IMG/VR virus record: IMGVR_UViG_3300037485_000069
Location: 1-44,943 of that record
Length of the DNA stretch: 44,943 nt
Origin: a virus
Direction: 5' to 3' (one strand)
Made by a program: the position numbers and the translations under genes. Under the pieces are notes generated by a model that ran no database searches, was not told the origin of the DNA, and was given only the letters and a program-made list of their open reading frames with translations. Below, one piece after another: positions 1 to 44,943 of the stretch (within the stretch, counting starts at the first letter, position 1; the number at the start of each line of letters is the position of its first letter).

Positions 1-224
1 TGACAAAACTCACCCCGGTCATTACCGACCACCACAAAGAGCAAGCTGCGGCTGTGCTGCACGAGGCGCTAGACGAGAACCCAGATACCGTGATCGTGCT
101 GTGCTTCTGGAAAGACAAAGGACAGTTCAAGATCAAGGTGTCTACCATCCCCGACAGGCTCACGCTCATCGGTGCGCTGGAGGAGGCGAAGAACAAAGTC
201 ATTACGGATGGGTACACATCATGA
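1..224 (+). CDS. Hypothetical early protein, start codon cut by window edge
   Basis: The window opens with TG, the last two bases of a presumed ATG, and the frame then reads TKLTPVITDHHKEQAAAV to a TGA stop. The complete protein would be 74 residues. It is acidic to neutral and mixed alpha/beta, with a hydrophobic strand (TVIVLCFWKDK) near the middle. The stop overlaps the next start in an ATGA arrangement, so it belongs to the same transcript. I recognise no family. Only one base of the gene is missing, so the reading frame is secure, but the function is unknown. Confidence 0.7.
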   Translation, partial: TKLTPVITDHHKEQAAAVLHEALDENPDTVIVLCFWKDKGQFKIKVSTIPDRLTLIGALEEAKNKVITDGYTS

Positions 225-730
225 CCACCTTACGCAAAGCCGCCCAGCAGGCGCTGGAGGTGTTAATCCTGGCCCCAACAATTAAAGTTTGGACAAGTGA
301 TGACGACTATTGCGAGCAAGAATCCCCAGAGTGCAAAGCCGCCATCACCGCCCTCCGCGCCGCGCTGGCAGAGCCGGAGCAGGAGCCGGAGCAGGAGGAT
401 GCGGTCTATTGGTACGTTGGCGCGGACGGTAAATACTACAGCAGCCACGAAGCTGAGTTGTTCTTGGATTCAAATACTAAAGCGCTACATAAAAAACCTC
501 CGCAATGGCGCTTAGATAAAGGTGACTTGATACCACTTGTTGCTTACCGCCAACCCATCACAATCACCGGCACCTACGAGGAGTTCATTGAGTTTGTGAA
601 TATGGCTTGTTTGCACGAAACCATTTACGATGATTCCGAAGGTAGGCAAATTCTTGTTCTCAGGATGCTTGATGCCTACGGTATGGCTCACTCATGGGCG
701 CTGGAACACACGCGGAATAATCTTTCATAA
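221..730 (+). CDS. Hypothetical early protein (169 aa)
   Basis: The start was placed at the ATG that overlaps the stop of the previous gene (ATGA). An upstream in-frame ATG at 101 would run deep into that gene and is less likely. The protein begins MTTLRKAAQQALEVL, a helix often seen at the start of small phage proteins with Ala-rich spacers. A Glu/Pro/Gln linker (EPEQEPEQED, around residues 50-60) joins it to a mixed C-terminal half starting VYWYVGADGKYY. No catalytic motif is visible. It is probably a small early protein of unknown role. Confidence 0.7.
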   Translation: MTTLRKAAQQALEVLILAPTIKVWTSDDDYCEQESPECKAAITALRAALAEPEQEPEQEDAVYWYVGADGKYYSSHEAELFLDSNTKALHKKPPQWRLDKGDLIPLVAYRQPITITGTYEEFIEFVNMACLHETIYDDSEGRQILVLRMLDAYGMAHSWALEHTRNNLS

Positions 731-752
731 ATGTCCATAATTTGGAGGGCAC

Positions 753-959
753 ATGAATTACGGTAAACCAACATTCAAGTGGGACTTGGACAATGGTGAA
801 GGGTCCATTGGAAACCTAGATAAGTTCCGTGAGCTTGATAGCTTGATGAGACTCGATTTGCTTTCCGACTGGATCAGTGAGCTTGAACAAGAACATGAGC
901 GGGCATCTGAAGATTTCATTAAGCATCTAGAATCAATCCAAGCAAGGAGTAAAACATGA
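753..959 (+). CDS. Hypothetical small acidic protein (68 aa)
   Basis: A clear ribosome binding site (TTGGAGG) lies six bases before the ATG. The protein is rich in Asp and Glu. Its C-terminal half is predicted helical by its heptad-like pattern (LSDWISELEQEHERASEDF), which may form a short coiled coil. The gene overlaps the next start by four bases (ATGA). I recognise no family. Position and coupling put it in the early operon. Confidence 0.65.
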   Translation: MNYGKPTFKWDLDNGEGSIGNLDKFRELDSLMRLDLLSDWISELEQEHERASEDFIKHLESIQARSKT

Positions 960-1159
960 CCTACCTGCTCAAAGCCTTGAACTTGGTCAAGGACGCTTAC
1001 ACCACCCGCGAATGGGATGGGGTTAAAAAAGCCAAGGACATCTTGGAGAAGGAATACTACAAGGACATCCACACTTGCAGTTACTACTGCTCCCGCCCCG
1101 CCTGTATTGAAGCCCAGCGAAATGAACTCCGAGAAAAATTCTTTGATGACAACAAATAA
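956..1159 (+). CDS. Hypothetical small protein with Cys pair motif (67 aa)
   Basis: The start is coupled to the preceding stop through ATGA. The N-terminal 40 residues look helical and basic. They are followed by CSYYCSRPACIEAQR, where three cysteines at spacing 3 and 4 could bind a metal or form a small turn. The C-terminus is charged (RNELREKFFDDNK). It overlaps the next gene by 14 bases. I do not recognise the family. Confidence 0.65.
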   Translation: MTYLLKALNLVKDAYTTREWDGVKKAKDILEKEYYKDIHTCSYYCSRPACIEAQRNELREKFFDDNK

Positions 1160-1388
1160 GTGGCACAAAGGCCCGCCCCCTTCTATGGGTTGGTGGCCTG
1201 CCAGTGCAAGAGAGTGCCCGTATGAATACCGCTGGTGGGATGGTGCTTACTGGTCTTGGTCGGTCTATGAGTGCGACAAGATCAGCAACATCGAACACTA
1301 CGCCAAGAAGCGTGAACGTGACCGTGAGCAGTTGCTAATCAAGTGGACTGCTCGCCCTGATAGCTGGCCCGACCGGAGTAAAACATGA
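1146..1388 (+). CDS. Hypothetical Trp-rich protein (80 aa)
   Basis: The chosen ATG gives MTTNKWHKGPPPSMGWW and overlaps the upstream gene by 14 bases. The frame stays open further upstream, but that part lies inside another gene. The protein has about nine tryptophans. The pattern GWWPAS...YRWWDGAYWSWSV is one I have seen in short unnamed phage proteins from many tailed phages. The C-terminal half is charged and helical (KKRERDREQLLIKW). The function is unknown. The stop overlaps the next start (ATGA). Confidence 0.65.
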   Translation: MTTNKWHKGPPPSMGWWPASARECPYEYRWWDGAYWSWSVYECDKISNIEHYAKKRERDREQLLIKWTARPDSWPDRSKT

Positions 1389-1612
1389 GCTTTAACGGAA
1401 CAAACGCCAATGATCTGCAGATTGGTGGGGATCATTACAAGAACAAACAGCACCAGACTTGGGACGTTATCTCTGACTGGGGGCTTGGGTTCCTCGACGG
1501 AAATGCCGTCAAGTACCTAAGCCGCTGGCGATCCAAAGGTGGGATCGACGATCTTCGCAAAGCCCGTCACTACATTGACAAGCTGATCGAACTTGAAACC
1601 AGCCGCGAATAA
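1385..1612 (+). CDS. DUF3310-family phage protein
   Basis: The 75-residue protein matches the pattern of the DUF3310 (SaV-like) family from memory: GGDHYKNKQHQTWDVI, then GLGFLDGNAVKYLSRW, then KGGIDDLRKARHYIDKLIE. These proteins are common in early regions of tailed phages, often near nucleotide-metabolism genes. Their biochemical role is not established to my knowledge. The length is typical of the stand-alone form. It is the last plus-strand gene before the antisense cassette, and its stop lies directly in front of the hairpin that ends that cassette. Confidence 0.9.
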   Translation: MSFNGTNANDLQIGGDHYKNKQHQTWDVISDWGLGFLDGNAVKYLSRWRSKGGIDDLRKARHYIDKLIELETSRE

Positions 1613-1646
1613 AAAAGCCCCGGCGACGGTTAAGTCCAGCCGGGGC
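1611..1646 (-). terminator. Intrinsic terminator of the antisense cassette
   Basis: A perfect 8-bp stem (GCCCCGGC / GCCGGGGC) encloses a 14-nt loop. Read on the minus strand, the stem is followed by six T residues, as in a rho-independent terminator. On the plus strand no T run follows, so the element is oriented for the zinc-finger nuclease gene, not for the DUF3310 gene. It sits about 130 bp past that gene's stop. Confidence 0.7.
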
Positions 1647-1776
1647 AAGCAGGTTACCCTGCATAGGAGAAGCAACGACGCTGCAAAGCGCCGATGTGAG
1701 TCTAGCTCAAGATCAAGGCAAGCGCTTCTGCTGGACTGTTGACGATGGAAACATTACCACCTCGCCACTCGTCGAC
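1647..1776. other. Non-coding spacer between two converging genes
   Basis: No credible gene lies in this 130-bp stretch between the terminator hairpin and the 3' end of the minus-strand nuclease gene. It contains one small hairpin (GCAGG-TTAC-CCTGC at 1649-1662). It would be the 3' untranslated part of the antisense transcript. Confidence 0.5.
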
Positions 1777-2667
1777 CTATTCTTCAGAAGATTTATTGGC
1801 GGGGACATCTACTACTCCTCCAATCGCAAACTTTATGCCATCAAACTTACCTTGAGCAAATAAAGAGGCTTCTTCCTCTGTGTAAATTAAGTACACAGGC
1901 CCGCCTGCCCAAGTTTCAAGCCATTTTTTTTGGACCTTGTTTAAGCCTCGACGGCCATAGCCAGTTTTGGGGTTTTTAATATCAAACAAATGCCACGCCC
2001 CATTGATCCACGCAACCCCATCTGGAATACCCATTCCAGCAGTACTCATGTCATAAACGGCGCAATACTTACGCATTTCTGCAATAACTTCATTGTGATT
2101 GGCGTCTTTTCTTGGGCCGTATTTCAATGTAGCCTCCGCTGATGCCATGCCTGCACGAAAAGCGCCTCCGCTATCTAAGTGGCATTGATAGCTACAGTAT
2201 TTGCGTTGCTGAGATTTGGGGTGCTTAAACTGTTTGTTGCACTTGGCGCATTTTGTATATAACGCTTTTTCTTGCCTCAATTTCCCTGAGCATTCGCTGG
2301 AGCAAGTGATTTTTGTGGATGTTGGTTGGCAATTAAAAGTTTTTGCGCAATAGCTGCAAGTCTTTTTATTTCTTTCCTTGATAACCTTTGGTGGTTTAGG
2401 TTTGATTTTACTAAGTGAGTAGCATTGATGAGAGCAGAACTTTCTTGTCTTTGAGTAACTGCTAAACTGTATTTTGCATCTTACGCACTGGCGCGCTGCG
2501 GAGTTTTTATAGTTTGGGTTGTAAACGCCGACAAGTTTTTCCCGATACGTTGCCCCCATACAGGCTCTTGAACAAGTCTTTTGCCTTATCTGGTGTGCGG
2601 TCGCTAATTTTTCTACGCCGCACTTGCCGCACTTCCATAGACCCAATAGGGGCACAAGATTGTTCAT
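1777..2667 (-). CDS. Zinc-finger protein fused to VRR-NUC-like nuclease
   Basis: This 296-residue protein lies antisense inside the early plus-strand module. Its first 165 residues hold four units of the form CxxC...CxxxC: C13/C16/C32/C36, C61/C64/C78/C82, C104/C107/C122/C126 and C140/C143/C158/C162. Each could hold one zinc. The C-terminal part looks like a VRR-NUC / PD-(D/E)XK nuclease: E193, GIPDGVAW with D216, FDIKNP with D229 and K231, then Q246 in KVQKKW. The start is the ATG at 2667. The frame stays open further upstream but runs through the promoter region. No Shine-Dalgarno is visible, and the promoter -10 box lies only six bases before the ATG, so the message may be leaderless. It could be a mobile or homing-type endonuclease, a DNA-repair nuclease, or an exclusion factor. 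Confidence 0.75.
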   Translation of the reverse strand: MNNLVPLLGLWKCGKCGVEKLATAHQIRQKTCSRACMGATYREKLVGVYNPNYKNSAARQCVRCKIQFSSYSKTRKFCSHQCYSLSKIKPKPPKVIKERNKKTCSYCAKTFNCQPTSTKITCSSECSGKLRQEKALYTKCAKCNKQFKHPKSQQRKYCSYQCHLDSGGAFRAGMASAEATLKYGPRKDANHNEVIAEMRKYCAVYDMSTAGMGIPDGVAWINGAWHLFDIKNPKTGYGRRGLNKVQKKWLETWAGGPVYLIYTEEEASLFAQGKFDGIKFAIGGVVDVPANKSSEE

Positions 2668-2673
2668 TGATGT

Positions 2674-2702
2674 AGTATAGGCGCAACAATCAAGGCAGGC
2701 AA
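2674..2702 (-). promoter_or_regulatory. Sigma70-type promoter for the zinc-finger nuclease
   Basis: On the minus strand, TTGCCT (-35, 4 of 6 consensus bases) and TATACT (-10, 5 of 6) are separated by exactly 17 bp. The predicted transcription start falls at or next to the gene's ATG, which implies little or no 5' leader. I judged this by eye only. Confidence 0.5.
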
Positions 2703-2726
2703 TCCACGCGAGCGGCTCTACGCATT

Positions 2727-2742
2727 GTGGAAATTTTACCAC
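2727..2742. promoter_or_regulatory. Possible operator between divergent promoters
   Basis: The imperfect palindrome GTGGAAATTTTACCAC has perfect GTGG/CCAC arms around an AT-rich centre. It lies between the leftward and rightward promoter candidates, ending four bases before the rightward -35 box. A dimeric regulator bound here could control both transcripts. No regulator is identified in the window. Confidence 0.3.
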
Positions 2743-2746
2743 TTGA

Positions 2747-2775
2747 TTGACAACACAGAAGCTGGCTGCTAGATT
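2747..2775 (+). promoter_or_regulatory. Sigma70-type promoter for the recombination operon
   Basis: A perfect -35 box (TTGACA) is followed after 17 bp by TAGATT (4 of 6 consensus bases). Transcription would begin near 2782, a few bases before the Shine-Dalgarno of the PD-(D/E)XK nuclease gene. This explains how the recombination genes are expressed despite the antisense cassette upstream. The TTG at 2747 opens a longer reading frame but is part of this -35 box, so I do not take it as a start codon. Confidence 0.6.
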
Positions 2776-2797
2776 GGCGGCATACCTAGGAGATGCA

Positions 2798-3670
2798 ATG
2801 CAACTGACAAACCGGCACAACCTGCCGCAGACTTTCATCAACGTGATCGAGAGGCCCACCTATACAAAGGGTGACGCGCACATCTCAGTCACTGAAATCC
2901 TCAACAGTCCGCGTGTTGTCCAGCTAAAGCGGAAACATTGGGACGATCTTACCCAAGACGCAAGTGAAATGGTATGGGCTCTGTTCGGTTCTGCCGTGCA
3001 TGGAATTCTTGAGCATGGCAAGGACGAGCATCACATCGTAGAAGAGCGCCTGTTCACGGAGATTGATGGCTGGCGGATCAGCGGGGCCATTGACTTGCAA
3101 GAAGTCTATGAGGACGGCATCAAGATCAGGGACTACAAGGTTACCGGAGCTTGGGCGGTCATGAATCAGAAGGCTGACTGGCACAACCAGCTTAATGTGT
3201 ACGCATGGATGGTAGAGCGGGTTAAAGGAATCCCCGTCACTGACTTAGCGATCATTGCCATCGTGCGTGACTGGTCCGCCCGCGACGCTGAGACTAGGGA
3301 TGGTTATCCACAGGCTCCCATCGTTACAATCGACATCCCCCTGTGGACGTTTGAGAAGCGCCAAAAGTACATAGAAGAACGGCTTGCCCAGCATAACGCT
3401 GCGTACTTTGCCAGCCACACTGAGGGCGATATGCCCAACTGTACGGCTGAGGATATGTGGGAGAAGCCGACTAGCTATGCCGTCAAGAAAGAAGGTGGCG
3501 TCAGGGCCAAGTCTGTTCACCCCACGAAGGAAGAAGCAGAGCTTGCTCTAGCCAAAGGGTACTTCATCGAGACTCGGGAGGGGGAGCGCACCCGGTGTAA
3601 GTCTTACTGTCAAGTCGCCCCGTTCTGTTCGCAATACCAAACATACCTGAAGGAGAAAAATAATGAGTGA
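2798..3670 (+). CDS. RecB/Cas4-like PD-(D/E)XK exonuclease
   Basis: The ATG at 2798 has a good ribosome binding site (TAGGAG, 5 bases upstream), giving 290 residues. The nuclease core reads H68 (GSAVHGI), D99 (ISGAIDL), D112 and K114 (RDYK), and Q131 (HNQLNVYAW), the order expected of RecB-family exonucleases. Four cysteines, C215 and C267-x3-C271-x5-C277, resemble the iron-sulfur cluster ligands of Cas4 and AddB nucleases. In phages such enzymes typically resect double-strand ends to make single strands for annealing, which fits the ERF and SSB genes downstream. The reaction is inferred from the motifs. Confidence 0.85.
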   Translation: MQLTNRHNLPQTFINVIERPTYTKGDAHISVTEILNSPRVVQLKRKHWDDLTQDASEMVWALFGSAVHGILEHGKDEHHIVEERLFTEIDGWRISGAIDLQEVYEDGIKIRDYKVTGAWAVMNQKADWHNQLNVYAWMVERVKGIPVTDLAIIAIVRDWSARDAETRDGYPQAPIVTIDIPLWTFEKRQKYIEERLAQHNAAYFASHTEGDMPNCTAEDMWEKPTSYAVKKEGGVRAKSVHPTKEEAELALAKGYFIETREGERTRCKSYCQVAPFCSQYQTYLKEKNNE

Positions 3671-3785
3671 AGAAAACAAGTACGGCACCAAGAAGGACGG
3701 TACTCCCCGTGCCAAGCCCGGTCGCAAGCTAGGCTTCAAGTTGCCCAAGAAGACCCCCGTTGAAGAAACCAAGGAACAGCAGTGA
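3663..3785 (+). CDS. Small basic Lys/Pro-rich protein (40 aa)
   Basis: This short gene overlaps the end of the nuclease gene by 8 bases and ends overlapping the GTG of the ERF gene. A GGAG motif lies nine bases before its ATG. The protein (MSEENKYGTKKDGTPRAKPG, then GRKLGFKLPKKT) is basic and low in hydrophobic residues, and probably unstructured. The -GTPRAKPGRK- stretch resembles AT-hook-like minor-groove binding segments, which is only a guess. Tight coupling on both sides supports that it is translated. Confidence 0.6.
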   Translation: MSEENKYGTKKDGTPRAKPGRKLGFKLPKKTPVEETKEQQ

Positions 3786-4477
3786 ACAAAATTAGTGCAG
3801 CGTTAGTGAAAGCCCAGAAAGAATTCGGGCCAGCTTTGAAGACCTCATCCAATCCGCACTTCCGGTCTAAGTATGCTGACCTATCGGCCTGCGTGGAAGC
3901 GGTGCTTGATGGTCTTAACAACAACGGCATCATGCTTCTGCAAGGGACTCATCCCTGTGAGGATGGCGTGATTGTTGAGACTTTGTTCATCCATGAATCG
4001 GGTGAGCAGATCAGTGCCGGTAAGTTGCACGTTCCCGCCGCGAAGCAAGACCCGCAGGGTTACGGTTCTGCCTTGACCTACGCCCGCAGGTATTCCCTGA
4101 TGGCGGCTTGCGGTATCGCGCCCGAAGATGATGATGGGAATGCTGCCTCTAAGAAGCCAGCTAAACCAGTTGAGAAACCGGAGTCCAAACCCGCCCCCGC
4201 TGAGACTCAATCTACGGCACTGAGCGTAGACAAGCATGACCCGTGGAAGATCAGGATTACTACCAGTCCTGAAGCAAGCATGGCCGACTACATGGCTATG
4301 GCCTTCCAAGCAACGAACAAGATGCTTGAGTTCACAACGTCCGAGAAGGACATCATGAACCTGTTCAAAGTTAACCGCGTCATTTACGACAAGGTTAAAG
4401 CAGAAGACGCTTCCATCTACAACGAAATCATGGATGCGTTCAAGACCACTAAAGCTCGTTTCGCAAAGGCAGAGTAA
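3782..4477 (+). CDS. erf: ERF-family single-strand annealing protein
   Basis: The 231-residue protein shows the ERF superfamily pattern: NPHFRSKYADLSACVEAV (residues 24-41), LNNNGIMLLQG (45-55), then GYGSALTYARRYSLMAACGI (93-112) and the acidic PEDDDGN. ERF proteins such as P22 Erf form rings on single-stranded DNA and anneal complementary strands, acting with an exonuclease and SSB as found here. A Lys/Pro/Glu-rich linker (about 122-150) leads to a C-terminal helical region. Translation starts at a GTG within GTGA, coupled to the gene before. The stop overlaps the SSB start (TAATG). Confidence 0.92.
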   Translation: MNKISAALVKAQKEFGPALKTSSNPHFRSKYADLSACVEAVLDGLNNNGIMLLQGTHPCEDGVIVETLFIHESGEQISAGKLHVPAAKQDPQGYGSALTYARRYSLMAACGIAPEDDDGNAASKKPAKPVEKPESKPAPAETQSTALSVDKHDPWKIRITTSPEASMADYMAMAFQATNKMLEFTTSEKDIMNLFKVNRVIYDKVKAEDASIYNEIMDAFKTTKARFAKAE

Positions 4478-4827
4478 TGAATAACATCACGGTAGCTGGG
4501 GTTCTGGGTAAAGACTGCGAAGTGCGTTCCATGAATGATGGGACAGCAGTTGCAAGTTTCAGCGTTGCAGACACCCAAGGCAAAGAGAAGCCGACCATTT
4601 GGTGGAACTGCCAACTGTTCGGCAAGCGGGCTGACTCCCTCTCTCGTTACCTTACCAAAGGTCAAGCCGTAACCGTTAGTGGAAACATTACCGAGCGCGA
4701 GTGGACGGACAAGGAAGGCAACAAGCGTAAGTCTATGGACTTGCGTGTTAACGAAGTTGCGCTTCAGGGTGGACGCAGCGAATCAAAGCCGAGTCGTCAA
4801 GTTGACGAAGGCGATATCCCCTTCTGA
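4477..4827 (+). CDS. ssb: Single-stranded DNA-binding protein
   Basis: The 116-residue protein carries an SSB-type OB fold: NNITVAGVLGKDCEVRSM, VASFSVADTQ, WWNCQLFGKRAD and SGNITEREWTDKEGNKR. It ends in the acidic tail DEGDIPF, which bacterial SSBs use to recruit partner enzymes. The linker before the tail is short, and the whole protein is smaller than a bacterial SSB, as is common in phages. It would protect single strands made by the nearby exonuclease and support ERF annealing. It is translationally coupled to erf. Confidence 0.95.
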   Translation: MNNITVAGVLGKDCEVRSMNDGTAVASFSVADTQGKEKPTIWWNCQLFGKRADSLSRYLTKGQAVTVSGNITEREWTDKEGNKRKSMDLRVNEVALQGGRSESKPSRQVDEGDIPF

Positions 4828-4829
4828 TC

Positions 4830-5246
4830 ATGGTGGACACCCTGCAATACGAGGCGGTGAAGATCGCCATGAAGCAGGATAAGGAGGGTTATGTCCTAAC
4901 TCTCCGTGTCCACCCTGACGAGGTGCCTGAAGCATTACTGCGTGATTTCTGCGGGGCCAGATACCAAGTGGTAATGGTCAGGCTGGGCGACGATGAGAAG
5001 CCCGTTCAGAGGGAGAACTTTTCTGACGTTGTAAGACTGGCCGGGATGCTTTGCCGCGACAAGCTGTTTGCCAAGTACCTTGTGGAAAACGGTTTCATAT
5101 TTGATGACAGCGAAGATGATGTCATTGACTGGATGAAACATGAGCTTGGCATCAGCTCCCGCTCAGAACTAAAGACCAACAAGACAGCCGCAGATAACCT
5201 GAAGGGTTTTAATATGGAGTTCCAACAATGGAAACGAAACGGCTGA
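4830..5246 (+). CDS. Hypothetical protein of the recombination operon (138 aa)
   Basis: The gene starts two bases after the ssb stop. The N-terminal half looks like a small beta-rich domain (KIAMKQDKEGYVLTLRVHP, YQVVMVRLGDDEK). The C-terminal half is helical (DVVRLAGMLCRDKLFAKYL, DDVIDWMKHELG). I have seen proteins of this style beside ssb and HNH genes in phages, but no function is known to me. It might be a partner of SSB or a replication accessory factor. It overlaps the following gene by 19 bases. Confidence 0.75.
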   Translation: MVDTLQYEAVKIAMKQDKEGYVLTLRVHPDEVPEALLRDFCGARYQVVMVRLGDDEKPVQRENFSDVVRLAGMLCRDKLFAKYLVENGFIFDDSEDDVIDWMKHELGISSRSELKTNKTAADNLKGFNMEFQQWKRNG

Positions 5247-5506
5247 TCCCTTACTCGGTACACCTTCGGGAAGATATTTACCTGAAGCTCAAGGGTATCG
5301 CCAAGGATCGCAAGGCTACGTCACTTGTTAGGGACGCCATCACCATGATCATTGAGGGCGATGATGCCTTCAATGGTGGTTACAAGAAGGCAGTCCGCGA
5401 TGTTATCTCGCTCGTTCAGTTCGATGAATGGGCCGGGACAATCGGCATCGGCGGGCAGTCCATTGCCGATAAACTAGTTAGCAAAATAGAAAGGCTTGAG
5501 CCATGA
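5228..5506 (+). CDS. Possible ribbon-helix-helix protein (92 aa)
   Basis: The first 45 residues (METKRLIPYSVHLREDIYLK, then a basic helix and SLVRDAITMII) have the strand-helix-helix pattern of CopG/Arc-type DNA-binding proteins. The rest is helical without a recognised domain. The start overlaps the preceding gene. If the assignment is right it could be a transcriptional regulator, for example for the divergent promoters upstream, but no experiment or clear motif proves this. Confidence 0.65.
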   Translation: METKRLIPYSVHLREDIYLKLKGIAKDRKATSLVRDAITMIIEGDDAFNGGYKKAVRDVISLVQFDEWAGTIGIGGQSIADKLVSKIERLEP

Positions 5507-5676
5507 CCCCGTTCCACGATTACTCGTACTACCTGCAAGTTGTTGAGCGCAACGTCAAGGACGTAGGCCACAAGTTGCTGCATGAGAACTATGATGTTGA
5601 GCAGAACGTATTAGATATCATGCGGGCTCTCAGTGGTTTGCTGGTCTGGGTAGAAGATGTTCAGCAAAAACCATAA
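5503..5676 (+). CDS. Hypothetical small protein (57 aa)
   Basis: This short gene is joined to the one before by ATGA and overlaps the next by 20 bases. The protein (MTPFHDYSYYLQVVERNV, then KDVGHKLLHENYDVEQNV) is probably all helical and slightly acidic. I recognise no family. Coupling on both sides makes it likely to be expressed. Confidence 0.6.
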   Translation: MTPFHDYSYYLQVVERNVKDVGHKLLHENYDVEQNVLDIMRALSGLLVWVEDVQQKP

Positions 5677-5929
5677 GGCCAAGACTGCTGCCGACAAGGA
5701 GCATTTGGCCCGCGTGAAAGAGTTGCCGTGCGGCGTCTGCGGTGAGGCTGGACCGTCAGACGCGCATCACATAGAGCAACAACTTCACTACCTATGCATA
5801 CCATTGTGCAAAGACTGCCATCAGGGCAGCTTCAATGGTTTGCATGGGCAGAAGCGCATATGGACCGTCATGAAGAAAACGGAGTTATCCGTTCTCAACG
5901 ACACCATACAGGCGCTTACTTCTTCATAG
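5657..5929 (+). CDS. Ref/HNH-like endonuclease (90 aa)
   Basis: The sequence holds a zinc-stabilised HNH-type core: C25-x2-C28 (CGVCG), then SDAHHIE with H37 and H38, then CIPLCKDCHQG with C51-x2-C54 and H55, then NGLHG with H63. This resembles the RecA-dependent nuclease Ref of phage P1 and related DUF968 proteins. Such enzymes cut DNA during recombination or repair, in keeping with the operon. It is the last gene of the plus-strand module, and its 3' end overlaps the converging 1922-residue virion gene by 14 bases. Confidence 0.8.
   Translation: MFSKNHKAKTAADKEHLARVKELPCGVCGEAGPSDAHHIEQQLHYLCIPLCKDCHQGSFNGLHGQKRIWTVMKKTELSVLNDTIQALTSS
5878..5893. terminator. Weak bidirectional terminator candidate at the gene convergence
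   Basis: A perfect 6-bp inverted repeat with a 4-base loop (AACGGA-GTTA-TCCGTT) lies at the 3' end of the Ref/HNH-like gene, with an A-rich stretch on one side and a pyrimidine-rich stretch on the other. It is the only hairpin I see where the two converging transcription units meet. It has modest GC content and no proper T tract. Confidence 0.25.
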
Positions 5930-8900
5930 ACTTCCTTACCTCTTCGGCCTGCTGAGCAAGGGTGGAAATGATCTGCTTCAGTCGATCAATCTCCATCTTC
6001 TTCTCCGCGCCTCCCATCGTAGCGTCCTTGGTGACAATGTTGATTTGCTGCCTAACGCTAGCCATAGACTTAGCCGTCTTGTCGTAGAACTTAGCAAGCG
6101 CGATCTTATCGCCTCGTTCCTCAAGGATGCGCTGAACCTTCTCAGAATCACCTGCTTCTGCATAGTGCCTCATGTCAGCAAACGCTTGGCTGATTTCTTT
6201 GTTGGAGTCGTAGAAGGCAGTGACGTACTTAGACTGCGCCGTGGGTAGTTCTTTGGCAAGGCCCAAGCTCAGGCGGTCAAGCCAGCGAGCATCAGGATAT
6301 TCACCTTCCCTAAATGGCGCAACTGCATAAGTAGATATAACCGCAGCAGTTCCACCCATCCATCCCAAATATGCTTTGATCATGTAGTCCATTTGCACAG
6401 GACTCATTTCAAACTTCTCAGGGAAAACTGTACTTACACCGCCAAGGACTTTGGCAAAAAAGCTGGTCGAATCAATTTGCCGTTCTTGCTTGGACAGTCG
6501 CTCAAGACCGGCAGACTCAATTGGCGCACCAGTGAAGCTGTCCTTGTTGGCGTAGATATCCAGCAGAGGCTTGATCATCTGCGGGGTGGGGTTCATGGAG
6601 AACGTATCCCACAGGGTACGGGACAGGCTGTCCGTGAACTGCTTACCCTCTGCGCCAGAGTCAAAGATTTGCTCAAGGGTCCGCTCAACTAGTGTACCGA
6701 ACGCGCCGATTTCAAACGGCTTCGGAACACGGTAGGCAACGTCCATCCCCGGCAGTTTGAACCACCAGAAGTTGTCACGGTCCCACTGATCGCGCTTCTT
6801 GAAGTCCTCGTCATCCTTGAAGGCAAGGTACAGAACAGCGGAGGCAAGGCCGACAGCAGCGGTCACGGTCAGGAATGCCTGAGCCTTTAGCTTGTCTTTT
6901 TTCTGTTGATCCTTTTCCTCTTCATTCAACTCTTTGCCAGTAGCGGTGTTATACAGAACCCTGTATGTAGGAATGATGCCGTCCCTACCAAGTTTGTATA
7001 AGCCTTGGATGCGGGCATTCATAAACGGTACAACCTGTGTCACCATCCTGAACGCAGGCCACGATCCTTGCATGGAAAAGTCCAGCAAGTCACGCGCCAT
7101 AAACGATGCCTCAAGGTGAGACATATCCTTATCTGTCATCTGTTTATACAGAGCAAGACGGTTAGCCGCTTCAGACTTGTTGCCCCACTCCTGATACTTA
7201 TCCCAAGTGACACGAAGCCCCTTGGAGATAAGGTTGTCTGAGTCAAGGATCGTATTGCGGCTAACGCCCTTATCAAGCAGGCGCTTAATCATTTTCGCTT
7301 GGTCGCCTTCATAAGCAGAGCCAAAGTTAAAGATCGCGCCGCCAGCCAAAGCGGAAATATAGGTGCGACTGTTAGGGTCAGACAGGCTAATGCCCTGACG
7401 GATGTTAGATATCGGGTCTTTCGCAAGCTCACTAACACCCATCGCCGCAACCGAGTCACGGATAAGGTTGTTTACCTTGAACGTAGGCGACAGGGTAACG
7501 CCGAACTGCAAGAGGTTCTTGAAGTCACGGGCCACATCAAGGAACTTACTCTTCGGGCCAAGGTAGCCAATAGAACTGATGGCTTCCATAAGAAGAGGTT
7601 CAGTCACTTTGAAGTACATGACTTGACCGTCCTTGACGATCTTTGCCATGCCAGCTTCGCTCTTAGTAACGCTAGGGCGAAGCTCGCCTTCCTTGTAAAG
7701 AACTTTACCGTTCTTGTCCTTTTCTTCTGGGTAAAGTTTTCCATTCTGGGTAGAGTAAACCTTGCCATCTTTCCACTCAAAACCGGGCTTGAGATTGGGA
7801 ACGGCAGCGTTTTGCTTCATCGCCGCTTCAAGCGTAGTCGTTGCGGCTTGGTTCTTCATCGAAGCGGAAAGGATATGGCTCCAGTTCCGCAGGATGTTTT
7901 CCATCAGGTCCCCAAACGGAGCTTCGCCACCCTTCAGTTCTTCTGAGAAGTCTTGACTGGTCAGGCCAGAATTACCTTGAACTGCCTCCAAGTCGCCGCC
8001 CTCCATCCTCCGATAGAAGGGGATGTAGTAGACATTAGAACTGAAGTCCTTGTAACCTTGTTCATTGATAAGCCCGTTCTGTAGGGCAACATCAAGAACG
8101 GACTTATTTATCGCATTCATTTCCTTTGCGACTGATTCATACACAGCCAATCGTGATTTGCCATTAAGCTCACCGGCTGAAAATTTTGCCCGGTTAGCAA
8201 TTAGCTTGTCCATGTTGGGAGCTTTGCTGCGCTTCGGTTCGGGCAAATTAAATTCACGGTTAAGCGCAACCCACATCAGGTAGCTATCCAACTCCTTGCC
8301 GACAGGCTCAAGAACTTTAAGCATCCCCTTTGTGTTTGCTCTGATGTTCAGCGCACCGCCATCATTGAACACATGGCCGTGCAGCATCAGTCCTTCCAGC
8401 GCCCCGTCAATGGACTTGGAAATACGGGCCTGCATATAAGCAACAGGGCTGTATTCCTTGATAGTGCGGTACTGGTCAGCAACGCCTTGGGCTACGCGCT
8501 GCCAGAACTTATCCTTCATCCCGTCAATTCGGTCTAGGACCGTCTTGTTCTGCGGGAAGAAGATAGGCTGAGTCATTGCACGCAAGTCTTCAGGGATGTG
8601 ATCAAGGCCGGTAGTCGGAACCTTTTGTTTTTGCAGAAGCTGCTGGGCTTTGGCGGTGGCTTTCTCTGCAACGGCAGTCAATCCTTTTGCCGGAGCTGCC
8701 TTAGCAGGAGCCCCACCCACTGCCGGTCCTGTTAGGTCGCTCTGAGGAACCCGTTTTCCCGGCAGGGGTGGAGCAATCTGCGCTTCTTGCTGATTGGCAC
8801 CTTCTTCAGTTGGTTCCTCAGCGGCGATCGCCTTATCTACAAGTTCTTTATCGGTAACTGTTTTACGGGGCTGCTTCTGCATAGCCAAACGATCAACAAG

Positions 8901-11684
8901 GTTCATCACCTCTGTCAATGCATTGGTGTTTTGAATGCCAAGCAAATCAGCAACAAGTTTTACAAACTGAGTCCAAGCACTCTTTTTACCACGATAAGGA
9001 ATCTGCATCAGCTCATACTGAAATTCAGGATTCGTCATCGCCTCAGCAGTGAACTCGCGTGCATTAGTAAGTCCGTAAGGAACAATGTATTTTTTACCGC
9101 CACGACCGGTAACATACTTAGCTTTACCAGACCGAAGCAATTCTTTCTTTACATGATCAAACAGCTTTTCAATTTGTAAAACAATTGGTTTTTGCCGCTC
9201 AGTTGGATATCGCTGCGCCTTTGATAGTAACGCATGGAGTGTTTCATGTGCATTCGTATGCTCATTACCTGCGTGCGATGGAATCATTTTTATTGAATCA
9301 TCGGCATACATATACACGCCAGCAATGTCAGGGTCCAACCTTCCCGGTTTACGCAAAGTAATCTTCGACGCAATTCCTCCACCTAGTTGCCCAATCCTAC
9401 GAATTGCCGGATTTGTACTAAGCTGCAAAGCCTTAGTCAGTTGGGTAAAATTACCAGCAGCATTTGCTGCACGCACTTCTGCCTTGTCAAAGACAATAGG
9501 CATCCGCTGCTCAAACTCTTGCAGGGTCTGAGGTTGAGTGGAAGTTGGTGGCGGCGGCTCTTCGCCCGGAGGTTCTTCGGGAGGCGCTTCAATTACGGGC
9601 GGCTGCTCCCCAAACTTCGGCACATCACGCGCCCCGCGTGGCTTTGATACTTCAGCGGAAACAATTCCAGGCGCACCAGTATTTGTATAGGTAAGAGGTT
9701 GAGGCTTCGAGGCTTTACGCTCTTGCTCAACAGCAAGCGCAACATCTTCTCTGGTAATGTTTCCAGACTCAAAGTCAGAAATAAACTTACGCGCAGCCGG
9801 AGTGTTAGTCCTACGCTGCACTTCAACGTAAGCGTTTACAGGGTCAATGATAGTCGGCGTTTCTGGCCGCGTAATCGCAGTCCTTGGCAAGTTTGTTGCG
9901 AACTTTGTCGGCACATCCAAGGATTGGATTGCAAACTTCCCCGTAGCGGTCGGGTGCGGAACAATAGTCAGGCTCTGAGGATCGCCGCCTTGATTGGCGA
10001 GCATATTCTTCATCACAAGCAAACGGTTCTTTGCCGCCCGCTCAGCCATTGGCCTGTTATCCACAAGTTTGGGAACAGGCTTGGGCTCTTCCGCAACAAC
10101 TTCCGCTGGTTTTAGCCCGGGAGTTACGGATGATTCACCCGTTGGCAGGCCAGCCTCAAGCCTACGCCTATCTACCTCAGCCTGCTTAGCGAGCAACTCT
10201 TCACGCGGAGTAACTTCAGGCGGAGCCTCAGCCATGCTTGGCCGCTCAGTAATCTCAGCAGGCGGAGCTTCAGGCGAAACAATTCCTTGCCTACGGTTCA
10301 GCTCAGCAATGCGTTCAGCATCAGCATCAATTTCTTTTTGCTGCCTGAGCAATCTTTCTTGAGTCATCCGCTCCGCATAGGCTCGCCCTTCGGCGTCATC
10401 CATACGGTACATACCAGCCAGAACATCGGCAGACTCTTCTGCACTGGGGGCCTGCTCCCTGCTAACGCCAGTCGTTTCCTCAACAATCTTTTGCTCAGGA
10501 GTGGCTTCAGCAACGGGTGCTTCGGTAACAGGTGGAATTGTTACCACCTCTGGAGCAGCAGCCTCAGGCGCAACAGGTGGAATTGTTTCCACTTCAGGCT
10601 TGGCCGCTTCTTCGGCCCGGTACTGCATCGTACCTCTAGCGCCGCCAACTGCACCGGGAGCAACTGACATTGCATAGGCGGCAGCAGCAGAGTCAATGTA
10701 TTCCTTAAGCGCAGCAGCATCATCAAGAGACAGCTTCGCACCGTACCGTTCTGCAACGGCTTGAATAACTTCAGTGGGAGCTTCTTTAGTTCCTGCCAGC
10801 GCAATGCTCTTGGCAATATTCATCACCAAGCTCTTGCCGGGTGCATCCATTCCTTTGAGAGCACCAAGGCCGATCTTGTCGCTTATGAACTCAGCAACAC
10901 CGGAAACGGCAGCAGCAGGAAGGACTCGGCTAAGTTCAATATCAGAAGCCGTACCGCCCTGAGTCTGCGCTTCTTCTACTGCCCTGCTGGTTGTTTGGCC
11001 TGCGCCATAGAAGCCTGCCTGAGTTCCAAGCGCAGCAGCCTGACCGCGAGCGGCGTACTTAGCGCCAATCTCAGCAGCGACTTTGCTTGCTTCTTTTGCA
11101 AAGAAGTCCTTAGCAGCTTCTTCACCTTGTTCTTTGATGACCTGCTCGGCGGCTTCTTTAATGCCACGCTTGGCAAGCTCACGCGCAACAAGGCCAGTAC
11201 CAGCACCAATCGCAGTGCCAGCTCCCGGCGCGGCAGCAGTACCAGCCAATGCACCAGCACCAGTAACAGCCAAAGCCTCAAGGATATTTGCTGCACCAGA
11301 ACCCGCTTGGTAAGGAAGCCATTCCGTCAGAACAGAACCAACACCCTTGGCCAATGCATCTGAGAATGACCCGCGCTCAGGAGTTGCCAATCCCTGCTGG
11401 GCAGTCTGAGCCTCAGCCATAGAAGCGCGACCGCTTTCAATCAGCCCCTTGGAGATGTCACCTTCACCGATAGCGCGTTCAGCAGCGACACCGGCAAGCG
11501 TCTTAATGCCACCGAATGTTTCCTGAAGCTGAGGGAGGTAAGACTTAAAGCCCGAGACAAATGCATTGTCCTGTGCGGGCGCTGCACCAATCATCCTCTT
11601 AACAGTAGCCTGAATTACGCTAGGGTCTGTTCCATCTGGAAATTCAAGAACTCTTCCGTCCGCCAATTCAGCTTCGATGGGCAT
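5916..11684 (-). CDS. Giant polyvalent virion protein with HExxH peptidase motif (1922 aa)
   Basis: This is the largest and last gene of the structural module, probably an internal protein injected with the DNA. The N-terminus has the short motif GRVLEFPDGTDPSVIQ seen in other giant phage proteins. Residues about 125-165 are Ala/Gly-rich and could insert in membranes, and residues 360-730 are Pro/Glu-rich linkers. H813-E-T-L-H817 plus E881 (REFTAEAM) form a likely gluzincin-type zinc peptidase site. From about 1395 to 1790 the sequence (VNNLIRDS, VPFMNARIQGLYKLGR, FWWFKLPGMDVAYRVPKPFE) resembles the large polyvalent protein domain LPD38, with one membrane-like helix near 1600-1622. The C-terminus is a coiled coil. 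The peptidase might trim cell-wall or host proteins at entry. The fold assignments are from memory. Confidence 0.85.
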   Translation of the reverse strand: MPIEAELADGRVLEFPDGTDPSVIQATVKRMIGAAPAQDNAFVSGFKSYLPQLQETFGGIKTLAGVAAERAIGEGDISKGLIESGRASMAEAQTAQQGLATPERGSFSDALAKGVGSVLTEWLPYQAGSGAANILEALAVTGAGALAGTAAAPGAGTAIGAGTGLVARELAKRGIKEAAEQVIKEQGEEAAKDFFAKEASKVAAEIGAKYAARGQAAALGTQAGFYGAGQTTSRAVEEAQTQGGTASDIELSRVLPAAAVSGVAEFISDKIGLGALKGMDAPGKSLVMNIAKSIALAGTKEAPTEVIQAVAERYGAKLSLDDAAALKEYIDSAAAAYAMSVAPGAVGGARGTMQYRAEEAAKPEVETIPPVAPEAAAPEVVTIPPVTEAPVAEATPEQKIVEETTGVSREQAPSAEESADVLAGMYRMDDAEGRAYAERMTQERLLRQQKEIDADAERIAELNRRQGIVSPEAPPAEITERPSMAEAPPEVTPREELLAKQAEVDRRRLEAGLPTGESSVTPGLKPAEVVAEEPKPVPKLVDNRPMAERAAKNRLLVMKNMLANQGGDPQSLTIVPHPTATGKFAIQSLDVPTKFATNLPRTAITRPETPTIIDPVNAYVEVQRRTNTPAARKFISDFESGNITREDVALAVEQERKASKPQPLTYTNTGAPGIVSAEVSKPRGARDVPKFGEQPPVIEAPPEEPPGEEPPPPTSTQPQTLQEFEQRMPIVFDKAEVRAANAAGNFTQLTKALQLSTNPAIRRIGQLGGGIASKITLRKPGRLDPDIAGVYMYADDSIKMIPSHAGNEHTNAHETLHALLSKAQRYPTERQKPIVLQIEKLFDHVKKELLRSGKAKYVTGRGGKKYIVPYGLTNAREFTAEAMTNPEFQYELMQIPYRGKKSAWTQFVKLVADLLGIQNTNALTEVMNLVDRLAMQKQPRKTVTDKELVDKAIAAEEPTEEGANQQEAQIAPPLPGKRVPQSDLTGPAVGGAPAKAAPAKGLTAVAEKATAKAQQLLQKQKVPTTGLDHIPEDLRAMTQPIFFPQNKTVLDRIDGMKDKFWQRVAQGVADQYRTIKEYSPVAYMQARISKSIDGALEGLMLHGHVFNDGGALNIRANTKGMLKVLEPVGKELDSYLMWVALNREFNLPEPKRSKAPNMDKLIANRAKFSAGELNGKSRLAVYESVAKEMNAINKSVLDVALQNGLINEQGYKDFSSNVYYIPFYRRMEGGDLEAVQGNSGLTSQDFSEELKGGEAPFGDLMENILRNWSHILSASMKNQAATTTLEAAMKQNAAVPNLKPGFEWKDGKVYSTQNGKLYPEEKDKNGKVLYKEGELRPSVTKSEAGMAKIVKDGQVMYFKVTEPLLMEAISSIGYLGPKSKFLDVARDFKNLLQFGVTLSPTFKVNNLIRDSVAAMGVSELAKDPISNIRQGISLSDPNSRTYISALAGGAIFNFGSAYEGDQAKMIKRLLDKGVSRNTILDSDNLISKGLRVTWDKYQEWGNKSEAANRLALYKQMTDKDMSHLEASFMARDLLDFSMQGSWPAFRMVTQVVPFMNARIQGLYKLGRDGIIPTYRVLYNTATGKELNEEEKDQQKKDKLKAQAFLTVTAAVGLASAVLYLAFKDDEDFKKRDQWDRDNFWWFKLPGMDVAYRVPKPFEIGAFGTLVERTLEQIFDSGAEGKQFTDSLSRTLWDTFSMNPTPQMIKPLLDIYANKDSFTGAPIESAGLERLSKQERQIDSTSFFAKVLGGVSTVFPEKFEMSPVQMDYMIKAYLGWMGGTAAVISTYAVAPFREGEYPDARWLDRLSLGLAKELPTAQSKYVTAFYDSNKEISQAFADMRHYAEAGDSEKVQRILEERGDKIALAKFYDKTAKSMASVRQQINIVTKDATMGGAEKKMEIDRLKQIISTLAQQAEEVRKSMKK

Positions 11685-11692
11685 ATGCTATC

Positions 11693-13333
11693 TCACTTAA
11701 TTTGGTTGCCTTGTGCATCAAAACGAATGCGATTGGCAGGGGCAGGTTCAAGACCACTCATTGTAGCCAACCTTGCGGTGACTTGATCAAGCATTCCTTG
11801 CAGTTCTGCCCTGCGGGGAGCCGGAAGAGAAATGTTTTCCAACTGACTTGTCAGGTTTGTTTGCAACTTTGCAAGTTCAGCCAAGTCCTGCCTTTCTCCA
11901 GCAACAGGGCCAGCCTTTGCGCGAACGGCTTTTGCATACTCTTCAGGATTCTTGATGGCAAACATCAGCTCCTGCATATTTGCTGGCATCTCTGAAGCGC
12001 GTTCGCCAGCAGCGGTAAGTTCAGCTTGCTTACCAAACAAACCAATCTTAGCTTCTTGCATCTTGTTAAATGCAGCGTTAGCAGTTTCGCGGCTGGCTTC
12101 TGCTCCGGCATAGTCACCCATAGCCTCTTGCCGCCTAGCCATATCCAAGGCTCGGCGAGCAGTAGCCATTGCAATCATTTGCTCACGCTGCTTACCGCGA
12201 GAAGCCTCTGATTCACGGGCGATCTTTTCTTCTTCATTACCAAGCGCGGAACCTGTTCCTGCTAGAAGTTCACCAAGATGCATGGCTTTGCGCGGAGGAT
12301 TTAGGATGCCTTGAAGCAATGCATTTTGCATTTGCGCTTTCTGTCGCCCGGGAATACCTGCGCGGGTTTCTGCATCAAATGCCTCAAGCTCCTTTAGGCG
12401 AGCCTCTTCAGCCGCACCGGCATCAGTAGGAAGACCCATCGAGCGAAGGTATTCCATCCGCTTTTGAGCAATTTGCTGCGGAGTCTTTTCCTCCGGAGTA
12501 CGCATTTCTTTTATTGCTGCTTCGCTTTTGCTGAACAAATTACTCAGGTCGCTCGGCGCTCTTTGCGGAGGCAAAGCCGAAGGGATACCAACTTCAGGAG
12601 GTGCGGCAGAAGGTTGGCGACCTTGCGGCGCAGCGTTAATTTGTGCATAGAGTTGGTTAATTTCTTGTGCAAGACGAGCCCTGTTTTCCGGGTCAAGCGT
12701 TTGGTCATTCTTGAGAATGGTTGCCAATTGGTTAATGCGGCGCACAGGATCAGTGGAATCTGTTTCAAACCTTGCTGGTGCAATTGTCTTTGGGGCAGCA
12801 ACTTGTTGTGGCAACTCATATGGACGCCCAAGCATCTCAGCGGTAAGTCGTTTATGCTCTTCGCGCTGCCGTTCTTTTATGATGCGGACTCGTTCTTCAT
12901 CCCGAAGTCTTGCCTCTTCACTGTCACCAAGATCAAATTCACCGCCCGCTGCATACCCAATGATCCCACCATCGGCGTACTCGTAATCATCCACGGGCAA
13001 GGAAGCAATGCCACCTTCTGCCATCATCGGAGGCTGAGGTTGAGCTTGCGCCAGCATTTGAGCGGTCTGCTGCTCTTGCATATTCTGAGCAACGCTAGGA
13101 GCAGCTTGTTGCGTCTGCTGCAAGACACCCGGCAACCCTTGTTGCGGAGGCGGCATACCTTGGGGGGGAGGGGGCATCATCCCCTGCGGAGAACCGGGTT
13201 GCATGGCTTGGGGAGGAACACCCGCTTGCTGCATGATCCCAGCAGCTACAGTTGGTTGACCTTGAGGGGTAACTTTCTTGGCAACTGACATCAAGCTCAG
13301 AAGGGCCGGGTCAAATTGAGACTGTTGATACAT
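11693..13333 (-). CDS. Virion protein, Gln/Pro/Met-rich start and GG motifs (546 aa)
   Basis: The gene sits between two other large virion genes with 8 to 9 bp spacers. Residues 20-105 are a low-complexity Gln/Pro/Met region. At 105-131 lie three GG motifs (AEGGIASL, YADGGIIGY, AAGGEF) of a type shared with other virion proteins here. The rest is long charged helix (EARLRDEERVRIIKERQREE and similar), giving coiled-coil potential. It is likely part of the injected core or the tail interior. No enzyme motif is visible. Confidence 0.75.
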   Translation of the reverse strand: MYQQSQFDPALLSLMSVAKKVTPQGQPTVAAGIMQQAGVPPQAMQPGSPQGMMPPPPQGMPPPQQGLPGVLQQTQQAAPSVAQNMQEQQTAQMLAQAQPQPPMMAEGGIASLPVDDYEYADGGIIGYAAGGEFDLGDSEEARLRDEERVRIIKERQREEHKRLTAEMLGRPYELPQQVAAPKTIAPARFETDSTDPVRRINQLATILKNDQTLDPENRARLAQEINQLYAQINAAPQGRQPSAAPPEVGIPSALPPQRAPSDLSNLFSKSEAAIKEMRTPEEKTPQQIAQKRMEYLRSMGLPTDAGAAEEARLKELEAFDAETRAGIPGRQKAQMQNALLQGILNPPRKAMHLGELLAGTGSALGNEEEKIARESEASRGKQREQMIAMATARRALDMARRQEAMGDYAGAEASRETANAAFNKMQEAKIGLFGKQAELTAAGERASEMPANMQELMFAIKNPEEYAKAVRAKAGPVAGERQDLAELAKLQTNLTSQLENISLPAPRRAELQGMLDQVTARLATMSGLEPAPANRIRFDAQGNQIK

Positions 13334-13342
13334 GGCAGTTCC

Positions 13343-15598
13343 TTAAGGCGTGGTCGTACCAAAAATATTGCCGTACATACCTTCAAAGTATGTCTTTAGC
13401 TCAGGATACGTTTTAGCCAACCCAGCAAGACCTTGGATCATTTCAGTGCTAAGGGTCGGGGCCGGAGCAGAAGGGCCTTGTTCAACAGGCAGACCACCCA
13501 GCAGACCTTGTTTATACTGCTGCATCTTAAGATCGTAACCGCGCTGCTCATTGAATTGAGCAAGGTCAGCGGCAATCTTGTCAGCTTCAATTCCTCTTTG
13601 CGTACCGCCTGCCCTTAGCTGCGCTTCAAGTCCAGCAAGACCGTAACGGGATTCTTCTCCAGCCAATGATCCAAGGGCTTGAGCAGCATTAGACTTAGCC
13701 TTGAGGGTATCTAGACCGTAGGCCGCGCCAAACTGCTTGGATTCCTCAGAAGCCTTTTGAGCCGCCAAATCATATTCAGCCTGCCTAGCTGCTGCATCGG
13801 ATTGCTTGGTATAGCCGTATTGCTTGGAAAGCTCAGATGCCTCTTGCGCGGTCACGCCATATTTGGCTTGAAGCTCATTGGCGCTCATGCCCTGGGTATA
13901 GCCATACTGCCTAGAAAGCTCACCCAAGCGCTGCGCTTCAACACTAGCGGCAGACTCATCAAGGCGCTGTTTCATCGCCCTATCGTATGCATTCTGCAAG
14001 CCTTTGGATTTAATATCACCGATCTGCGTACCAAGATTACGTGCCAGTTCAGCCCGCATGATGGCATCCCGGCTACCACCAAAAGCACCAGCTTGAGCCA
14101 GTTTAGCCTGTTGCCCCATCCCGGTAATCTGAGCCGCACGCCTAGCTTCACGGGCTTCAATGTCCGAGACATTCTGCGTAAACGAGTTCATGTAGTCTTC
14201 AACAGACTTTACTTCACCCAGCCCGGTGTTAAACACCGCTGTTTTATATGCGTCAGGAGCCGTGTATTGATTGGTGAACTGCGTAGCTTGATAGTCGGCA
14301 GGGGCAGTGTATGGGTTTGTAAACGATGTCGGGCTGTAGCCTAGTTCGCCCATCTTATTAGCGGTATCAGTCAGCATCGTAGATGCCGTACCAAACCCAG
14401 AGGGTGCCGACCAATTTTTGTACCCATCAAATGCTTGCTTTTGCAGGTCTGACTGCCCAGCGCTCAAAGCCCCGGTGTAAGCTTGATAGGGCATATTTGC
14501 CGCAGCAAAACCCTTGGAAACAAAGTCCTGCACATATGGTGTAGCCCATGCAGCAATATTGGTATTGATAGGGGCAGCAGTAGCGCCACCTTCTACAAAC
14601 GCAATTGCACCACCGCCTGCGTACCCAGCAATGCCACCCGGAGCGTACTTCTCAGGCTTGATCTGCTTGCCTTGCTTCTTGGTGCCAGTACGCGCTTGAC
14701 GCACACGGTCCATCATGGCGTAGAGAACTTTGGCCCCCTTCTTGGGGTCGCCTTTGCCTAACGCTGCAACTTTTTCAGGGGACACAAGCGCCTCCTCATT
14801 GGCAACCTTAGCGGGTTGCCTGCCTTCAATAGTGGTGTCGATAGAGTCGCTCATGCCGTCGCCCTTACCCTTGATCGGGGTAGCGCCCAGCTTCTTAGCC
14901 AAGAACTCAAGACCGGCTTCGCTGCTGCCATTGCCAAAATGGGAGACAACATCTGCAGGGATAACGAAGGCTCCATCGCGCAGCCCGCCAGCAGCCAACC
15001 CCATGATCCCGCCTTGAGCGGCGGTGCGTGGTCCGTAGGTAGTTGGTGTAAACCGTTGCTGCCCCATAGCGCCTTGACCCGGAGCGGATGGAGCTTGAGC
15101 AAGTTGAGTCCGCGTAGCAGTCAAATTTGGATCAGCGGTCCACTTGCCAGCCTGTACGGAAGCAGCTTTCCTAGCTTTACGGCCAGCAAGGATGTCTTTA
15201 ACAGTCCATCCTGCCGCAAGCATCTTGGCAATGTCCTCTTTCTTGAGGTTGCCGACAAGTTTAGCAATTGTATTGATTAGCCCGCTGCCAGAAAGATCGG
15301 CGTTTGAGGTGCCTTTGTTGTATGTAATGCCTTGGCTGGGGCTGTAATCAAAGTCTTGAACTCGCAGCCCTTCTTGTGAACCGCCCGTATAACGAAAACC
15401 ATCGCCAACAGAATATGAAAAATCATCTGTATTAAGCCCTTCCCCAGAATCTTTGCTGGAGCCTAGGCTGTAATCAACCTTTTTATACGGGTCATCAAAA
15501 GAGTAATCATAGGTATCAGCGCTGGATGGCTCATAATTAAGGCCTTCTCCGCTTCCGCCAAGCCCGTAGTCAACGCTGAAATCATATTCATTGCTCAT
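13343..15598 (-). CDS. Virion protein with acidic repeat start and GG motifs (751 aa)
   Basis: The first 100 residues are acidic and Tyr/Gly-rich with three loose repeats (SGEGLN-x-DF-YS like). GG motifs appear near 195-205 (AQGGIMGLAAGG) and 318-338 (YAPGGIAGYAGGG). Residues 205-290 form a compact segment (GAFVIPADVVSHFGNGSSEA, ALVSPEKVAALGKGD). The second half is Ala/Gln-rich helix with spaced QYGYT repeats. A GGAG ribosome site lies before the ATG. The protein is probably an injected or core protein. The family is unknown to me beyond similar unnamed phage proteins. Confidence 0.75.
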   Translation of the reverse strand: MSNEYDFSVDYGLGGSGEGLNYEPSSADTYDYSFDDPYKKVDYSLGSSKDSGEGLNTDDFSYSVGDGFRYTGGSQEGLRVQDFDYSPSQGITYNKGTSNADLSGSGLINTIAKLVGNLKKEDIAKMLAAGWTVKDILAGRKARKAASVQAGKWTADPNLTATRTQLAQAPSAPGQGAMGQQRFTPTTYGPRTAAQGGIMGLAAGGLRDGAFVIPADVVSHFGNGSSEAGLEFLAKKLGATPIKGKGDGMSDSIDTTIEGRQPAKVANEEALVSPEKVAALGKGDPKKGAKVLYAMMDRVRQARTGTKKQGKQIKPEKYAPGGIAGYAGGGAIAFVEGGATAAPINTNIAAWATPYVQDFVSKGFAAANMPYQAYTGALSAGQSDLQKQAFDGYKNWSAPSGFGTASTMLTDTANKMGELGYSPTSFTNPYTAPADYQATQFTNQYTAPDAYKTAVFNTGLGEVKSVEDYMNSFTQNVSDIEAREARRAAQITGMGQQAKLAQAGAFGGSRDAIMRAELARNLGTQIGDIKSKGLQNAYDRAMKQRLDESAASVEAQRLGELSRQYGYTQGMSANELQAKYGVTAQEASELSKQYGYTKQSDAAARQAEYDLAAQKASEESKQFGAAYGLDTLKAKSNAAQALGSLAGEESRYGLAGLEAQLRAGGTQRGIEADKIAADLAQFNEQRGYDLKMQQYKQGLLGGLPVEQGPSAPAPTLSTEMIQGLAGLAKTYPELKTYFEGMYGNIFGTTTP

Positions 15599-15610
15599 GT
15601 TTAACTCCGG

Positions 15611-18600
15611 TTAACCTCTAAGAAGCCGCACAAGCTGTTCATATTCGCTGTATTGGGATGGCGCATTTTGCGCGGAAGCGACTGCACTTGGCTGCATATA
15701 AAACGAGTTTACATCAACTTGCTTGCCCGGGTCGAACAGGCGTTGGGTATATGGCTCTTCTTCATCTTGTTGCCCAAGAAGAGCCAAGAGCCACGACATA
15801 TCATCCTGTTGTGCAGGCGACGGGGCAGGCCCTGGAGCCGGGGCAGGACCGGGTGAAGGAGCAGGACCGGGAGCCGGTGAGGGGCCGGGGGCAGGGGATG
15901 GGGCCGGAGTCGGAGCAGGCGTCGGGGCTGGTGTAGGCGCAGGAGCTTGAGCGGGAGGGGGCATATAAATCTCCCTCTCTTCCGGCGTCATCTCCTCAAT
16001 AGGCTCTTCTTCCTTTTGGCCGGTAACCACTACAGGGTCAAGTGCTGGCAGCGTAGGGTCACTGTCTGAGAACTTCTCATCAATAAAGTCAGACCCTGGA
16101 TTCCAAGAGTCAACTAGCTGTTGACCCGTAACGTCCACTTTGTTAAGTTCTGTCGCTTTTTGATCGACTTGGCTGGGGCCAACTATGTCTTGAAGATCAT
16201 AGTTATCATAGTCTCCCAAATACTTCTCAACTACATCAACTTTTGGCAACTCAGCGCCTGGAGCGGGCGCAGGCGTGATAACTGGAGGAGCGGGCGGCGG
16301 GAGATATATTGCTTTCTCCTCCGGCGTCATTTCCGCAATGGGTTCTTTTTCCTTTTGCCCGGTAACCAATACTCGGTCTGATACAGGTGAAGGACCTACA
16401 ACATCCTGAAGATCATAGTTGTCGTAGTCGCCAAGATACTTCTCAGCTACATCAACCTTGGGAAGTTCTGCGGCTGGAGCGGGAGTAGGTGCAACAAGAG
16501 TAGGTGAAGGAGGAGGCCCGACGATATCCTGAAGATCGTAGCTATCAAAGTCGTTCTCATACTTGCCCGTAGTCAACACTTTCTCAAGCTCAACATCAGG
16601 GAAGGAGTTTTCTTCCAAGTCCGCAGGGCTGTACCCGCCTGTTAGAGCGGTCGTTGTGTCTGGCTTCAGTGCGTCCTTAATGCTTGCCGATGCGCCACGA
16701 AGCCCGCCACCCACCAATCCTTCCAGAATATCCCCGCCGCGTACTCCGGAAGTAACTGCCCCTCTTGTTGCGCCGGTAACTATGTCAAAGACAGTGTTAT
16801 TAACATCGTCAGGCAGCAAATTGCTCACGCCTGTAACCGCAAGCTCACCCGCAAGGGGCGCTGCTGCACTAGTAATAATTCTTTCAAGGTTAACGCCCTG
16901 ACCTGACGCCAACCCCCCAGCCACTTGACCGGCAACTCTTCCCCCCACGCCCGGGAGCATTTTGTCAATACTACGAATGCCCGTAACTTCTGTGGGCGGT
17001 GCGTTTACAAGTTTGCCGTTAGCGTCTGGAATTTGGTCTGGCGTGAGAAGGCCGGTAATACCGGATGTGGCTCCCCCGGTAACTGCGCCAGTCACCACAT
17101 CCCTCAAATTAAGATCGCCCGATGCAATGCCTTTAACGGCAGATTGAGTGGCTCCTTGAGCAGCACCACCCAATACTGTTTTCGCCCCGCCCGCAAGTTC
17201 TGCCGCGCCCGCGCCAAGTTTGCCGCCAAGATACGAAGTACCTGCAGCTTTTATCGCGTCAAGAATGTCCCCGCCTTGCACAACCGAAGAAACCCCTGCT
17301 GCTGCCGCACCAAGAGCGGGATTAACAAAACTCAAGGCAATAGGAGCGAGTTTCAGCGCCGTACCAAGTACCCCGCCCGGGGCGTTGCTTTTCCACTGGG
17401 GGATGATTACGGGATTACCGTTGACATCCTTCTCAACCATGTAGTTGACAAGACCGGGGCCTTGAGATGCCCATCCAAGCTGCTTTTGCCGATCCTTAAA
17501 CATTTCAACAGGCGCACCTGTTGCCTTATTAAACAGCTTATCTTCGCCGTTTACGGTACGCCACTCAAGATCACCAACAGATTTGACATTGCTTTTCTCA
17601 AGAATCTTTGCAATGTTATAGGTATGGTGCCCAGCGGGCACATCTGTTGTATCCCACTTAAACCCGTAAGCGCCCGCTTGATTAAGTAGTTCACCTTGCA
17701 GCCCGGCACGCTGCTTCATATTCTCAGGCAGCGCTTGGAATTTTTGGTCGTAGTTGGCAAGATACGTGTCGTAATCTTTTGCTGGGCGTTGGCTTGCCTT
17801 AAGTTTTGTAAACGCTTCAGGTGTGAGTTTGGCCTGTTCGCTGAGAAATTTGTCTTGGAGTTCTTGGACGGTGTAAGGCGTGTATGTTACGCCCTGCGAA
17901 GACATTACTGATCCAGACTCTTTCCCCGGAGTCTCTACTGCGAGAATATCCCAAGGATTAGCTTGCGCCCCGTATAACCGTTTGTACTCCGCAATATCTG
18001 CGGTGGGGTTGTAAGAACTCCATTTACCGCCACCATATTCAGGGTCTGGTGCCTCCAACTCAACGGATTGGAACCCTGCTTCCTTTTGCTTCAAGTAGTC
18101 TTGAATAGACGGCATCGCCCCAGCAGGAGGCGCAATAGCAGCTTGGATAGCTTGAGTCGTTGCCGGTGTTTGAACGGGTGTAAGCGGGTTTACAGCGGCG
18201 GCTTGCGCGGCAGCAATCCTGTCTGCTTCTGCTTTTTCAGCAGCAGCTTTTTGTTCAGCGACCCTAGCCAATCTAGCTATTTCTTGAGGAGATGAAGATG
18301 CTTTAGTAACAACATTTGCTAAATATGCATCCTTCTTTGCCTTTAACTCTTCATTAGACATATCGCGCCAATCTTTGGGCGCGGGAGTCGGAGCAGGCGG
18401 ATTGGCAGGGCCAAAACCACTTGTTCTTGCATAAACCGGGGCAGGAGTAGGAGCAGGCGTCGGGGCCGGAGTAAGGATGGCGGCAGGAGCGGGAGTGGCT
18501 TTGGTAAAGCTAAAGGACGGCTTAGGATTCGTTGCCTGCGGCTTCGTAGGAACTGGAGCCCGAGTAATGGGAAGCGCAGCAGTGCCCGTAGGCAAAGGAA

Positions 18601-18658
18601 GAGGAGCCAGCCCTGATTCCACCCTTTTTTTGTTTACCAAATCAATAAGTCCGCTCAT
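15611..18658 (-). CDS. Large Pro/Ala-repeat virion protein, candidate ejection protein (1015 aa)
   Basis: The protein has Pro/Ala-rich linkers near residues 40-80 and 900-941 (PAPTPAPT and PAPGPAPSP units). A long Gly/Ala hydrophobic stretch spans roughly 425-560 (GAAAAGVSSVV, GAVTGGATSGITG), typical of membrane-active phage ejection proteins. Between 680 and 890 are internal repeats: YDNYDLQDIVGP-like units three times, and VTGQKEKEPIAEMTPEE-like units twice. It lies between the nozzle region and the giant polyvalent gene, which fits a role in DNA entry. No enzymatic domain is recognised. Confidence 0.75.
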   Translation of the reverse strand: MSGLIDLVNKKRVESGLAPLPLPTGTAALPITRAPVPTKPQATNPKPSFSFTKATPAPAAILTPAPTPAPTPAPVYARTSGFGPANPPAPTPAPKDWRDMSNEELKAKKDAYLANVVTKASSSPQEIARLARVAEQKAAAEKAEADRIAAAQAAAVNPLTPVQTPATTQAIQAAIAPPAGAMPSIQDYLKQKEAGFQSVELEAPDPEYGGGKWSSYNPTADIAEYKRLYGAQANPWDILAVETPGKESGSVMSSQGVTYTPYTVQELQDKFLSEQAKLTPEAFTKLKASQRPAKDYDTYLANYDQKFQALPENMKQRAGLQGELLNQAGAYGFKWDTTDVPAGHHTYNIAKILEKSNVKSVGDLEWRTVNGEDKLFNKATGAPVEMFKDRQKQLGWASQGPGLVNYMVEKDVNGNPVIIPQWKSNAPGGVLGTALKLAPIALSFVNPALGAAAAGVSSVVQGGDILDAIKAAGTSYLGGKLGAGAAELAGGAKTVLGGAAQGATQSAVKGIASGDLNLRDVVTGAVTGGATSGITGLLTPDQIPDANGKLVNAPPTEVTGIRSIDKMLPGVGGRVAGQVAGGLASGQGVNLERIITSAAAPLAGELAVTGVSNLLPDDVNNTVFDIVTGATRGAVTSGVRGGDILEGLVGGGLRGASASIKDALKPDTTTALTGGYSPADLEENSFPDVELEKVLTTGKYENDFDSYDLQDIVGPPPSPTLVAPTPAPAAELPKVDVAEKYLGDYDNYDLQDVVGPSPVSDRVLVTGQKEKEPIAEMTPEEKAIYLPPPAPPVITPAPAPGAELPKVDVVEKYLGDYDNYDLQDIVGPSQVDQKATELNKVDVTGQQLVDSWNPGSDFIDEKFSDSDPTLPALDPVVVTGQKEEEPIEEMTPEEREIYMPPPAQAPAPTPAPTPAPTPAPSPAPGPSPAPGPAPSPGPAPAPGPAPSPAQQDDMSWLLALLGQQDEEEPYTQRLFDPGKQVDVNSFYMQPSAVASAQNAPSQYSEYEQLVRLLRG
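16128..16610 (-). repeat. Internal repeats in the 1015-aa virion protein
   Basis: Three copies of a unit with the core YDNYDLQDIVGP, each following KVDV-EKYLGD or a variant, are interleaved with one of two copies of VTGQKEKEPI-EMTPEE (the other lies just outside). The DNA copies differ mainly at silent positions, so the duplication is not recent. Confidence 0.7.
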
Positions 18659-18666
18659 GATGCGCC

Positions 18667-20040
18667 TTACGTCAGGTCGTAGAAGGACAGGGAGCCGATT
18701 GCGCTCTGCGTCCCGCTAAAGGTTTTAATGGCGATGGTGTAGATGTCGCTCACGCCTGCAAGACTGCTGCCAAGCTGCAAGTCAAAGTTATAAGCTACTC
18801 CGCTCTGCACAGTACTTCGGTTGTTGTTAGAAGCAGAAACAAAGATAGCCTCAACGACCAGACCACCAGTGTATCCAGTGGAGGCAATATCTGCTTGTAC
18901 ATTAGTAGAGGCGGTGGTTACCCAAGATGTAGGCCCGGTAAGCGTAGCGTTCTTTACCATCACCACTTCAAACGTAGTAGCTGTTGTAGAGATAGGCAGT
19001 ACCGAATACCCGTCTGGGATAACTACAGCGCCATCTCTGCCGGGGGCCAGCCGAATGGAAACTAGCGGAACAAAAGTTGTGCTGATGGCTGTATTGATCG
19101 CCGTCATCGTTGACGTATTGAGAATAACCTTCTTCTCGTAGCCTCCTTCGGAAATGACCGTGGAGCAAATCTGTTTCAACGTAGACGCGCTAGCTGTTGC
19201 GGCGGTATTCTCAAGCTCGTACCGGATCGGCAGAATTGCCGTGGTCATGTAAACGCTGTTGTTCTGGTTGGCGTTCTTGAATGTATGGGCAACGATGTAC
19301 TGCCCGTCAATGATGAAGCCGCACCGAACAGACCCAACGCCGAGCCACTCAAAGTCTTGCCAGAAGATTTGCGACTGAGAGATGTCTAGCGTGACACCGC
19401 TAGCTCCCGCTCCATTCATCTTGTCGCCGTTCCAGTTGGCTTGAGCAACGCGGTTGTTTACTACTGCCCCAGTGACATATGAGCGCATCACGATGTAGGT
19501 TGTCAGCCCGTCTTGCTCTAGGTAAACACCGTTTTGCGTGGAGAAGTAGCCAACCCGCTGCCGCAAGTTAGCCTTGGGAGCGTTCATGACGAGAGTGCTC
19601 ATGGTGAGCAAGCTTTTACCCGGCTGGTAAATAAAGCTACGGTAAGTCTGCCGAACAACCGCGTCACCAGAGGCAGTGCCGACATTGAAACGAACCGTGC
19701 TCTCGTTAGGCAGGTAGGTGGTCGTGCCGCCGCCAGTCAGGGCGGTGTCAAAGTAATCGTTTACTTCGTAGCGGTTCTGGCTATCAAAAATTGTTACCGG
19801 TTCACTGGAGCGAACCCGACCGAAGGCATCGACGTTAGTTCCACCAATTGAGATGGGCACAATTGAGATGGTTCCAGTTCCTGATCCGTTCACAAGCTGC
19901 CCCAAGAGTTGATCAATTTGATTGAAATAGAGCCGCAGGACACTGTTGAACTTGTCAAAGTATTTCTGATCGTAGGTTGCCGTTGCTTGCGGCAATGAAG
20001 GAGCAACAAACCGCTTGATGATTGTGGCGAGGATAGCCAT
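18667..20040 (-). CDS. Virion protein, probable tail or receptor-contact component (457 aa)
   Basis: The N-terminus is a short amphipathic helix (MAILATIIKRFVAPSL), then a helical stretch (YFDKFNSVLRLYFNQIDQL). From residue 70 the protein is beta-rich, with FGRVRSSEPVTIFDSQNRY and FIYQPGKSLLTMSTLVMN. I have seen this combination in unnamed structural proteins of tailed phages. The beta-sandwich style suggests surface exposure. It starts three bases after the end of the nozzle-like gene, so the two are coupled. The specific role is not known. Confidence 0.7.
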   Translation of the reverse strand: MAILATIIKRFVAPSLPQATATYDQKYFDKFNSVLRLYFNQIDQLLGQLVNGSGTGTISIVPISIGGTNVDAFGRVRSSEPVTIFDSQNRYEVNDYFDTALTGGGTTTYLPNESTVRFNVGTASGDAVVRQTYRSFIYQPGKSLLTMSTLVMNAPKANLRQRVGYFSTQNGVYLEQDGLTTYIVMRSYVTGAVVNNRVAQANWNGDKMNGAGASGVTLDISQSQIFWQDFEWLGVGSVRCGFIIDGQYIVAHTFKNANQNNSVYMTTAILPIRYELENTAATASASTLKQICSTVISEGGYEKKVILNTSTMTAINTAISTTFVPLVSIRLAPGRDGAVVIPDGYSVLPISTTATTFEVVMVKNATLTGPTSWVTTASTNVQADIASTGYTGGLVVEAIFVSASNNNRSTVQSGVAYNFDLQLGSSLAGVSDIYTIAIKTFSGTQSAIGSLSFYDLT

Positions 20041-20042
20041 TG

Positions 20043-22208
20043 TTAACTCTTACGCCCATCAGGCTTAATATCAATTCTTGGCGCTCCAAGCTGCCATTGA
20101 ACGCCAAGTGCAGTGGAAGAAACTTTCATAGCCATTTGCCGACCACGGACTCGGATGTTTACCTGCCCTGTGAACTGCTCTACTGGAACTGTAGCGCTGC
20201 GAGTCACCATGCCACTGCTAGACCCGGCAACAGATTCTGGATCGTTATACCCGGAACCAGAGTTTTGTAAGGGCAGCAGCGTAAATAGCGCCTGCGGAGA
20301 TGCGGCAGTAGACCCACGGAAAGTAATGTCAGGCAGAACGCGCCACACAAACCCAAAGTTGTGCCCGTCTTCGATGTCAAATTCAGACGTTGTTATGTAC
20401 GCTTCGATAGGGACATTAGTGCCGCTGGATGCATCATCCACCCCAATTTCTTGGTACAGAAGCTGGGTGTTATAGGCGCTGATTGGGAAGTCACTAACAA
20501 TACTAGCGTCAATCCACGCGGTACGAGTCATGTTGCCGTAGTACCAAATATTATCTACGTAGTTATACACAACATACTTATTGCAAGTAATGCTGCCCGC
20601 CGAAGGATAAAACCACCAGACTTCATTAAACCGCTCAACTGTACACGCAAATACCTGCTCAACTTGGTCTAAGTTAAAGTCGCTAAACACATACTGCCGC
20701 AAGCCGCTTGGTAGGGTCTGCACCCGACCATCATACATATAAAACTTATCTTCTCCCATCCAATAAGTAACTCCCGCAGCCGTAGTCATGGCGCGATCAT
20801 TCAGGATGGTTACATTGTCCGCAAGGAGTTGCGTGCTCCAAACAATAGGGGGCCCAATATATTGCAGAGAGTAAAGCGATGTATCTGTCCAAACAAGTAT
20901 TTCCTGTCTTACCTGAGCAAATGCCAGAATCTCCGAGCCGTGGGAAAGACGCACACTACCTGCTTGGTTGGTTAAGGAAGTAGTCCAGTTAATTGCACTT
21001 TCTGTGTCAGACCACCTGATAAGCATGGGGTCAAGCTCAATGCTCCCATAATCGTTGGTGCCTAACGCCAAGACAATTCTTGATGCATCAGAAACAACCA
21101 CCAAATTCTGGAACAGCGGCACATCGCCTAGCACGGATATATAGAATGTGCCAGACCCCGCTGCGGTAGGTGTAACTAAAGAAAGGCCCGAAGAATCTAA
21201 GGCCAAATTACAGGACAGGCCAGTTTCATCAAAGTTAACTAAATAGTACTGAGTGGCGCTGCTGATGCCGGTAGGCAATGTACTGCCAGCGGTTGCTTCC
21301 AACTTGACCGGGGTGCCTTCAAAAAACGTATTACTTAGCCCAACTACCACAGGGTTGCCTGCCACATAAGGCAAGGTTACCGCCCCACCTAAAGAGGATA
21401 GAGCAACTCCGCGAACGCCAAGCCCCGTTGTGGCGTCCCAGTAGTAAAGACCACCGCCCTTTGGCCCAAAGATCAAGTCTTCACCGAAGTTCTGCGCGTT
21501 CCATATGCGAATAGTCTCGGAGGTTGTGCTACCAACGCCCCAAGGGCCAAGCCCCCAAGCGCCGCCACCCCAGCCAGAAATAGGTACTTGGTATGCGTTA
21601 CCAGCATTTAGCTGGTAAGTGCCGACAACCGTTTCTGCGGTCTGCCACTGATCGTATTGGTTGCTGGTGAATGTCAGGTCAAGGTATATAAAATCAGAAG
21701 TATTGGCAACAACTGGCAGGACTACGGTATACGTATTAGCGTCAATAACAGTTACTTGATATTCTTGATCAATAACTGCAGGCGTGACGTTACCGCCAAA
21801 CCCAGTAGCCCCGCTAAAGGTTACAAAGTCCCCTGTCTCGCACCCGTGAGCAACATCCGTCACGGTCATGATGTTGGAGCCAATCGTCAGCGCTAGGCTG
21901 ATATCTCCGGGGAGCGTAGTTGCTCTAATAGGCGTAATGTCGTTGTACGCCCCGCCGTACATGATGTAGTACTTGAGGTTGGTTCCAACCCCGAGATACG
22001 GGGCATAGGCAAAGGTAGCCCATGCCCAGAGGGACCTACACGTACCCTGAAATGTATTGGAAGGAGAAAGCTGCTCCCAGCCGCCGATCTTCTCAGGACT
22101 GCCCGACCGGAACCGGATTTTGTCGCAGTCATACCAGCCGCCCTCAGACGTATAGCGGGTAGTCTCGCGGTCGAGCCCCGGCTTAAAGACGAGTTTTTTC
22201 AGCGGCAT
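20043..22208 (-). CDS. Nozzle-like tail protein (721 aa)
   Basis: The start MPLKKLVFKPGLDRETTRY followed by GWYDCDKIRFRSGSPEKIGG is a recurring signature of large beta-rich tail proteins in short-tailed phages. The rest has repeated beta hairpins with aromatic spacing, in keeping with a beta-propeller as found in the T7 gp12 and P22 gp10 nozzle proteins. Examples are LYYWDATTGLGVRG, LVVVSDASRIVLALGTNDY and YWMGEDKFYMYDGRVQTL. It would extend the neck and guide DNA out. The fold comparison is inference from pattern, not a search. Confidence 0.7.
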   Translation of the reverse strand: MPLKKLVFKPGLDRETTRYTSEGGWYDCDKIRFRSGSPEKIGGWEQLSPSNTFQGTCRSLWAWATFAYAPYLGVGTNLKYYIMYGGAYNDITPIRATTLPGDISLALTIGSNIMTVTDVAHGCETGDFVTFSGATGFGGNVTPAVIDQEYQVTVIDANTYTVVLPVVANTSDFIYLDLTFTSNQYDQWQTAETVVGTYQLNAGNAYQVPISGWGGGAWGLGPWGVGSTTSETIRIWNAQNFGEDLIFGPKGGGLYYWDATTGLGVRGVALSSLGGAVTLPYVAGNPVVVGLSNTFFEGTPVKLEATAGSTLPTGISSATQYYLVNFDETGLSCNLALDSSGLSLVTPTAAGSGTFYISVLGDVPLFQNLVVVSDASRIVLALGTNDYGSIELDPMLIRWSDTESAINWTTSLTNQAGSVRLSHGSEILAFAQVRQEILVWTDTSLYSLQYIGPPIVWSTQLLADNVTILNDRAMTTAAGVTYWMGEDKFYMYDGRVQTLPSGLRQYVFSDFNLDQVEQVFACTVERFNEVWWFYPSAGSITCNKYVVYNYVDNIWYYGNMTRTAWIDASIVSDFPISAYNTQLLYQEIGVDDASSGTNVPIEAYITTSEFDIEDGHNFGFVWRVLPDITFRGSTAASPQALFTLLPLQNSGSGYNDPESVAGSSSGMVTRSATVPVEQFTGQVNIRVRGRQMAMKVSSTALGVQWQLGAPRIDIKPDGRKS

Positions 22209-22223
22209 AACGCGCCTTCGTGA

Positions 22224-22391
22224 TTACTGCTTCTTCTTGTCGTAGACCGACCAGCCGACTCCGGCCAAAGCAGCAACGCCAGACACAATGGCATCAATAC
22301 TACCGCCGTCCACACCGTACTTAACAGCAAACCCACCAGCAGCGGCAGTCAGGATGTGGCGGACAAGAGCTTGGATAATAGTAGCGTTCAT
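22224..22391 (-). CDS. Small membrane protein, candidate holin (55 aa)
   Basis: The ATG with a GGAG ribosome site seven bases upstream was chosen. An earlier in-frame start would overlap the endolysin gene. The protein has one or two short hydrophobic segments (IIQALVRHILTAAAGGFAV and AIVSGVAALAGVGWSVY) split by a Gly/Asp turn, and it ends in DKKKQ. This is the pattern of small class II holins. Its place directly after the endolysin supports that reading. It would form membrane lesions that release the endolysin. Confidence 0.7.
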   Translation of the reverse strand: MNATIIQALVRHILTAAAGGFAVKYGVDGGSIDAIVSGVAALAGVGWSVYDKKKQ

Positions 22392-22393
22392 AG

Positions 22394-22867
22394 TTACTCC
22401 ATCAATGAGGCGATACGGTTCGCCCAACCACGGGAAAAGGCAGGCCAGTTAGTTAGGCTTGCCATGAACTTGAGCCGTTGGCCCAACATACGCATACGGA
22501 GTGCGTCAGGGTTTACCGCGTTGGCGGCAGCTATTGTCTTAGGCCCGATGATACCGTCATCCAGCACTCCAAGCGAGCGTTGCAACCACTTAATTGACTG
22601 CCCCGGGCCACTGTTTACAGCCCCATCGAATACAGCATAACGGCAGGCGGGGGGCAGTTCTTCTGCCTTTACTGAGTTCCAGTACTTATCTTTGTAGATG
22701 CGCTTGGCAAGATCAAGGGGAAGCTCACGCATATCCCCACGGTAACCAACTTCCCGGGCTACTGCTTCAGTAACACCGTAGCGTGTCTTACCACCCGGGT
22801 CAGCGGCATGGTCACTGAAGCCACCTTCGTGCTTCAGTAGGGTATCAAAGGCAGAGTCAAAGTTCAT
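22394..22867 (-). CDS. Endolysin, glycoside hydrolase family 108
   Basis: The 157-residue protein begins MNFDSAFDTLLKHEGGFSDH and continues with DPGGKTRYGVT, the GH108 muramidase signature. E14 in HEGG is the expected catalytic acid. The C-terminal third (SIKWLQRSLG, DGIIGPKT) is the peptidoglycan-binding domain that usually follows in this family. The enzyme cuts the glycan backbone of peptidoglycan at lysis. No signal peptide is visible, so export would depend on the holin. Its start overlaps the stop of the gene before (ATGA). Confidence 0.93.
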   Translation of the reverse strand: MNFDSAFDTLLKHEGGFSDHAADPGGKTRYGVTEAVAREVGYRGDMRELPLDLAKRIYKDKYWNSVKAEELPPACRYAVFDGAVNSGPGQSIKWLQRSLGVLDDGIIGPKTIAAANAVNPDALRMRMLGQRLKFMASLTNWPAFSRGWANRIASLME

Positions 22868-23154
22868 GCTGGCACCGGAGTCCAAAGACAAGTATCTTCG
22901 TTTAGCACATATTCACCATCACCGGGCTTTGGGGCGATAAAGGCATCTCGCTGGGGATCGTATGTGTACCCTATTCCAGCATAGTTTTTTCTAAGCGGAG
23001 TACCACCGAGTTTATGAGCCCCGGCGTAAGTGTTGTAGCTAGTTTGCACCCATGTTTTTGGGTCACCAACTACACCGGAATCAATAAAGTCTTGCTCTGC
23101 CACAATAACACTAACAACGATGTTATTGGGATCAATTTGCGCGAAGTGACTCAT
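22864..23154 (-). CDS. Conserved phage protein of unknown function (96 aa)
   Basis: The sequence starts MSHFAQIDPNNIVVSVIVAE and has WVQTSYNTYAGAHKLGG, LRKNYAGIGYTYDPQRDAF and the end TCLWTPVP. This protein type is widespread in aquatic phages and often lies among tail genes, where it is taken as a virion component. The fold is small and beta-rich. Its function is not known to me. It lies between the glycine-rich adhesin and the endolysin. Confidence 0.8.
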   Translation of the reverse strand: MSHFAQIDPNNIVVSVIVAEQDFIDSGVVGDPKTWVQTSYNTYAGAHKLGGTPLRKNYAGIGYTYDPQRDAFIAPKPGDGEYVLNEDTCLWTPVPA

Positions 23155-23162
23155 ATGGTTAA

Positions 23163-24047
23163 TTAAATTAGGATAATAATCCTACCGCTGCCGCCATTAC
23201 CGCCATTACCGCCGGTACCGGGGCCAGATGTATCGCACGCAGCGCCGCCGCCGCCACCCCCGCTATTTGCAACAGCAGCAATACCGGCTTCGCCAAAATT
23301 ACCGCCATCGCCTCCACCATTAACACCAAGCCCTGGAGAAGCTGTTGACGGAACCGCACCACCACCACCACCACCACCCCAAGAATATCCTACACCATTA
23401 ACTGTGGGAGCCGATCCAGCCCCTCCATCACCCCCCGCAGTTGTTGTTCCGTTAGCCCCAACGGCAGTAGCGCCACCTCCACCCCCTGATTTAGATGTTA
23501 CCCCCGATCCATTAGCTGTGCCGCCAGCAAAACTACCGCCGCTAGTCCCCCCAACGGCAGGCTGCGCCCTAGAACCAAAGTTACCGAAAATAGTACCCCC
23601 CGTTCCGCCGGTAATCTTAGAATCACTACCGTTTGTTCCGGTGAATGCGGACCCTGCACCGCCGCCGCCTACTGTTAAGGTAATGGTTTGTCCCGCTGAC
23701 ACCGCGTATGTCTGTGAAAGTAGCACCTGACCGCCGCCGCCACCCGGTCCCGATGTAATAACGATGCTGCCACTACCACCCCCAGCGCCGCCGCCACCCA
23801 CCATCCAGAATGTAAGAGATGTTTTCCCAGCGGGCACGACAAAACTTGTGCTAGCGTTGTAAACCGTATAAGTGGTATTGCTTTTGCCCCAACCGTCGCT
23901 CATTGAAATCTGTGCAGGCGAAACGCCAATACCAAACAGCGTTCGCACCGCAGCGTCATTCATACTGATCTGCGCGGTTGCAGTCAGCCCAAGCTCGGTG
24001 TTCACCTGCCCGAGCGATATCGCATTCGGTGATACTGGCAGCGTCAT
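23163..24047 (-). CDS. Glycine-rich tail adhesin (294 aa)
   Basis: The N-terminal 80 residues (LPVSPNAISLGQVNTELG, ISMNDAAVRTLFG) form an attachment region often found in phage tip proteins. The remaining two thirds are glycine-rich, with many GGGGG, GGxGG and short polar loops between them (FWMVGGGGAGG, ITLTVGGGGAGS). Gly-rich tip proteins of T-even-like phages form polyglycine-II sandwiches with receptor-binding loops, and this protein may do the same. It follows the long fibre gene with a 4-base overlap, the usual order for fibre then tip adhesin. Confidence 0.75.
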   Translation of the reverse strand: MTLPVSPNAISLGQVNTELGLTATAQISMNDAAVRTLFGIGVSPAQISMSDGWGKSNTTYTVYNASTSFVVPAGKTSLTFWMVGGGGAGGGSGSIVITSGPGGGGGQVLLSQTYAVSAGQTITLTVGGGGAGSAFTGTNGSDSKITGGTGGTIFGNFGSRAQPAVGGTSGGSFAGGTANGSGVTSKSGGGGGATAVGANGTTTAGGDGGAGSAPTVNGVGYSWGGGGGGGAVPSTASPGLGVNGGGDGGNFGEAGIAAVANSGGGGGGAACDTSGPGTGGNGGNGGSGRIIILI

Positions 24048-27000
24048 TTCTGGCTCCTAAGCTCCGCAACTTGAGCTTCTAGTTCCTTGATCGCCTCAAT
24101 CAGAAGAGGCACCAACCGCTCGTAGCGCACAGTCAGATACTGCTCATCGATGGGCGCAGGAGCAACAACTTCCGGCATGACTGCTTGGACCGACTGCGCT
24201 GAAACGCCGACTTCGCGCTTGGCTTCATACCCCAGTGCCTGAGCCGTTTCGTTGGCTTCGTAATAGAAGCCGCTCAGAGACTTCACCTTGGCGAGTGCGC
24301 CGTCGATGTTATTGAAGCGGGTCTTCAGGCGGTCATCAGAAAAGTATGCGGTGATGTTTCCGGTGGCAGTAATAGTGGTAGCAGCGACTGTTCCACCAGA
24401 CAGGTTAGTAGCGGTGGTAGCCGTATTGGCGTTACCAGTGGTGCTCTGGTTAAGGGTTGGTACATCACCTGCAACAATGCTGCCCCAAGTGGGAGCCGCA
24501 GACACTGTGCCCGTGCCAGTCTGGACTAGGAAACGCTTACTAGCAACCGTATTACCCGCCAGACGAACATCGTTCGTTCCATCGTTATAGAGCGTGTCAC
24601 CCAGCGTTGTCAAAGGCGACAATGCATTGAACGCCGCAATCGCCGATGTCTGCCCCGTTCCGCCGCTAGCAACAGCCAGAGTGGTTGACAGACCCGCAGC
24701 GGTTCCCGAGGTATTTTGATTCAGGGTGGGGACATCTGCTGCAACAATGCCACGGAATGTAGGCGTACCCGCTGCGCCGTTGGGGGCTGCGAGGAATGTG
24801 TTTGCAGTCTGGGAGGCGAAGTTAGCCGGGACTACAGCCAGAGTTCCGCCAAGCGTCAAGTTGCCGGTGGTGGTAACGGTTCCAGAAAGCGTCAGCCCGC
24901 TGATCGTCCCGGTGCCCCCAACGCTGGTAACCGTGCCGGTGGTAGAGCTTGTGCCCGCACCAATCGCGCTTCTAAACGACGCAGCAGTCAACGCAGATAC
25001 AGTATTGTCCGCGTTGATCTGCGGGAAAGTAATTGCCGTTGGGTTTGCTAGCGTAAAGAAGTTTGCCCCTACGGTCGTAGCGCCAAGGCCCGATCTACCC
25101 CCTGCGGCAGTAGAAGCCCCAGTACCGCCGTTAGCAACCGCAACTATGCCGGTGACGTTAGCCGCAGTGCCGGTCGTGTTTTGGTTTAGGGTTGGGACAT
25201 CTGCCGCGACAAGCGACCGGAAAGTCGGTGTACCAGCCGCTCCGTTAGGGCCAGCAAAAACTGTATTCGCTAACTGCGACGTAAATGTTCCCGTAAGGGT
25301 TCCCGAAGTAGTCACCGGGGAACCTGAAATAGTAAACACCGATACTGGCAGCGCAAGACCCACCGAAGTCAAAGTGGATGAGCTAGTACCCGCCCCAATA
25401 GCAGTTCTAAACGTCGCTGCGTCAAGCGCCGATACAGTGTTGTCTGCGTTGATGCGGGGGAAGGTAATGGCCGATGGGTTGGTCAAGCCGAAGAAACTCG
25501 TTCCAACAGTCGTGGCACCAAGAGCAGTCAGCGCACCTCCTGCCGATGCAGCCCCAGTACCACCGCTAGTAATAGGCAGCGTCCCGCTAACGTGAGTGGT
25601 CAGGCCAATCTTGCCGTAGCTAGGCGCAACACCGACACCACCAGAGATAAGCGCATTGCCCGTGGCAACATCCGCCAGCTTAGAAACGGCAGTTGTGGTG
25701 GAGGCGTAGAGCAAATCACCAATAGCGTATGAGCTTTGCCCAGTACCGCCGTTGGTTGCCGCAAGGGTTCCAGCGAACGTAATGGTTCCGGAGCCAGTGA
25801 TAGGGCCGCCGCTGGTGGTAAGCCCGGTCGTGCCGCCAGAAACAGCAACAGAAGTGACCGTTCCCGATGTAGCAGTAGAGGCAATCGTGATGCCGCCCGC
25901 CGCAGGAGTAATAACAATGTTGGAGCCCGCCGTGAGGCTTGCAACCGTATAGCCTGTGCCGTTACCAATGAGCAACTGCCCGTTCGTAGGCGCAGTGGTA
26001 ACCCCAGTGCCACCGTTAGCAACCGCAAGCGTTCCAGCCAGCGTGATTGTGCCGCTAGCGGTGATCGGACCACCAGACGTAGTAATACCCGTGGTGCCAC
26101 CAGAAAGCGCTACGCTGGTCACAGTGCCCGAAGCGGAGCTAGTTCCTGCACCGATTGCAGTACGGAACGTCGCCGCGTCCAGAGCAGAAACCGTGTTATC
26201 AGCGTTAATGCGCGGGAACGTGATGGCGCTAGGGTTGGTGAGCGTGAAGAAGTTAGCGCCTACAGTTGTAGCGCCAATCCCCGTTCGGGCCGTTGCTGCA
26301 TCCGTCCCTCCTGTACCGCCGTTACCAAGAGCCAGAGTGCCTGAAACATGGGTGGTCAGACCAATCTTGCCCCAGCTAGGCGCGACACCAACGCCACCGG
26401 AGATTAGCGAGTTTCCAGTTGCAACATCAGCAAGCTTGGAGAGCGCAGTTGTCGTAGAAGCGTAGAGCAAATCTCCGACAGCGTAGCTCGACTGCCCAGT
26501 TCCACCGCTAGTAGCAACCAAGGTTGCGGAAAGACCCGCAGCCGTGCCCGTAGTGTTTTGGTTAAACGTAGGCCATGTAAACGTGCCGGTGCTGAAGTTG
26601 CCAGAAACCGGAGTACCCAGTGCGGGGGTGACAAGGGAAGCTGAAGTAATAGTCGGGGAGGTGCCGAACACCAATGCGCCAGACCCAGTTTCATCAGTAA
26701 CCGCCGCTGCCAAGTTAGCAGAGGACGGCGTACCCAGCCACGTAGCGATGCCTGTTCCGAACGAAGTAATGCCGGTGCCGCCGTTAGCAACAGGAAGCGT
26801 ACCGCTAACGTGAGTGGTTAGGCCGATCTTCCCCCAGCTAGGAACAACGCCGACGCCGCCAGAAATCAGCGAGTTGCCGGTAGCGACATCTGCCAACTTA
26901 GACAGAGCAGTGGTCGTGGAGGCGTAAAGAATGTCTCCGATTGCGTAACTGGACTGCCCGGTGCCGCCGCTGGTCGCAACCAAAGTAGCCGAAAGGCCCG

Positions 27001-27691
27001 CCGCAGTTCCGGTAGTATTCTGGTTAAACGTGGGCCACGTAAACGTACCCGTGCTAAAGTTGCCAGACGTAGGCGTGCCAAGCGCCGGGGTAACAAGCGA
27101 GGCCGAAGTGATGGTTGGCGAGGTGCCAAAAACCAGCGCACCAGAGCCTGTCTCGTCAGTGACCGCTGCGGCAAGGTTGGCAGACGAAGGCGTACCAAGC
27201 CAAGTTGCAACGCCGGTTCCTAGCGAAGCGATGCCAGTACCTCCCGAGGCCGGGAGCAAAGGAGTGGCTAACGTCACCGAACTAAAGTGGTTTGCCGCAT
27301 CCACAACGTCTGTGCCATTGCACATCAACAGCATGGTTTTTCCGTTGGGGATGGAGATGCCGGTCCCTGCAGAAGTCTTGAGCGTGATCGCAAACCCGCC
27401 AGTAGTGGAGTTCTTGATCACATACAGCTTGCTGGCCGTTGGGCAAATAACCAGTCGGGCTGCGCCCAACGTGCCCGTCATGTTCAACAGCATCCGACGA
27501 GCTTGGTCGGTCAGACCGTTTGCAACGGTCAAGGTGTAATCCGCATCCGTCATTGCAACGGAAACGTACCCAGCAATCGATGCGTCAATAAGGTCAGTAA
27601 CGCCAGAATTTACCAACGTACCCCAAGTGCCGGAGTTCTCGCCCGTAGCTGGGAGGGTAAGACGTAGACTGGAGGTATATGAGGAAGGCAT
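24044..27691 (-). CDS. Long tail fibre with S74 intramolecular chaperone (1215 aa)
   Basis: The N-terminus (SLRLTLPATGENSGTWGT) is typical of phage tail-fibre attachment regions. The shaft from about 150 to 1080 is built of Thr/Ser/Gly/Ala repeats, including a 154-residue tandem duplication and three copies of a TFRTAIGAG-type unit. The last 98 residues are a Peptidase_S74 domain: S1118-D-D-R-L-K1123, GYEAKREVGVSAQSV, PEVV, LTVRYERLVPLLIEAI and a final coiled coil. S74 domains guide trimer folding and then cut themselves off before the serine. The fibre would bind host surface glycans. Confidence 0.9.
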   Translation of the reverse strand: MPSSYTSSLRLTLPATGENSGTWGTLVNSGVTDLIDASIAGYVSVAMTDADYTLTVANGLTDQARRMLLNMTGTLGAARLVICPTASKLYVIKNSTTGGFAITLKTSAGTGISIPNGKTMLLMCNGTDVVDAANHFSSVTLATPLLPASGGTGIASLGTGVATWLGTPSSANLAAAVTDETGSGALVFGTSPTITSASLVTPALGTPTSGNFSTGTFTWPTFNQNTTGTAAGLSATLVATSGGTGQSSYAIGDILYASTTTALSKLADVATGNSLISGGVGVVPSWGKIGLTTHVSGTLPVANGGTGITSFGTGIATWLGTPSSANLAAAVTDETGSGALVFGTSPTITSASLVTPALGTPVSGNFSTGTFTWPTFNQNTTGTAAGLSATLVATSGGTGQSSYAVGDLLYASTTTALSKLADVATGNSLISGGVGVAPSWGKIGLTTHVSGTLALGNGGTGGTDAATARTGIGATTVGANFFTLTNPSAITFPRINADNTVSALDAATFRTAIGAGTSSASGTVTSVALSGGTTGITTSGGPITASGTITLAGTLAVANGGTGVTTAPTNGQLLIGNGTGYTVASLTAGSNIVITPAAGGITIASTATSGTVTSVAVSGGTTGLTTSGGPITGSGTITFAGTLAATNGGTGQSSYAIGDLLYASTTTAVSKLADVATGNALISGGVGVAPSYGKIGLTTHVSGTLPITSGGTGAASAGGALTALGATTVGTSFFGLTNPSAITFPRINADNTVSALDAATFRTAIGAGTSSSTLTSVGLALPVSVFTISGSPVTTSGTLTGTFTSQLANTVFAGPNGAAGTPTFRSLVAADVPTLNQNTTGTAANVTGIVAVANGGTGASTAAGGRSGLGATTVGANFFTLANPTAITFPQINADNTVSALTAASFRSAIGAGTSSTTGTVTSVGGTGTISGLTLSGTVTTTGNLTLGGTLAVVPANFASQTANTFLAAPNGAAGTPTFRGIVAADVPTLNQNTSGTAAGLSTTLAVASGGTGQTSAIAAFNALSPLTTLGDTLYNDGTNDVRLAGNTVASKRFLVQTGTGTVSAAPTWGSIVAGDVPTLNQSTTGNANTATTATNLSGGTVAATTITATGNITAYFSDDRLKTRFNNIDGALAKVKSLSGFYYEANETAQALGYEAKREVGVSAQSVQAVMPEVVAPAPIDEQYLTVRYERLVPLLIEAIKELEAQVAELRSQK
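24955..26275 (-). repeat. Three dispersed fibre-shaft repeats
   Basis: Three copies of a unit of about 46 residues (ATTVGANFF-L-NPSAITFP, then INADNTVSALDAATFRTAIG) occur near 26135-26275, 25390-25525 and 24955-25085. They are separated by other shaft segments. The protein copies are nearly identical while the DNA differs at many silent positions. Confidence 0.75.
26338..27261 (-). repeat. Tandem duplication in the tail-fibre shaft (2 x 462 bp)
   Basis: Two adjacent copies of 154 codons encode almost the same protein (ATWLGTPSSANLAAAVTDET, then GALVFGTSPTITSASLVTP in each). The period was measured from the matching sites at 26729 and 27191. The DNA differs at many third codon positions, for example GCA-ACT-TGG-CTT against GCT-ACG-TGG-CTG. 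A third partial copy of the second half (GQSSYAIGDLLYASTTTA) occurs near 25650-25740. Confidence 0.85.
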
Positions 27692-27701
27692 TTCTTGTTC
27701 C

Positions 27702-30338
27702 TTAAACGACTATCTCTTGCCAATCGGGTGTTTGTGATGTTCCCGTTGATCCCCAAGATGGGGTTTGTGCGCTTGTAACGGCGGCCCAACTGGACGATTG
27801 CGCGTTACTAATTGCACCCCAAGCAGCACTTTGTGCGTCTACAACACCTGCCCAATTGGGCGTCTGAGTATCAGGTATAAGCCCCCAGACATTTGCGTAT
27901 CCTACCAGCCCAAGCGCTTGAACGCCAGTGGGAATTATGGTAGCCCCACCCGTAACGGATACTGTTCCTACAAATCCCTGAGCCTGAACCCCAGTAACCG
28001 GGACAAGCTGCAGAAGCTCAATCGTGACGGAGCCAAGTTGACCTGTGCCTTGTACGCCAGAGGGGAATACATTTGCAGTGCCAGTAACGTCAACAGTACC
28101 GACTGACCCAGTACCAGTAACCCCCGTGACCGGGACAATGACTCCGAAGCCCTCGAAGATGGAAACATTACCAATCTGCCCTGTGCCGACAACGCCGGTA
28201 ACAGGCACGGAAAGCTGAAGATCAATGGTGACCGAGCCGACAGAGCCGGTAGCTTCGACGCCAGAAGCCTCGACAACAATCGATGCCCGCGCAACTGCAT
28301 TCCCGACTTGACCAACACCTTGAACGCCCGTAACCGGGACATCTAGCGTTAGCTGGACGCTAACATCCCCAACTTCACCCGTGGCCTGAACACCCGTAAC
28401 GGGCACATCAAGCTGCAAATCAACCGTAACGTCGCCTACCTGCCCTGTGCCTTGGACTCCAGTGACGGTAAAGGTATTGCTAGCCCCAACAATCGGCGCA
28501 TAGAAGACGTTTACATTGAAAGCGTAGAACTCGACGTACCCCGGAGTTACATAGCCCGGGTCAACGTAGTCTTCGCAGATAAGCTCATACGTTGCCGTTA
28601 CTGCGGGCGAGTAGAAACTGTTGGTGTTGGTGTAGAGCGCAGGCGCAAGGATGTATGCGTTGGTGACGGTCGGCGAGTAGAACTCGTTGGTATTGGTGTA
28701 AAGCTCAGGAGCAAGAACGTAGCTGGATGTAACCGTCTGCGTGTAGAACGCATTGGTGTTGGTATAGAGAACCGGAGAAATATTAGCCGCGCTGGTAATG
28801 GCTGCGACGTAGAAGGTATTGGTATTTGTATAGAGGGCGGGAGAAAGCGTGTTGCTCGCCGTAACCGTATGCGCGTAGAAATCGTTGGTATTTGTATATA
28901 GATCGGGATCGAGATTAACCGCCCCCGGCGTAACGGATTGGGTGTAAAAGGTGTTGCTATTAGTGTAAAGATCAGGCGCAATGACCACGCCGCCAACGGT
29001 AATCGTTGGTGAATAGAAGACGTTGGTGTTGGTATAAAGATCGGGAGCAACCGTGTTGCTTGCGGTAACCGTCTGCGCGTAGAAGGTGTTGCTATTTGTA
29101 TATAGATCGGGATTGAGATTTACTGCGCCAACAGTAATCGTCTGGGTATAGAAAGTGTTGGTATTGGTATAGAAGTCCGGGGCAATAAATACCGCGCCGG
29201 GAGCAACTGTCGGGGAATAAAAGACGTTGGTGTTGGTATACAGCGCCGGAGCAAGGAAATTGCTGGCGGAAACCGTCTGCGTATAAAAAGTGTTGGTATT
29301 TGTGTAAAGGGCTGGGCTAAGATTTACTGCACCGACAGTAATTGCCGGGGTATAGAAAGTGTTGGTATTGGTATAGAGATCAGGAAGTAGTACGACCCCA
29401 TTAGCTGTAACTGTCGGGGTATAAAAGACGTTGGTGTTGGTATAGAGGGCGGGGCTAAGAATGTACGCAGCCAGAGAAACTGTCGGGCTGTAGAACGTAT
29501 TGGCGTTGGTGTAAAGCGCCGGGGCCAGAACGTAGCTGCTGCTTACGGTCTGGGTATAGAAGGTATTACTGTTTGTGTAGAGAGCAGGCGTGAGGGTGTT
29601 GCTAGCAATTACTGCTTGCGTGTAGAAAGTGTTTGCGTTCGTGTACAACGCAGGCGCAAGGACGTAGCTGCTGCTTACAGTCTGCGTGTAGAACGCATTG
29701 GTGTTGGTGTAGAGCGCAGGCGTTAGCGTATAGCTTGACGTTACGGTCTGGGTGTAGAACGTCTGGGCGTTGGTGTAGAGAGCGGGTGAAAGTGTGGCGC
29801 TAGTACTAACTGCTTGCGTGTAGAAAGTGTTCGCGTTCGTGTACAGAGCGGGTGTCAGCGTGTAGATTGACGATACCGTCTGGGTGTAGAAGGTGTTGTT
29901 GTTTGTATAAAGCGCAGGCGTTAGGGAGTTACTGTATGTAACAGCCTGCGTGTAAAAGGTGTTTGCGTTCGTGTAGAGCGCAGGTGAAAGATTTTGCGCT
30001 GCCCCACCCTGCGTAATCGTGGGGGTGTAGAACGTCTGGGTGTTCGTGTACAGCGCAGGAGTAATCGTGTTACGGTAAGTAACAGCCTGCGTGTAGAACG
30101 TATTGGAGTTGGTGTAAAGCGCTGGAGTCAGCGCCCTGACAGACGTTACAGTCTGCGTGTAGAAGGTATTTGTATTTGTGTACAGCGCTGGAGTCAGCGT
30201 GTACGTCGCAGTTACCGTCTGCGTGTAGAACGTGTTTGTGTTTGTATAAAGCGCAGGAGAGAGGTTCTGCGCTCCACCGCCGCTGGCTACTTCAAACGCA
30301 TCGTTCTGGAATGCGTTTAGTTGGAATGCGGCGGCCAC
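27702..30338 (-). CDS. Three-tier repeat virion protein (878 aa)
   Basis: After a short head (AAAFQLNAFQNDAFE) the protein carries 25 units of about 22 residues with the core PALYTNTNTFYTQTVT (residues 27-586). Nine units of about 24 residues with the core VTGVQGTGQVGDVTV follow, then five units of 11 residues with the core AQTPSWG. The Tyr/Thr/Asn units look like beta-strand repeats of a fibre shaft or a surface coat. The gene lies between the methyltransferase and the long fibre gene. No catalytic domain is present. It may be a second fibre or a whisker; the exact role is unknown. Confidence 0.8.
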   Translation of the reverse strand: MAAAFQLNAFQNDAFEVASGGGAQNLSPALYTNTNTFYTQTVTATYTLTPALYTNTNTFYTQTVTSVRALTPALYTNSNTFYTQAVTYRNTITPALYTNTQTFYTPTITQGGAAQNLSPALYTNANTFYTQAVTYSNSLTPALYTNNNTFYTQTVSSIYTLTPALYTNANTFYTQAVSTSATLSPALYTNAQTFYTQTVTSSYTLTPALYTNTNAFYTQTVSSSYVLAPALYTNANTFYTQAVIASNTLTPALYTNSNTFYTQTVSSSYVLAPALYTNANTFYSPTVSLAAYILSPALYTNTNVFYTPTVTANGVVLLPDLYTNTNTFYTPAITVGAVNLSPALYTNTNTFYTQTVSASNFLAPALYTNTNVFYSPTVAPGAVFIAPDFYTNTNTFYTQTITVGAVNLNPDLYTNSNTFYAQTVTASNTVAPDLYTNTNVFYSPTITVGGVVIAPDLYTNSNTFYTQSVTPGAVNLDPDLYTNTNDFYAHTVTASNTLSPALYTNTNTFYVAAITSAANISPVLYTNTNAFYTQTVTSSYVLAPELYTNTNEFYSPTVTNAYILAPALYTNTNSFYSPAVTATYELICEDYVDPGYVTPGYVEFYAFNVNVFYAPIVGASNTFTVTGVQGTGQVGDVTVDLQLDVPVTGVQATGEVGDVSVQLTLDVPVTGVQGVGQVGNAVARASIVVEASGVEATGSVGSVTIDLQLSVPVTGVVGTGQIGNVSIFEGFGVIVPVTGVTGTGSVGTVDVTGTANVFPSGVQGTGQLGSVTIELLQLVPVTGVQAQGFVGTVSVTGGATIIPTGVQALGLVGYANVWGLIPDTQTPNWAGVVDAQSAAWGAISNAQSSSWAAVTSAQTPSWGSTGTSQTPDWQEIVV
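27705..27872 (-). repeat. Five-fold C-terminal coding repeat, 33 bp per unit
   Basis: The last residues of the 878-aa protein form five units of 11 residues with conserved Gln and Trp (TQTPNWAGVVD, AQSAAWGAISN, AQSSSWAAVTS, AQTPSWGSTGT, SQTPDWQEIVV). A Trp every 11 residues could stack in a regular array. Confidence 0.8.
27890..28470 (-). repeat. Nine-fold coding repeat, about 72 bp per unit
   Basis: Nine units with the core (V/P)(T/S)GVxxxGxVGxVxV follow the Tyr/Thr/Asn repeats in the same protein. The alternating Val/Gly pattern suggests short beta strands joined by tight turns. Edges are approximate. Confidence 0.8.
28581..30260 (-). repeat. 25-fold coding repeat, about 66 bp per unit
   Basis: Counting the YTN motif gives 25 units, mostly 22 residues long, with a degenerate 26th (FNVNVFYAP) after them. 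Within units, LYTN and FY are nearly invariant, the next two or three residues alternate between TQ, SP and TP, and the linker varies most. The repeats encode protein in one frame throughout. Confidence 0.9.
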
Positions 30339-30347
30339 AATTCTGCC

Positions 30348-30878
30348 CTATCGTTTGGTGAGCGTCACATGGAGGTCAGAGGCTACGTTGGTGTAATGCT
30401 TGAGCGCAAACGATTGTACTTCCTGAGCCCGCAGGCCCCACTCTTCACTCAGGGCAAATCCGTACCCAAAGTCAAAGTCGCACTTGATGTCGTACAGGCC
30501 ATGAGTCAGCTTGTTATCTTCGCGCCATTTCTTGTTGAAGTAAAGAAATGATTCCGCGTAGACCGGGGGCCAAGCATGGGTAAAGTCCTGTGCCGCCCGC
30601 ACCGATCCGCCAAACGGCACGACGATGGTCAGCTTTGATCCCTTCTTGAGAATCCTGTAAATCTCTTCCATGAACATCGGGCGCTGAAGCCCGGGGATAT
30701 GCTCAAAGAAATGATTGCAGACGATCTCATCCACGGAGTTGTCTTTCCAAGGCCAGTTCGGTTTCATAAGGTCAACAACCTTATCCACACTGGGGGTCTT
30801 GTACTTATCGACTCCGATAAATCCTTCTGTCCTGCGGTCGCCGCAGGCAAGGTCTAGCTTAATTGTCTTGGTTACCAT
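30348..30878 (-). CDS. Class I SAM-dependent methyltransferase (176 aa)
   Basis: Motif I is LDLACGDRRTEGFIGVD (residues 8-24). Motif II is around VDKVVDLMKPNWPW, and the NHFFEHIPGLQRPMFMEEIY segment (55-74) is typical of small Methyltransf_11-type enzymes, followed by ILKKGSKLTIVVP. The target is not visible. The gene overlaps the glycosyltransferase gene by 7 bases, so the two are coupled and probably modify the same product, such as a sugar on the virion or a cell-surface glycan. It has none of the DNA-methylase target motifs. Confidence 0.85.
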   Translation of the reverse strand: MVTKTIKLDLACGDRRTEGFIGVDKYKTPSVDKVVDLMKPNWPWKDNSVDEIVCNHFFEHIPGLQRPMFMEEIYRILKKGSKLTIVVPFGGSVRAAQDFTHAWPPVYAESFLYFNKKWREDNKLTHGLYDIKCDFDFGYGFALSEEWGLRAQEVQSFALKHYTNVASDLHVTLTKR

Positions 30879-31606
30879 ATGGTGTCGGGCTGTCCAAATC
30901 TGCCTTCGTAATCGTAATGGCCTACCTTCACGGAGCAGTCAATGGCGGCTTTGTGTCCGTGCTTGAAAGCATCGCCCCAGAAGTATAGGTCTTGAGTGGC
31001 AACCCCGCCTGAGTCGGCTTGGGTCTTGAACCACGGCTTACGCAGCTTCTTGTCCTTGAACATTTCAAGGCGGAACAGATTAAAGCCCATGCCCGTGCCG
31101 ACACACTCAACAAGCCCCCCATTGGGATCAGGCGGCAGAGGCTTAAAGTTCAGCGGTTCCTTGGGGTTGCCCCAAATCTGCGGTTGCCCGCCTTCGCCCT
31201 TTGTCCAGTAAAGCCCGCCGATACAGTCGTACTCAGGGTGCGCTTCAGCAGCTTGCAGGAGCCTAAGATGCCCGTCAGCAGGGGGTAGGTTGTCGTGCTC
31301 CATCGTCAAGATGTACTTGAACTTGGAGAGTTCTGGGTGCTCAAGAATCATCTCGATGCACCGGCTGTACGCTTCACCAACCTCTTGACCGAGAGCCCAA
31401 AGCACAACCCGCTTCTGGTTCGGCGGGCTGTACAGGTTCATGAAGCTAGCTGCCACTTTGGTTGGCAGCGTCCCCAGAGCGGGGATCACGATAATCGTCG
31501 AGAGGTCTTTGTATGCCGCCGTCTTTTCTAGGCGTTTAACGGCAAGGCCAAGGTTCTTGTTGTGATACCCGGCATCAAAAGTTGTGACGATTTGCGGCTC
31601 AATCAC
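30872..31606 (-). CDS. GT-A fold glycosyltransferase (244 aa)
   Basis: The protein has the pattern of a glycosyltransferase family 2-like enzyme: an N-terminal Rossmann-like half with STIIVIPALG, EAYSRCIEMILEH and KYILTMEHDNLPP, where E103-H-D105 could be the metal-binding ExD site. GTGMGFNLFR (170-179) and TQDLYFW with D206 follow, and VKVGHYD with H230 could complete metal binding. The donor and acceptor are unknown. It is embedded between virion genes and coupled to the methyltransferase. Confidence 0.8.
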   Translation of the reverse strand: MIEPQIVTTFDAGYHNKNLGLAVKRLEKTAAYKDLSTIIVIPALGTLPTKVAASFMNLYSPPNQKRVVLWALGQEVGEAYSRCIEMILEHPELSKFKYILTMEHDNLPPADGHLRLLQAAEAHPEYDCIGGLYWTKGEGGQPQIWGNPKEPLNFKPLPPDPNGGLVECVGTGMGFNLFRLEMFKDKKLRKPWFKTQADSGGVATQDLYFWGDAFKHGHKAAIDCSVKVGHYDYEGRFGQPDTIW

Positions 31607-31758
31607 GCGGGAACCTCAGACATATCGATGATGTAGCAAGTGGCGGGCATAGGCTCTCCCTGCTTAATGGCGTACACCAGCGTGCCGCCAGCAGAACCTA
31701 AGACGAGGTACGTCGCTCCGTAGAGGACAACCACTTGCCCAGTATCGCCGATTGCCAT
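31603..31758 (-). CDS. Small hypothetical protein (51 aa)
   Basis: The ATG at 31758 is two bases past the stop of the preceding gene; upstream in-frame starts would lie inside that gene and are rejected. The protein (MAIGDTGQVVVLYGATYLVL, ending IIDMSEVPA) is short and beta-rich and looks like one small sheet. The stop overlaps the start of the glycosyltransferase by 4 bases. Similar short proteins occur beside tail genes in aquatic phages, with no known function. Confidence 0.6.
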   Translation of the reverse strand: MAIGDTGQVVVLYGATYLVLGSAGGTLVYAIKQGEPMPATCYIIDMSEVPA

Positions 31759-31759
31759 G

Positions 31760-32680
31760 TTATGCGTCCAGTTGGATGTACATACGGATGTTGCTTTGGA
31801 TTCTTCGCTGGTCCACTCCAATCGTTGTCGGCCAGCTACTCTGCGTTGCTGAATACACAAACCCGTTGAAGTTGGGAATGATTGAGCTATTGCTGACCGT
31901 ATTGCCGTTAGGAGCCAGTCGGCCAAATGAGCCGTTGGTCATGTTGTTCAGCACCACATGAGAAATACGTAATGCGCCCGTGTTGCCAATAGAGGCCGTG
32001 CTTTGGGCCAAAGCAAAGTAATATTCTTTACCTTCTGGGAGCAATGTTTCCATTGGGAAAGCCATGATCCGCTGACCAGTCCATGCGGAAGTGCTGCCCG
32101 TACCCGCGCTGGAATACGTGGTGCTGTTCGTGCCTTGGCTGAGTGTGTACCCGCCAGACAAGTTAGATGAATACGAAGCACGGATTGCCATGCTAGATGT
32201 TGCCATCTGAAGCAACTGACTGGTGCTGGCCCCGGTTCCTAGGGAGTACAGACCGTAGCTCATCGTTATCGCAACGGAATGGCTGATGTTGCTTGTGACA
32301 TTGCTCAACGACAGCAGCATATTTACGGCGGTCATCGATACGTTGTTCTGCGGCTTGATAGGCACGAAGTACAACGAGTTCTGGCCCAGCGATGAGTTGG
32401 CCGTACCGACAAGAGGGGTCGGCTCCATGAAGTTCAGAGTTACACCACCGCCAGCGGCAGGTCCGACAATAAACAATTTACTTGCTGCGGTGTCTGCACT
32501 CAACGTAATGTTGTTGCCACCAGCCAAAATAACATCAGACCCGACAATTTGTGAACTGCCTAGCGTATTGCCAGACAGGTTGTACATCATGTTGTGTGCG
32601 CTGTTCCAATTGCTGGGGCGAACCAACGATGTAGCGGTCCCATCTGCTACTGTCTGCGTATAAAAGTGCTGGATAGGCAT
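31760..32680 (-). CDS. Tail or fibre-associated virion protein (306 aa)
   Basis: The start MPIQHFYTQTVADGTATSLV followed by RPSNWNSAHN is a phage tail-associated N-terminus I have met in several tailed phages. The remainder is beta-rich with many Ser/Thr/Asn (GGNNITLSADTAASKLFIVG, SYSSNLSGGYTLSQGTNST) and ends in a charged strand (RRIQSNIRMYIQLDA). It is likely a short fibre or spike. The N-terminal FYTQTV also occurs in the repeats of the 878-aa protein. Confidence 0.7.
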   Translation of the reverse strand: MPIQHFYTQTVADGTATSLVRPSNWNSAHNMMYNLSGNTLGSSQIVGSDVILAGGNNITLSADTAASKLFIVGPAAGGGVTLNFMEPTPLVGTANSSLGQNSLYFVPIKPQNNVSMTAVNMLLSLSNVTSNISHSVAITMSYGLYSLGTGASTSQLLQMATSSMAIRASYSSNLSGGYTLSQGTNSTTYSSAGTGSTSAWTGQRIMAFPMETLLPEGKEYYFALAQSTASIGNTGALRISHVVLNNMTNGSFGRLAPNGNTVSNSSIIPNFNGFVYSATQSSWPTTIGVDQRRIQSNIRMYIQLDA

Positions 32681-32683
32681 GGC

Positions 32684-33316
32684 TTATACGAAGGGTGGAA
32701 CTTTGGTTGAGGTGCCAAACTTGTCAACTTGGTAGAAGAAGTCCGTACCAATGATGAAAATTGGCGCAGCAAACGTATCGCCTACGTTACCACCGTCCCG
32801 GAACAACCTTACCAGAAACCGCATATTAGGCTGAACAGCCGCAGCGGGGAAGTTGTCGGCGGGATCGTTGAAGTTGATGTAGCTGGTATACGGCGTTCCG
32901 TCTGCTTGACTGGCGTTGATGTAAACAGTGCTCGTTGCAGGGAACACATTAGAAGCGCCGGGGCCATAAGACCATGCGTATGTGAACTCTAGCCCGAAGC
33001 GAACATTCCCAGTGTTAGTGTTTGAGCCCGGTGACCAGTGGATACCGACTACCAAGTCTGTGCCAACAGCGTAGTCAAACGGAACGTCAAATGTAATGAA
33101 GGACTGAGACATCTGCCCATTGGCATACGCCCATGCATCAACCCCCCCTCGGAATGTCTCCAAGGACGGGGCGTTGGCAGTCCCTTCTTCTACGTGCGGC
33201 TCACCACCAATCTGCGACCATGACAAAGCCGTCCTTGCCGCGAGGTCGGCAAAGTTCCCGTCTAGCTCTGAGTATGAGAGCGCAGAGCCTTTGACATCGC
33301 GGTAAACGATGGGCAT
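32684..33316 (-). CDS. Short tail-fibre-like protein (210 aa)
   Basis: The N-terminal SALSYSELDGNFADLAART motif matches the short attachment element (L-x-ELD-x-NF) often found at the start of phage fibres. The rest is a beta-sandwich-like domain (QMSQSFITFDVPFDYAVGTD, VGIHWSPGSNTNTGNVRFG, FIIGTDFFYQVDKFGT). It could be a receptor-binding or decoration component. It lies in a run of fibre-type genes, three bases upstream of the next. Confidence 0.7.
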   Translation of the reverse strand: MPIVYRDVKGSALSYSELDGNFADLAARTALSWSQIGGEPHVEEGTANAPSLETFRGGVDAWAYANGQMSQSFITFDVPFDYAVGTDLVVGIHWSPGSNTNTGNVRFGLEFTYAWSYGPGASNVFPATSTVYINASQADGTPYTSYINFNDPADNFPAAAVQPNMRFLVRLFRDGGNVGDTFAAPIFIIGTDFFYQVDKFGTSTKVPPFV

Positions 33317-33328
33317 TGGGTGCCTTGT

Positions 33329-33733
33329 TTACAGAGCAAAGATGCCGCTACCGTTCCAAGTAATGGTGATGTCGCCGCCGTTTGGAGTAACCGGCAGGCC
33401 AGTAACCGAGGTGTCCAGATAGGCAACAAGCGGGCTGGTGCCAGCAGTGCCCGTATCGACATAGATCACCAGCGCTTCGACCGAGTTGCCAGTCACAGCG
33501 GTATAGGTAACGTCAGCACCGTCAAAGACGCCGTTGGTCACCGACTTGGTAGCACCAATCGTCCCGGCAGTACCAACAACGCCAGTCAGCGAAGTCAGGA
33601 ACTGATGAGCAGCACTGTAGGTGTACACACCCGTATCGACGAGAGCAACCTTAACCGTGCCCGAAAGCAGGTTGGTATTGGTACCAGCACCAAGAATGGT
33701 TTCCTTGTACTTGGGATAAATAGCATTTGCCAT
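33329..33733 (-). CDS. Beta-rich virion protein (134 aa)
   Basis: The protein starts MANAIYPKYKETILGAG and contains VKVALVDTGVYTYSAAHQFL, DVTYTAVTGNSVEALVIY and a final ITITWNGSGIFAL. Proteins of this type recur in phage structural regions. Its core pattern (VKVALxDTxxYTxS...) resembles that of the next gene downstream in coordinate order (33744-34163), so the two may be distant paralogues. The function is unknown; a small surface or tail component is likely. Confidence 0.7.
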   Translation of the reverse strand: MANAIYPKYKETILGAGTNTNLLSGTVKVALVDTGVYTYSAAHQFLTSLTGVVGTAGTIGATKSVTNGVFDGADVTYTAVTGNSVEALVIYVDTGTAGTSPLVAYLDTSVTGLPVTPNGGDITITWNGSGIFAL

Positions 33734-33743
33734 TTCTTACTCC

Positions 33744-34163
33744 TTAAGCGATGCGGATCAGCGCATCTGTTGCGTTATTGGCGGGCATCTGGACAGTGAA
33801 CGTGCCAGCGGTAGAGGTCTTGTCAGAGCCAAAGTCCAACACAGCAATCGCTCGATTAGCCTTGCTGCTATTGTAAATCAATGCGCCGCGAGCGGTGATG
33901 GTAGCGGTAGTCCACGAAGTATCTGCGAAGTCGGCAAAGGCGGTCGTGCCAGAGGACGAGATAGTCGGGCTCGTTAGCGTATTACCACCAGCCGTATAGC
34001 CAACCCCAGTCACTTCATTCGTCACCGAGTAGACAGTCGTAGCCGCACTAAGCGTCGCAGCGCTGGTGTACAGGGCGATCTTAATAACGTCCGTGTCCAA
34101 GTCTTGAATGCCACCAAGGATTTCCACCTTGAAACTTGTACACATTGCTTGAGAGATAGCCAT
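33744..34163 (-). CDS. Beta-rich virion protein, possible paralogue of its neighbour (139 aa)
   Basis: After a short helix (AISQAMCTSFKVEILGG) the protein shows VIKIALYTSAATLSAATTVY, a GYTAGGNTL segment and SWTTATITARGALIYN, then DFGSDKTSTAGTFTVQMP. The pattern -ALYTSAA-LS- with later G-YTAGG is found in unnamed tail or head proteins of many phages. It is adjacent to, and arranged like, the 134-aa gene that follows it in transcription. A GGAG motif precedes its start. Confidence 0.7.
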   Translation of the reverse strand: MAISQAMCTSFKVEILGGIQDLDTDVIKIALYTSAATLSAATTVYSVTNEVTGVGYTAGGNTLTSPTISSSGTTAFADFADTSWTTATITARGALIYNSSKANRAIAVLDFGSDKTSTAGTFTVQMPANNATDALIRIA

Positions 34164-34174
34164 TTGAATGCTCC

Positions 34175-34825
34175 TTAAATAACCTTGGTTCGCAGTTGCC
34201 CGCTACGATAGGCGTCTTGCCGTTGCTTGCCATCGCCAAGATTCTTAAGCAGCGTCAACGACTGCTGATATTCGGCGTTGTACATAGCAATAATATCTTG
34301 CTCTGCCTTCATGAAACGGGCAGCTTCGACCATCACGGCATTAAACAATGCGGAGTCAAAGTTATCTCCAAGCCATGACGTACCCGCACTAACGATGCTC
34401 TGCGGGTAGTAGAAGTAATGAAGCTCAGTGGAGATGGACGCGCTCGGCGTTGGGCCAAGGATCAACGTCAACTCATTCGGGTCATTGCTTGCTGGCCCAA
34501 AGATGGCGTAATACTTAGGCGTCCCAGTGCTAGACGGCGTTGGATAAGCCTCTCGGATGAAGTTTACATCCTTGTTCAGCAGGTAAGTGTACGGACCCGC
34601 TCCACTAAACACAGCAAGGCTAAACACCGACAGGAAGTCGGTCGGAGCAGCAAGGTACGGATTACCCGAAGTCAACGTACCCGTCACGTTCTTACGAAGG
34701 GCGGGCAACTGAACGCTGTTGTAAATCTTTTGTTCCGCCAAATTGGTCATGTCGGCGAAATCGACTGCGGAGAACGTGTTCTCCGTATAGTCTTCAACAG
34801 AGGTCTTGAGTTCGGTGTAATTCAT
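34175..34825 (-). CDS. Neck adaptor-like protein (216 aa)
   Basis: The N-terminal helix (MNYTELKTSVEDYTENTF) followed by FADMTNLAEQKIYNSVQLPA and a beta-rich middle with YLAAPTDFLSVFSLAV resembles the phage adaptor protein family found next to capsid and portal genes. The C-terminal helices (LFNAVMVEAARFMKAEQDI, YNAEYQQSLTLLKNLGDG) are typical of that type. It probably joins portal to tail. The assignment rests on pattern and position. Confidence 0.75.
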   Translation of the reverse strand: MNYTELKTSVEDYTENTFSAVDFADMTNLAEQKIYNSVQLPALRKNVTGTLTSGNPYLAAPTDFLSVFSLAVFSGAGPYTYLLNKDVNFIREAYPTPSSTGTPKYYAIFGPASNDPNELTLILGPTPSASISTELHYFYYPQSIVSAGTSWLGDNFDSALFNAVMVEAARFMKAEQDIIAMYNAEYQQSLTLLKNLGDGKQRQDAYRSGQLRTKVI

Positions 34826-34828
34826 AGC

Positions 34829-35038
34829 TTAAGCCATCGGACCACGGCACATCTTGCCCTTAGTCGCTGCGCCCGTACCACGCATCTTGATGCCAGAGGT
34901 CTTAGCGCCGGGAGGCTTATTGGCTGCGATGCTGCCCACCACCATGCAGCTTTCGTCCTTCAGCGTTTCGGTGTTGCTGCCATCGTAGCCGTTGCCCATC
35001 GGCTTCTTGTAGGGCTTCGGGGTCTTGTAGGTAGCCAT
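34829..35038 (-). CDS. Small basic protein (69 aa)
   Basis: The sequence is Lys/Gly/Pro-rich (YKTPKPYKKPMGNGYDGSN, GAKTSGIKMRGTGAATKGK) and probably unstructured on its own. Its end (RGTGAATKGKMCRGPMA) resembles a short basic motif seen in several unnamed aquatic phage proteins. The start follows the previous stop by two bases. It may bind DNA or the inner capsid surface. The function is unknown. Confidence 0.65.
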   Translation of the reverse strand: MATYKTPKPYKKPMGNGYDGSNTETLKDESCMVVGSIAANKPPGAKTSGIKMRGTGAATKGKMCRGPMA

Positions 35039-35040
35039 GA

Positions 35041-35193
35041 TTAACCCGTCTTTTGGTTAGCGGCACGGGAAAGATTCTTCCCCAGCTTCATGCGGTCTTC
35101 AGACGTAGGGCCACCCTTCTTGTAGCCCTTGGCGTTTTTGCCGTGGGCTTCCTTAGCGGGCAGCTTTGCGTGTTCTTTAAGCGTCATTCCCAT
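35041..35193 (-). CDS. Small basic GG-motif protein (50 aa)
   Basis: This short gene was read by hand. GGAG lies five bases before its first ATG, and its stop is two bases from the next start. The protein (MGMTLKEHAKLPAKEAHGKN, then AKGYKKGGPTSEDRMKLGKN) is strongly basic and has a YKKGG motif like those in the neighbouring virion proteins. The function is unknown; a small DNA- or capsid-associated protein is likely. Confidence 0.65.
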   Translation of the reverse strand: MGMTLKEHAKLPAKEAHGKNAKGYKKGGPTSEDRMKLGKNLSRAANQKTG

Positions 35194-35202
35194 GTCAACT
35201 CC

Positions 35203-35595
35203 TTACGCAGTTATTACTGCTACTGTACCAACATATCCGGTTGCTACCAAGTCATTTGGTGTCAGCCCGTTATCGAAACTACTGGCCCCGCCAACAGGTG
35301 CCCAGCCCCATTGGAATACTCGGCTACCTTCTCCGGTAGAGCCGCCTGCAGTTACGCCGGAGGTGTAATAAGCGTTGAAGTCCGGACGGGGATCGCGCAC
35401 AGCTTGAGGATCGCTGATTGGGTACATACCCAATTGCAACTGCGGTTGATCTTCTTCCCAGCATTCATTGCATACCTTGATTGCAACCTGCTTTGTCTTG
35501 ATGATCAGGTTCTTCAGGTCTTTCAACTTTACACGGATGCCACAACGATCACACTCCGCAATCGCTTTCTTACCCGCTGTAAACCTGTTTGCCAT
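35203..35595 (-). CDS. Zinc-ribbon virion-region protein (130 aa)
   Basis: The first 50 residues contain a zinc ribbon, C15-DR-C18 and C42-NE-C45 (AECDRCGIRVKLKDLKNL, VCNECWEEDQ). The following region (LQLGMYPISDPQAVRDPRPD) matches a pattern often found next to neck genes in aquatic phages. The C-terminus is Gly-rich and beta-like (WGWAPVGGASSFDNGL), as in minor virion proteins. The ribbon could bind DNA or a partner protein. Its role is unknown. Confidence 0.75.
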   Translation of the reverse strand: MANRFTAGKKAIAECDRCGIRVKLKDLKNLIIKTKQVAIKVCNECWEEDQPQLQLGMYPISDPQAVRDPRPDFNAYYTSGVTAGGSTGEGSRVFQWGWAPVGGASSFDNGLTPNDLVATGYVGTVAVITA

Positions 35596-35597
35596 GA

Positions 35598-36290
35598 TCA
35601 GCTAATGAATTGCTGCCTGGGCACGAAACGCACTGCTGCCTTTTCACGATCTTCCGTCGAGGCAAAGTCCCAATCAGTATCGTACTGCCCCTTGAGAATA
35701 TCAAGCCTAGGCAGCGCGTCAGGCAGCTTAATCGCTAGGTAGTACGCAAGCCCAGACACCATTGCCGGGATAAACCGGAACGGCACATCCATCGTGTTAG
35801 AGCCATCGCCAGCGTCCTGAATCCGCCGCAGCCGCCAGTAAATAAACTGGTAAGGAATGGAACCATCGGGCGTAGGCCAGACGGTAACGGTCGGAGTCGG
35901 CGCTTGGCGGTCGATGTAAACTTGAATTGGCCTAGCCTGTGTCAACTTATTTGGAATCGACGAGTACGTAGAAACGCTGATCCGCGTGATGGTCAGGTCG
36001 GCCTGAGTGGAAACATTACCAGCACCAGTGCGAATAACGTGCTCAAGCAGATCAACCGTGTTATCGGGCAGGTTGTATGTAGCCGTGCCTTGAACAAGAT
36101 TGATGGAGCCCTGCTCCACCGTCCAAAGATTGACGCCGCGATTAGCCCAGTCTGCGAAGAGCAGGTTTAGGCTACGCCGCGCAGTCTTGAGGTCATAGCC
36201 CGTCCGTAGCTCCGCTCCGCAGCGCTCAAAGGCTTCCTCGACCAACTCACTCAGGTCAAGGTTGAATACGGAGGTGCCGGAAGTTGCCAT
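35598..36290 (-). CDS. Head-tail adaptor, P22 gp4-like (230 aa)
   Basis: The N-terminal helical half (LSELVEEAFERCGAELRTGY, TARRSLNLLFADWANRGVN) followed by LWTVEQGSINLVQGTATYNL and a beta domain is the pattern of the P22 gp4-like tail accessory family. The later VPFRFIPAMVSGLAYYLAIK and the ending DREKAAVRFVPRQQF are also in keeping. Gp4 extends the portal ring and stabilises packaged DNA. The similarity is from memory of the family pattern. Confidence 0.8.
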   Translation of the reverse strand: MATSGTSVFNLDLSELVEEAFERCGAELRTGYDLKTARRSLNLLFADWANRGVNLWTVEQGSINLVQGTATYNLPDNTVDLLEHVIRTGAGNVSTQADLTITRISVSTYSSIPNKLTQARPIQVYIDRQAPTPTVTVWPTPDGSIPYQFIYWRLRRIQDAGDGSNTMDVPFRFIPAMVSGLAYYLAIKLPDALPRLDILKGQYDTDWDFASTEDREKAAVRFVPRQQFIS

Positions 36291-36293
36291 GAC

Positions 36294-36743
36294 TTAAGCC
36301 TTTTTAGCAGTCTTAGCGGACTGCTTAAACGCATCCGCAGTAGGTGCGACCTTTGCGCCGGGCTTACGCATCTTCTCGCCAGAACCCTTGGCAATACGCT
36401 GCTGCTTGGCGTGGATGTTTGCGTAGAGCCCGACTGCGCCACCAGCTTTATACTCATCAGCCTCAAGATCATTTTTTACGTTAGCTACATTCTTTGCAGC
36501 CTCGTCAACGGTTTCGCCAGCGTTGACACGTTTAACAATCTTATTAAGCACACTGGTGTTTAAGTCATCAAGCCCGTACTTTTTGGCGGCAGCAACAAAC
36601 ACATCCCCGTTCATGCGGGCCGCAGGGTAATCAATTGATCCACCCTTTTTATAAAGGCTGACAGGCTCATCACCGTCCCGCTTCTTGATCGTGCGGGGCT
36701 GCTTCGCGGGGCTAATACACCCCATCCCTCTACTCGGGCGCAT
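36294..36743 (-). CDS. Basic GG-motif protein (149 aa)
   Basis: This protein has two GG motifs (SLYKKGGSIDY, YKAGGAVGLY) and ends in a basic segment (NIHAKQQRIAKGSGEKMRKP) that recurs in many aquatic phages. The middle is a short helical domain (DVFVAAAKKYGLDDLNTSVL, NKIVKRVNAGETVDEAAKNV). The start overlaps the preceding stop by one base (TAATG). It probably is a virion protein associated with the head or neck. No enzymatic function is visible. Confidence 0.75.
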   Translation of the reverse strand: MRPSRGMGCISPAKQPRTIKKRDGDEPVSLYKKGGSIDYPAARMNGDVFVAAAKKYGLDDLNTSVLNKIVKRVNAGETVDEAAKNVANVKNDLEADEYKAGGAVGLYANIHAKQQRIAKGSGEKMRKPGAKVAPTADAFKQSAKTAKKA

Positions 36744-37201
36744 TACCGCATCCTACCTTTGGTCTTGCCGCGTTGGGCGCAGCCGTCGATCATGCCACCT
36801 TTAGCAAACTTGGCGCATCCGCCCTTAGCCATCGGCTTAGACTTTTTCTTAAAGTCTTCAGGCATCAGGTCGCGGGGAGCTTCCTTTTTGCCTTTGAGCT
36901 TTTCAGCAGTGAAGATGTCTGCGTCAGGGTCAGGCTTTTTCTTGCTTGGCTTGGCGACTTCAGGGTCCATAGGAGGCTGGCCCATCTTGGAGGTATAGAT
37001 ACCGCCATCAGCGTATTTCTTCACTTTTCCACCTCGCTTATACATAGTGACAGGCTCTTGCGTACCCATGACTTCGTCAAGCGGTTCTTGCCGCCCACCA
37101 ATTTTGACAGAAGTATCTGGAGCCACCGTGTTTGGATTGGCAAAAGGGTAGGTATTGGGAGTAGCCATACCCCCAACCATAAACCGCTTGGTCTTAGCCA
37201 T
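36743..37201 (-). CDS. Basic GG-motif protein with shared C-terminal tail (152 aa)
   Basis: The start chosen is the ATG overlapping the previous stop by one base (TAATG), giving MAKTKRFMVGGMATPN. The protein contains YKRGGKVKKYADGGIYTSK, MAKGGCAKFAKGG and ends in MIDGCAQRGKTKGRMR. The last 14 residues are almost identical to the end of the gene before it. The middle is charged and low-complexity. It is probably a virion or packaging-associated protein of unknown function. Confidence 0.75.
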   Translation of the reverse strand: MAKTKRFMVGGMATPNTYPFANPNTVAPDTSVKIGGRQEPLDEVMGTQEPVTMYKRGGKVKKYADGGIYTSKMGQPPMDPEVAKPSKKKPDPDADIFTAEKLKGKKEAPRDLMPEDFKKKSKPMAKGGCAKFAKGGMIDGCAQRGKTKGRMR

Positions 37202-37257
37202 TAGAACATCCTGCCTTTGGTCTTGCCACGTTGAGCGCATCCGTCAATCGAGCCGCC
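36746..37257 (-). repeat. Shared C-terminal coding motif in two adjacent genes
   Basis: The 54 bases before the stop codon at 36743 and before the stop at 37201 encode GGMIDGCAQRGKTKGRMR and GGSIDGCAQRGKTKGRMF. The intervals are 36746-36799 and 37204-37257. DNA identity is moderate with mostly silent changes, so the motif is maintained by selection after an old duplication. Confidence 0.8.
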
Positions 37258-38493
37258 TTTGGCGAAGGTTTTGACGGAGCCGCCTTTTTTCATGCCTTGA
37301 GGGGGGCTCTCTTGGTAGTTGGATTGCGGCCTTTGCTGCACCATTTTTGCCATTTGTGCCAGCGTCATTTGCGGAGTAGAAGAAGGCTGTGGCATATCTC
37401 GACCGCCAAATGAACGCCCCGCCTTATCAGCAATTTGTTTACGTTGATCGTATTTACTTTGGTCGAAATTACCCATCATATCCAGCATCCGCTGTTTTTC
37501 AAGCATTTGCTGCTGGCGAAATTTTCCAGTCAACGCCGGGTTGTCGCCACGGTACGCTGTATCCAGGGGCATACCAGAACCTTGCCCCATCTTTGGCTGT
37601 GAACTCTCCAATTGGTCAAAAAATGCTTTTCTAGCAGGACCGGATTCAGGGGGCGACACTTGGCGATCATTAAACCCCGGTTGCTGCGTAGGCACAGAAG
37701 GATTAAATTTTGAAAGTCTCGCCCTAGCGCGTCCAAAAGACCCACCCGAAGAGCCCCTCGACCCTGGCGTACCACTATTGATAGACGAAAGAGGTATAGG
37801 GGCAAAAGGAGCTTTCATGCCGCTATTGGGATTGGCGGAACCCAAACCAACCGTAGGCGCAGGGCTAGCATACTTGGTAGGTTCAGCCATCATGGAGCGA
37901 GCAGGAACCGCTGATGGGAGTTTAGAAGGGGCAGCAAGTCCTGCTGCATATGGGTCTTTGCCACCAGAAACACTTGGACCCATAACAGGCTTTACGGCGC
38001 CAGCCGGAGCGTTAGTTTGGCCCATACCACCGAGGGTCTTTCCTGGGGTCATGGCGGCAGGAGCCGTAGGAGGCGGGACCATCATGGGACGAGCAGGAGC
38101 CGTAGGAGGCGGAGCCATCATCGGCATACCACCGCCAGCAAAGCGTTGAGCCTTGGTCGTGCCTTTAAGCTCACAGCCGCCACCCGCAGCATACTTGGTA
38201 GGCTTTTCCTTGCCAGACTTACCGTGAACGCCTTCGGCCTTCTCCCCCTTTTTGTACAGGGCGAAGCTCTTGGCCTTGACCTTCATTTCCTTAGCCTCTT
38301 CAGCCTTGGACTTTTTGCCCATAAAGGGAGGGAACTTCTTAGCCATATCACCACCTTTTGCAAATTTGCGGCCTTTGTCGGCCTTAAGGAAATCAGCGCC
38401 TACACGCTGCGGGATTCCAGCCTTCTTTGCAAAGGCGGGGTTGTTGGCAACTGCTGCCATAAGATTGTGTTGCTTCTTGGAAGTGCTAGGCAT
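37201..38493 (-). CDS. Conserved GG-motif virion protein, MPSTSKKQHN type (430 aa)
   Basis: The start MPSTSKKQHNLMAAVANNPA then FAKKAGIPQRVGADFLKADK is a well-conserved N-terminus in aquatic phages. An upstream GTG would add three residues but the ATG matches this pattern. Four or five GG motifs follow (KFAKGGDM, KYAAGGGCELKG, RFAGGGMPMM, FAKGGSIDGC). Residues 125-400 are Pro/Ala/Met- and Gln-rich and low in structure. The tail IDGCAQRGKTKGRMF is shared with the next gene. It is probably a virion component. It overlaps the preceding gene by 8 bases. Confidence 0.75.
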   Translation of the reverse strand: MPSTSKKQHNLMAAVANNPAFAKKAGIPQRVGADFLKADKGRKFAKGGDMAKKFPPFMGKKSKAEEAKEMKVKAKSFALYKKGEKAEGVHGKSGKEKPTKYAAGGGCELKGTTKAQRFAGGGMPMMAPPPTAPARPMMVPPPTAPAAMTPGKTLGGMGQTNAPAGAVKPVMGPSVSGGKDPYAAGLAAPSKLPSAVPARSMMAEPTKYASPAPTVGLGSANPNSGMKAPFAPIPLSSINSGTPGSRGSSGGSFGRARARLSKFNPSVPTQQPGFNDRQVSPPESGPARKAFFDQLESSQPKMGQGSGMPLDTAYRGDNPALTGKFRQQQMLEKQRMLDMMGNFDQSKYDQRKQIADKAGRSFGGRDMPQPSSTPQMTLAQMAKMVQQRPQSNYQESPPQGMKKGGSVKTFAKGGSIDGCAQRGKTKGRMF

Positions 38494-38722
38494 GACGCTC
38501 ACGCATATTGTCTAACTTCTTCTCAATCTGGTCGAAGCGGTCGAATAACTGTTTCATGTCCTGACGGAACTCTGCGCGGGTAATGTGATCACGCGCAATC
38601 TCTTCCCGGGTCCGATTGACCAGAATGCTAAGACGTTGAATCTCAGCAAACTTGTCTTTGACGACGAAGCCCATGATACCGAGTACCACGCTTAGAACCG
38701 CGTTCCAAATCATCATTTCCAT
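38486..38722 (-). CDS. Membrane-anchored coiled-coil protein (78 aa)
   Basis: An N-terminal hydrophobic segment (MIWNAVLSVVLGIMGFVV) is followed by a charged helix with heptads (LSILVNRTREEIARDH, QDMKQLFDRFDQIEKKL). Such proteins are found in phage structural and lysis regions. It could be a membrane anchor for assembly, a spanin-like part or an XhlA-like lysis accessory; none is proved. It is coupled to the next gene by overlap. Confidence 0.65.
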   Translation of the reverse strand: MEMMIWNAVLSVVLGIMGFVVKDKFAEIQRLSILVNRTREEIARDHITRAEFRQDMKQLFDRFDQIEKKLDNMRERHA

Positions 38723-38841
38723 GACTTAACACGCCTTTTCCGGATTAACCTTAAACCGCCCAACAATTTCACCGGCTTGGCGTTCAAGCCTCCGGCTTCT
38801 GCTTTGCCTTCTTTCCGGGTCCACGCTGGTGATTTAGCCAT
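38713..38841 (-). pseudogene. Truncated copy of a conserved phage protein (42 aa)
   Basis: The first 22 residues, MAKSPAWTRKEGKAEAGGLN plus AK, match the start of a conserved phage protein of the MAKSPAWxRKEGK type, which is normally about twice as long. After residue 22 the sequence (PVKLLGGLRLIRKRRVKSWK) is unrelated and ends inside the next gene's start. I interpret this as an internal deletion or decay product. It could also be a genuinely short protein. There is no clear Shine-Dalgarno, but the start lies two bases after the previous stop. Confidence 0.5.
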
Positions 38842-38843
38842 GA

Positions 38844-40055
38844 TTATGCCGTAATTGCCTGCAACTCAGCGTTGGTCAGGCGAAGAGGATAGTACGCGAT
38901 GCGGCGGAGGTAAATAACTGAGCCGCCAGAGGTGCGGGACCCAATTCCAAGCCGAGTCACCGTGGGGATAGTGCCTGACGTATCTGTCACAGGAACGCTG
39001 CCGTTAGTTGAAGCAGCAAAATCATTGACGGTATACGCCCCGGCAGTTTTGCGAATTTGGCTTGCAGTAGCCGGGTACAAAGTTGCTTGCGTAGCGCCGC
39101 CAGTAACTATTTCAAAGCCCGCAAGCGTCGAAGTAAGATAGCCAACTTCCATACGGTTGCTGGTACTATTATCATTTAGCGATGCCGCTAACGGGAAAAA
39201 TGTAGCCGGGACCGTGTAATTGACCGAGGATTCTGCATACAACGTCCCCGCACTTGCGTTAAACCAAGGACTCAACGTATTCACGCTTGCCACATCCGCA
39301 CTGCGTGGGAGGGCAGCGGTGGTGGTTGGGATGACGCTGGTGGCAAAGGCCCCAAATTCTAGCTGGGGGAGGCCAACGCGGAGGGTGATATCAACGGCTG
39401 CGCCGTTGGCAATAGCATAGTTAATAAGAGGGCGTATAGACGCAGTAGTTGCACCTCCAGTCGTGGTTAGCGTTGCAGAAGTTCTCTGAGTTGCCAAACC
39501 CGCTGTTGTTGGTGTTGCTATGGCACCAACCTGCCCAGTAACATAAACAATCCCACTTGTGTATTCATACAGTCGGAATGTTGGGCTGGAGATGCCCGTA
39601 AGACTTCCAGCTTGCAGTTTTGTGTAAACTGATCCCGTCCAAGTCTGCCCCGTAAGCGCGGCGACTGCACTTGCGTTTTCAAAAAATACATCTAGCGTCC
39701 CTGCGCCAGAGGCTGTTCCACTAACTCTTAAGTCAATGTAAGTAATACCGCTTTCAGTGCCCGTTCCGACAACTTGGGTTGTCAACCCAGTTGTTGTATT
39801 GATTTGAATTACCCAGTTAGTCGGAGCCGTCCCCGGCGTACCAGCTACAGCACCCACCATCGTGTTGTTGCGGATGGAGTTGGTGCGCGACTCTTCAATC
39901 AGCAGCCCCAGCGCTGCAAGGGTAGACGGGTTGTAGTCAAAACGCGCTGCGTTAATAGCCGCCGTTTGCAGTACCCCAGACGAATTGAAGTACGTACCCG
40001 TGCTAGAGCGGGTAAAGGTGATGATGTCACCGAAGGTTTTGGCGACGAGGGCCAT
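38844..40055 (-). CDS. Lectin-like spike or fibre protein (403 aa)
   Basis: The N-terminal region FGDIITFTRSSTGTYFNSSG followed by FDYNPSTLAALGLLIEESR is a recurrent element of phage spike proteins. The protein is beta-rich with a central LDVFFENASAVAALTGQTWT region, as in carbohydrate-binding modules. It ends in a LamG/concanavalin-type segment (VTRLGIGSRTSGGSVIYLRR, YYPLRLTNAELQAITA). It probably binds sugars and decorates the head or tail. It lies between the small surface proteins and the GG-motif group. Confidence 0.75.
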   Translation of the reverse strand: MALVAKTFGDIITFTRSSTGTYFNSSGVLQTAAINAARFDYNPSTLAALGLLIEESRTNSIRNNTMVGAVAGTPGTAPTNWVIQINTTTGLTTQVVGTGTESGITYIDLRVSGTASGAGTLDVFFENASAVAALTGQTWTGSVYTKLQAGSLTGISSPTFRLYEYTSGIVYVTGQVGAIATPTTAGLATQRTSATLTTTGGATTASIRPLINYAIANGAAVDITLRVGLPQLEFGAFATSVIPTTTAALPRSADVASVNTLSPWFNASAGTLYAESSVNYTVPATFFPLAASLNDNSTSNRMEVGYLTSTLAGFEIVTGGATQATLYPATASQIRKTAGAYTVNDFAASTNGSVPVTDTSGTIPTVTRLGIGSRTSGGSVIYLRRIAYYPLRLTNAELQAITA

Positions 40056-40080
40056 GTATATCCCCGGCTACGTAGACAAC

Positions 40081-40362
40081 TTAGCCGTAAAAAACAACTG
40101 CGGTTGTACCAGCGCCGCAGACAGCGGACACATTCGTGTTGCACTTGATGCCCTCACCGGGCACCAGAATGTAAACCGAGCCAATCGCTGCGGGGCCTGT
40201 AAACGAGAACATCGCCGTACCGCCCGTGCCATCATTCAGAACAACCGTGCCACCCGAGGCGTAGTTGACCGCAATACCCTTGATCCGGGTTGGGCCAGCA
40301 AAGATCGTGGTAGTAGCACCCGCAGCGGCGGAACCGCTTTTAACGTCTGTTTGCATAGACAT
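40081..40362 (-). CDS. Small surface-type virion protein (93 aa)
   Basis: The protein (MSMQTDVKSGSAAAGATTTI, then FAGPTRIKGIAVNYASGGTV) is small, beta-rich and low in charge, like capsid decoration proteins. AGGAG lies before its start. It comes just after the UUCG hairpin, in the run of genes downstream of the capsid gene. The role as a decoration protein is inferred from composition and position. Confidence 0.7.
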   Translation of the reverse strand: MSMQTDVKSGSAAAGATTTIFAGPTRIKGIAVNYASGGTVVLNDGTGGTAMFSFTGPAAIGSVYILVPGEGIKCNTNVSAVCGAGTTAVVFYG

Positions 40363-40377
40363 CTGACACTCCTAGAA

Positions 40378-40398
40378 GAAAGGGGCCGAAGCCCCCTT
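40378..40398 (-). terminator. UUCG-tetraloop hairpin between two virion genes
   Basis: Read on the minus strand, GGGGC-TTCG-GCCCC is followed by TTTCTT. The UUCG tetraloop on a GC stem is exceptionally stable. The site lies in the 38-bp space between the 161-aa and the 93-aa genes, so it may partly stop or pace transcription, or protect the upstream message's 3' end, instead of ending the operon fully. Confidence 0.7.
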
Positions 40399-40400
40399 CA

Positions 40401-40886
40401 TCAGTTTTCAAACGTGGTGGGGTTTTGCGAACCGTCAGGCGCACGCTGCACGTACACGATGGTCACAATGGCCCGCCCAGCCGTCGCGTTAGCAACAGAC
40501 ACCGCGTAGCGCACGTAGATAGGAGTATCAGCCGTGGTGGAGGTTTGCCAAGCCAACTGCGTAGCAGCGGTAGCAACACCGGTAAAGCGACCGCCAGCGG
40601 TCGTGGTCACAGCAGCCATCAGTTGAGCGCCGCCAGAAGACGTACCGACAGAAACCGTCGAGACAGACGAGCCGTTAGGCACAACAACTTGGTCAACCAG
40701 AATGTTGACAATCTGCGAACCCGCAGGAACTGTTGCAACCAGGGCATCGACGTTGGTGCCAGAGGTAACCGTACCCGAAACGGCGTAGTTATACGACTGG
40801 GTAAGAGCGACAAGACCCGTATTACGCCCGGGGTTATACCGCTGGGTGCCGACACGAACGGGACCGGAGAAGGTGGAGAACGTCAT
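40401..40886 (-). CDS. Beta-rich virion protein, possible decoration protein (161 aa)
   Basis: The protein begins MTFSTFSGPVRVGTQRYNPG and is dominated by Thr, Val, Ala and Ser in alternating strands (YAVSGTVTSGTNVDALVATV, VVVPNGSSVSTVSVGTSSGG). The start FSGPVRVGTQ resembles N-terminal pieces of head-associated proteins placed downstream of capsid genes. It has a GAGG motif seven bases before the ATG. Decoration or tail surface are both possible. Confidence 0.7.
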   Translation of the reverse strand: MTFSTFSGPVRVGTQRYNPGRNTGLVALTQSYNYAVSGTVTSGTNVDALVATVPAGSQIVNILVDQVVVPNGSSVSTVSVGTSSGGAQLMAAVTTTAGGRFTGVATAATQLAWQTSTTADTPIYVRYAVSVANATAGRAIVTIVYVQRAPDGSQNPTTFEN

Positions 40887-40902
40887 GATATATCCTCATT
40901 TG

Positions 40903-40948
40903 AGCCCGCCATCCTTGAGGGGAGGTCTGCCAAGTCAGTTGGCGGGCT
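40903..40948 (-). other. Perfect 9-bp inverted repeat in an mRNA leader
   Basis: AGCCCGCCA and TGGCGGGCT are perfect complements separated by 28 bases. The element lies in the 82-bp space between the homing endonuclease gene and the following virion gene, so it would fold in the leader of that gene's transcript. No T run follows on the minus strand, so it is not a terminator of normal form. Confidence 0.5.
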
Positions 40949-40967
40949 AGATGTTCTTGGTTTCGTC

Positions 40968-40996
40968 TTTATACCATGTGGCGTTGGGGTATGCAA
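40968..40996 (-). promoter_or_regulatory. Weak promoter candidate downstream of the endonuclease
   Basis: TTGCAT and TATAAA are 17 bp apart on the minus strand at the very end of the endonuclease gene. The -10 is good (5 of 6) and the -35 poor (3 of 6). It could supply transcription to the two small surface-protein genes after the capsid terminator. Confidence 0.3.
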
Positions 40997-41730
40997 GAGA
41001 TTAGGTATCTAAACGCCCAATCTTTTCTTGGGCCTTTGGAAAGCGGCTTACCAGACTTAAGCGCCCGGTTTAGGGTTGGCATGAGAAGCCCAAGGGTTTG
41101 CAATGTTTCAGTAAGGCTTGCAAAAATATGTTCTTTCCCGGCAGGATCGGTAGCAATTACTTCTTTGCTCATCTTTGCCTTGGACTCTTCTGTGTGCTTA
41201 CGTCCTTGCCAGTGGCTGTAGTTGCCAGCTTCTGCGGCAGCGCGAATCTTGGCCTTGCCTTCTTCTGATACTTTCCGGCCCGCTGTTTTTTGCTTGCCGC
41301 GTTGGGTATCACCAATCTTCTTGCGAACCTCTTCGCTGACAGTTTGGCCGTAGCGGTAGTGCGCTGCGCCTGCGTGTTTACCTTTTCTGCCTTCACTTAT
41401 GTTTTCTTTTGCTGTGTCTGAAAGAACAATGCCCAAGCGCGGGGCAGTAGCCAGAGTGTTTACGTTGTAGCAATCTTTCTGCCCTACGCAATCGCGCAGC
41501 CATTTGTCTTCCCAAGCAAGCGTAGCTTCGCCTTCTGGGATTTGCTCCATGATTTCAAACACAAACACTTCCGCGCCGTACTTGTTCCACGATGCTTGTA
41601 AGTGTGGGTTTTTGTGAACATTCCGCTTTAGATCGTTCTTGTGTTGCCACTCCCTGCGAGCAAAGCTCTCGGCGCTTCCGATGTAGAACTTGTTATTCAC
41701 CATGTTGGTGATGCGATAGATAACGGCCAT
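40969..41730 (-). CDS. GIY-YIG homing endonuclease with NUMOD3 repeats (253 aa)
   Basis: The start ATG follows a strong GGAGG motif by six bases. The N-terminal domain shows VIYRITN (GIY position) and KFYIGSAESFARREWQH, with R26 and, later, E74 as expected catalytic residues. The centre carries NUMOD3-like DNA-binding repeats (GRKGKHAGAAHYRYG, AGRKVSEEGKAKIR, HWQGRKHTEESKAKMS). The C-terminal part (HIFASLTETLQTLGL, WAFRYL) resembles the IENR1/NUMOD1 helix-turn-helix type. Such free-standing enzymes cut intron-less alleles near their own locus and spread. It lies directly after the capsid gene. Confidence 0.92.
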   Translation of the reverse strand: MAVIYRITNMVNNKFYIGSAESFARREWQHKNDLKRNVHKNPHLQASWNKYGAEVFVFEIMEQIPEGEATLAWEDKWLRDCVGQKDCYNVNTLATAPRLGIVLSDTAKENISEGRKGKHAGAAHYRYGQTVSEEVRKKIGDTQRGKQKTAGRKVSEEGKAKIRAAAEAGNYSHWQGRKHTEESKAKMSKEVIATDPAGKEHIFASLTETLQTLGLLMPTLNRALKSGKPLSKGPRKDWAFRYLISCIPQRHMV

Positions 41731-41757
41731 TCTGTCCTCCTGCGTTGGCACGTACAG

Positions 41758-41786
41758 ATACTAGGCTACTCAACGACTTCTGTCAA
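41758..41786 (-). promoter_or_regulatory. Sigma70-type promoter of the homing endonuclease
   Basis: On the minus strand, a perfect -35 box TTGACA and a -10 box TAGTAT (4 of 6) are separated by exactly 17 bp. The predicted start lies near 41751, about 20 bases before the endonuclease ATG and just after the capsid terminator, so the cassette would be transcribed independently. Confidence 0.6.
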
Positions 41787-41818
41787 ACCTTCTGTTGCCT
41801 TGTAACGAAAGAGGGTGT

Positions 41819-41839
41819 TAAAAAGCCCCCGAAGGGGCT
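41819..41839 (-). terminator. Strong terminator after the major capsid gene
   Basis: On the minus strand the hairpin AGCCCC-TTCG-GGGGCT is directly followed by a TTTTAA tract. This is a textbook intrinsic terminator, 25 bases past the capsid stop codon. It isolates high-level capsid transcription from the genes beyond. Confidence 0.9.
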
Positions 41840-41863
41840 AAGTTCTTGATTTACAAGGACTTT

Positions 41864-42781
41864 TTAGGACGAGCCGGGGGAGCCAAAAGCGCCAAGCGGA
41901 TCGCTGACCCCGAACGAATAACGCTCGCGGGCCTTGTAGCGGGTGTTGCCGGTGTCGAAGTCACCGTCCATCGAGGTGCTCATCGGGGTCCGCACAAAGT
42001 GCTTCAGGCCGTTAGGCACATCGGTGGTGAGGAACCAAGCGTTGGTGTCCGTCAGCCAGTGGTTAACGGTATAACCTTCCGGGATGGAACCATTGTTCTT
42101 CAGCGCGTTGATGTCGTTATCGGTCGTGCCGACACGCAGCGACGTTTCCAGCAGCCGGGTTGCGACGAACTGGAGAGCCGGGGGAACAATCAGCTTGCGG
42201 GGCTTGGCAGCAATCAGCAGACCACGCTCGTCCGTCCAAGCAGCGATCTGAATAACAGCCGCTTCAAGGGAGGTTTCGTTCAGGTCAGCGCCAGTCGTGG
42301 GACGGTTGCTGTTGGTGCCGCCGCTAACCAGCGGGTGGTCGGTAGCGAAGAGAACCTTGCCGTCGCCATAGGTCGGGTTGCCCGTTCCAGTGAAGCCGGT
42401 GTTCAGGATCGCAGCAGCCTTGACTTGCTTCGTGTAAGCCATAGCGCGAGCCAGGGCCTTCGTGTAGCGAGCCGAGAGACTGTCGTACAGATTGTCTTCC
42501 ATCGCCTCTTCGGTGATGGAGAAACCCATAGCGATGGTTTCGTGGCTGTAGCGAGCGGTCCAAGCTTCTTGGGCGTTGTCATACGAGATGGCAGCACCTT
42601 CGTTCTTGACCGGAGCGGCAGCGAAACCGGCGAGCTTGGTTTCTTCTTCAAACGAACGCTCAGAAGTCTCCGTGTCGTAGATTTCCTTGTGCTCTTCGCC
42701 GTAGCGCTTGTACTCCATACCAAACAGGGCGTTAAGTCCCGGGAGGAGTTCTTTCAGCAGTTGTGAACGTGAAATAGCCAT
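41864..42781 (-). CDS. Major capsid protein (305 aa)
   Basis: The sequence pattern (MAISRSQLLKELLPGLNALF, MEYKRYGEEHKEIYDTETSE, then FGMEYKRY-linked acidic region) and the later IAMGFSITEEAMEDNLYDSL and LFATDHPLVSGGTNSNRP are those of a Mu gpT-like major capsid protein found in many aquatic phages. It probably adopts the HK97 fold. Position after the scaffold gene and before a strong terminator supports the call. No separate protease gene is in view. Confidence 0.9.
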   Translation of the reverse strand: MAISRSQLLKELLPGLNALFGMEYKRYGEEHKEIYDTETSERSFEEETKLAGFAAAPVKNEGAAISYDNAQEAWTARYSHETIAMGFSITEEAMEDNLYDSLSARYTKALARAMAYTKQVKAAAILNTGFTGTGNPTYGDGKVLFATDHPLVSGGTNSNRPTTGADLNETSLEAAVIQIAAWTDERGLLIAAKPRKLIVPPALQFVATRLLETSLRVGTTDNDINALKNNGSIPEGYTVNHWLTDTNAWFLTTDVPNGLKHFVRTPMSTSMDGDFDTGNTRYKARERYSFGVSDPLGAFGSPGSS

Positions 42782-42791
42782 TATTTACTCC

Positions 42792-43421
42792 TTAAGTGCC
42801 GGTGGCACCACTGGCGAGGTAGTACGAATGCACGCCAAAGTTGAACTTGACGATGACATCGGGGAAAGCGTCAAGCGCACTGTCTTCAACGACATCGACA
42901 ATACGCATAGCCACAGTACCCACGTTCGACAGCGAGCCACCATTGACACCAATGACGAGGTTAATCGTCGAGTTGCCAGTCAGCGTGTTGCCACCAAAGT
43001 TACCCAGAGCAGCGTTTTGACCCACAGCGCCAGCAGGGCCGTTGGTCAGCGTGCCGAAGGCAGCAGAACCTTGAACCGTGAACAGGGCATCCGGGTCTTC
43101 AGTCACGCGGATATACACATCGGTATAACCAGCAGCGATAGCGCCAGACGGGCAATACTGGGCGTACTGCGGCTGGTTCAGGCCAGGGGTGACGTAACGA
43201 ACGCCAACGCACACGCCAACAATACCCGTTTGGGTGCCGCCAACCGGGGTAGCGGTCAGAGGCTGCGGGTTACCGGCAGCGGAGAGTTGAATGACATCGC
43301 CCGTAAACATCGCGGTCGTGTTGTTCGTAGAAAGCTTGTACTCGCGGAACGCGCCCGCGAAGACCTGACCGCCGATCAAATTGACCGGACGGAGGCCATT
43401 GGGAGAGCTAGTGATAGCCAT
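42792..43421 (-). CDS. Head-associated virion protein (209 aa)
   Basis: The protein starts MAITSSPNGLRPVNLIGGQV then FAGAFREYKLSTNNTTAMFT, a conserved beginning for a beta-rich head protein in aquatic phages. It is directly upstream of the capsid gene in transcription order. The segment IQLSAAGNPQPLTATPVGGT and the end FNFGVHSYYLASGATGT are low in charge. Its function may be capsid decoration or stabilisation. A GGAG-type ribosome site precedes the ATG. Confidence 0.8.
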   Translation of the reverse strand: MAITSSPNGLRPVNLIGGQVFAGAFREYKLSTNNTTAMFTGDVIQLSAAGNPQPLTATPVGGTQTGIVGVCVGVRYVTPGLNQPQYAQYCPSGAIAAGYTDVYIRVTEDPDALFTVQGSAAFGTLTNGPAGAVGQNAALGNFGGNTLTGNSTINLVIGVNGGSLSNVGTVAMRIVDVVEDSALDAFPDVIVKFNFGVHSYYLASGATGT

Positions 43422-43439
43422 ATTTACTCCTTTTGGGAT

Positions 43440-43886
43440 TTAGGAACCGCGTCCGAACGTCACCTTGGTCTGCCTGTCTCGAAACATAGGCATACGGGGA
43501 TCGCTCTCGCGCATGAAGTTGTTATCCACCGATTGCATCTGCCCTTCAGCTTGTTGCCGGTAAAAGGCATCGCGCTGGCTGGTAAATTCTTTCGGCATTT
43601 TGCACAGGATCAGTCCACCAATCTCAATGCTATCTGGGTAGCGATTCTTGCCGCTGCCCATCAATTGGATTTCGGGATGCTCGGAAGCCTTGACAGGCTC
43701 CCATCCTTCGCGGAGCTTGGAGGAAATATTCATGGGGTCATCATTACCCAGAGTGCTAACGCGAATCCAACGGAAGGAGTATCCCTCTTCAGGATTTGGG
43801 TCAGGCAGAAGCTGCGGAGGCATCCAGTTTTTCTGGCGCTCAGTCTTGACACGGGTGTCAATTTCTCGGGGGGTACGGTCAACCAT
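43440..43886 (-). CDS. Conserved head-region protein (148 aa)
   Basis: This charged, largely soluble protein has the pattern RTPREIDTRVKTERQKNW, SFRWIRVSTLGNDDPMNISS and WEPVKASEHPEIQLMGSG. It recurs between scaffold and capsid genes in other phages that I recall, without a known function. It could be a scaffold partner. It starts three bases before the end of the scaffold gene in coordinate order. Confidence 0.75.
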   Translation of the reverse strand: MVDRTPREIDTRVKTERQKNWMPPQLLPDPNPEEGYSFRWIRVSTLGNDDPMNISSKLREGWEPVKASEHPEIQLMGSGKNRYPDSIEIGGLILCKMPKEFTSQRDAFYRQQAEGQMQSVDNNFMRESDPRMPMFRDRQTKVTFGRGS

Positions 43887-43888
43887 GA

Positions 43889-44815
43889 TTATTTCCTCAT
43901 TTGTTCAGCAACCTGCTTTGCATAGAGTTCCAAAGGAACTCCAAGCCGCTTGGCGATAGATACTTGGGTCTGCGTCAGCACGATCTTACGGGGCGCTGTG
44001 CTGCGAGTTGCGGATGCCACGACTTGGGATTTCTTCGGCTTTTCTTGAGGGAACGCATCAGGAAAAAGCTGATGTACACGGGAATTGATCTTCTCGTAGT
44101 ACTCATCACTGGTCGGGTCAACTCCGTTATCCACAAGTTTTTTGTGAACCGTTAGTGCCACTGCGGTCATCTCTTCATCGCTACCAAACCAAGAATTGGC
44201 TTCTTGCCACGCTTTGGCTTTAGTATCGACTCGGGTTTCCGCAGGAGCGTTTACCGGCTGATATGCGGGTTGTACTTCATTTTCTTGCCGTTGTACAGGG
44301 GGTTTAAAATTATTTACACGATCTGACCTAATTTTTGCGGTCGTAAGTGCCTCTTGGGCAGCAACGAGAGCATCTGAATCACCTGCCTCATACGCCGTTT
44401 TATATTGACGTTTTGCGTCTTCAACCTCATTACTGACCACCCGTTTAGCTTGCTCAAGCAAAGCGGCTTGACCTTCGCCTAGGCTACCTTGGAGTTTTTT
44501 GTTCTCCGCAATGACATTCTGAGCCAGAGCAATTGCTTCTTCACGCTCACGAAAAGCAGCTTCTTTTGCCCTGCGTTCTTCGTGATACCCCTTGCTGAAG
44601 TGCTGAATACGCTTCTTGACGCCTTCGGAATACTGCTCAAGCTCGTCATCAGTAACTTCAGCCGGAGCCTCCTTCATGGGCTTACGGCCCTTGTCGGCGT
44701 CAGGAGTATCGTCAACTACTTCAATTTCCACCTCATCCGACGCATTAACTGCACCGGGTTGGACTTCATTGTTTTCGTCGGGGAACCTAAATTCGGTCTT
44801 TTCGATGTCTGCCAT
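43889..44815 (-). CDS. Scaffolding protein candidate (308 aa)
   Basis: The protein is acidic at the N-terminus (EFRFPDENNEVQPGAVNASD, VEIEVVDDTPDADKG) and then a long helical coil (KGYHEERRAKEAAFREREEA, IALAQNVIAENKKLQG). It has a disordered Pro/Gln linker and a basic C-terminal helix (RKIVLTQTQVSIAKRLGVPL). This is the make-up of scaffolding proteins that bind capsid subunits through a C-terminal helix. The position two genes before the major capsid gene fits. GGAG precedes the ATG. Confidence 0.85.
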   Translation of the reverse strand: MADIEKTEFRFPDENNEVQPGAVNASDEVEIEVVDDTPDADKGRKPMKEAPAEVTDDELEQYSEGVKKRIQHFSKGYHEERRAKEAAFREREEAIALAQNVIAENKKLQGSLGEGQAALLEQAKRVVSNEVEDAKRQYKTAYEAGDSDALVAAQEALTTAKIRSDRVNNFKPPVQRQENEVQPAYQPVNAPAETRVDTKAKAWQEANSWFGSDEEMTAVALTVHKKLVDNGVDPTSDEYYEKINSRVHQLFPDAFPQEKPKKSQVVASATRSTAPRKIVLTQTQVSIAKRLGVPLELYAKQVAEQMRK

Positions 44816-44825
44816 GATTTACTCC

Positions 44826-44943
44826 TTAAACGCGGCCAATGCCACGCGGGTCTTCAACAACGGCTTCCACGGAATCATCATTGATGATGCGGAATTCCCG
44901 GCCATGAATCTTCAGGCGGGTGCCAGTATTGGGACGCACAAGG
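44826..44943 (-). CDS. C-terminal end of an unknown protein, cut by window edge
   Basis: The last 38 codons before the stop read LVRPNTGTRLKIHGREFRII, then NDDSVEAVVEDPRGIGRV. Charged, beta-like and acidic, the tail resembles small proteins placed next to the scaffold genes of other aquatic phages, with no known function. The upstream part is outside the window. It lies 10 bases before the scaffold start. Confidence 0.6.
   Translation of the reverse strand, partial: LVRPNTGTRLKIHGREFRIINDDSVEAVVEDPRGIGRV

Follow-up and report, generated by a model that had tools for sequence, protein, structure and literature searches.

In the window, a stretch of 44,943 nucleotides of viral DNA (IMG/VR record IMGVR_UViG_3300037485_000069), the gene for a zinc-finger/VRR-NUC chimera (ZnF-VRR) is located inside a resident gene for a stand-alone VRR-NUC nuclease, which it has destroyed. 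Both ends of the resident gene are still present, and the sequence-only reading of this DNA had overlooked the interruption. With a probability of roughly 55%, a homing-type mobile nuclease has inserted into and destroyed the resident VRR-NUC resolvase gene, and is now the only VRR-NUC nuclease of the phage. The elements of the interrupted gene are the following:

2702 to 2725, minus strand: 5' remnant of the resident VRR-NUC gene, MRRAARVD, its first eight codons (position-matrix score)
1780 to 2667, minus strand: ZnF-VRR gene, ATG at 2667-2665 and stop TAG at 1779-1777 (homologs, purifying selection in related pairs)
1702 to 1776, minus strand: 3' remnant of the resident VRR-NUC gene, VDEWRGGNVSIVNSPAEALALILS followed by its stop, the last 24 codons (profile search)

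The resident gene was recognized from 70 fetched IMG/VR contigs, each of which carries a homolog of the neighboring PD-(D/E)XK exonuclease gene. In about 56 of the 70, a gene of about 92 codons for a stand-alone VRR-NUC protein lies upstream of the exonuclease gene and on the opposite strand, which is the same place and the same strand as those of ZnF-VRR in the window. A search for related phages lacking the cassette had been proposed in the sequence-only reading as a way to its boundaries. In these contigs the small gene is indeed uninterrupted, and the boundaries are the remnants of that gene; the relatives do not all carry the gene in place with no sign of insertion. The 5' remnant, ATGCGTAGAGCCGCTCGCGTGGAT (2725..2702), is found just upstream of the ZnF-VRR gene. 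With a position matrix made from 42 residents, MRRAARVD scores 25.7 bits, while no other 8-mer in the six frames of the entire 44.9-kb window exceeds 11.5 bits. The 3' remnant starts directly after the ZnF-VRR stop and corresponds to positions 73-93 of the 97 positions of the resident profile (19.1 bits, E 7e-4 over 13,510 six-frame segments). It was also recovered by a separate search (46% identity, E 1.2e-4). Approximately 62 resident codons are missing between the two remnants. A DNA search for phages sharing the downstream genes of the window gave no match.

The same anatomy can be observed in the nearest named relative of the window protein (49% identity), which is encoded by Acinetobacter phage A72 (L002). 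Here, the central part of a 93-codon resident VRR-NUC gene has given way to an 824-bp block; the phages AB3P2, LZ35, IME-AB2, AbP2 and C62 carry this gene intact. The first ten codons of the resident (VRAAKIDENQ) are followed by the block and then by the last bases of the resident, and the flanks align with the uninterrupted relatives up to both breakpoints, at about 82% (5') and 94-97% (3') DNA identity. Presence and absence among close relatives at the same site, as known for homing endonucleases, is thus seen for A72 against five phages and for the window against about 56 contigs. A run of eight T (L002:3363-3381) shifts the reading frame of the A72 chimera, so its annotation consists of two proteins, an ‘HNH endonuclease’ and a hypothetical one; the frame change may be a sequencing error, real decay or frameshifting.

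Further chimeras, some thirty in number and with two to five zinc-finger modules, were found in a wider search. A scan of bacterial genomes yielded one chimera-bearing prophage, in Nitrosovibrio (L173). Among 399 genomes of its order, ZnF-VRR was found in Nitrosovibrio itself only, and the family is therefore rare. To find remnants, a profile of the resident protein was run against all six frames of the chimera flanks and the surrounding kilobases. All hits with E < 0.3 lie in the immediate flank and in sense orientation; the upstream hits correspond to N-terminal parts of the resident and the downstream hits to C-terminal parts. In a first set, the E-values were 5e-7 (L173), 2e-6 (L174), 4e-5 (L170), 7e-4 (window), 0.006 (L179/L180/L182) and 0.2 (L171, a short remnant on the downstream side); in a second set, they were 1e-7 (L229/L230), 4e-4 (L246) and 0.001 (L233). 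In L170, L172, L213, L217 and L221, and also in A72, a short stretch of resident start codons is fused in frame to the chimera. Taken together, the flanks show that the resident gene has been invaded repeatedly and that its two ends were left behind, in at least eight well-supported separate events, or thirteen if the short cases are counted as well. A search of 17 chimera contigs, four of which are 35-46 kb long, revealed no intact stand-alone VRR-NUC gene at any other position.

Every insertion has lost a few codons right after the PD motif. The 5' remnants extend at most to GCPD(V) (in L229), and the earliest start of a 3' remnant is at about GY..LLEVK (GF..WVIEVK in L170). This shared loss would fit a cut near the active-site codons PDLLVGY, accompanied by loss on both sides. 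It was also considered whether the DNA target is that part of the resident gene which is conserved most strongly. This was rejected, as PDLLVGY is not distinctive compared to LLEVKDG and both are among the best conserved stretches. Site-specific insertion at one fixed base was rejected as well, because the breakpoints differ between phages. Within the set L229, L230 and L233, the leftover 5' resident part of L233 has an internal deletion relative to L229; its dead resident codons are eroding after insertion.

Chimeras with no visible remnant are still located in the recombination region. The gene that comes after the resident tail in L170 directly follows the chimera in L178, L181, L184, L185 and L192, and NinB-like genes (read from the translation) follow the chimeras of L183 and L194.

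The product of 2667..1777 (minus strand) is a chimera of 296 amino acids according to the ORF translation, with the following parts:

2560 to 2631, minus strand: zinc-finger module 1, C13, C16, C32, C36 (PHROG 1271/2308 match, AlphaFold2 model)
2422 to 2487, minus strand: zinc-finger module 2, C61, C64, C78, C82 (cysteines invariant across the family alignment)
2293 to 2361, minus strand: zinc-finger module 3, C103, C106, C121, C125 (translation)
2185 to 2253, minus strand: zinc-finger module 4, C139, C142, C157, C161 (translation)
1780 to 2121, minus strand: predicted VRR-NUC/Hjc-type PD-(D/E)XK nuclease domain, E193, D216, D229-x-K231, Q246 (alignment, AlphaFold2 model, structure and profile matches)

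All four CxxC...CxxxC modules that had been claimed are present in the translation. The claimed PD-(D/E)XK core holds up likewise: in the alignment of the zinc-finger family the catalytic E193, D216 and K231 and the conserved Q246 are invariant, and position 229 is either D or E. The window protein therewith has the full catalytic core of VRR-NUC (PF08774), namely E, D, (D/E)xK and Q, the last of which was reported as conserved in PMC4103454. A Pfam search with the window protein gave no family above the cut-off, the gathering score of PF08774 not being reached, and the zinc-finger relatives match PF08774 with E-values of 0.0017-0.06, below the cut-off.

An AlphaFold2 model, which had been suggested as a check, was built on an alignment of 24 relatives. 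The zinc-finger modules and the nuclease domain are modeled with confidence. The mean pLDDT is 80, with domain blocks at about 90 and above, and the pTM is 0.42, a low value that is probably due to parts floating against each other. The best structural match of the modeled nuclease domain (VIA-align) is the VRR_NUC structure 4qbo (Z 7.6 over 83 residues, rmsd 3.1), a score that is middling, though above the archaeal Hjc matches that come next (Z up to 5.9) together with FAN1 (Z up to 5.7). The structure 4qbo also ranked first in a sequence profile search (E 0.0016). Foldseek with the whole model returned weak E-values (best 0.006, to Hjc), probably because the domains float relative to each other. 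The C-terminal domain is thus predicted to be a PD-(D/E)XK nuclease of the VRR-NUC/Hjc (Holliday-junction-resolvase) type.

The origin of this domain was examined in a tree of 67 VRR domains, 20 of which come from zinc-finger chimeras. The 20 form one group apart from the residents of their own loci, on a weakly supported branch (68/51). The starred inner branches place the window with L170, and L171, L172 and A72 next to this pair, rather than with the local residents. In addition, the VRR domain of the chimera is complete: it has its own DANHxE start motif and its own stop, after which the resident tail follows. Because the VRR domain groups apart from the local residents, ZnF-VRR must have moved as a unit; because it is complete with its own stop and followed by the tail of the resident, an exchange at matching positions does not account for it. 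The whole-gene dN/dS of related pairs is 0.06-0.30 (purifying selection), and in most pairs the VRR part is the most constrained. These comparisons show that ZnF-VRR moved as one unit, that its catalytic residues are intact and that its relatives are under purifying selection.

The tree also bears on an origin by domain accretion in place, where zinc fingers would have been added to the local resident VRR-NUC to give a resolvase with extra DNA-binding modules. The in-frame joining of resident start codons to the zinc-finger part in L170, A72, L172, L221 and L213 would suit such an origin. It would not explain why the chimera VRR domain starts with a motif of its own, why it groups with other chimeras rather than with the local resident or why the tail of the resident comes after it. 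Given the tree and the complete second VRR domain, addition in place was rejected, and it is the least probable of the explanations weighed here.

The sequence-only reading had instead seen a moron-type cassette: an accessory gene with a promoter of its own, inserted in the direction opposite to the early genes, that might serve in superinfection exclusion or host-DNA degradation. Two signals are relevant to this claim:

1611 to 1646, minus strand: intrinsic terminator, 8-bp G+C stem and T6 (-23.9 kcal/mol for the folded stretch)
2674 to 2702, minus strand: promoter-like TTGCCT-17-TATACT, overlapping the 5' remnant and not above chance

The terminator is real, with its hairpin and T6 at 1646..1611, and so is the opposite orientation. 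However, the resident VRR-NUC gene of the relatives is already antisense at this very place, so that neither the orientation nor the terminator supports an insertion: the orientation is ancestral, and the transcription unit was probably inherited. The terminator, located past the 3' remnant, probably once belonged to the resident unit. The letters of the proposed promoter are present, but they are weak evidence: the site has 9 of 12 matches, and four such sites occur in the region where 4.7 are expected by chance. Its -35 box overlaps leftover codons of the resident gene, and no Shine-Dalgarno sequence was seen upstream of the ATG at 2667. A moron is, furthermore, an extra gene between intact genes, whereas ZnF-VRR replaces the core of a resident gene. 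No evidence was obtained for superinfection exclusion or host-DNA degradation, as a PADLOC search gave no defence-family match; an anti-phage defence gene was rejected on the same ground. The moron-type insert was rejected because the resident occupies the same place and strand, and it is now highly unlikely. From the suggestion of a mobile DNA-targeting nuclease, the mobility survives, since the zinc-finger chimera has moved horizontally and possibly targets DNA, while the moron argument offered for it fails.

The zinc-finger half has relatives of its own. Among the PHROGs it matches phrog_1271 (HNH endonuclease, E 8e-10; E 3e-13 for the relative L194) and phrog_2308 (an unnamed family, E 1e-8). 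The Nitrosovibrio prophage chimera carries an extra N-terminal piece, NGKTQSLSKWSREIGIGCSTLQNRINIGWDIEKVMTHPLG (L173:3404-3560), that matches PHROG 3377 ‘HNH endonuclease’. At L008:3941-5083, a similar array is combined with repeated KxKWQDLEFRERV-type motifs and a C-terminal DUF559 nuclease, which is Vsr-like and makes a third catalytic class on this kind of array. DNA-binding modules shared with other nucleases, as in homing endonucleases, are thus seen through PHROG 1271, PHROG 3377 (L173) and the DUF559 fusion (L008). It is this placement of zinc-finger arrays before interchangeable nuclease domains that gives the family its homing-type look. The sequence ‘GxxNPNY’ between modules 1 and 2 resembles NUMOD3, for which Pfam gave no match. 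A zinc-finger-only protein with an HTH-like N-terminus and no nuclease is encoded at L010:726-1202 (phrog_2308, E 3e-39). The window itself contains a second homing-type nuclease at 40969-41751 (minus strand), in the head/tail gene region (phrog_314, E 3e-28, GIY-YIG family match).

For the homing-type nuclease, the following course of events can be proposed. The zinc-finger array would bind the DNA of the resident VRR-NUC gene, and the VRR-NUC domain would cut near the conserved active-site codons (PDLLVGY). Repair of the break would then use a copy with the chimeric gene as template, whereupon the occupied gene would no longer be a target. The VRR-NUC domain of the invader may then let the phage keep its resolvase activity. 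Sequence-specific cutting, copying by repair and takeover of the resolvase role are all inferred steps. Several observations speak against homing. The breakpoints vary between phages, unlike those of homing within a species. The family's place in a resolvase slot could be explained by selection for keeping one resolvase, and the shared lost core could partly reflect chance or erosion of dead codons. Homing endonucleases usually reside in introns, inteins or between genes and spare the host gene. Here, a protein gene is broken, outside any intron, intein or intergenic space, and with the loss of its active-site codons the resident is not left functional, as is usual for homing endonucleases though not strictly defining.

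The main rival to homing is a resolvase swap. In this case the chimera would be a variant of the Holliday-junction resolvases that spreads through ordinary illegitimate recombination, and selection would retain phages in which it landed in or next to the resident, because it can fill the same role and may bind DNA better. The anatomy is common to both explanations. Phage VRR-NUC proteins of the stand-alone kind are dimeric enzymes that cut Holliday junctions (PMC4103454), and the strong constraint on the VRR part is in line with such a role. Chimeras with no remnant left likewise keep to the recombination region, next to NinB or the shared downstream gene. Furthermore, the slot before the terminase region of Obolenskvirus already alternates between resolvases. 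In this slot a stand-alone VRR-NUC, a RusA resolvase or a zinc-finger VRR-NUC is observed (L002, L003, L161, L164-L168), a natural set of interchangeable resolvase-type genes. On the other hand, what arrives is an entire gene including its stop codon, and superfluous ends of the resident are left over, which does not match allelic exchange. Either targeting or very strong selection is required to account for eight or more independent landings in a gene that measures about 280 bp, and the zinc fingers are common to HNH and DUF559 nucleases. The swap is the less probable of the two, and homing is preferred.

Homing may also be taken one step further, to a self-replacing selfish gene: a VRR-NUC homing nuclease that finds VRR-NUC resolvase genes by its zinc fingers, disrupts them by inserting into them and afterwards acts as the resolvase of the phage. 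By doing so, the invader would pay back the cost of invading a gene at its active-site codons. This extended version is somewhat unlikely. A family that lands time and again in a protein gene of its own catalytic kind and then becomes the sole such enzyme would be a different solution to the problem of host harm. Among the titles and abstracts of open-access papers, none was found that describes such a combination of VRR-NUC with homing endonucleases or with zinc fingers, nor any nuclease whose insertions recur in genes of the catalytic family to which it belongs. As far as these show, this would be the first homing-type use of a VRR-NUC domain. The family supplies natural zinc-finger nucleases with 2 to 5 modules. 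Should the resident gene be the target, the target genes are known, and DNA reading by prokaryotic zinc fingers becomes directly testable.

When comparing ZnF-VRR to known systems, the stand-alone phage VRR-NUC proteins (stNUC, saNUC and psNUC; PF08774) display the same catalytic fold and motif residues, and the interrupted resident gene is of their kind. The chimera differs from them by its two to five additional zinc-finger modules and by sitting inside resident VRR-NUC genes. It also forms a separate sequence group, with KNPKTxYGxxGLN in place of VKDGxKPPSARKLT. The free-standing phage homing endonucleases (Seg and Mob of T4, and the zinc-finger HNH enzymes of PHROG 1271) likewise place a modular DNA-binding part before the nuclease and are likewise present or absent between close relatives, and the PHROG 1271 profile recognizes the zinc fingers of the window. 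Their catalytic domains are HNH or GIY-YIG instead of VRR-NUC, and a further difference is that the insertion of ZnF-VRR destroys the protein gene into which it goes, a gene from the same catalytic family as ZnF-VRR itself. The PD-(D/E)XK homing endonuclease I-Ssp6803I (2ost) has the same superfamily fold as the window domain (Z 4.6); it is intron-encoded, has no zinc-finger array and is not a VRR-NUC enzyme. Archaeal Hjc and the VRR-NUC of FAN1 also have their fold in common with the window domain, but these are archaeal or cellular enzymes that lack zinc-finger arrays of this type. A homing endonuclease with a resolvase fold does have a precedent in F-CphI and the DHHRN homing endonucleases, which are built on the Holliday-junction-resolvase fold of Endo VII (PMC6083498), whereas the fold of the window domain is PD-(D/E)XK.
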